Origin: Nitrospira sp. SB0677_bin_15
GTDB lineage: Bacteria > Nitrospirota > Nitrospiria > Nitrospirales > UBA8639
Reading direction: 5' to 3'
Assembly: GCA_009842645.1 (NCBI GenBank)
Contig: VYFB01000122.1
Span: 1 to 33,719, forward strand
Length of the DNA stretch: 33,719 nt
The stretch's first letter is position 1. The number at the start of each line of letters is the position of its first letter. Both the position numbers and the translations under genes were made by a program. Below, in pieces: positions 1 through 33,719 of the stretch. Under the pieces are notes generated by a model that had not been told where the DNA came from, ran no database searches, and saw nothing but the letters and a program-made list of their open reading frames with translations.

Positions 1-41
1 ACCCTCTACCTCCCCTACCCCCGCCTTACAAAAGAGGGGAA
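1..41. repeat. Edge repeat of C- and G-runs
   Basis: The left edge is a C-rich run followed by a short spacer (TTACAAAA) and a G-run. It resembles the fold-back at 7832-7852, which has the same central TTACAAA between C- and G-runs. No gene is visible here. The window may start in a dispersed repeat, which would fit a contig edge. Confidence 0.4.
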
Positions 42-50
42 TTAAAAAAA

Positions 51-90
51 CTCCCTCTCCCCTGGAGGGAGAGGGTTGGGGTGAGGGGGA
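51..90. repeat. Dispersed fold-back repeat (CCCTCTCC...GGAGAGGG type)
   Basis: A C-rich arm (CCCTCTCC) is followed after a few bases by a complementary G-rich arm (GGGAGAGGG) and the tail TTGGGGTGAGGGG. A variant with the same tail pattern lies at 5842-5879. The two copies suggest a small dispersed intergenic repeat family. The remaining bases up to 176 hold no gene. Confidence 0.6.
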
Positions 91-176
91 GGAAAGCGTC
101 AATGAATTTGTAAAAACAGTCGTACGGGGCTCAGTGACGGAAGGAGGTCGGGGCTCTACGTGAAGATGTTTTTACC

Positions 177-695
177 ATGCGGAATTTCAACACCCGGTTT
201 CGGCTACGCGACACCGACCGGCAGATACGGCTGGTGTACACGTGGTTTTTGCTCCTCATGTTCGTGGGATTCGTCTTCACCTTTATCTGGGCGCACAGCA
301 TGACCGACCTGACACCAAAAGGCATTGCCCTCCACTATCGCGGGTCCCCTGAAAATTTCGGCGAGCCCATGTCCTTCGGGCAACTGGCTGAAACCACGCA
401 TTTTCACATATTTACAATGCCCGTCGTGTTCCTGATCATGGTACACGTCCTGTACCTGACCATGGCCAGCCCTCTCGTGAAAATGTTGACCACGTGGGTC
501 GCGTTCACCGGCGTGACGCTGGATCTCGTCTCACCGTGGCTGATCACCTACGTGTCTCCCCTCTTCGTGTTAACCCTGTTGACCGGGGACGTGCTCATGA
601 CGATTACGTTTTTAATCATGTTTGCCATTCCCATGTACGAAATGTGGATCTTGAACTTTCCCCTTATGATGCGAAAAGGTGACGATACGGAATAA
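177..695 (+). CDS. Uncharacterised four-helix membrane protein
   Basis: I do not recognise a named family. The 172-residue protein has a basic, polar N-terminus (residues 1-20), then four predicted membrane segments at about 22-40, 78-98, 101-123 and 128-153. The 40-residue loop between helices 1 and 2 carries YRG (54-56) and leads into a THFH motif (74-77). With His90 in helix 2, this could form a metal or haem site, though that is inference. I have a general memory of similar small membrane proteins in Nitrospira and deltaproteobacteria but no function for them. ATG at 177 is the only usable start in the frame, which opens after a stop near 133; no convincing ribosome binding site precedes it. 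It is the only plus-strand gene in the window and converges on glnD. A terminator follows at 742-778. Confidence 0.75.
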   Translation: MRNFNTRFRLRDTDRQIRLVYTWFLLLMFVGFVFTFIWAHSMTDLTPKGIALHYRGSPENFGEPMSFGQLAETTHFHIFTMPVVFLIMVHVLYLTMASPLVKMLTTWVAFTGVTLDLVSPWLITYVSPLFVLTLLTGDVLMTITFLIMFAIPMYEMWILNFPLMMRKGDDTE

Positions 696-741
696 ACGAC
701 CTGATTGCTCAGTTGAGTAGAGCCAGAGACCATGCGTCCAG

Positions 742-778
742 AGCCCAAGCGTGCCATATGCATCCTTGGGCTTTTTTT
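742..778 (+). terminator. Intrinsic terminator after the membrane protein gene
   Basis: Perfect 8-bp stem AGCCCAAG (742-749) pairing with CTTGGGCT (765-772), a 15-base loop, and seven T residues. It lies 46 bases after the stop codon of the plus-strand gene and points the right way to end it. Confidence 0.85.
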
Positions 779-782
779 GTTG

Positions 783-846
783 AGGGAGTGGGAATAACTC
801 ACTCCCTGATGCCGGGAGGCAATCTCCTCCTGACAAGCCTCCCGGC
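783..846. repeat. Two tandem perfect hairpins between convergent genes
   Basis: First hairpin: AGGGAGTG (783-790) with CACTCCCT (800-807). Second: GCCGGGAGGC (811-820) with GCCTCCCGGC (837-846). A run of C residues follows directly. Neither hairpin has a T-run on either strand, so they are not textbook terminators. They may still stop or stabilise the glnD transcript arriving from the right. Confidence 0.55.
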
Positions 847-893
847 CCCCCCCCGTTCATCCGTGAAAAAGAGAAGGAACGAAACGCAACGTT

Positions 894-3662
894 TCACCCT
901 GCGTCGTCATCTTGCAAAAACAGGTCGACCCGTTCTTGCAGTTTCGTTTGAATGGATTCACGCGTCCCGGCGTCTTCGATTTTGTTGCCGTTGCGTTCTG
1001 TGACGTGAAACACGTCCACGACCTGGTCGAGACGTGTTCCGATCTTGGCCGAGTGGACTGAGATCTCGAGTTCATACAACGTTTTGGCGATCTCATGCAG
1101 TAGACCCTGCTTGTCATCGGCAAACACGTCGATCACGGTGAAGTGGTCCGACGTCTCATTGTCGATTTTGACTTCCGTGGGATGCCGGCGAATCGGCATG
1201 CGGCGACGGAATGACACGCGTTGATTCTGCTTCATAAACGCTTCGATTGAAAGTTCACCCTTCAATACGCTGACAGTCGCCTTCTCTACTTTTTCCAGCC
1301 TCGCCGGCGTGGGTTCGCCGCTGAAATCGTGATCCTTGACCAAAAACGTATCCACCACAATGCCGTCCGGTCTCGTCACGATCTGGGCATCAAGCACACG
1401 CAGGCCCTTGGCAGCCAACACGCCCGTCACTTTCATAAAGATCCCGGACGCCACGGACTCGAAGGCAATGAGCGAATACTCGCACACTTTCAATTCGCGG
1501 TTGTAGGTCGATTCGACCCTGGGACGTTCCAGGGTCAAGGACCGGATGGCGGACAGGTGGGCGATGATTCGATCTTTCGCCGTTCCGGAAAGGTAGCGCG
1601 CCGGAAAGGCTTGCAATTGACTCCTGACCCATTCGCGGTTCGGAGCACCCTGCCCCCCGGTCGCCTGCCCACCTGCTTCAACGCGAGAGAGGCTCACTTC
1701 CCAAGCCGCCATGACCTCGTTTGTCACTAGCTCGACGTCCGAAGCGAATCCCACCTGCTCGCCTTGTCCGGACACCTCAGGAAGCGACAGAAAATAGAGT
1801 TCGATCAGCAACGCCTCTTTCCATTTGGTCAGCATGTCCGGCCCTACCGCCGCAATGTCCGCGGCCGTCAGGAGCAGGAGTTGTTTCAAGCGTTCGGGAC
1901 TTTCCACGGCCCGACAAAACGTCTGCCGCACTTTTTCATCATGCGGATCACGTCGAAAGGCAGTTTTCGCCATCAGCAGGTGCTCATGAACCAGAAACTC
2001 CAGGGTCCGGGCTTCTTGTGCGTCAAGTTTCAATCTGAGGGATACGTCCTGGGCGATCTTTTTGCCGACTTCACTGTGGTCTTCAGGGAGACCTTTTCCT
2101 ACGTCATGAAGCAGCACGGCCAAGTGCAGGAGATCTTTCTCTTGAATCTCCTGGTAAACCGTACCCAACCTTCCGGGTTGCTTCCCCAACGTCTCGACTT
2201 TTTTCACGGCCATGAGGCTGTGTTCGTCCACCGTATATTTGTGGTATTGGTTGAATTGCATGAGACCCCGTACACGACCAAAGGCGGGAATCAGTTTTTC
2301 CAGAACGCGGGCCTGATGCATCAACGTCAAGGTATCGGCAACTGCATCGGGTCCCGACAATATTTCTCGAAATCGAAGGCTCACGGCCGGGGAGGCAAAC
2401 AGGTGGTCGGGCATGCTTTCCATGTGGCGATGAATTTCTTCCAGCACAAGACCGTCAATCGGCACTCCTTGTTTTTGCGCGACCTGAAAGAGGCTCAAGA
2501 GACGTTCCGGGGCATCAAGGACCTGCATGAGTTTGTCGTCATGGATGGACACCCTCCCGTCAACCGTTTGAAAAAAGCCGTCGACCAACGGAGACGGCCA
2601 CAGTCGTTTGAGGCGAGTCCAGAGATTTGCGGAACCTGCACGCTCCACGAAGCGCATCGCGCGCTGATGAATGCCGGTGGTCAGGCGATAATACTGCTGC
2701 ATGAACTGTTCAACGCCCAGCAGGTGCGGTTCATCGTGATAACCGAACTCCTCGGCCATGCGCACTTGTTCGTCGAACGACAGGATTTCCTGGGCGCGCC
2801 CCGCGCCCAAATGAAGCACGGCGCGCACCTTGAATAGAAACTCTCTCGCTTCGAGCAAGGCCGTATAATCCTGATGCGCCAAGACTCCACGATCGACCAG
2901 CCCCTGCAACGTGACGGCCTGATACCGGGCCATGCCAACCCATTGCAGCAAGTGAACGTCTCTTAACCCCCCTTTGCTTTTCTTGACGTTCGGTTCCAGG
3001 AGAAACACAGTCTCTCCGAATTTGGCATAGTCCTGTTCCCGCTCTACGAGTTTCTCACGGATGAAATTCCCTACTCGTCTGCCCAACACGCGCTTGGCAA
3101 ACCGTCGCTGAAACTCTTGAAAGACGACCGCGTTGCCGACTAAAAACCGTGACTCCATCAGCGCAGTTTTGGCCGACAGGTCCCCTTCTGCCACGACCAT
3201 GCAATCGTGAATCGACCGAACACTATGACCCACCTGAAATCCCAAATCCCACAAGTGGTGAAAAACCTGCTTCGAGAGGTCCTGGGCAAGCGTTTCACCG
3301 CCGGCGCGATACAGCATCATGACATCGATATCGGAATACGGCGCCAGTTCATGGCGCCCGTATCCACCCACGGCCACCAGACAACAGTGCTGCATGCCCG
3401 AGGACGCATCGCCGCTCCGCTGCCTGATCACACTTCGATACCTGCCGATCAGGACCGTATCCACGAGGGAGGTAAAATCTGACACGACTTCTATCCCGGA
3501 CGCTCCTGCGCGCAATCGCCCGAGCATACCTTCGCGACGCGCGTCGAGGACGGCTTGTGTAGAAGGCGCACCCGATTGAAACAAATCCACTGTTTGTTCC
3601 ACGTGTTCCTGATTCACGAACGTCTTGGTATGAAAATAGCCAACGACACCCTTATTTGTCAT
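894..3662 (-). CDS. glnD: Bifunctional [protein-PII] uridylyltransferase/uridylyl-removing enzyme
   Basis: GlnD senses glutamine and uridylylates or deuridylylates PII, controlling nitrogen assimilation. The 922-residue protein has the whole family architecture. The nucleotidyltransferase motif GGYGRHELAPYSDID is at 99-113. The metal-dependent HD hydrolase domain has YHKYTVDEH at 473-481 and LLHDVGKG at 517-524. Two C-terminal ACT domains lie at about 728-795 and 840-915. Length is close to other GlnD proteins. The start is uncertain: ATG at 3662 lies inside a palindromic repeat (3657-3740) and has no good ribosome binding site. GTG at 3617 is an alternative and would still precede all conserved sequence. 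The ATG overlaps the stop of a short upstream reading frame (ATGA), so coupling is possible. nadE lies 184 bases upstream on the same strand. Confidence 0.95.
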   Translation of the reverse strand: MTNKGVVGYFHTKTFVNQEHVEQTVDLFQSGAPSTQAVLDARREGMLGRLRAGASGIEVVSDFTSLVDTVLIGRYRSVIRQRSGDASSGMQHCCLVAVGGYGRHELAPYSDIDVMMLYRAGGETLAQDLSKQVFHHLWDLGFQVGHSVRSIHDCMVVAEGDLSAKTALMESRFLVGNAVVFQEFQRRFAKRVLGRRVGNFIREKLVEREQDYAKFGETVFLLEPNVKKSKGGLRDVHLLQWVGMARYQAVTLQGLVDRGVLAHQDYTALLEAREFLFKVRAVLHLGAGRAQEILSFDEQVRMAEEFGYHDEPHLLGVEQFMQQYYRLTTGIHQRAMRFVERAGSANLWTRLKRLWPSPLVDGFFQTVDGRVSIHDDKLMQVLDAPERLLSLFQVAQKQGVPIDGLVLEEIHRHMESMPDHLFASPAVSLRFREILSGPDAVADTLTLMHQARVLEKLIPAFGRVRGLMQFNQYHKYTVDEHSLMAVKKVETLGKQPGRLGTVYQEIQEKDLLHLAVLLHDVGKGLPEDHSEVGKKIAQDVSLRLKLDAQEARTLEFLVHEHLLMAKTAFRRDPHDEKVRQTFCRAVESPERLKQLLLLTAADIAAVGPDMLTKWKEALLIELYFLSLPEVSGQGEQVGFASDVELVTNEVMAAWEVSLSRVEAGGQATGGQGAPNREWVRSQLQAFPARYLSGTAKDRIIAHLSAIRSLTLERPRVESTYNRELKVCEYSLIAFESVASGIFMKVTGVLAAKGLRVLDAQIVTRPDGIVVDTFLVKDHDFSGEPTPARLEKVEKATVSVLKGELSIEAFMKQNQRVSFRRRMPIRRHPTEVKIDNETSDHFTVIDVFADDKQGLLHEIAKTLYELEISVHSAKIGTRLDQVVDVFHVTERNGNKIEDAGTRESIQTKLQERVDLFLQDDDAG

Positions 3663-3740
3663 TCCGAGCGAAGCGAGGAATCTCTCCCTCGATAACCCAG
3701 CGCCTCAACGACGAGATCCTTCGCTTCGCTCAGGATGACA
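3657..3740. repeat. REP-like inverted repeat overlapping the glnD start
   Basis: Two 27-base arms (3657-3683 and 3714-3740) match in inverted orientation at 23 of 27 positions, with a 30-base spacer. The core is GAGCGAAGCGA. A third related arm lies at 7926-7952. Read as protein, such repeats give the familiar spurious peptides of the type ILSEAKDL and SSLRSE. The assigned glnD ATG (3660-3662) falls within the left arm. Confidence 0.8.
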
Positions 3741-3766
3741 ACTTGTACTATTTTCATTTCTTGGTG

Positions 3767-3785
3767 TGCAGGCCGCAAGCCTGCA
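3767..3785. repeat. Short perfect hairpin between nadE and glnD
   Basis: TGCAGGC (3767-3773) pairs perfectly with GCCTGCA (3779-3785) around a 5-base loop. It lies 62 bases after the nadE stop codon in transcript order, without a T-run. It may protect the nadE 3' end or belong to the adjacent repeat. Confidence 0.45.
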
Positions 3786-3846
3786 TGAAGGATTCCTGTG
3801 CCGTTGCTATCTATCACGCTCCCGATTTCCTCCTGAACATTGTTCG

Positions 3847-5628
3847 TCAATGCTTGACGTATCGATTGGTGATCGGCATCCGCCGATCCTTCCCCAATGC
3901 TTTTTGCGTGATCTTGATCCCGATCGGAGCTTGACGACGTTTGTATTCACTACGATCGACCATGGCCATCACGTGCTTGACGGTTTGCAAGGGAAAACCC
4001 CTGCCGACGATTTCCTGAAGAGAACAGTCTTGTTCGACGTACGCTTCCAGAATGGGGTCAAGGACTCCATAAGGCGGCAACGCGTCCTGGTCGATTTGTC
4101 CGGGCTTGAGTTCGGCCGACGGCGCACGGTCGATGACCCGTTGAGGAATCACAACCCTGCCGTGGGTATCAACGGCCTTCAAGTTCCGGTACCGTGCCAG
4201 GTCATACACCAGGATTTTGGGGACGTCTTTGATCACGGCAAAACCGCCGGCCATATCTCCATACAAAGTGGCATACCCGACGCTCATTTCGCTCTTGTTG
4301 CCGGTGGTCAGAACCAAGTGGCCGAACTTGTTGGACAAGGCCATGACAAGGGTACCACGGATGCGCGCCTGGAGATTTTCTTCCGTGACGCCGGACGCGC
4401 GTTCTCCGAACGTCGGAGACAGGGCCCTGACGTATTGCTTCCAGAGACGTGTAATCGAAAGAGTCAATAACTCCACGCGTAGAGCCTTCATCAGGGCCTT
4501 GGCGTCGCTGTGGCTTTCCCGCGAGGTAAACGGTGAAGGCATGAACACCCCCGTCACCCGGTCGAGGCCGAGGGCATCGGCGGCAATCACCGCAGTCAAG
4601 GCCGAATCAATTCCTCCGCTGACCGCGACTAACACGTGCCGAAAACCGTTCTTCCTCACGTAGTCGCGAACCCCCGTTACCAGGGCCTGATAGATTTCTT
4701 CCAAATCATGAGGCAAGTCTCGATTTTTCAACGGCACTGGCTTTTTCGTTTTCCGTTGCTCCACCGAAGACAGTCTGACTCGCTTAACGGGATACTGTTG
4801 ACTGGCCCGTGTTTTCCGACCAGCCGGACGCGCTCCTCCATCGAAAAACAAGTCGGCCACAAGCAACTCTTCTTCAAAGGCTGCGGCACGCGCGACGACC
4901 TGCCCCTTTCGATCGACAATCATACTGTTGCCATCAAACACGACTTCGTCTTGTCCTCCGACCATGTTGGTGTAACTCACCACCACGTTATTCTGCTTGG
5001 CACGTTCCGCCAACATGCGTTGCCGCGTTCTGACCTTGCCCACGTGATAGGGGGAGGCGTTAATATTCAGGATCAATTGCGCGCCGCCGACGGCCACCTG
5101 ATCGCAGGTAGGCCCACCGGCGTACCAGATATCCTCACAAATGTTCACGCCGAACCGCACTCCCCGGATTTGACAGACCAGGGCTTTTTGACCAGGCGAA
5201 AAATACCGGCTTTCATCAAACACCCCGTAATTCGGCAGGAACGTTTTTTGACAGGTGGCCGCGACCTGCCGATCATGAATCACCGCGGCCGCGTTGAAGA
5301 CCTGCCGGAGCCCCGAGGGAACAACGAAGGATGCTCTCTCCCGCGGACGAGTCTTTCCTCCCCCTTCAACGTATCCGACGACCACGGTGAGGTCCCGGCA
5401 CTGAGTCGTCAACCACCGGAGAGCGCGAGCCGTGTCGCGGAGAAAACTCGGCCGCAAGACCAGATCTTCCGGCGGATAACCCGTGACGGCCAATTCCGGG
5501 AAGACGACAATATCCGCTCCCGCCCGACGAGCGTCCTTCACCCACGAGCCTATCGCACGCACGTTCCCATCCACGTCGCCCACGACGGGATTCATCTGAA
5601 CCATGGCAATTCGGCAAGTTCGCATCAT
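3847..5628 (-). CDS. nadE: Glutamine-dependent NAD(+) synthetase
   Basis: Makes NAD from deamido-NAD, ATP and glutamine in the cytoplasm. Residues 1 to about 265 form the nitrilase-type glutaminase domain, with the catalytic triad visible as Glu45 (FPELAVTGYP), Lys128 (CQKTF) and Cys164 (NICEDIW). The C-terminal synthetase domain carries the ATP pyrophosphatase motif SGGIDS at 337-342. The reading frame stays open to 5685, but the extra 19 residues look non-coding and overlap a hairpin. ATG at 5628 (or the adjacent ATG at 5625) is preceded by AGAGGG at a suitable distance and starts just before the conserved RIAMVQMNP. This gives 593 residues, somewhat longer than many bacterial homologues. 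An intrinsic-terminator-like hairpin ends directly at the start codon (5629-5665). Confidence 0.95.
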   Translation of the reverse strand: MMRTCRIAMVQMNPVVGDVDGNVRAIGSWVKDARRAGADIVVFPELAVTGYPPEDLVLRPSFLRDTARALRWLTTQCRDLTVVVGYVEGGGKTRPRERASFVVPSGLRQVFNAAAVIHDRQVAATCQKTFLPNYGVFDESRYFSPGQKALVCQIRGVRFGVNICEDIWYAGGPTCDQVAVGGAQLILNINASPYHVGKVRTRQRMLAERAKQNNVVVSYTNMVGGQDEVVFDGNSMIVDRKGQVVARAAAFEEELLVADLFFDGGARPAGRKTRASQQYPVKRVRLSSVEQRKTKKPVPLKNRDLPHDLEEIYQALVTGVRDYVRKNGFRHVLVAVSGGIDSALTAVIAADALGLDRVTGVFMPSPFTSRESHSDAKALMKALRVELLTLSITRLWKQYVRALSPTFGERASGVTEENLQARIRGTLVMALSNKFGHLVLTTGNKSEMSVGYATLYGDMAGGFAVIKDVPKILVYDLARYRNLKAVDTHGRVVIPQRVIDRAPSAELKPGQIDQDALPPYGVLDPILEAYVEQDCSLQEIVGRGFPLQTVKHVMAMVDRSEYKRRQAPIGIKITQKALGKDRRMPITNRYVKH

Positions 5629-5665
5629 AAAAAAACGCCCTCTTCCCATCCAGGGAAGGAGGACG
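5629..5665 (-). promoter_or_regulatory. Terminator-like hairpin abutting the nadE start
   Basis: On the minus strand an imperfect stem (5653-5665 with 5636-5647, loop of 5 bases, inner pairs CCC/GGG and TT/AA) is followed by seven T residues and then the nadE ATG. Its 3' arm includes the AGAGGG that serves as ribosome binding site. It could be an attenuator, a translation-masking stem, or the terminator of an upstream transcript. No known NAD riboswitch was recognised. Confidence 0.45.
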
Positions 5666-5701
5666 CCTTTGTCCAACACCATCAAGCAATCGTCTTCGGA
5701 T

Positions 5702-5731
5702 CTTGTACCAACGACCCAAACAACCTGTCAA
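5702..5731 (-). promoter_or_regulatory. Possible sigma-70 promoter for nadE
   Basis: On the minus strand TTGACA (5726-5731) is followed after 18 bases by TACAAG (5702-5707). The -35 box is perfect and the -10 box is weak. It would give a leader of roughly 65 bases containing the hairpin at 5636-5665. This is sequence pattern only. Confidence 0.3.
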
Positions 5732-5841
5732 GAATGCCTGTCAGTTAATAACCTCCTCGCCCCTTGAGACTTGTCTTTTATCTTTCTCTGTCATCTTCGA
5801 CATCTTTAATCGAGGATCCAGTACCTTTTGTCTTTTCTTAA

Positions 5842-5879
5842 CCCCCTCGCCACTTGAGGGAGAGGGCAGGGGTGAGGGG
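5842..5879. repeat. Dispersed fold-back repeat, second copy
   Basis: C-rich arm, ACTTGAGGGAGAGGG and the tail GGGGTGAGGGG resemble the element at 51-90. About 25 bases further, CCCTGAGTTTGTCGAA (near 5900) resembles another widespread intergenic repeat motif. From about 5740 to 6010 I see repeats and no gene. Confidence 0.55.
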
Positions 5880-6011
5880 TCCCCAGTGGATCGGGTTAGC
5901 CCTGAGTTTGTCGAAATAGGTGGCAGTGCCACGTCATACAAGATTTCGGATGAGCGAGCAGACAGGCGACGCTTCGCTCCTCGGACCGACGGAGTTCCCG
6001 AGCTTCTCTCG

Positions 6012-6116
6012 TCAAATTTGCTTGAGCATATGGTCGTAGTCCGCGTGCGAACCGATCCAGAACCACAACATGCCCGCCTCGTCGCGCTTACCGACGGCTC
6101 GATAATTCTTCGTGAT
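6012..6116 (-). pseudogene. C-terminal remnant of a RelE/ParE-family toxin
   Basis: On the minus strand codons from 6116 to the stop at 6012-6014 read ITKNYRAVGKRDEAG, then MLWFWIGSHADYDHMLKQI. This matches my memory of the C-terminus of RelE/ParE-type toxins, which typically end in YRALGxRDG...WFWIGSHxxYD. Only 34 residues remain and the upstream two thirds of a normal toxin of about 90 residues are absent. The frame is closed by a TGA four codons upstream. The fragment overlaps the end of the antitoxin remnant in another frame, as expected after an internal deletion. A GTG at 6122 could start a 36-codon peptide, but it would lack the fold. Confidence 0.7.
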
Positions 6117-6315
6117 GCGCACGGGTCAGTCCCTTACGGTCTTCGTCGTCGGCTTGGACCGCAAGTTGTTCGAGCACGTCGGGCGAGTTGGCGAACGCCA
6201 CGTCCCAGCGCGCGTCATCTTCGATCTCGTCCAGAATCAGGGTCGCAATGGCATTCTGCCGGTCCGCAGGCAGTTGCCGCGCCCGGGCTATGGCTTTGTC
6301 AAACGGTTCGCTCAT
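6088..6315 (-). pseudogene. Truncated antitoxin remnant
   Basis: ATG at 6315 is preceded by a good GGAG ribosome binding site. The 75-residue product starts MSEPFDKAIARARQLPADRQ and continues IATLILDEIEDDARWD, resembling small antitoxins paired with RelE/ParE toxins. I recall this from related TA loci and did not search. After EDRKGLTR the frame runs into toxin sequence in the wrong frame and ends as AHHEELSSRR. The normal C-terminal tail and the toxin N-terminus therefore appear to have been lost in one deletion. It might still make a DNA-binding antitoxin fragment, but the pair cannot work as a normal module. Confidence 0.65.
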
Positions 6316-6463
6316 AAAGAACTCCGTCTCCAGACGACTCCGAATCGGTCCACAACGTTCATGGGCCCGACAAACCGCTCTGAATATAAGCTTGCTTCCG
6401 CTCTTCGTCAAGCCAATGTATAGGTCCAACACCCTCAAGGGGCGAGGGAGTAAAAGACACTGG

Positions 6464-6484
6464 CTCCCCGATCGGGGTCGGGGA
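6464..6484. repeat. Palindromic CCCCGATCGGGG repeat, copy 1
   Basis: CTCCCCGATCGGGG followed by TCGGGGA. The 12-base core CCCCGATCGGGG is a perfect palindrome and the outer bases allow an alternative longer stem. A near-identical copy lies at 7894-7919. The two copies flank the GAF-GAF-ANTAR gene. Confidence 0.7.
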
Positions 6485-6524
6485 TGGCAGGAGGAAAAAA
6501 GGTGGAAACAATATTTGTTGTTCC

Positions 6525-7799
6525 CTACTCCCCGCCTTCCAGTTCTCCGGCCAGGATGATGGCTTCGGCGATTTCGCGCATGGATTTTCGCATGTTCATA
6601 CTTTGGCGCTGAATCAACCTGAATGCGTCGGCTTCGGATAGTTTGCGGGAATGCATGAGGTGGCCCTTGGCTCGTTCGACGAGTTTTCTGACGGTCAGGG
6701 CTTCCTGCATTTCAAATGATTTTTCCATGAGACGCGTATGCTCAATAGCCACCGCCGCCTGGTTGGCAATGGCCTGCATGATTTTGATTTCCTTGTCATC
6801 GAACGCATGCAACGTGGAGGTGTAGGTATTGAGCACGCCGATCACCTTTTCCTTGCTCATCATGGGCACCGACAAAAGCGAACACAACGACTCCCGTTTG
6901 GCCAGGTCCTGGTAAAAGAACTCTTGTTCCTTCTTCACGTCGGACACGTAGATCGGCCGTTGTTCCTTGACCACCCGCCCGCTGATGCTCTGGCCGATCT
7001 TGAGCGGAGGTTTCCGGCGATACGCCTCACTCAGGCTCTGAGTCGCAGCAATGTGCAACCGCTGGTTCTCTTCGTCAACCAACATCAGCGAACAGATCGT
7101 CGAATCCATCATCTGGGCCGTTGTCGTCACGATCAATTGCAGCACCTCCTCGATCACGCGATTGGAGGCCACGGTTTCCGATACCCGGGACAGGGTATCC
7201 AGTTGCAGCGTTTGCCGCTTCATTTCGTCGTACAAGCGAGCGTTCTCAATGGCGCCCCCGACTTGGTTTGCAATCGTCGACAGCAGTGCCAGTTCGGCGT
7301 CCTGATACCGCCTCGCCCGTTTGTGTTGCACGTTAATGACTCCGATGACGTTGCTTTTGGTGACGACCGGAAGCGACACGAACGCCTGGTACCTGTCTTC
7401 CGGCAGGTTGTGAAACAACTTGAACCGCGGATCGTCACTCGCGTGACGAGGAATAACCACCGGCACCCTTTCCTGGGCCACCCAGCCCGTAATCCCTTCT
7501 CCCAACCCCACAGAAATCCGGCCGATGAGTTTGGGATGGGGATTCTTGGATGACCGCAAGACAAGTTCATCCCGGTTCTCCGAGACGAGATACAATAAAC
7601 AGGAATCAGCTTTCGTCACTTCGACCACAACCTCGACGATCTGTTTGAGCACCGCTTCCAGATCGAGCGTGCTGCTGATCGACTCACTGATCCGGTACAG
7701 CACTTCGACTTCCCGTGTCCTTTCGCGCAGGACGGCCTTGACGTCCTGCGGGGAACGCCTGGGAGGGTTTTTTGTCGAAGATTTTTTTGTTGCAGTCAT
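6525..7799 (-). CDS. GAF-GAF-ANTAR regulatory protein
   Basis: Soluble 424-residue protein with two GAF sensory domains (about 46-188 and 215-355) and a C-terminal ANTAR domain (about 368-418). The ANTAR domain is recognisable by VRKLVERAKGHLMHSRKLSE, the conserved aromatic in ADAF and the closing helix. ANTAR domains bind paired hairpins in RNA and relieve transcription termination; GAF domains bind small ligands or sense redox state. Both functions are family knowledge and the ligand is unknown. No kinase or receiver domain is encoded next to it. ATG at 7799 is chosen because GGGA lies about 9 bases upstream; a TTG at 7814 would add five residues. The gene is flanked by repeats at 6464-6484 and 7832-7952, so it is probably transcribed alone. 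Confidence 0.88.
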   Translation of the reverse strand: MTATKKSSTKNPPRRSPQDVKAVLRERTREVEVLYRISESISSTLDLEAVLKQIVEVVVEVTKADSCLLYLVSENRDELVLRSSKNPHPKLIGRISVGLGEGITGWVAQERVPVVIPRHASDDPRFKLFHNLPEDRYQAFVSLPVVTKSNVIGVINVQHKRARRYQDAELALLSTIANQVGGAIENARLYDEMKRQTLQLDTLSRVSETVASNRVIEEVLQLIVTTTAQMMDSTICSLMLVDEENQRLHIAATQSLSEAYRRKPPLKIGQSISGRVVKEQRPIYVSDVKKEQEFFYQDLAKRESLCSLLSVPMMSKEKVIGVLNTYTSTLHAFDDKEIKIMQAIANQAAVAIEHTRLMEKSFEMQEALTVRKLVERAKGHLMHSRKLSEADAFRLIQRQSMNMRKSMREIAEAIILAGELEGGE

Positions 7800-7831
7800 C
7801 TCAATAATTCCCAAATCTCTACCCCACCCGG

Positions 7832-7852
7832 CCTCCCCTTACAAAGGGGAGG
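7832..7852. repeat. Fold-back CCTCCCC-TTACAAA-GGGGAGG
   Basis: Perfect 7-base arms around TTACAAA, just upstream of the GAF-GAF-ANTAR gene. It resembles the repeat at the left edge of the window (1-41). It could also act as a hairpin in the 5' leader. Confidence 0.6.
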
Positions 7853-7893
7853 GGAAGATGCGGCAGCCACAACCACAAAAAACAAAGACTCTG

Positions 7894-7952
7894 GATCCCC
7901 GATCGGGGTCGGGGATGACAACAAGGAGATTCATCGCTACGCTCAGAACGAC
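7894..7952. repeat. Compound repeat: CCCCGATCGGGG palindrome plus REP-like arm
   Basis: 7894-7919 is a second copy of the CCCCGATCGGGG palindrome (compare 6464-6484). 7926-7952, read in reverse, is GTCGTTCTGAGCGTAGCGA followed by TGAATCTC, matching the glnD-start repeat arm at 3657-3684 at most positions. On the minus strand the palindrome is followed by a T-rich stretch, so it may end transcription after aroB. Nothing gene-like is seen between 7815 and 8017. Confidence 0.65.
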
Positions 7953-8017
7953 AATTCTGGCAAAGCGAGCCCTTCATTCTGTCAACGAATAACTGAACCC
8001 ATACAAGAAGACCGTGC

Positions 8018-9109
8018 TCACCTCAACTGCGCATACCATTGTCTCACGGCGCGCGGGTCCAGCGGCATGACCTGAACGTTACCGATCGACCTGGGCAGGA
8101 CGCAATGGATGGTTCCACCTACCACTTTTTTATCGTGGCCCATGGCCCCCCAGAATTTCAAAAAACCGTGGGCCGGCATGCGCACGGGAAGGCCCGTTCT
8201 CTGTATCAGGGTCCGTTGTCGGTCTACCACGGCCGGTGAGCACAACTTCAAATGATGGGCCAGGAGGGCTTCATGCACCATACCGATGCCCACGGCTTCG
8301 CCATGGATATATTTTCGGTACCGGCTCAGGGATTCCAACGCGTGACCGATCGTGTGTCCATAATTCAAAATGCGGCGCAGACCCGATTCCCGTTCATCCT
8401 TGCCTACCACCTTCGCTTTGATCTCGCAACAACGCTTCACAACCGTTTGGACGTCTGTCTCCCGCATATCGAGAATGTGTTCCATTCGGTCTTCCAAAAA
8501 CGCAAAAAATTTTCTATCGGCAATGACCCCATATTTAATCACTTCGGCCAATCCGGCTAACCACTCACGCCTGGGCAGGGTTCGTAACGTATTCGTATCG
8601 GACACCACGAGCGCCGGCTGGTAAAACGCGCCGATCAGGTTTTTACCCGAGGGATGGTTGACGCCGGTTTTCCCACCCACGCTGGAATCCACCTGAGCCA
8701 CCAGCGTGGTCGCCACTTGAATGAAAGGGATACCTCGTAGATACATCGACGCGGCAAAGCCCGTAATATCGCCAATGACGCCTCCACCCAACGCCACGAG
8801 CGCAGACCGGCGTTCGAACCGATGATTGACGAGTTCATCGACGATGTACGAGGCCCACCGAAGCGTCTTGGTTCGCTCACCCTCCGGAATGCTGATCACG
8901 TGACAGGTGAAGCCCGCTTTGACAAGCGCCCGTTTGAGCGATGCCCCATACAAACGTGCCAGCGTTGGATTAGTCACGACGCCGACTTTCCCGGACAGTC
9001 CCAACGACTGCAAATACTTCCCCGTCCGGCGAAGACTGCCGGGAGCAATCACAATGTCGTAGCTCCGCTTGCCGAGACCAACTTTGACGATTTCATGAGA
9101 GCGAGTCAT
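8018..9109 (-). CDS. aroB: 3-dehydroquinate synthase
   Basis: Second step of the shikimate pathway: converts DAHP to 3-dehydroquinate using NAD and a divalent metal. The 363-residue length matches the family. Visible signatures are GGGVIGD (108-114) in the NAD-binding domain, and VDSSVGGKTGVNHPSGKNLIG (140-160) with the phosphate-binding lysines. The metal ligands are Glu189 (AEVIKYG), His252 (NYGHTIGHALE) and His269 (HGEAVGIGM). It starts 63 bases after aroC on the same strand, so the two are probably one transcript together with the pil genes. Confidence 0.96.
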   Translation of the reverse strand: MTRSHEIVKVGLGKRSYDIVIAPGSLRRTGKYLQSLGLSGKVGVVTNPTLARLYGASLKRALVKAGFTCHVISIPEGERTKTLRWASYIVDELVNHRFERRSALVALGGGVIGDITGFAASMYLRGIPFIQVATTLVAQVDSSVGGKTGVNHPSGKNLIGAFYQPALVVSDTNTLRTLPRREWLAGLAEVIKYGVIADRKFFAFLEDRMEHILDMRETDVQTVVKRCCEIKAKVVGKDERESGLRRILNYGHTIGHALESLSRYRKYIHGEAVGIGMVHEALLAHHLKLCSPAVVDRQRTLIQRTGLPVRMPAHGFLKFWGAMGHDKKVVGGTIHCVLPRSIGNVQVMPLDPRAVRQWYAQLR

Positions 9110-9172
9110 GCGCAGACCTGCACTCGGCTTTTCCGGTTGAACGATACCATCGGTTGAAGTTGAGGCAAGAGG

Positions 9173-10333
9173 CTAAAAATTCTTCACGTATTCCTGGTAG
9201 GCGTCGAAATTCCGTTTCATCTCATCGATGCTGTCGCCGCTGAACTTTTCCAGCATGGCATTCGCCATTTCATAGGCAATGACGGCTTCCCCTACCACGC
9301 CGGCCGCGGGTACCGTACAGATGTCAGAACGTTCCACCGTGGCTTCGAAGGGTTTCTTCGTCTGGATATCCACACTGTTCTTCGGTTGATACAGGGTGGC
9401 AATCGGTTTCATGGCAACCCGCACGACAATGGATTGTCCATTCGTCATACCGCCTTCCAATCCACCGGCATGATTGGTCTTTCGAGCAAAACCGGGCTTG
9501 ATTTCACTGGGATAAATGTCGTCATGCACTTCAGATCCCAAGCGACATGCGGACTCGAACCCCATGCCGATTTCCACGCCTTTCATGGCCTGGATACTCA
9601 TGGTCGCCATGGCCAACCTCGCGCTTAGACGCCGGTCCCACTGCGCGTAACTGCCCAATCCGATCGGAGGATTAGTCACAACCACTTCGAAAATACCGCC
9701 CAATGAGTCACCGTTCCGTTTCGCCAATTGAATTTGCTCGATCATCTTTATATTCGCTTCCGGATCAGGACATCGCACCTGAGACTGCTCAGCCAATTCA
9801 TACGCTGCCAGGGGGTCGTCCACCGGCGGAATCGCCACGGAACCGATACGGGTCGTATAACTGACCACCCGCATATCAAATTGCGACAAGAGGGCCTTGG
9901 CCACGCCGCCGAGAGCCACCCTGATGGCCGTTTCTCTCGCACTGGCCTTTTCGAGCACGTTGCGAATGTCCCGATGACCGTATTTGATAGCCCCCACCAA
10001 ATCGGCATGACCGGGTCGCGGGCGGGTGACGACGCGTTCTTCCGAAGGGGGACCCGGTTCGGCCGCCATGATCTCCTGCCAATTTTCCCAATCCCGATTG
10101 CGAACCAGGAGACCCAACGGATTACCCAACGTTTTCCCTTTTCGGACGCCGCAATAGAATTCCACCTGATCCTTCTCAATTCGCATCCGGCCTCCGCGAC
10201 CATACCCGCCCTGCCGCCTTGCCAGATCATGATTAATCACTTCCGCGGTGAGCGGAAGCCCGGCCGGGACCCCTTCCAACACGGCCATCAATCCCTTGCC
10301 ATGGGATTCACCGGCATTCAAATAACGCAACAT
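9173..10333 (-). CDS. aroC: Chorismate synthase
   Basis: Last step of the shikimate pathway: EPSP to chorismate with reduced FMN. From ATG at 10333 the protein has 386 residues and begins directly with the conserved MLRYLNAGESHG. GESHG is at 8-12 with the catalytic histidine at position 11; GRGGRM is at 45-50; RPGHADLVGAIKYGHRDIRN is at 106-125. The frame is open to 10402, but the extra 23 residues have no counterpart in the family, overlap pilP, and ATG at 10333 has AAGGTG just upstream. It follows pilP by 34 bases, in a place where other bacteria often have pilQ or aroK. Confidence 0.96.
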   Translation of the reverse strand: MLRYLNAGESHGKGLMAVLEGVPAGLPLTAEVINHDLARRQGGYGRGGRMRIEKDQVEFYCGVRKGKTLGNPLGLLVRNRDWENWQEIMAAEPGPPSEERVVTRPRPGHADLVGAIKYGHRDIRNVLEKASARETAIRVALGGVAKALLSQFDMRVVSYTTRIGSVAIPPVDDPLAAYELAEQSQVRCPDPEANIKMIEQIQLAKRNGDSLGGIFEVVVTNPPIGLGSYAQWDRRLSARLAMATMSIQAMKGVEIGMGFESACRLGSEVHDDIYPSEIKPGFARKTNHAGGLEGGMTNGQSIVVRVAMKPIATLYQPKNSVDIQTKKPFEATVERSDICTVPAAGVVGEAVIAYEMANAMLEKFSGDSIDEMKRNFDAYQEYVKNF

Positions 10334-10367
10334 GCAGCACCTTATCCATTTGAGGTTCCCTGAGTAT

Positions 10368-10829
10368 TCAGGAATTCTCACCGGAACGCGGTTCTCCGAC
10401 ATCCGGTTCCTGATCCAACCAATACGTGTTCTCCCCTTGAGCTTTTGTCGCCCCTATCGCTGAAAGAGTCACCCCTTGTTCCGTGATGCGTTTCACGACC
10501 CGGGAATACGCGGGAAGGACTTGTCCCTGCATGACGATGAGTCGCTCACCGCCATCGAATTCCAGCACGGCCCAATGACCTTGAGCGGATGAAATAATTC
10601 CCACGACCGTCACGGTTTGAGGGCTTACGTCCACTGCCTGCGCCGGAGACCCATCCGGCGTTCGGATCACTGCCGTCGGAACAAAAGGATCGCGATAGTG
10701 ATCCGAGCGATAACTCAACGAGGCTACAGGCTTTTGTGTGTTCGTCACCATCTGCTCATCCGGTCCTGCCTGAACTCCGGCAACGCTCCCGCACAGGAAA
10801 CACGTGAGCACTAGAACAACGCGCATCAT
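10368..10829 (-). CDS. pilP: Type IV pilus assembly protein PilP-like
   Basis: PilP is the periplasmic inner-membrane-anchored link between the PilMNO platform and the secretin PilQ. The 153-residue protein starts with a hydrophobic export signal (residues 2-20). It then has a short linker, the characteristic RDPF (46-49), and one small beta domain with VVGIISS and VMQGQVLP stretches. No convincing lipobox is seen, so the mode of anchoring is unclear. The gene starts 12 bases after pilO. ATG at 10829 and the adjacent ATG at 10826 are equally possible. No pilQ follows; aroC does. Confidence 0.8.
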   Translation of the reverse strand: MMRVVLVLTCFLCGSVAGVQAGPDEQMVTNTQKPVASLSYRSDHYRDPFVPTAVIRTPDGSPAQAVDVSPQTVTVVGIISSAQGHWAVLEFDGGERLIVMQGQVLPAYSRVVKRITEQGVTLSAIGATKAQGENTYWLDQEPDVGEPRSGENS

Positions 10830-10841
10830 GAGGCTGCGCCC

Positions 10842-11456
10842 CTACCCTGTGCTTGTTCCGGCAATCGACTTCTCCCTTGGTTCGACCTCCGCAACCTGAA
10901 AACCCGTTAATTCAATGGAGGCTTGAATAGGATGCCCGGGGGTTGCCTCACTCCGTTCCCGTGCGTGAAAATCCAGCGACTTCAACGGTAACGTGTTCGG
11001 CAGCATTTGAAGCTCTTCGAGAAAATGGGCAAGCGCATGATACCCTCCCTCGGCCCGAAGCCGAATCGTGACGCGATGCAGGTTCGTTTCCGGTAGTGGG
11101 ACGGGCTCTTCAAGCTCCCAGGACCTGAGCGCCACGTCAACCGATTGCGCTTTACCCACAATACCCACGAGCATATGATCCATGGGGGTCGCCAACAGTT
11201 TCTTCTCAGTTGTGAGCCGGCTCGTGAGGCTATCAATTTCCTTTTTGAGCGTTGCCAATTTTCGATCTGGTTTTGACGTTGCGAGTTGGTGATCGAGGGA
11301 TCGAATGGTTTGTTGAAACGCCAGGGCGCGTTCCCGTTGAGGCTCCACGACGAATTGAAACAGGATGATCGACGTCAACCCTGCACAGAGAAACAAGAGC
11401 ATGGTCTTATGGCTCTTGGGCGTGTCTTCCACCCAATCAAGAATTCGTTCCACCAT
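10842..11456 (-). CDS. pilO: Type IV pilus assembly protein PilO
   Basis: Inner-membrane partner of PilN in the pilus alignment complex. The 204-residue protein has a short cytoplasmic N-terminus, one membrane helix at about 18-36, a heptad-rich periplasmic coiled coil (about 42-78) and a C-terminal ferredoxin-like domain (LEELQMLPNTLPLKSLDF). It overlaps the end of pilN by 20 bases, a sign of translational coupling. Confidence 0.85.
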   Translation of the reverse strand: MVERILDWVEDTPKSHKTMLLFLCAGLTSIILFQFVVEPQRERALAFQQTIRSLDHQLATSKPDRKLATLKKEIDSLTSRLTTEKKLLATPMDHMLVGIVGKAQSVDVALRSWELEEPVPLPETNLHRVTIRLRAEGGYHALAHFLEELQMLPNTLPLKSLDFHARERSEATPGHPIQASIELTGFQVAEVEPREKSIAGTSTG

Positions 11457-12003
11457 GCTTCGGCGAGTTCATCCATACGTTCATGGAAAATTGAAATAGA
11501 TCCGGCAGTTGCGCATGAGGGCCGGCACCGACGACATCGACCGGTCCAAGCCCCTTTTCGAAATTTTTTGCGAGTTTCAATACGTCCTGGAGGGACAGGG
11601 CAACACCTGACAACGTGACCTTTTCATCTTTTGCCTGAAGGTGCAGCAACCACACGTCCAGAGGATCAACCACTCTGCTGATGATCGACAGCAGGCGAAT
11701 GGGGCTATCCAACTCACTCGTCAAGGCGTTGACTCTTTCTTCTTGGGCTGCCATGGCCTGTCGTCGTTCTTCCAGCGCCAAAACCTCCTGCATGGTTGTT
11801 TGCAGCAACGCGACACGGCCCTGTTTGTCTTGCATCTCCCGTTCAAGCCGTTGCGTTGCCTGAGTGACATCGATGGCAACCCATCCCCAAAACACGCAGA
11901 CGCTCGCCATGAAGCAGACCCCCGCAAACAATTCCAGCTTGGCGCGCTTACGCGCCAGAGGCTCATCGTATCGTTGGCCTTTCAATAAATTAATGCTAAC
12001 CAT
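11437..12003 (-). CDS. pilN: Type IV pilus assembly protein PilN
   Basis: Bitopic inner-membrane protein that binds PilM through its conserved N-terminal tail. INLLKG is visible at residues 4-9, the hallmark of PilN. One membrane helix spans about 27-47, followed by a coiled coil (about 50-90) and a compact periplasmic domain with LSGVALSLQDVLKLAKNFE. Length 188 residues is typical. Its ATG overlaps the pilM stop by 8 bases. Confidence 0.9.
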   Translation of the reverse strand: MVSINLLKGQRYDEPLARKRAKLELFAGVCFMASVCVFWGWVAIDVTQATQRLEREMQDKQGRVALLQTTMQEVLALEERRQAMAAQEERVNALTSELDSPIRLLSIISRVVDPLDVWLLHLQAKDEKVTLSGVALSLQDVLKLAKNFEKGLGPVDVVGAGPHAQLPDLFQFSMNVWMNSPKHGGTNS

Positions 12004-13051
12004 GGTTGTCCTGATGAAGAGCCAACCCGACGGCTACCCCTCCGAGATGGGCCGACGCCCATAGACGGTCCTGGCAATCAGGCGAACATTCGATTTCCTC
12101 AAAAGGATTGAACGGGAGAGCCGGAATTCCCAACGCGTCGTGCAACTCAGTTCGCAATCGTGGATCATGCGATTGCCCTCCGCACAGAAACAGCTTTTCC
12201 ACGTCGAGTTCAGGGTAACGCTCCAGGACAGACTCGAAACAGCATTTGGTTTCCCTCACGATCTCCGCCATTGCCGATGGATTCTCAGGGTAACCGGTCC
12301 CAGCCAGAGATGAACTATGCCGGATAGGGCCTTCGACGACCACCGCGTCACCGTCAGTCAGGCTTGATGACGTTTCTTCAAACGTGACGTCCCGGATCAC
12401 GAGCGGCTGCTCATCGTGAACAAAGATGAGGTTCATTCCACCGGCGCCCACGTTGGCAACGGCAAACGACTTTCCCCTGAAGGCCCGACGTGTTTGCATA
12501 ATCGTCTTCATCAACGCAAGGCCATCGACGTCACACACGACCGGATGAACCCCAATTTCTTCCAACAACGTTTTTCGGCTTTCAACCACCTGCTGTTTGG
12601 CGGCCACCAGCAACAATTCCAACTCCTTTGAGACAGATCGAGGTTGGGGCAGAATCCAATAATCAAAATAAATGTCATTCATGGCATAAGGGATGTATTG
12701 ATGACCTTCCCACGTCAAATATTCATCAAGGGCATCTGTTTGGACACCAGACACGCGTATCCGTTTCACCATCACCGAGGGTCCGGATACGGAGATGGCC
12801 ACGGGACTGCCGAGGAGACCACATCCTTGAAGCAGATTGCTGAGTGCGGTTTTGAGTCCGGAATATTGCCGGCTCGCCCCCTCTTCCACAAACGTGGATC
12901 CAAGACGACGCACGCTAAATCGTTTGAGACGATACCGGCCAGCACGTTGCTCAAGCTGAACCAGTTTGACAGTGGAAGACCCGATGTCCAATCCGACACG
13001 GGTCTGCGATCGTGAGAATACCTCGGTCCATTTCCGGAGTCGTTTCGTCAT
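11996..13051 (-). CDS. pilM: Type IV pilus actin-like ATPase PilM
   Basis: Cytoplasmic actin-fold protein that carries PilN and links the pilus machine to its motors. The 351-residue sequence has the nucleotide-binding phosphate-1 motif VGLDIGSSTVKLVQL near residues 18-32. A second motif is VANVGAGGMNLIFV in the middle, and the closing FLCGGQSHDPRL is near 290-301. It is the first of four overlapping or tightly spaced genes, pilM, pilN, pilO and pilP. A gap of 166 bases to rapZ leaves room for its own promoter. Confidence 0.92.
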   Translation of the reverse strand: MTKRLRKWTEVFSRSQTRVGLDIGSSTVKLVQLEQRAGRYRLKRFSVRRLGSTFVEEGASRQYSGLKTALSNLLQGCGLLGSPVAISVSGPSVMVKRIRVSGVQTDALDEYLTWEGHQYIPYAMNDIYFDYWILPQPRSVSKELELLLVAAKQQVVESRKTLLEEIGVHPVVCDVDGLALMKTIMQTRRAFRGKSFAVANVGAGGMNLIFVHDEQPLVIRDVTFEETSSSLTDGDAVVVEGPIRHSSSLAGTGYPENPSAMAEIVRETKCCFESVLERYPELDVEKLFLCGGQSHDPRLRTELHDALGIPALPFNPFEEIECSPDCQDRLWASAHLGGVAVGLALHQDNHG

Positions 13052-13120
13052 CGGCTGTCAATGGCGACGGTTCGCCTGCCGCCGCAGGCACAATCCTTGA
13101 GGTTCCGCACAAAGAATTAA

Positions 13121-13149
13121 ACCCTACACTGTTATCAATTGAGCGTCAA
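13121..13149 (-). promoter_or_regulatory. Weak candidate promoter for the pil-aro operon
   Basis: On the minus strand TTGACG (13144-13149) is followed after 17 bases by TAGGGT (13121-13126). The -35 is good and the -10 is poor. Position, 70 bases upstream of pilM, is suitable. Low confidence. Confidence 0.22.
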
Positions 13150-13150
13150 A

Positions 13151-13201
13151 CAAGAGCGATTTGGGCGCGATTCCTGCGCCCGCCGTGAGGAAACGCTCTT
13201 G
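13151..13201. repeat. Two-level hairpin between rapZ and pilM
   Basis: Outer arms CAAGAGCG (13151-13158) and CGCTCTTG (13194-13201) enclose an inner stem GGGCGC / GCGCCC (13163-13168 and 13176-13181). It lies 17 bases after the rapZ stop codon in transcript order. It may terminate or trim the rapZ message, although only a short TTT follows on the minus strand. Confidence 0.5.
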
Positions 13202-13217
13202 CCGGAAGAACGAGACG

Positions 13218-14108
13218 TCAATATTCCGAACGATCCAGGTCCCGGTGACTGAGGGTGACACGATAGCCTAACACTCCGAACAGTTCCTTCACCTTGTTGG
13301 CAATGGCGACGGAACGATGCCTTCCGCCAGTACAACCAATGGCAATGGTTAAATAACTTCGTTGTTCTCGTTCAAACAGGGGAAGGAGAAAGGCGAGAAA
13401 ATTCCTCATATGTTCGAGAAAATCTTGTGCCTCTTTGTTGCCGAGCACGTACTGCTGGATGTTTTTTTCATTTCCGGTTAACGGCTTCAACTCGTGAACA
13501 AAATGTGGATTTTGTAAAAACCTGACGTCAAACACGAGGTCGGCTTCGTAGGGCACGCCAAACTTGTAGCCGAACGTGAGCACAAATATCTTCATCGAAT
13601 GCCGGTGCTCATGGTCGCCGTACTGCTGGAACATCCAATCGCGAAGTTCATGCACTGTCAACTTCGACGTATCCAGAACCCGGTCAGCACGAGCACGCAA
13701 TTCACCAAGGTGCTGCCGTTCGAGCCGAATCCCTTCAAGCACAGGCTGCCGGGGGAGAAGCGGATGGGGGCGACGGGATTCGGAAAATCGACAAGTCAAG
13801 ACCGCGTCATTGGCTTCCAGATACAACAGTTCCACGACAGAAACGTTTGCTTGAAGCCGTTCAAGATTCCCGGAAAAATCCGAAAAGAATTCGCGTTCGC
13901 GAATATCAATGCACAAGGCTATCTTTCGAACCGTGTGACTGCGCTGGCTGCAGAATTCTGCAAATGAAAGGAAAAGCGGCGGTGGGAGATTGTCGACGCA
14001 GAAAAACCCTATATCCTCGAGACATTTCAGAGCTTGGGTTTTTCCGGAACCGGACAAACCACTGACGATCACGAGATGCAATGCACGTTCCGGTGCAATA
14101 TCAGTCAC
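13218..14108 (-). CDS. rapZ: RNase adapter protein RapZ / nucleotide-binding protein
   Basis: RapZ-family ATP/GTP-binding protein; in enteric bacteria it steers RNase E to the small RNA GlmZ to control amino-sugar synthesis. Whether that role holds here is unknown. The 296-residue protein has the Walker A motif GLSGSGKT (17-24) and CVDNLP shortly after. The C-terminal signature GCTGGRHRSV is at 258-267. The start is GTG at 14108, preceded by AGGT. It follows rpoN by 22 bases. In many proteobacteria hpf and ptsN sit between these genes; here they are absent. Confidence 0.93.
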   Translation of the reverse strand: MTDIAPERALHLVIVSGLSGSGKTQALKCLEDIGFFCVDNLPPPLFLSFAEFCSQRSHTVRKIALCIDIREREFFSDFSGNLERLQANVSVVELLYLEANDAVLTCRFSESRRPHPLLPRQPVLEGIRLERQHLGELRARADRVLDTSKLTVHELRDWMFQQYGDHEHRHSMKIFVLTFGYKFGVPYEADLVFDVRFLQNPHFVHELKPLTGNEKNIQQYVLGNKEAQDFLEHMRNFLAFLLPLFEREQRSYLTIAIGCTGGRHRSVAIANKVKELFGVLGYRVTLSHRDLDRSEY

Positions 14109-14130
14109 GGCGACCTATGCGGCGTCCTGA

Positions 14131-15654
14131 TTACATCCGTTTCCGCTGGCTGGCCGGGGCGATGTTGAGTTCAGCCCGATATTTGGCAACCGTCCGCCTG
14201 GCAATGACAATTCCCCTGGCGCGTAACCTCGAGACAATTTCCTGATCTTTCAAAGGTTTCCCGGGATTTTCCTGCCCAACCATTTCGCGGATCAACTCAC
14301 GAACGGTGACCGAAGATAAATCTTCAGCACCTGGTTCCGCACGCTGAATACCGGCGTTGAAGAAAAATTTCAGTTCCAACATGCCCTGGGGACAATACAT
14401 GTATTTATTCGTCGTTACCCGACTGATCGTCGACTCATGCATGGCCACGTCTTCGGCCACCTGCTTCAGGACAAGCGGTTTCAAATATTGGATGCCTTTT
14501 TCCAAAAAGGTCTTCTGGAATTTGATTAAACTTTCAACCACTTTCAGAATCGTTTTGTTTCTCTGCTCAAGACTGCGGATAATCCACTGCGCCCCACGCA
14601 GTTTGTCCTCCAAGTACGTCTTCGTGGTATCTCCATCTCCTCGTTTCGTTCCTAACATCTCAGTATAATACGGATTAAGGCGCACACGGGGCATTCCATC
14701 GTCATTGAGGACTACCCGCCATTTGTCTTCATCCTTGAAGACAAACACGTCAGGCACGATGACTTGGTTATTGTCGGAACTATAGGGACGACCCGGTTTC
14801 GGTTCCAGCCCTTCAATAATATGCACGGCTTCCACAATTTCTTCGACGGATCTCCCAACCGTTTTGGCAACAGAGGCGTATCGCTTTTTCTGGAGATCGT
14901 GAAGATGGTCCTTGATAATCAGTTCAAGCAGTGATTCTTGGCGAGCACCGTCGTGTACAAATCCGTTGCTGACGGGTTTATGCAAGTGGCGAAGTTGAAT
15001 CAATAAACATTCCTGAAGGTCCCGGGCCGCGACCCCGATCGGATCGAACGTTTGAATCAAGGATAACACGGAATCCACCTTGGCGACGGAGACCCGCGTT
15101 TCTTCGGCAATTTCCTCTATTGACGTTCGAAGGTACCCGTCTTCATCAAGATTACCGATAAGCATATGGCCGATAGCTTTTTCTTCCTCATCTTCGGAAG
15201 AAAGCCGCAACTGCCACAACAGGTGATCTTCCAACGTAGCCGGTTTAGTCAGCGTTTGGTCATAAGAAGGAAAATCTCCCTCCGGGAACGTTCCGGACCC
15301 TTCACTCCTTGGACGCCAATCACTTTCAAAATAGTCTTCCCACCCCCCCGGCGAGAGCGGTTCGGAAAATTCATTAACGTCGCCTGATTCGATCTCACCA
15401 CCTGCGTCACGGTCAACGGTCGCAACGCTCCCGTTGGCTTCTTCTGTTCCACCCGCGACCACCTCTTCCGGCATTGGCGCATCTCCTTCGTCCGCATCAG
15501 CACTCAACTCCTCAAGGATCGGATTCTCCAGTATATGTTGAGAGAGGACCTGCTGTAATTCCAGTCTGGATAACTGCAAGAGTTTGATAGCTTGTTGAAG
15601 TTGGGGCGTCATCACCAACTTCTGACTGAGCCGAAGATCGAGTTTGAGTTCCAT
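14131..15654 (-). CDS. rpoN: RNA polymerase sigma-54 factor
   Basis: Alternative sigma factor used with AAA+ enhancer-binding activators, classically for nitrogen and motility genes. 507 residues. Region I is visible at the N-terminus (QKLVMTPQLQQAIKLLQLS). An acidic stretch follows at about 50-110, and the core-binding and helix-turn-helix regions come next. The RpoN box ARRTVAKYR that contacts the -24 element is at 485-493. It sits between lptB (28 bases upstream) and rapZ, a conserved neighbourhood in Gram-negative bacteria. glnD in the same window fits a nitrogen-regulation role. Confidence 0.96.
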   Translation of the reverse strand: MELKLDLRLSQKLVMTPQLQQAIKLLQLSRLELQQVLSQHILENPILEELSADADEGDAPMPEEVVAGGTEEANGSVATVDRDAGGEIESGDVNEFSEPLSPGGWEDYFESDWRPRSEGSGTFPEGDFPSYDQTLTKPATLEDHLLWQLRLSSEDEEEKAIGHMLIGNLDEDGYLRTSIEEIAEETRVSVAKVDSVLSLIQTFDPIGVAARDLQECLLIQLRHLHKPVSNGFVHDGARQESLLELIIKDHLHDLQKKRYASVAKTVGRSVEEIVEAVHIIEGLEPKPGRPYSSDNNQVIVPDVFVFKDEDKWRVVLNDDGMPRVRLNPYYTEMLGTKRGDGDTTKTYLEDKLRGAQWIIRSLEQRNKTILKVVESLIKFQKTFLEKGIQYLKPLVLKQVAEDVAMHESTISRVTTNKYMYCPQGMLELKFFFNAGIQRAEPGAEDLSSVTVRELIREMVGQENPGKPLKDQEIVSRLRARGIVIARRTVAKYRAELNIAPASQRKRM

Positions 15655-15682
15655 CGTCGCTATGCCGACCAGCTTGAAACGT

Positions 15683-16423
15683 TCAGAGTCGAAAGCGTTC
15701 TCCTAGGTAGATTTCTCTAACCTTGGGGCTCCTGACAATGGCTTCTGACGTGCCTGCATCGAGGATCGTTCCTTCATGAATGATATACGCCCGATCGGTT
15801 ATGGAAAGCGTTTCTTGCACGTTGTGATCCGTCGTCAGGATACCGATGTTTTTTCTTTTCAGGGACTGAATGATTTTTTGGATGTCGGCGACCGCAATGG
15901 GATCAATTCCGGCAAATGGTTCATCCAATAACAAAAACCGGGGAGTCGTCGCCAAAGCCCTCGTGATTTCCAACCGACGACGCTCACCGCCGGAAAGCGT
16001 GAAAGCTTTGCTGTTCCGAATATGGGCTAACCCAAGTTCGTTCAATAAACTTTCCAAACGCTCTCGACGCTCAGCACGGGAAATGTCCAGAGTCTCCAGG
16101 ACGGCATGAATATTATCTTGAACGGATAACCGGCGAAATACGGAGGCTTCCTGCGGAAGGTATCCAATGCCCAAGCGGGCCCTCTGGTACATCGGCAGGT
16201 CGGTGACCGGATCGTGATTTAGGAAAATCCGGCCATGATCAGGCTGACAAAGGCCAACCACCATGTCAAAAATCGTTGTTTTTCCTGCTCCATTCGGCCC
16301 CAATAACCCAACAATTTCTCCTGACTCAACTTCTAACGAGACACCTCGCACCGCGTCCCGTCCTTTGAAACTTTTGCACAATTCCTGAACGGAAAGGCGA
16401 GCAGACTTGCCGATGCGACCCAT
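15683..16423 (-). CDS. lptB: Lipopolysaccharide export ATP-binding protein LptB
   Basis: ATPase that powers extraction of lipopolysaccharide from the inner membrane with LptFG. From ATG at 16423 the protein has 246 residues, the usual size. Walker A GPNGAGKT is at 42-49, ABC signature LSGGE at 143-147, Walker B LLLDEPF at 164-170, switch His at 200. The frame is open to 16642, overlapping lptA. I choose 16423 because GAGG lies five bases upstream and the conserved domain follows at once; ATG at 16492 is a weaker alternative. lptF and lptG are not in this window. Confidence 0.94.
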   Translation of the reverse strand: MGRIGKSARLSVQELCKSFKGRDAVRGVSLEVESGEIVGLLGPNGAGKTTIFDMVVGLCQPDHGRIFLNHDPVTDLPMYQRARLGIGYLPQEASVFRRLSVQDNIHAVLETLDISRAERRERLESLLNELGLAHIRNSKAFTLSGGERRRLEITRALATTPRFLLLDEPFAGIDPIAVADIQKIIQSLKRKNIGILTTDHNVQETLSITDRAYIIHEGTILDAGTSEAIVRSPKVREIYLGERFRL

Positions 16424-16536
16424 AGAAGCCTCGAACAAGGGCATCTGGGAAAAACGCTCTTGTTCATTGCTGGAAATCCTGGACTGCTCCATGACTGGCC
16501 GTAACAGATCAACGATGGTCCACGCCCTGGCGGCCC

Positions 16537-17061
16537 TTACTCTTCGAGGATGACCACGTGGGACCCGCCCTCGACGACACTTCGTTCTTCTTTTAAAAAC
16601 ATGGTCATTTGGGCTCCCTTGACCTTGGTCCCACCTTGCCAAGCCATCGGCGACTCCATCAGCACGAGTTTTTCTTCATCCTTGTAATACAACGCGCGTC
16701 CGCACGTCGCCTTCCCATCCGATTTCTCGATGACCACGTTACCACTGGCTTCAATGCGTTCAACTTGTCCTGCGGTCCCTTCTTCCTCCGGCTGCTGTCC
16801 AGCCTGCGCCCCTTTTTTAAACGTCACAACCATATGGTTGGCTCGCATGACGAAGTCTCTCTTCGTGAGGACCACCATTCCTTCAAAGGTCGTCTGCCTC
16901 GACTTTCCCTGGACGGTCATCGTCTGCGACGTAATCGTGGTTTGCTCTTTTTCCTCGGCAAAAGCCACAGGGATGGCCCGCGCCAAGACCAAACCACAAA
17001 CCAGAATCACCATAAGCATTGACATGCCGTATTCAGGACGTAATCTGAACGTGGACATCAT
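16537..17061 (-). CDS. lptA: LptA-like periplasmic lipopolysaccharide transport protein
   Basis: Forms the periplasmic beta-jellyroll bridge that carries lipopolysaccharide to the outer membrane. 174 residues with an N-terminal export signal (hydrophobic 15-28, likely cut after AFA at 33-35). An OstA-type domain follows with repeated beta strands (TFEGMVVLTKRDFVMRANHM, IEASGNVVI, AQMTMFL). ATG at 17061 has a perfect AGGAG six bases upstream and overlaps the lptC stop by 29 bases, which supports coupling. Confidence 0.88.
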   Translation of the reverse strand: MMSTFRLRPEYGMSMLMVILVCGLVLARAIPVAFAEEKEQTTITSQTMTVQGKSRQTTFEGMVVLTKRDFVMRANHMVVTFKKGAQAGQQPEEEGTAGQVERIEASGNVVIEKSDGKATCGRALYYKDEEKLVLMESPMAWQGGTKVKGAQMTMFLKEERSVVEGGSHVVILEE

Positions 17062-17605
17062 CGAGAACTCCTAACGTTTCTGTTTTCAACTCCGCAACCA
17101 AACCAATGCCGGTAATGATCACACCTGGACCATGTATGGTCACCGGCTTGTCCGTGCTGATGGTCTGTTCCGCGTCCACCCAGTGAACATGCGGGGTCAG
17201 GACGGTATATCCATTGGCCAACTCAATCGCAATCAAGTCTTCCTGATTGCGAAGATCAAAATCACCGTTGGCCGTATTAATTGTTCCCGCTTCAGCCTCC
17301 AACTGCATTTCTTGCTCTTGCCCCTGCCGGTCAAACAACCGAACCTGAACCTGCTTCAGCAGCACGTGCTGTTCAGACTCGTGGCTTTCGGCTCTTTGCG
17401 CTTCCACCTCCCATTGGACACGACCTTCATCACTCTGACGGTAGACAAACCCTTCCATGCCGGCGTCAATCGTCTCAAAAACCGGTTCCGTCATGACCGG
17501 GAGAGGACGATTGGACTGCATTTGCTGCAGGAGGACATACCCGAGAAAGCCCGCCAAACACAGGGTCGTCCCCCTTAGAATCCATCGAATCCATGAGCGA
17601 AACAT
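17033..17605 (-). CDS. lptC: LptC-like lipopolysaccharide export protein
   Basis: Inner-membrane-anchored link between LptBFG and LptA. From ATG at 17605 the protein has 190 residues, close to the usual LptC size. It has one N-terminal membrane helix (about 8-26) followed by a periplasmic beta-rich domain (VQVRLFDRQGQ, ANGDFDLRNQEDL, GPGVIITGIGLVAEL). The frame is open to a TTG at 17665, but no ribosome binding site settles the start. Sequence alone is weak for this divergent family; the position before lptA and lptB carries the call. Confidence 0.8.
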   Translation of the reverse strand: MFRSWIRWILRGTTLCLAGFLGYVLLQQMQSNRPLPVMTEPVFETIDAGMEGFVYRQSDEGRVQWEVEAQRAESHESEQHVLLKQVQVRLFDRQGQEQEMQLEAEAGTINTANGDFDLRNQEDLIAIELANGYTVLTPHVHWVDAEQTISTDKPVTIHGPGVIITGIGLVAELKTETLGVLDDVHVQITS

Positions 17606-17795
17606 AGGTTGGCACGTCAATAATGGCTTGGACGGAACCCGAAACACAATACCATACGCCCCCAACCAAGTAAACTAAACGGCCGTTGAGATGCGATGAT
17701 GCTTGCCCGTAAACGGAAAATCTGCGAGGAGCAGACTCACGCGCCAGAGACTCCCACAAGGTCGGACACGTAAGAAGGAAGGACTGCAAAAATGC

Positions 17796-18203
17796 TCATG
17801 ACGCCTTGTCTTCGATCATCGGTTCATCGACGGCCTCACTCACCGGTCCACGTTCGATCAACTCAACAGCCACAAGCTCCGCGGCATCCCCGGGTCGACG
17901 TCTCGTCGGAATGATCCTGACGTATCCTCCGGACCGGCGGTTGAATCGTCCGGCAACGTCGCTGAACAATTTCGAAACAACGTCTTTTTTTCTGATGAAA
18001 TTCAATGCCTGTCTGCGCGCATGCAGGGAACCATCTTTCCCCAGGGTGATCATTCTTTCAGTAAAACCGCGAAGCTCTTTGGCTTTGGCCTCCGTGGTCT
18101 CGATACGTTCGTGTTCCAGTAACGAGGTGACGAGGTTCCGAAACATCGCGTGTCGGTGTTTGGAATTTCGTCCTAATTGTCTGCCTTTTTTTCGATGTCG
18201 CAT
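17796..18203 (-). CDS. rplQ: 50S ribosomal protein L17
   Basis: Large-subunit protein at the exit-tunnel surface. 135 residues; the conserved N-terminus MRHRKKGRQLGRNSKHRHAM and TEAKAKELR are present. It closes the alpha operon but is separated from rpoA by a 169-base gap that holds an inverted-repeat element, whereas these genes are usually tightly packed. The C-terminal tail beyond about residue 117 (PVSEAVDEPMIEDKAS) is acidic and probably disordered. Confidence 0.97.
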   Translation of the reverse strand: MRHRKKGRQLGRNSKHRHAMFRNLVTSLLEHERIETTEAKAKELRGFTERMITLGKDGSLHARRQALNFIRKKDVVSKLFSDVAGRFNRRSGGYVRIIPTRRRPGDAAELVAVELIERGPVSEAVDEPMIEDKAS

Positions 18204-18229
18204 GCCGTCGCTCTCTTGATAATATGTTG

Positions 18230-18373
18230 AGGAACCTCTGATTTACTGCACTATCGGGCGCAGGGCTACGTTGTGTCCTCGCTCAACCCTCACCTATCTC
18301 CATGATAAGCTTCGGGTTTCGCTCCGGGACGCCTTGCCCGGCATCCCGCTATCACAATAACTCAGAGGTTCCT
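18230..18373. repeat. MITE-like inverted-repeat element between rpoA and rplQ
   Basis: The perfect 12-base inverted termini AGGAACCTCTGA (18230-18241) and TCAGAGGTTCCT (18362-18373) enclose about 120 bases. Similarity extends inward (TTA, TG and a CGGG-containing stretch on both sides). The right terminus touches the rpoA stop codon (18373-18375). No transposase is encoded. The size, inverted ends and insertion in an otherwise compact operon suggest a non-autonomous element. The ends recall those of some IS5-type elements, but I cannot verify that. No clear target duplication is seen. Confidence 0.65.
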
Positions 18374-19368
18374 TAATGCGATTGGTTGTTGGTCTGCACC
18401 AGGTTTTCTCGTCTAAGCCCCAAGCTCAACCCCATTTCAGCCAACACTTCCTTGATTTCATTGAGAGATTTTTTTCCGAAATTTTTGGTTTTCAGCATCT
18501 CGATTTCCGTCTTCTGCACGAGATCTTCAATCGTCTTGATATTCGCATTTTTCAGACAATTCGCCGCACGCACGGACAGTTCCAGTTCATTGACGCTTCG
18601 AGCCAAATGTTTGTCCAATTCGGCTTGTGTTTCCTCGTACGCGGAATCATGCTCCACTTCTTTCATTTCCTCGCTGGGAATGCAAATCGCCAAATGTTCG
18701 CGAAGGATGGAAGCCGATGAGGAAACGGCTTCTTGTGGGGTAATACTTCCGTCGGTCCAAATCTCAAGATTCAATTTGTCATAATCGGTCACGCGACCGA
18801 CCCGAGCATTTTCCACGTGAAAGTTCACGCGCTTGATCGGGGAAAAAATCGAGTCGACAGGGATAACGCCAATGGGCAACCCTTCTTCTTTATTGCGTTC
18901 CGCAGGTACGTACCCGCGACCCGGTTTGACGATCAACTCTATGTCGAGCATCCCGTCTTTGTCCAACGTCGCGATATGCAGTTCCGGATTCAAGATGGTG
19001 ATATCCGCGTCATGCTGAATATCGGCTGCACTGACTTCACCCGGCCCTTTCTTCTTTAACCGCATCGCCTTTGATTTGTCGGTATGCAGCTTCAGCCGAA
19101 GATTCTTGACGTTCAAGATGATAATGGTCACGTCTTCCGCAACACCGGGAAGGGTGGAAAATTCATGAAACGCCCCTTCGATCTTGACGGAGGTCACAGC
19201 CGCCCCGGTTAACGAAGACAGCAACACGCGTCGCAGGGAATTCCCAACCGTAGTCCCAAACCCGCGTTCAAAGGGCTCTGCCGTAAACTTTCCATAGGTA
19301 GGCGAAGCTGTTTCTTTTTCCAATTCCAGTCGCATCGGCAACTGAAAATCCTTGATCCCTTTGTTCAT
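18373..19368 (-). CDS. rpoA: DNA-directed RNA polymerase subunit alpha
   Basis: Scaffold subunit that nucleates polymerase assembly and contacts UP elements. 331 residues from ATG at 19368, which has GGGAG just upstream (the in-frame codon at 19383 lacks this). The N-terminal domain shows [20 protein letters not shown]; the C-terminal domain shows [14 protein letters not shown] and [10 protein letters not shown]. It stands between rpsD and rplQ as in the standard alpha operon. Confidence 0.98.
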
Positions 19369-19440
19369 TGCGCTCCCTTTCACCTCAATCTGTCATAGCC
19401 GAGATATCGACTCACGTCCGGCTCGCCAACGTGTTTCCTC

Positions 19441-20067
19441 CTAGCGAGAATATAATTCGACAATGATCTGTTCATTGACCGGGGCTCCGATGTCATCTTT
19501 CGTCGGCAATGCCCGAATCGTCCCTTTCAAGGCGTCACGGTCACAGTCAATCCAGGTGACACCCGGCAGGTTGTCGGCGGCATCCGCCGCCGCTTTAATC
19601 GCCACCAACTCCGCACTCCTTGGCCTGACTTGAACCACGTCGCCCACGGCCGTCGTATACGAAGGAATGTCGGTTTTTCGACCATTCACCAAAATATGAC
19701 CATGGTTGACCAATTGGCGAGCTTGCTTGCGCGAAAACGCCAACCCGATCCGGTAGACAACGTTATCCAAACGTCGCTCAAGTAACACCAGAAGATTCTC
19801 ACCCGTCACGCCATCCTGACGTTCGGCTCGCCGAAAGATCCCCCGAAACTGGCGTTCCTGGACGGCATACATCCGGCGCAATTTCTGTTTTTCACGTAAC
19901 TGCATGCTGTAATCCGTCACACGGGGACGAGATTGTCCATGTTGCCCCGGAGGATAACTTCGACGCTCGATCGCACACTTGTCGGTCATGCAACGTGTTC
20001 CTTTGAGGAACAGTTTGACGCCCTCCCTTCGACAAATCCTGCATACTGGACCACGATAATTTGCCAC
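19441..20067 (-). CDS. rpsD: 30S ribosomal protein S4, zinc-binding type
   Basis: Primary 16S rRNA binder that starts 30S assembly. 208 residues, GTG start at 20067 with GAGAGG upstream. Cys9, Cys12, Cys26 and Cys31 form the zinc-type N-terminus. The S4 RNA-binding domain is visible as [20 protein letters not shown] followed by the GHILVNG stretch. In many bacteria S4 represses the alpha operon; I saw no specific leader structure here. Confidence 0.98.
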
Positions 20068-20137
20068 GTCTCTAGCCTCTCACTTTCGAAACTTCAGAGT
20101 CCACGTTGGCACGTCTGAAGGTTGAGTCCATCACCGC

Positions 20138-20521
20138 TTACACCCGTCGCCGTTTCGGGGGCCGGCATCCATTGTGGGGAATGGGCGTCACGTCACGAAT
20201 CAAATTCACGCGTAGCCCCACGGACTGCAGCGCGCGTACGGCTGACTCACGTCCCGATCCCGGGCCATTGACGTACACGTCGATCTGACGCATACCCTGC
20301 TCCATTGCTCTTCGGCCGGCCGCTTCCCCCACGCGCGTCGCTGCAAAGGGCGTACTCTTTCTGGCCCCCTTGAAGCCCAGACCGCCCGCGTTCGACCACG
20401 AGACCGTATTGCCGCTCATGTCGGTAATGGTTACCAGTGTATTGTTGAAAGACGCCTGAATATGGGCAATACCCATTTGCACGTTTTTTTTCTCTTTTTT
20501 CCGACCTTTTTTTACGCTCAT
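20138..20521 (-). CDS. rpsK: 30S ribosomal protein S11
   Basis: Platform protein near the mRNA exit and E site. 127 residues with the signature [19 protein letters not shown] and the conserved C-terminus [16 protein letters not shown]. Lysine-rich N-terminal tail. It lies 20 bases after rpsM. Confidence 0.98.
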
Positions 20522-20541
20522 GGTGTCACCTGGGCGGCTGT

Positions 20542-20910
20542 TTACTTTTTGGACCTGCCGATAGACGCCCGTTTCCCTTTCCGGGTTCGTGAATTCGTTT
20601 TGGTTCGTTGACCACGAACGGGAAGCCCCCTGCGATGACGAAGCCCTCGATAGGTTCCCGTATCGATCAGTCGTTTGATGCTGAGAGTGATTTCCTTTCG
20701 AAGATCCCCTTCGACGGTGTAATCTTTATCGATTGTCTCACGAAGTTTGACAATGTCTTCCTCACGAAGATCCTTGACGCGCACGTCGCAATCAATGCCG
20801 GTCTTCTGCAAAATCTGCCTCGCGTTCCACGGTCCGATCCCGTAAATATAGGTCAAGCCTATCTCAATGCGTTTACCCACGGGAAGATCGACGCCTGCTA
20901 TCCGAGCCAT
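20542..20910 (-). CDS. rpsM: 30S ribosomal protein S13
   Basis: Head protein that contacts 50S and the P-site tRNA. 122 residues. ARIAGVDLP at the start, helix-two-turn-helix [14 protein letters not shown], and [19 protein letters not shown] near the C-terminus are typical. It follows rpmJ by 35 bases. Confidence 0.98.
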
Positions 20911-20945
20911 GTCTCCTCCTTCTTCACCTAACGAGGTCTTCCACC

Positions 20946-21059
20946 TTACCCTTGCCTCTGCTTGTGGCGAGGGTTACTGCATCGGACCCGAACGATACCT
21001 CGTCGTCGGAAGACAATACATTTTGAACACATCGGTTTGACTGACGATTTGACTTTCAT
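20946..21059 (-). CDS. rpmJ: 50S ribosomal protein L36, zinc-binding type
   Basis: A 37-codon gene: [20 protein letters not shown], then [17 protein letters not shown] and TAA. Cys11, Cys14, Cys27 and His32 form the zinc ribbon, so this is the zinc-dependent form. It is in its usual place between infA and rpsM. It is short enough to be missed by length filters. Confidence 0.97.
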
Positions 21060-21077
21060 GAGAGCTGACTCTCCTCG

Positions 21078-21296
21078 CTATTTGAAACGATAGGTGATCC
21101 GTCCCCTCGTGAGATCATACGATGATAGCTCCACGGTCACTTTATCGCCTGGAAGAATCCGAATAAAGTGCATCCGCATCTTCCCTGAAATATGTGCCAA
21201 GATCTTATGACCACTCTCCAATTGAACCCGAAACATGGCATTGGGCAACGTTTCCATGATCACCCCTTGTACTTCAATGACGTCTTCCTTTGCCAT
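21078..21296 (-). CDS. infA: Translation initiation factor IF-1
   Basis: Binds the A site of 30S during initiation. 72 residues, single OB fold, with [26 protein letters not shown] and the closing GRITYRFK. It follows map by 18 bases. Confidence 0.98.
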
Positions 21297-21314
21297 CAGC
21301 CTAAAATCGCATCG

Positions 21315-22088
21315 CTATGAATTGACGCTTACCTGTTCCTTGGCCGTCGTCAAAATCACGGGTGGCCCTTCGGGTTGGACCGCCACGGTATGTTCAAAAT
21401 GCGCCGACAGGCTCCCGTCTTTGGTGACGGCGGTCCATTGGTCGTCCAACACTTGCACCTGCGGCCCCCCGACGTTCACCATGGGCTCAATAGCCAACAC
21501 CATCCCAAACTGAAGACGCGAGCCTTGCCCCGGACGTCCATAATTGGGAACTTGCGGTTCCTCATGAAGTCGACGTCCGATCCCATGCCCCACAAAATCC
21601 CTCACGACGGAAAACCCGTGTGCTTCGACGTAATTTTGAATCGCATGCCCGATGTTGGACAGCCGGTTGCCGACCCGGGCTTGATCGATCCCTTTATACA
21701 TCGCCGCTTCTGTCACCTTGAGCAGAGTTTCGACGTCTTCCGAAACCTGACCTACGGGGACCGTCACGGCCCCATCACCATAAAATCCCTGAACAATCGC
21801 TCCCAAGTCAAGCCCAACGATGTCCCCTTCCTTTAGCTCCCGGTTGGATGGAATCCCATGAACGACTTCATGATTCACCGAAGCACAGAGGGTGTTGGGG
21901 AAACTCTGGTATCCCTTGAAGGCCGGAACGCCTCCGTGGTCACGAATGAACGTCTCTGCCAGTTCGTCCAAATATAACGTGGTGATCCCAGGCCTGACCG
22001 CCTGTTGCAGGACCTGATGCGCATCAGCCACAATCTTCGAAGCTTGGGCCATCAGCGCAATTTCCTCTTGGTTCTTGAGCATGATCAT
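21315..22088 (-). CDS. map: Methionine aminopeptidase, type I
   Basis: Removes the initiator methionine from nascent proteins. 257 residues; the metal ligands are visible in context: GLDLGAIVQGFYGDGAVT (two Asp), GHGIGRRLHEEPQVPNYG (His), and EPMVN and FEHTVAV (Glu). There is no N-terminal SH3 or zinc extension. ATG at 22088 lies six bases after the adk stop codon; a second ATG at 22082 is possible. Confidence 0.97.
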   Translation of the reverse strand: MIMLKNQEEIALMAQASKIVADAHQVLQQAVRPGITTLYLDELAETFIRDHGGVPAFKGYQSFPNTLCASVNHEVVHGIPSNRELKEGDIVGLDLGAIVQGFYGDGAVTVPVGQVSEDVETLLKVTEAAMYKGIDQARVGNRLSNIGHAIQNYVEAHGFSVVRDFVGHGIGRRLHEEPQVPNYGRPGQGSRLQFGMVLAIEPMVNVGGPQVQVLDDQWTAVTKDGSLSAHFEHTVAVQPEGPPVILTTAKEQVSVNS

Positions 22089-22094
22089 GAAACG

Positions 22095-22742
22095 CTACGC
22101 CCCGGACAGCAATGTCAATAACCGCTCTTGGACCTCTTCAACGGGTCCCGTGCCGTCCAATTCGGCCAGCACGTTTTTCTCTTGATAGTAATCAATCAAG
22201 GGAGCCGTTTGTTCTTCATACACCATCAGCCTCGATTCCACCGTTTCCCGTTTATCGTCGCTACGTTGAACGAGGGCCGCCCCACATTCGTCACAGCGCC
22301 CCTCCTGCTTGGGCGGCACGTAATCAACGTGATACACCGCCGAGCAAGCAGAACAACTTCTTCGTCCGCTCAGCCGCTTCACCACTTCCTCTCGATGGAT
22401 GACAAAATAGATGACTCGATCCAGCGCCGACTCCTGATTTTGAAGGATACCTGACAAGGCGTCAGCCTGAAGAATGGTTCGCGGAAATCCATCAAGAATA
22501 AATCCTCTTTCGCATTCGGAGGACGCGATTTTTTCCGCGACGAGGCCGATTACCACGTTGTCGGGCACAAGCTCTCCTCGCGTCATGTACTGCTGCGCTT
22601 CAAGCCCCAACGGCGTCTTCTTGGCCACACCCGTTCGCAATAAGTCCCCCGTGGAAATTTTGGGGATCACCAGTTTGGCCGCAGCCATTTCAGCCTGCGT
22701 GCCCTTGCCCACTCCGGGCGCACCGAGAAAAACCAGTCGCAT
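22095..22742 (-). CDS. adk: Adenylate kinase, zinc-binding LID type
   Basis: Interconverts AMP, ADP and ATP. 215 residues with P-loop GAPGVGKGTQ near residue 7 and FILDGFPRT for the AMP site. The LID domain holds two Cys pairs (CSAC and CDEC), a structural zinc site. It lies between secY and map as in the spc operon. Confidence 0.98.
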   Translation of the reverse strand: MRLVFLGAPGVGKGTQAEMAAAKLVIPKISTGDLLRTGVAKKTPLGLEAQQYMTRGELVPDNVVIGLVAEKIASSECERGFILDGFPRTILQADALSGILQNQESALDRVIYFVIHREEVVKRLSGRRSCSACSAVYHVDYVPPKQEGRCDECGAALVQRSDDKRETVESRLMVYEEQTAPLIDYYQEKNVLAELDGTGPVEEVQERLLTLLSGA

Positions 22743-22748
22743 AGCGTG

Positions 22749-24062
22749 CTAACCGCTCCGGCCTTTCAATCGTCCCTTGGCCAAGAACCCTTCATAATTT
22801 CGCATCAGCATGTGAGACTCAATTTGCTGGGCGGTATCCAACCCGACCCCCACGACAATCAACAACGAAGTTCCTCCGAAATAAAATGGCACGTTCAACT
22901 TATATATCAACAATTCCGGAATCACACAGACAATTGCCAAGTAGATGGAACCGGCAAACGTAATCCGGGTGAGAACCCGGTAGATATAATCGGCCGTTCG
23001 CTGCCCAGGACGAATGCCGGGAATAAACCCTCCATACTTTTTCATGTTGTCCGACATATCGACCGGATTCAACACGACCGCCGTATAGAAAAAACAGAAG
23101 AAAATAATCAGACCCACGTACATCAACGTATACACGACCGATCCCGGGGCCAAATGCGCCCCCAAGGCCTGCACCCACGGCACCTGTATAAATGAGGTGA
23201 TCGTGGCCGGAAAGGCAATAATCGAAGACGCAAAAATCGGCGGAATCACGCCTGCCGTATTGATTTTCAAGGGGATATGAGTGCTTTGCCCCCCATACAC
23301 CCTGCGGCCGACAACCCGTTTGGCATATTGAACCGGAACCCGTCGTCTTCCGCTTTCCAGGAACACGATAGCCGTAATCACGGCCAACATGCTTACGACC
23401 AACAGGATCAGGAAGAGCAGGCTCAGTTCCCCGACCCGGTACATTTCAAAGGTTTGGGCAACTGCGCTTGGAAGACGGGCGACAATCCCGGCGAAAATGA
23501 TCAGCGAGATGCCGTTCCCCACCCCGCGCTCGGTGATTTGCTCACCCAACCACATGAGAAACGCGGTTCCCGCGGTCAGAGTAATCACGGTCATGAACCG
23601 AAACGGCCAGCCCGGCTCCAACACGTATTGACCGCCGTTCATGCCTTCGAGTCCCAAGGCAATCCCGAATCCCTGGATCAGGGCAATCCCGATAGTCCCA
23701 TAGCGGGTATATTGAATGATGGTTTTTCTTCCTCGTTCACCCTCCTTGGCCAGTTTCGATAAATGCGGGATCACCACGGTCAAGAGTTGCAGGATAATCG
23801 ACGCACTGATGTAGGGCATGATGCCCAGGGCAAAAATCGTTAACCGTGACAGCGAACCTCCGGAAAAAATATCCAGGAACCCGAGAAGGGCTCCGCCTTG
23901 ATCCAATAAGAATTGCGCCAATTCATCATTGTTGATCCCCGGAGTCGGAATATGAGCCCCAATCCGGTACACAGCCAACATTGCCAACGTAAACAGGACA
24001 CGGCTACGTAACTCCGGTATTTTAAGGATGTTCTGGAAGCTCGTAATGAGCCGTTCAAGCAC
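22749..24062 (-). CDS. secY: Protein translocase subunit SecY
   Basis: Channel of the Sec translocon, ten membrane helices. From GTG at 24062 the protein has 437 residues and begins [20 protein letters not shown]. The signature [20 protein letters not shown] in the central region and the basic cytoplasmic loops are present. The frame is open further upstream but those codons lie inside rplO. The GTG overlaps the rplO stop by eight bases and has AAGG upstream, which makes it the likely start. Confidence 0.96.
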
Positions 24063-24498
24063 GGCCGATGACCTTGGCTTGTCCGCCCGCCTGTTCAATT
24101 TTCCGAAGAGCCGACTGACTGAATTTATGCGCTTCAATAGTCATGGGCTTGTCCAGCTCTCCCACACCAAGAATCTTGATGGGCATTGACTGCTTCTTAA
24201 CAATTCGCTTCTCATACAGGACTTGCAGGGTCACGTTTTGGTCGAGGACAGCAAGGGTTTTGAGATTGACCACGGCGAATTTCGTACGAAACGGATTGTG
24301 AAATCCTCGTTTGGGCAACCTCCGTGCGAGCGGCATTTGACCACCTTCAAATCCCGCAACGTTCGCCCGCCCGGAACGGGCAAGCATACCCTTATGCCCC
24401 TTGCCGGCCGTCTTGCCCAACCCCGAGCCCGGACCTCGCCCCAAACGTTTTTTCGATTTCCTGGAGCCTGGCGCCGGCTGCAATTGATGGAGTTTCAT
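24055..24498 (-). CDS. rplO: 50S ribosomal protein L15
   Basis: Late-assembly large-subunit protein. 147 residues with [20 protein letters not shown] and the glycine-rich [18 protein letters not shown]. The C-terminal domain has [20 protein letters not shown]. It overlaps rpmD by four bases (ATGA) and secY by eight. Confidence 0.98.
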
Positions 24499-24686
24499 TG
24501 CTCGTTGACCTCAACGAGATGCTTGACCTTTCGAATCAACCCCAATACCTGGGGCGTCTTGGGGCGCTGCACCGTTTGATGGAGCTTTCGCAAACCGAGC
24601 CCTTGTAAATACAGGCGCTGTTTATAGGGTCGCCCGATGGGACTATGCTTCAACGTAATGGATAGTTGATCAGCAGATTGAGACAC
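24495..24686 (-). CDS. rpmD: 50S ribosomal protein L30
   Basis: Small large-subunit protein, 63 residues. Core LSITLKHSPIGRPYKQR is diagnostic. I place the start at GTG 24686 because GAGGAG lies seven bases upstream; a GTG at 24701 would add five residues but would place that ribosome binding site inside the coding region. Its stop overlaps the rplO ATG. Confidence 0.95.
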   Translation of the reverse strand: MSQSADQLSITLKHSPIGRPYKQRLYLQGLGLRKLHQTVQRPKTPQVLGLIRKVKHLVEVNEQ

Positions 24687-24707
24687 GGCACGACTCCTCA
24701 CACCACG

Positions 24708-25205
24708 TTAGAGCGACGACTCATTCGAGACTTGACGGAGTTGCTTGACGTCTTCCGGTCCCTTGAGTTGGGACAAGCCGGCCAATGTGGCCTGTACCAC
24801 GTTATAGGGGTTGCCGCGACCCAAGGTTTTCGCAATGATATTGTGGGCTCCAAGGACTTCCAAAATGGCACGAACCGCCCCGCCCGCGATGATTCCCGTC
24901 CCCGCTTTCGCCGGTTTCATGTACACGTGTTCTCCACAGAAACGCCCATGCACGTCATGGGGAATGCTGCCGTTCCTCAAAGGCACCTGAAGCAGTTGTT
25001 TTTTTGCCCGACCAACGGCTTTGGCAATCGCCGGCGGCACCTCAGTCGCCTTGCCCTTGCCAATGCCAACCCATCCCTGTCCATCCCCGACCACGACCAG
25101 CGCGCTGAAGGAAAACCGCTTTCCTCCTTTGACAACTTTCGCCACTCGGTTAATCGAGATCAACTTGTCCTTGAGGTTCAATTCTTCAGGGTTGACTTGT
25201 TGCAC
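24708..25205 (-). CDS. rpsE: 30S ribosomal protein S5
   Basis: 30S protein lining the mRNA entry channel, important for fidelity. 165 residues. [20 protein letters not shown] and [12 protein letters not shown], together with [19 protein letters not shown], are typical. GTG start at 25205 with GAGG about ten bases upstream; the nearer ATG is out of frame. Confidence 0.98.
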
Positions 25206-25223
25206 CGAATGCCATCCTCTTCG

Positions 25224-25589
25224 TTAAAAGGCCAGACCTTCTTCACGGGACGCGTCGGCCAATGCTTTGACCCGTCCATGGTACAGTCGCCCATTCCGGT
25301 CGAACACGACCTCGGTCACGTTCGCAGCCTTGGCCCGTTCGGCCAACAGCTTCCCGACGGCTTGCGCGGCCTCCTTAGACGAACCGGACTTCACGGTTTC
25401 ACGCAGACCCACGTCCATGGACGACGCGGCAGCCAAGGTGAGACCCACGACATCATCGACGACTTGGGCGTAAATGTGCGCATTGCTCCGAAACACGGTC
25501 AGTCTTGGCCGTTGAGACGTACCTTGAACTTTTTTCCTGACCCGTACTTTGCGCCGTTCCAACCGGCGACGTTGCGTCTTGAGATTCAT
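25224..25589 (-). CDS. rplR: 50S ribosomal protein L18
   Basis: Binds 5S rRNA. 121 residues with a basic N-terminal tail, [20 protein letters not shown] and the C-terminal [20 protein letters not shown]. It lies between rplF (three bases) and rpsE. Confidence 0.98.
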
Positions 25590-25592
25590 ACG

Positions 25593-26132
25593 TTATTTCT
25601 TCCCGGCTTTTCCGGCTTTCTTAATCAGAACTTCGCCCGCATACCTAATGCCTTTTTGCTTATAGACGTCGGGAGGTCGCACGCGTCGAATGTTGGCGGC
25701 AGTCTGGGTCACGAGCCGCTTATCAATACCCTTCACGGAGATCATGGTTTGTTTCTCAACCGACGCCTGCACGCCTTCCGGAACCGACAAGGTCACGGGA
25801 TGCGCAAAACCGACGTTTAACGTCAGCGATTGGCCCTGCACTTGCGCCCGGTACCCCACCCCCGTCAATTCCAGATTACGTTCGAAACCCTTGGTCACGC
25901 CCTCGACCAAATTCGCCAATTCAACGCGGGTCAGCCCATGGAGGGCTTTGATACGAGGCGCATTCCCCCGTCGCCCTACTTGGATCGCTCCCTCGTTGAT
26001 GGTCACGTCAATCCCGTCGGCGAGTTCCCACCCCAATTGCCCCAAAGGTCCCTTCACGGAGACGGAACCTCCTTCCACCTTCACTTCGACGGCGGAGGCC
26101 AGCTTGATTGGTTTAATCCCGATTCTAGACAT
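25593..26132 (-). CDS. rplF: 50S ribosomal protein L6
   Basis: Large-subunit protein near the factor-binding site. 179 residues, two repeated domains, start MSRIGIKPI, and the signature RPPDVYKQKGIRYAGEVL near the C-terminus. The 45-base gap to rpsH is larger than most in this cluster and contains no gene. Confidence 0.98.
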   Translation of the reverse strand: MSRIGIKPIKLASAVEVKVEGGSVSVKGPLGQLGWELADGIDVTINEGAIQVGRRGNAPRIKALHGLTRVELANLVEGVTKGFERNLELTGVGYRAQVQGQSLTLNVGFAHPVTLSVPEGVQASVEKQTMISVKGIDKRLVTQTAANIRRVRPPDVYKQKGIRYAGEVLIKKAGKAGKK

Positions 26133-26177
26133 CGTTGACCTGACCGCTTCGTTGCAATGAACCTGTTTGTCCCGGCT

Positions 26178-26582
26178 CTACCACACGTGACACAACACCT
26201 CTCCCCCGATACTCTGTTGCCTGGCCTGCCGGTCGGTCATGACCCCTTTCGAGGTCGAAAGCACCGCTACCCCCAACCCGCCCCGCACTCGCGGAATGGA
26301 AACAACACCTACGTACACACGTTTGCCCGGCTTGCTGACCCGCTTGATTCGCTCAATCACGGGCTTCTTTTCCCGTCCGGGGACATACCGCAACTCTACC
26401 TGAAGGGCCGGATGCCCATTGAGTGTAGTGGGCGAGAAGTCCCGAATAAAGCCCTCGGCCTTAAAGACGGCAAGCACGTTAGCCTTCAACTTGGAGGCAG
26501 GAACGTTGACCGTCGCATGCCCCCGCCGAATGGCATTCATGATACGAATAAAAAGATCGGCAATTGGATCCGTCATACTCAT
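26178..26582 (-). CDS. rpsH: 30S ribosomal protein S8
   Basis: Central-domain 16S rRNA binder and, in enterics, the repressor of the spc operon. 134 residues. MTDPIADLFIRIMNAIRRGH and the C-terminal STSKGVMTDRQARQQSIGGE are characteristic. ATG at 26582, with another ATG two codons later. Confidence 0.98.
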   Translation of the reverse strand: MSMTDPIADLFIRIMNAIRRGHATVNVPASKLKANVLAVFKAEGFIRDFSPTTLNGHPALQVELRYVPGREKKPVIERIKRVSKPGKRVYVGVVSIPRVRGGLGVAVLSTSKGVMTDRQARQQSIGGEVLCHVW

Positions 26583-26619
26583 AACGTCATACCCCTATCA
26601 TCCGCAGCCTGGCGCCGGG

Positions 26620-26805
26620 CTACCAACTCGACTTCGTGACCCCTGGAATGTTTCCGCGCAGGCTATGCAGCCGAAAACAAATCCGGCACATGTGGAAGCG
26701 GCGCAAAAAAGCCCTCACGCGACCACAGAGAGGGCAGCGATTATAGCGACGGACGGGAAATTTCGGCTCAGCAGCCGCCTTGTTCCGTAATGCTTTTCTT
26801 GCCAC
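26620..26805 (-). CDS. rpsN: 30S ribosomal protein S14, zinc-binding type
   Basis: Short zinc-type S14 (61 residues) with Cys24, Cys27, Cys40 and Cys43, and the C-terminus [14 protein letters not shown] start at 26805 with GGAGG upstream. The long zinc-free paralogue found in many proteobacteria is not here. Confidence 0.97.
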
Positions 26806-26832
26806 GCAAGCCTCCGTCTCAATTACCTGGGT

Positions 26833-27426
26833 TCACCGAAACGGCATACCCAGGTGAGTCAGCAGGGATTTAGCCTCGTCATTTCGTTGAGCACTCGTCA
26901 CAATGGTAATATCCATCCCGTGGATGGCTGCCACGTTGTCATATTTGATTTCAGGAAAGGTCAACTGCTCCTTCAACCCGAACGTATAGTTGCCACGGCC
27001 ATCAAACGCCTTGGGGGACACTCCCCGAAAATCCCGAATCCGAGGCAGGCCGATGTTCAGCAAACGATCCAGAAATTCATACATCCGGCTTCCGCGAAGC
27101 GTGACCTTAGCTCCAATCGGCATCCCCTGTCGCACCTTAAACCCGGCGATGGCTTTTTTCGCCTTGGTCACGACGGGCTTCTGCCCCGTGATCAAGGCCA
27201 ATTCGGCCACGGCACTATCCAACAGCTTGACGTCTTGAATGGCTTCTCCCATACCGACGTTCAGTACCACCCGTTCCACGCGAGGCACTTGCATCGGATT
27301 GGCATACGAGAATTCCTTCATCATCCGGGGGACCACTTCATTCCGGTAGAGATCCCTTAACCGCGGAGGCGATCCTGCCTGCACAGCTTTGGGCTTGGCT
27401 GCCGGTTTGGTTTCTTTTTTCGCCAT
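26833..27426 (-). CDS. rplE: 50S ribosomal protein L5
   Basis: Binds 5S rRNA and contacts P-site tRNA. 197 residues from ATG at 27426, whose A is the last base of the rplX stop (TGATG). An N-terminal extension of about 20 lysine- and alanine-rich residues precedes the standard core. [37 protein letters not shown] and [20 protein letters not shown] are typical. Confidence 0.97.
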
Positions 27427-27788
27427 CACACCTTATCCAGAACGTCTTCAGGACTTTTCTGCAAGACTCGAACCCGACGGCCATCATCCAATCGCTTGAT
27501 GGCGACCCGCGAAGGTTTCCCCAAGGCTTGGGAATACACCATGACGTTTGAAATCGCCAAAGGTGCCTCGCGCTCCAAAATGCCGCCTTGCTTCATTTTT
27601 TGGGAAGGCTTCGTGTGCCGTTTGACCACGTTGATTTTTTCCACTGTCACCCTGTTTGTCCGTGGATTCACGTGCAAGACCTTCCCCATTTTCCCTTTCT
27701 CCCGTCCGGCAATCACGATCACCGTATCGCCCTTGCGAATACGCGATTTCGTTACCGAAGGACTTCCAGTCGCAACTCGGCTGCCCAT
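27426..27788 (-). CDS. rplX: 50S ribosomal protein L24
   Basis: Assembly-initiating 23S rRNA binder at the tunnel exit. 120 residues with KOW motif [20 protein letters not shown]. About a dozen residues before the core ([12 protein letters not shown]) exceed the usual start. GGAGG lies rather far (11 bases) from the ATG at 27788. Confidence 0.96.
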
Positions 27789-27793
27789 GTGTT

Positions 27794-28162
27794 CTACAAC
27801 ACCTCCGGGGCAAGAGAAATGATTTTCATGAACTTCTTTTTCCTTAATTCACGGGCAACGGGCCCGAAGATTCTCGTGCCCACGGGGTCCCCTTGATTAT
27901 TGACCAGCACACATGCATTGCGATCGAAGCGAATGTAGGAGCCATCCTCACGGCGCCGGCTTTTTTTCGTTCTTACAATCACGGCTTTGACCACGTCGCC
28001 TTTCTTGACGGACGCTTTGGGTATGGCCTCTCGAACCGACACGACCACAATGTCACCGATGCCTCCATACCGCCGTCGGGTCCCCCCCAACACGTGAAAG
28101 CACCGCACGCTCTTCGCGCCGGAATTATCTGCGACGTCAAGGTAGCTGTAATTTTGAATCAT
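27794..28162 (-). CDS. rplN: 50S ribosomal protein L14
   Basis: Subunit-interface protein, 122 residues. [37 protein letters not shown] and [20 protein letters not shown] identify it without doubt. Confidence 0.98.
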
Positions 28163-28192
28163 CGGAACACCACGCCACTTCCGGGTTACCGT

Positions 28193-28462
28193 TTACGGCG
28201 ACGGGTTCTGCTCGCCCCGCTCAATAATGGCCGCTACTCGCCAATGTTTATCTTTGCTGAGTGGACGCGTCTCCACGATTTTCACGCGGTCGCCGGTCCG
28301 GGATTCATTCTTTTCGTCATGGGCTTTCAGTTTGGTGAGACGCCGGACCACTTTTCCGTATAACGCGTGCGACACCAATCTCGTGACCGCCACGACGACC
28401 GTTTTGTCCATTTTATCGCTGATCACGCGTCCATACGATGTCCGCTGTCGCCTTACAGTCAT
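28193..28462 (-). CDS. rpsQ: 30S ribosomal protein S17
   Basis: Early-binding OB-fold 30S protein. 89 residues with [20 protein letters not shown] and the signature [20 protein letters not shown]. Confidence 0.98.
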
Positions 28463-28468
28463 GTTTCG

Positions 28469-28681
28469 TCAACCCTTGCTTTTTGATTGCTCCAACGACC
28501 GCTTTTCACGAAGGACGGTCTTGGCCCTGGCCACGTCCTTTCGCACCTGACGAATTTTCATCGGATTTTCAATTCGTCCAAGGGCATGTTGGCAACGAAG
28601 GTGAAACAATTCCTGCTTCAACTCATGCACCTTTCCCACCAATTCTTCCGCTTCCATGCCTTGCAATTCCTTGACGTCCAT
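28469..28681 (-). CDS. rpmC: 50S ribosomal protein L29
   Basis: Helical hairpin protein at the tunnel exit. 70 residues from ATG at 28681, chosen over the preceding TTG because GAGG is seven bases upstream. KQELFHLRCQHALGRIENPM and IRQVRKDVARAKTVLREK match the family. Confidence 0.97.
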   Translation of the reverse strand: MDVKELQGMEAEELVGKVHELKQELFHLRCQHALGRIENPMKIRQVRKDVARAKTVLREKRSLEQSKSKG

Positions 28682-28690
28682 CAATGCGCC

Positions 28691-29110
28691 TCAGACGGGA
28701 TATTCGCCCCGGGCGACAAATTTTGTCGCCAACGGCAGCTTGTGACCGGCTAAACGAAACGCCTCTTCCGCGACGCTTCTCGACACGTCATCCATTTCGT
28801 AGAGAATGCGACCAGGCTTCACCACGGCTACCCAGAACTCGGGACTCCCTTTGCCCTTCCCCATCCGAACTTCCGCAGGCTTTTTGGTAATGGGCTTATC
28901 AGGGAAGATGCGAGTCCAGATTCTCCCGCCGCGCTTGACGTGGCGCGTCATCGCGATTCTCGCCGCCTCGATTTGCCTGGCAGTAATCCGGCCAGGTTCC
29001 AGCACCTTGAGCCCAAACTGCCCGAAAGACACGTCACCGCCACGGTAGGCCTTCCCTCGCATATTGCCTTTCTGCACTTTTCGAAATTTGACTTTTTTCG
29101 GAGCTAACAT
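28691..29110 (-). CDS. rplP: 50S ribosomal protein L16
   Basis: Large-subunit protein next to the A site. 139 residues; the N-terminus reads [19 protein letters not shown]. Further in come [20 protein letters not shown] and [20 protein letters not shown], both typical. Confidence 0.98.
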
Positions 29111-29179
29111 ATTTTGAGCCCATCAAGACGATGCATATTCGTACCAGTCGTTCTTATCCGCGCAGCACGCGTCGCAGCT

Positions 29180-29845
29180 CTACAGCAAATTCAGCGACGC
29201 TTCGTCTTTCGCCGCGTTCGGCAACTCCGCGTTCCCTTTGTAAATCCACGCCTTCACCCCGATAATCCCCATGGTTGTATGGGCTTCTGCAAACCCATAA
29301 TCCACGTCCGCCCTGAGCGTATGAAGTGGAACCCGGCCTTCCCGATACCATTCCGTCCGGGCAATTTCATTACCGCCCAAACGTCCGGCACATGACACCC
29401 GAACGCCTTGAGCACCCAAGCGAAGCGCCGAGGCCACGCTTCTTTTCATGGCGCGACGAAATGACACGCGTTTCTCCAATTGCAAGGCGATGTTCTCAGA
29501 AACCAACTGCGCATCCAACTCCGGTTTCTTGATTTCCTTCACCGTCACGTAGACTTCCCGGCCATACCGTTGCTCCAGCATCGCTTTCAACTTATCGACT
29601 TCCGCACCCTTTCTCCCAATGATAATACCGGGACGGGCCGTGTAAATGATCACCTTCACCTGATTCCCGGAACGTTCGATCTCTACCCGTGAAATGCCGG
29701 CGTGAAACAAGCGGGATTTGACGGTATTGCGAATCTCGACGTCCTCATGCAGCAGCTTCACAAAATCTTTTTTGGCATACCACCGGGAATTCCACGTCCT
29801 GGTGTACCCCAGCCGAAAACCAAATGGATGCGTTTTTTGTCCCAT
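29180..29845 (-). CDS. rpsC: 30S ribosomal protein S3
   Basis: Head protein with mRNA helicase role at the entry channel. 221 residues. [20 protein letters not shown], the KH motif [17 protein letters not shown], and the C-terminal domain [20 protein letters not shown] are all present. A 69-base gap to rplP holds no gene. Confidence 0.98.
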
Positions 29846-29896
29846 GCTCCGGTTTTACCTCACTGTGCCAACGGAAATGGCCGGCAATGATTTTCC

Positions 29897-30244
29897 TTAG
29901 ACACCCTCTTTCGTCGGAGAAACGGCAATCGTCACGTGACTGGTCCGCTTATGAATGGGATTTGCCCTGCCCATGGACCGGGCTCGAAACCGCTTTAACA
30001 CGGGACCGCCATCAACGTATGCTCTAGAGATTTTCAACGATTCAGCGTCTCCCAACTCCCGTTGTCCGGCATTCGCAACCGCGGAATGCAACACCTTTTC
30101 CACTACCGGAGCAGCGGCCCTGGGCAAATACCTGAGTACCGTCAATGCCTCGGACACGTCACGACCGCGGATCAGGTCGACGACCATCCGCACTTTTCGC
30201 GGCGTCATTCTCACGTAGCGTAAGACTGCCTTTGCTTCGGCCAT
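29897..30244 (-). CDS. rplV: 50S ribosomal protein L22
   Basis: Tunnel-lining protein. 115 residues with [19 protein letters not shown] and the hairpin [20 protein letters not shown] near the C-terminus. It sits between rpsS and rpsC. Confidence 0.98.
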
Positions 30245-30275
30245 GAGATCTCTTCCCTACTGCCTCGTACCCGTG

Positions 30276-30563
30276 CTACTTCAATGGAACGGCTTTTTCC
30301 GATTTGGCGGCTCCGTGCCCCTTAAAGAAACGGGTCGGAGAAAATTCTCCGAGTTTGTGCCCAACCATATTTTCCGTCACGTAGACCGGAATAAATTTCT
30401 TCCCGTTGTGGACTGAGAACGTATGACCGATCATTTCAGGAATAATCGTGGAACGACGCGACCAGGTCTTGATAATTCTCAGATCGCGAGACTCATTCAT
30501 TTTTTCCACCTTTTCCAAAAGGTGGGCATCGACAAACGGTCCCTTATGAATCGAACGCGGCAT
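30276..30563 (-). CDS. rpsS: 30S ribosomal protein S19
   Basis: Head protein that pairs with S13. 95 residues. [20 protein letters not shown] and the signature [20 protein letters not shown] are conserved. Confidence 0.98.
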
Positions 30564-30578
30564 CGACGTTAGCCCTCC

Positions 30579-31406
30579 CTATTTCGTCCGCCTGGAGATA
30601 ATGAATTTCGACGACTGCTTCTTCTTCCGGGTCTTGAAGCCTTTCGTCGGAACCCCCCAAGGAGAAACGGGATGAGGGTTGCCCTGTCCGGACTTCCCTT
30701 CGCCGCCACCATGCGGATGATCCACCGGATTCATCACGACACCCCGGACGTGAGGCCGCTTTCCCATCCACCTCGAACGACCGGCCTTGCCCACCGAAAC
30801 GTTCTCGTGATCGAGGTTCCCGATTTGTCCCACGGTCGCCATACACGTGCCCAGGATCCGACGCATCTCACCCGAAACCAGACGGACCTGAACGTATTGA
30901 CCTTCCCTGCCCATCACCTGACACGACGCGCCGGCACTCCGCGCCACCTGGGCACCCTTCCCCGGCTTGAGTTCAATGTTATGAATGGTCGTGCCAAGCG
31001 GCATCAACGACAAAGGAAGCGCATTGCCCGGACGAATGTCCGAGCCGGGACCAGCCTGAATCGGGTCTCCAACCGACAAGCCGACGGGAGCCAGGATATA
31101 TCGCTTATCCCCGTCTGCATACGTGATCAATGCGATACGAGCCGAACGATTAGGATCGTACTCCACCCTGACGACTTTACCAGGCACCCCGATTTTATTT
31201 CGCTTGAAATCGATGACGCGGTACAAACGCTTATGCCCGCCGCCACGAAATCTCGTCGTAATTCGCCCGAAATTGTTTCGTCCGCCGGAGCGAGACAGAG
31301 ACGCAGTCAGGCTTTTTTCAGGCTGCTCTTTCGACAACGTCTTGTCCTTGATAACCGTCATGCCGCGCCGGCCCGGCGACGTCGGACGATAGGGTTTAGT
31401 CGGCAT
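30579..31406 (-). CDS. rplB: 50S ribosomal protein L2
   Basis: Large-subunit protein needed for subunit joining and peptidyl transferase. 275 residues from ATG at 31406, which has GGGAGG eight bases upstream; the open frame reaches 31478 but the extra codons lie in repeat-derived sequence. [19 protein letters not shown] and the signature [20 protein letters not shown] are present. Confidence 0.97.
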
Positions 31407-31468
31407 AACGTGCGCCTCCCTTTTTCTTAATCTCAATCCACGTAACAGAACCCACCTCTTTGCAGGCA

Positions 31469-31588
31469 ACACGTTCAAAAATGTCGTCCAGCAAGGCCGC
31501 AGGTCCGTTGGCGCGCGCAGCGTACGTGAAAGTACGTGAGCACGACAAGGGACCGAGAACGCCGCTGGCGGCGTTTTTCAACGTGCTG
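31469..31588. repeat. Inverted-repeat element between rplW and rplB
   Basis: Termini ACACGTTCAAAAA (31469-31481) and TTTTTCAACGTGC (31574-31586) are inverted and match at 11 of 13 positions. Inside is a perfect 8-bp hairpin AACGCCGC/GCGGCGTT (31558-31575) that, read on the plus strand, is followed by T residues, and TACGTGAAAGTACGTGA (31522-31538), a direct repeat. The right end stops at the rplW stop codon (31589-31591). I recall similar peptides (SSKAAGP...AAYVKVREH) as spurious translations in Nitrospira genomes, which suggests a dispersed element; this is unverified. Confidence 0.6.
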
Positions 31589-31888
31589 CTAGGCGCTTTC
31601 ATACAACTCCACCTTTTCGCCTTCATGCAAAGTGATGATGGCTTTTTTCCAGTCAGCCCGTTTCCCAAGATAGCGTCCCTGTCGTTTCTTTTTGCCCATG
31701 ACGTTCATGATATTGACGGACTTCACTTTGACTTTGAGCACGGACTCCACCGCCTGACGAACCTCGATTCGATTCACGTCGTTCTGCACGACAAAGGCGA
31801 TACGGTTGGCGGCCTCCTGAAGCCCCGTGATTTTTTCAGTCAATAACGGCTTCACCAACACGTCATAGGGATCGCGCTTCATGCCCAT
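31589..31888 (-). CDS. rplW: 50S ribosomal protein L23
   Basis: Docking site for trigger factor and SRP at the tunnel exit. 99 residues with DPYDVLVKPLLTEKITGLQE, ANRIAFVVQNDVNRIEVRQA and VESVLKVKVKSVNIMNVMGK. ATG at 31888 has GAGGA upstream and overlaps the rplD end by 10 bases. A gap of 182 bases to rplB is unusual for the S10 operon and holds the inverted-repeat element. Confidence 0.97.
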   Translation of the reverse strand: MGMKRDPYDVLVKPLLTEKITGLQEAANRIAFVVQNDVNRIEVRQAVESVLKVKVKSVNIMNVMGKKKRQGRYLGKRADWKKAIITLHEGEKVELYESA

Positions 31889-32502
31889 AATTCCTCTACG
31901 CCGGGCAATTCATCCTTCAACACCACGAGCGTTTGATAGCGAAGTACGTCATACACCGTCAACTCTTCGGGCGACACGGCCTTCACTTGAGCCAAATTCC
32001 TTGCTGCGCGAAACACGGCATCGCTGTCTTTCCCCACGACGAACAGGACGGGGGCCGTCGCACCTAATTGTTTCACCGTTTCGGCCATCAACCTGGTCTT
32101 GGGTTCCGGAAGCGACAACTCGGAAAGAACCAGAAGCTCCCCGGCCGCCATCTTTGCAGACAGAGCACTTTGCATGGCCTTTCGATACATTTTCTTCGAC
32201 ATGGCAGAACGATACTTTCGAGGCTGCGGACCGAATACCGTCCCACCATGACGCCACACAGGTGAACGATTCGAACCCGCTCGAGCCCGACCCGTATGTT
32301 TTTGCCTCCACGGCTTTTTGCCTGTTCCACTGACCTCACTGCGACCTTTCGAGCTTGCGGTGCCTTGCCGAAGCGACGCAAGCTGCATGACCACTGCGGA
32401 ATGAACCAGTGACCTATGAGGTTGAGAGCCGAATACGGCCTCGCTCACCTCAACGGAACCGACGGCCTTTCTCGTTTGATCTACGATTTCTATCGAGGCC
32501 AT
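31879..32502 (-). CDS. rplD: 50S ribosomal protein L4
   Basis: Tunnel-constriction protein; in enterics also the S10-operon repressor. 207 residues. The extended loop KPWRQKHTGRARAGSNRSPV, followed by WRHGGTVFGPQPRKYRSAM, is diagnostic. Nine bases separate it from rplC. Confidence 0.98.
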   Translation of the reverse strand: MASIEIVDQTRKAVGSVEVSEAVFGSQPHRSLVHSAVVMQLASLRQGTASSKGRSEVSGTGKKPWRQKHTGRARAGSNRSPVWRHGGTVFGPQPRKYRSAMSKKMYRKAMQSALSAKMAAGELLVLSELSLPEPKTRLMAETVKQLGATAPVLFVVGKDSDAVFRAARNLAQVKAVSPEELTVYDVLRYQTLVVLKDELPGVEELWA

Positions 32503-32511
32503 GCCGACGCG

Positions 32512-33135
32512 TTACCCTCCTGCCTTTCGGATAAGGACCAACCCTCCCACGGGACCCGGAACGGCTCCCCTGATGAGGACAAGATTTTCCTCCGGTCGAG
32601 TGTCGGCCACAGTCAATCCTTTCACCGTGACCCGCTTGCTACCCATTTGACCGGGCAGCGCCTTGTTTTTCAAGACACGCGAGGGATACGAACTGCACCC
32701 TATGGACCCCGGTGCACGATGAAACATGGAACCGTGACTGGCCGGACCACCTCCGAAATTGTGACGCTTCATAACGCCCTGAAATCCTTTTCCCTTTGAG
32801 GTTCCTTGGACGTGTACCATTTCCCCTTTTTCAAAAAGGTCGGCCGTCACGGCGTCCCCTACCTGACAATCCGGAACGCAACGAAACTCCCGCAAATACC
32901 TAAACAATTTCTCTTGCCCGGAAGCACGAAGATGTCCCACTTGCGCCTTGGTGAGTTTCCGGTCCTGGACCTCAAAAAATCCAAGTTGCACAGCATCGTA
33001 CCCATGACGGTCCTTCGTCTTCACGGCCGTCACGCGACAGGGCCCCACCTCAATCACCGTCACAGGATGCAGACGACGACGTTCGTCGTAGATCTGCGTC
33101 ATGCCCAGCTTTTTCCCTATTAAACCGCTAACCAT
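32512..33135 (-). CDS. rplC: 50S ribosomal protein L3
   Basis: Early 23S rRNA binder near the peptidyl transferase centre. 207 residues: [35 protein letters not shown] and [17 protein letters not shown] are typical. Confidence 0.98.
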
Positions 33136-33170
33136 GCAACACCCTGCGAATCCCCATCGACGACGCCACG

Positions 33171-33488
33171 CTACAACTTGATCTCCACGTCCACACCGGC
33201 AGCCAAGCTCAATTTCATGAGCGCGTCCATGGTTTCCGGGGTGGGCTCAAGAATATCCAACAAACGTTTATGCGTACGAATTTCAAATTGCTCGCGAGAC
33301 TTCTTATCCGTATGAGTGGATCGCTGAATCGTAAACTTTTCAATCCGGGTGGGAAGCGGAATGGGACCGGCGACGCGCGCCCCCGTTTGCTTGACGGTAT
33401 CCACAATTTCACGAGCCGATTGATCGAGGGTCCGATAATCAAACCCCTTCAACCGAATACGAATACGTTGATCGACGCTTGTCACCAC
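33171..33488 (-). CDS. rpsJ: 30S ribosomal protein S10
   Basis: Head protein and NusB partner in antitermination. 105 residues. [40 protein letters not shown] and the closing [11 protein letters not shown] are conserved. GTG start at 33488 (or the next GTG at 33485), with AAGGA upstream. It starts 17 bases after the tuf stop, giving the common tuf-rpsJ junction. Confidence 0.97.
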
Positions 33489-33505
33489 TGGATTCCTTCC
33501 TTAAC

Positions 33506-33719
33506 TTACGCGAGGATTTCGGTCACGACGCCGGCCCCCACCGTGCGCCCCCCTTCCCGCACCGCAAACCGTAACCCCTGCTCCATCGCAATCGGCGCAA
33601 TCAATTCCCCCGTGAACGTCGTGTTGTCCGCCGGCAGGACCATCTCTATCCCTGCCCCCAACCGGGAACTAAAAAACAAAAGACGGGACCGACGAGAAGA
33701 ATAGTGAGATGAGAGGGGG
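33506..33719 (-). CDS. tuf: Elongation factor Tu, C-terminal fragment at window edge
   Basis: The last codons read [36 protein letters not shown] and [13 protein letters not shown] before TAA at 33506-33508, the C-terminal barrel of EF-Tu. Upstream of about 33668 the frame stays open, but the translation ([18 protein letters not shown]) has no resemblance to EF-Tu. The 50 or so bases at the edge are therefore either a rearrangement or faulty sequence. tuf is often duplicated, so assemblies commonly break here. Confidence 0.85.

Follow-up and report, generated by a model that had tools for sequence, protein, structure and literature searches.

The window analysed here, a stretch of 33,719 nt from Nitrospira sp. 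SB0677_bin_15 (contig VYFB01000122.1), carries rplW and rplB of the S10 operon on its minus strand. As the preliminary description had it, 182 bases separate the two genes, which is borne out by the coordinates of the rplW stop codon TAG (31589-31591) and of the rplB ATG (31404-31406), both on the minus strand; the gene names are those of NCBIfam. The gap is occupied by an inverted-repeat element (Table 1), across which the host operon must be transcribed. Read on the minus strand, positions 31464-31591 match positions 1-128 of our covariance model R1, built from 74 cores of related elements, with 132.9 bits, and the last three plus-strand bases of this core are the rplW stop codon. By the same model, this is the only place in the window that holds an element of the family, and it is matched on both strands.

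Table 1. Features of the element in the rplW-rplB gap and its host genes (window positions)
Feature	Positions	Strand	Remarks
rplW (L23)	31589..31888	-	upstream host gene in transcription; name from NCBIfam
rplB (L2)	30579..31406	-	downstream host gene in transcription; name from NCBIfam
Conserved hairpin core	31464..31591	- (as the host operon transcribes)	model R1 match; one long hairpin
Right terminal inverted repeat CAGCACGTTGAAAAA, C-type end	31574..31588	-	
CTAG, YTAR-type target holding the rplW stop TAG	31589..31592	-	
Inner-left arm, pairs with the right end	31466..31486	+	helix 1
Hairpin tip CGTAC...GTACG, source of the direct repeat	31521..31536	+	helix 5
Compact perfect 8-bp hairpin, then T-run	31558..31575	+	without entry in the terminator scan
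Left-extension remnant, outer-left end lost	31446..31463		boundary inferred by eye from complete copies and congener gaps

Other repeats were seen elsewhere in the window. One, at 18227-18376, is a different inverted-repeat element without an R1 match, whose 32-nt arms are 78% complementary and enclose 86 nt. It reaches the stop codon of the gene at 18373-19383, identified as rpoA by NCBIfam, and it is perhaps the one that the preliminary description counted as the first such element. Two pairs of direct repeats of 37 to 40 nt lie at 49-88 and 5840-5879 (85% identical) and at 6453-6489 and 7884-7920 (92% identical).

The inverted ends that had been described as imperfect are present, as arms of 21 nt with 81% complementarity (31466-31486 and 31569-31589), and so is the perfect 8-bp GC hairpin (31558-31565 and 31568-31575), which runs into a T-run on the plus strand. 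The direct repeat GTACGTGA at 31522 and 31532 exists as well but makes better sense as the paired sides of a long hairpin's tip. Indeed, both strands of 31464-31591 are predicted to fold into a single long hairpin, at -62.9 kcal/mol (z -5.3) for the transcribed strand and -67.0 kcal/mol (z -5.9) for the opposite one, and on either strand none of 200 shuffled sequences was as stable. The transcribed direction had been said to lack a U-run; this is correct for the bases behind the compact hairpin but not for the outer stem, which has five consecutive U (ATTTTTG). The element ends at the rplW stop, as described: its end repeat extends to 31588, which adjoins the stop codon and is, in the transcribed direction, the first base after it. 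By contrast, the proposed bounds of 31469-31588 could not be kept, since complete members of the family extend further to the left. The window copy has lost that end; it keeps the right end only and shows no visible target duplication. No promoters were found in it.

The suggestion that this is a repeated element held true: it has copies in other places, and relatives have empty sites. A single-copy element is ruled out by the many copies in relatives. In its own genome, blastn (E <= 0.01) found one further relative, 72% identical over 110 bases and located in the gap that separates the nuoD stop codon from the following gene (L002 1492-1619, contig C62), so that blastn gives two places there against three matches of the model. 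Among this genome and 40 relatives, 34 of the 41 have blastn matches and 36 have R1 matches, with up to 78 (G019), 65 (G015) and 54 (G021) in sister genera and none in G017 and G018; these R1 counts may include some places twice, once per strand, as happens with the window copy. A phylum sample that included the window's own genome gave R1 matches in 61 of 148 genomes, distributed over several families of one phylum, some of them beyond the window's class. This phylum includes the main nitrite oxidisers and the comammox bacteria. R1 matches, 12 to 60 per genome, are present in each of five named Nitrospira-group genomes (L013-L016, L029), of which three carry the label Nitrospira sp., one Nitrospiraceae and one Nitrospirae. 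At E <= 0.001 none was found in 11 other named genomes, two of which (L053, L058) are labelled Nitrospirota or Nitrospirae and nine of which are from other phyla. Rfam gave no match at gathering score for the window and six loci, and at 31300-31700 there were weak sub-threshold matches only. Judged by title and beginning of abstract, the literature matches listed included no description of the family, subscription journals being mostly outside this search.

Alignments within genomes showed that a full element consists of a poorly conserved left extension of about 67 bp followed by the 128-bp core. Like MITEs, the complete copies are short (183-286 bp, most about 190 bp), non-coding and numerous, and they carry terminal inverted repeats, of which the window copy retains the right one. 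Read inward, the outer ends are GGGNNTGTTGAA in G016, G019 and G021 and CAGGNTGTTGAAAAA in G015 and G022. These patterns outnumber their reversed forms (GGGNNTGTTGAA, 135 against 7 in G019 and 50 against 12 in G016; CAGGNTGTTGAAAAA, 98 against 0 in G015 and 19 against 0 in G022). The window end CAGCACGTTGAAAAA corresponds in place and form to the CAGGNTGTTGAAAAA ends of G015/G022 and the GGGNNTGTTGAA ends of G016/G019, and it is of the CAGGNTGTTGAAAAA type (C-type).

Target site duplication, a further hallmark of MITEs, was found for the copies with GGG-type ends (G-type). Of the 43 distinct complete elements of this type, 23 have an exact 5-bp duplication at their flanks, and in 30 the flanks match in at least four of the five bases. 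When the flanks were shuffled 1000 times, exact duplications averaged 0.75 and never exceeded 5, and other offsets (-3 to +3) gave at most 2. The C-type ends follow a different target. Among 48 distinct ends from the examined G015/G022 loci (117 pattern matches in all), YTAR precedes 35 and TAR precedes 37. Two C-type copies (L243, L249) have the non-palindromic direct repeat CTAA on both sides, and several others have mismatched flanks. A 4-bp duplication in C-type copies is thus likely, although the evidence is only suggestive. Taken together, the element at 31464-31591 belongs to a MITE-like family and is truncated on its left side.

In a search for an autonomous partner, none of the DDE_Tnp_1 (PF01609) and DUF772 (PF05598) genes of six genomes was bounded by family ends; at L259, a single end-like GGGCGTGTTGAA lies far before a transposase match and has no partner end. 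In G016 and G019, 40 stretches surrounding singleton ends contained short copies but no convincing autonomous element, and the sole kilobase-sized pair with a 4-bp match starts where a complete 286-bp copy ends.

Some copies are mosaics in which the left arm has been swapped for another repeat (TCGCCTGCGCGAAGCCGC...; L156, L234, L246, L248, L249 and others, in G015 and G022), so the family appears to recombine with other repeats or to be invaded by them. Four loci of G015 (L313, L323, L329, L335) have CAGGNTGTTGAAAAA ends around different interiors, and elements with these ends seem to represent a group of families with common ends.

We next consider where the elements lie relative to genes. 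We used 117 distinct places, with genes called as longest open reading frames and with some copies being fragments with ill-defined ends; eight loci orthologous to the own-genome copies, six duplicate loci, copies with N runs and repeats of one right flank had been set aside. The right end faces the 3' end of a gene in 61 of these places, and in 34 of the 61 the stop codon lies within -4 to +8 of a reference base located 3 nt past the right end repeat, which for the window copy is 31591. Where the right end faces the 5' end of a gene, the start codon lies in this interval in 4 of 43 places. For 49 complete elements, counted from the end repeat itself, a facing stop codon lies within -6 to +8 of the right end in 8 of 18 cases and of the left end in 1 of 22 (Fisher p 0.0055); both intervals had been set after a first look at the distances.

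Stop codons at the right ends could have been made by the element truncating its neighbours. This was ruled out for the ten docked neighbours tested, out of 16 listed. All ten are real proteins, nine with a family match that ends at most 7 positions from the end of the profile and the tenth, MutS-like, with a match that ends 15 positions before it. Since these matches reach or nearly reach the profile ends, the stop codons of the ten neighbours are native rather than element-made. The nuoD stop that immediately precedes the element varies among species, being TAA, TAG or TGA. At rplW, the encoded C-terminus is ...YESA* in each of the 30 genomes inspected (of 37 with an RplW match), whether the element is present or absent, and the TAG stop also occurs in congeners without the element. 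The end of the RplW protein is unaltered by the insertion.

These places also bear on the proposal, made in the preliminary description, that the compact hairpin acts in the opposite orientation as a terminator against antisense transcripts. The GC hairpin followed by the plus-strand T-run is what suggested it, and equal occurrence of both orientations in operons was named there as evidence against it. Where the flanking genes are co-directional, they run against the element's plus direction in 35 places and with it in 30 (another five places, within a long open frame, were left unclassed). This balance is the outcome that had been named as refuting the proposal, which is not supported; in those 30 places both neighbours have the plus strand as their sense strand. 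In addition, the terminator scan gave no site on either strand, although the compact GC stem and T-run that mark an intrinsic terminator are present. We consider such a role very improbable.

Fourteen genomes of the genus allowed us to trace the history of the rplW copy. The element is present behind rplW in six (the window's own genome G000, and G003, G005, G006, G010 and G011) and absent from eight. In a tree of rplD, rplW and rplB (FastTree), the six form one clade with G001, G007, G012 and G013 (support 1.0), and G004, G002, G008 and G009 fall outside; support falls to about 0.1 at some nodes within the tree, among them G001-G013 and G007-G010. By parsimony on this tree, the distribution would most simply reflect one entry before the ten-species split, followed by at least three losses. 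In G007, 16 bases of the right end remain behind the rplW stop codon, probably the stub of a deleted element. The outer-left end is missing in all six rplW copies, and a remnant of the left extension can be aligned in five of them (that of G005 is shorter and aligns poorly). This common loss, together with the alignable remnant, favors one insertion event.

We then compared the divergence of the core with that of four-fold degenerate sites from three neighbouring genes. Among G000, G005 and G010, the core differs by 8-10%, compared with 33-37% at four-fold sites (Fisher p 3e-8 to 3e-9) and 30-39% in the rest of the gap. The core lies below four-fold divergence in all 15 rplW pairs, and in pairs with four-fold divergence above 0.3 it has changed about 2 to 4 times more slowly, except in G003-G006 and G005-G006 (1.7 to 1.8 times). 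The core of G006 is less conserved (16-21%) and has lost the hairpin tip; in G003-G006, the core (21%) has diverged as far as the rest of the gap (22%). Fisher tests were made for six of the 15 rplW pairs, and for G000-G003 the difference between core and four-fold sites was not significant (p 0.3). The nuo copy, which has the same orientation as the rplW copy, has orthologues in G011, G012, G013 and G004. Tested in four of the five genomes with this copy, all but G012, it is slower than four-fold sites at p < 0.01 in five of six pairs (G013-G004, 5 of 123 against 13 of 43, p 1.6e-5) and not significantly so in G000-G013 (p 0.85). The pairs have branches in common and do not amount to independent tests, and divergence could also have been lowered by conversion between copies. 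As judged from the distant pairs, in which the core has also retained its base pairing, the window copy appears to have changed unusually little since its arrival.

This bears on the simplest alternative, namely, that the element is a plain selfish relic, a MITE copy in a harmless place without any effect on the host, whose slow change would come from renewed insertion into one YTAR target or from conversion by other copies. MITEs are usually intergenic (PMC10969869), and four of the ten clade species do without the element, in line with such a relic, as is the lack of strand preference among its mismatches (see below). Against it stand the shared loss of the outer-left end and the remnant that can be aligned in five copies, which point to one event, and also the divergence of the core, which is below that of four-fold sites in 15 of 15 rplW pairs and, for nuo, in five of six pairs at p < 0.01. 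We regard this alternative as a serious possibility, although one that falls short of an even chance.

The core shows marked compensatory change. Of 133 extracted cores, 82 were kept, and the 74 distinct ones aligned have standard pairs in 90.5% of the cells of 45 pairs. In 27 of the 45, both sides have changed, which none of 500 shuffles achieved; changes on both sides occur in 348 cells against 122.5 by shuffling, and slid registers gave far lower values. Coevolving transposon ends could explain covarying arms alone, but the inner stems covary as well as the outer arms. The internal loops, GTTCTCG opposite CTGCG, are nearly invariant. So is a G facing a G (C facing C on the complementary strand) at columns 13 and 123 of alignment A1, which in the outer stem stands between GTT/AAC and the A5/T5 run. 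Mismatches on the transcribed strand comprise 134 G-U and 103 A-C, or 93 and 103 without one mostly U-G pair. These counts give no preference for either strand and do not favour a role as RNA, and an RNA acting on one preferred strand was rejected. A constraint on a DNA hairpin, or one that applies to both strands, would explain the balance no less well than an RNA role.

These data are relevant to a second alternative, in which a structured RNA came first: the 128-bp core would be a selected RNA module behind stop codons, and the transposon its vehicle. In its favor are the covariation around nearly invariant loop motifs, the conservation of the core within genomes next to a left extension that is not conserved, its presence in several families of the phylum and partly outside the window's class, and the docking of its right end at stop codons. 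Against this, the mismatches show no preferred strand, the overall orientation is balanced and Rfam has no match. We consider it unlikely. A related but distinct proposal is that the core has become a domesticated module at stop codons, kept in the S10 and nuo operons, where it might tune termination, recycling or cleavage. It would draw on the nearly invariant loops, the spread by transposition through much of the phylum and the right end docked at native stops, and we put it forward tentatively, with considerable doubt.

A long imperfect hairpin with conserved unpaired features is also reminiscent of other mobile elements, namely, integron attC sites or REPs moved by RAYT/IS200-type enzymes. 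Integron attC sites have boxes of the form RYYYAAC...GTTRRRY and are used by an integrase; in alignment A1, the order GTT...AAC is the reverse. For RAYT/IS200 elements, a 5-bp target duplication such as the one found here is not expected, and REPs, as palindromes of 20-40 bp linked to a RAYT gene, differ from the element in size and ends. Either origin is highly unlikely.

We favor, as the probable explanation, that an old member of a MITE-like family, mobilised in trans and since truncated on its left side, lies at 31464-31591, that it entered a target containing the stop codon, and that it has a mild, local effect as a hairpin in the mRNA. The element would have been moved by a DDE-type transposase. 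The YTAR target can contain the stop codons TAG and TAA, and duplication of a target with the stop codon in it would have spared the protein. In the S10 transcript, the hairpin would form directly behind the rplW stop codon and act locally, with no stop of transcription; it may slow termination or recycling of ribosomes on rplW, or be cut by RNase III between rplW and rplB, or both. By analogy, an effect like that of REPs or Correia elements, the closest precedents, is likely for such a hairpin behind a stop codon. A mild effect of this kind could keep the core conserved while leaving the element dispensable.

A target that contains a stop codon would let a mobile element enter essential operons with the protein unchanged, and it would place a strong hairpin within reach of terminating ribosomes. 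Close species differ naturally in whether the rplW site is filled, and their nuoD copies follow three different stop codons, which makes an effect of such a hairpin on expression directly testable.

Several known repeats resemble this family in part. The Correia elements (NEMIS) of Neisseria are also short inverted-repeat elements in many copies, with forms of 107 and 155 bp; their transcripts are reported to form RNA hairpins and to be cleaved by RNase III (PMC10969869; PMC2229807). However, promoters are reported for Correia elements and none was found in the window copy, and most Correia ends have TA (PMC2229807), whereas here the targets are 5 bp or YTAR-type and the phylum is another. The enterobacterial ERIC (RU-1, 127 bp) and YPAL (RU-2, 168 bp) are mobile repeats (PMC2759123) of a similar kind, likened here by description rather than by sequence comparison, and in Yersinia, transcript levels are changed by ERIC copies located at the 3' ends of genes (PMC10969869). 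Unlike in our family, the inverted repeats of YPAL are internal and its duplications range from 3 to 26 bp (PMC2229807). QMITE2 of Coxiella burnetii (150-190 bp, with variable direct repeats) lies mainly in 3' untranslated and intergenic regions, and in one example a stop codon directly precedes the element, as it does here; it differs in having direct repeats of 7-11 nt and an internal GTAG REP (PMC5896051). Finally, E. coli REPs at most 15 nt from a stop codon, about 11% of those predicted, are reported to stall ribosomes and lower translation (PMC12306157). The element behind rplW shares with them a hairpin within this distance of the stop codon, but REPs measure 20-40 bp (PMC3733652), compared to 128-190 bp for the present family, whose hairpin lies directly behind the stop.
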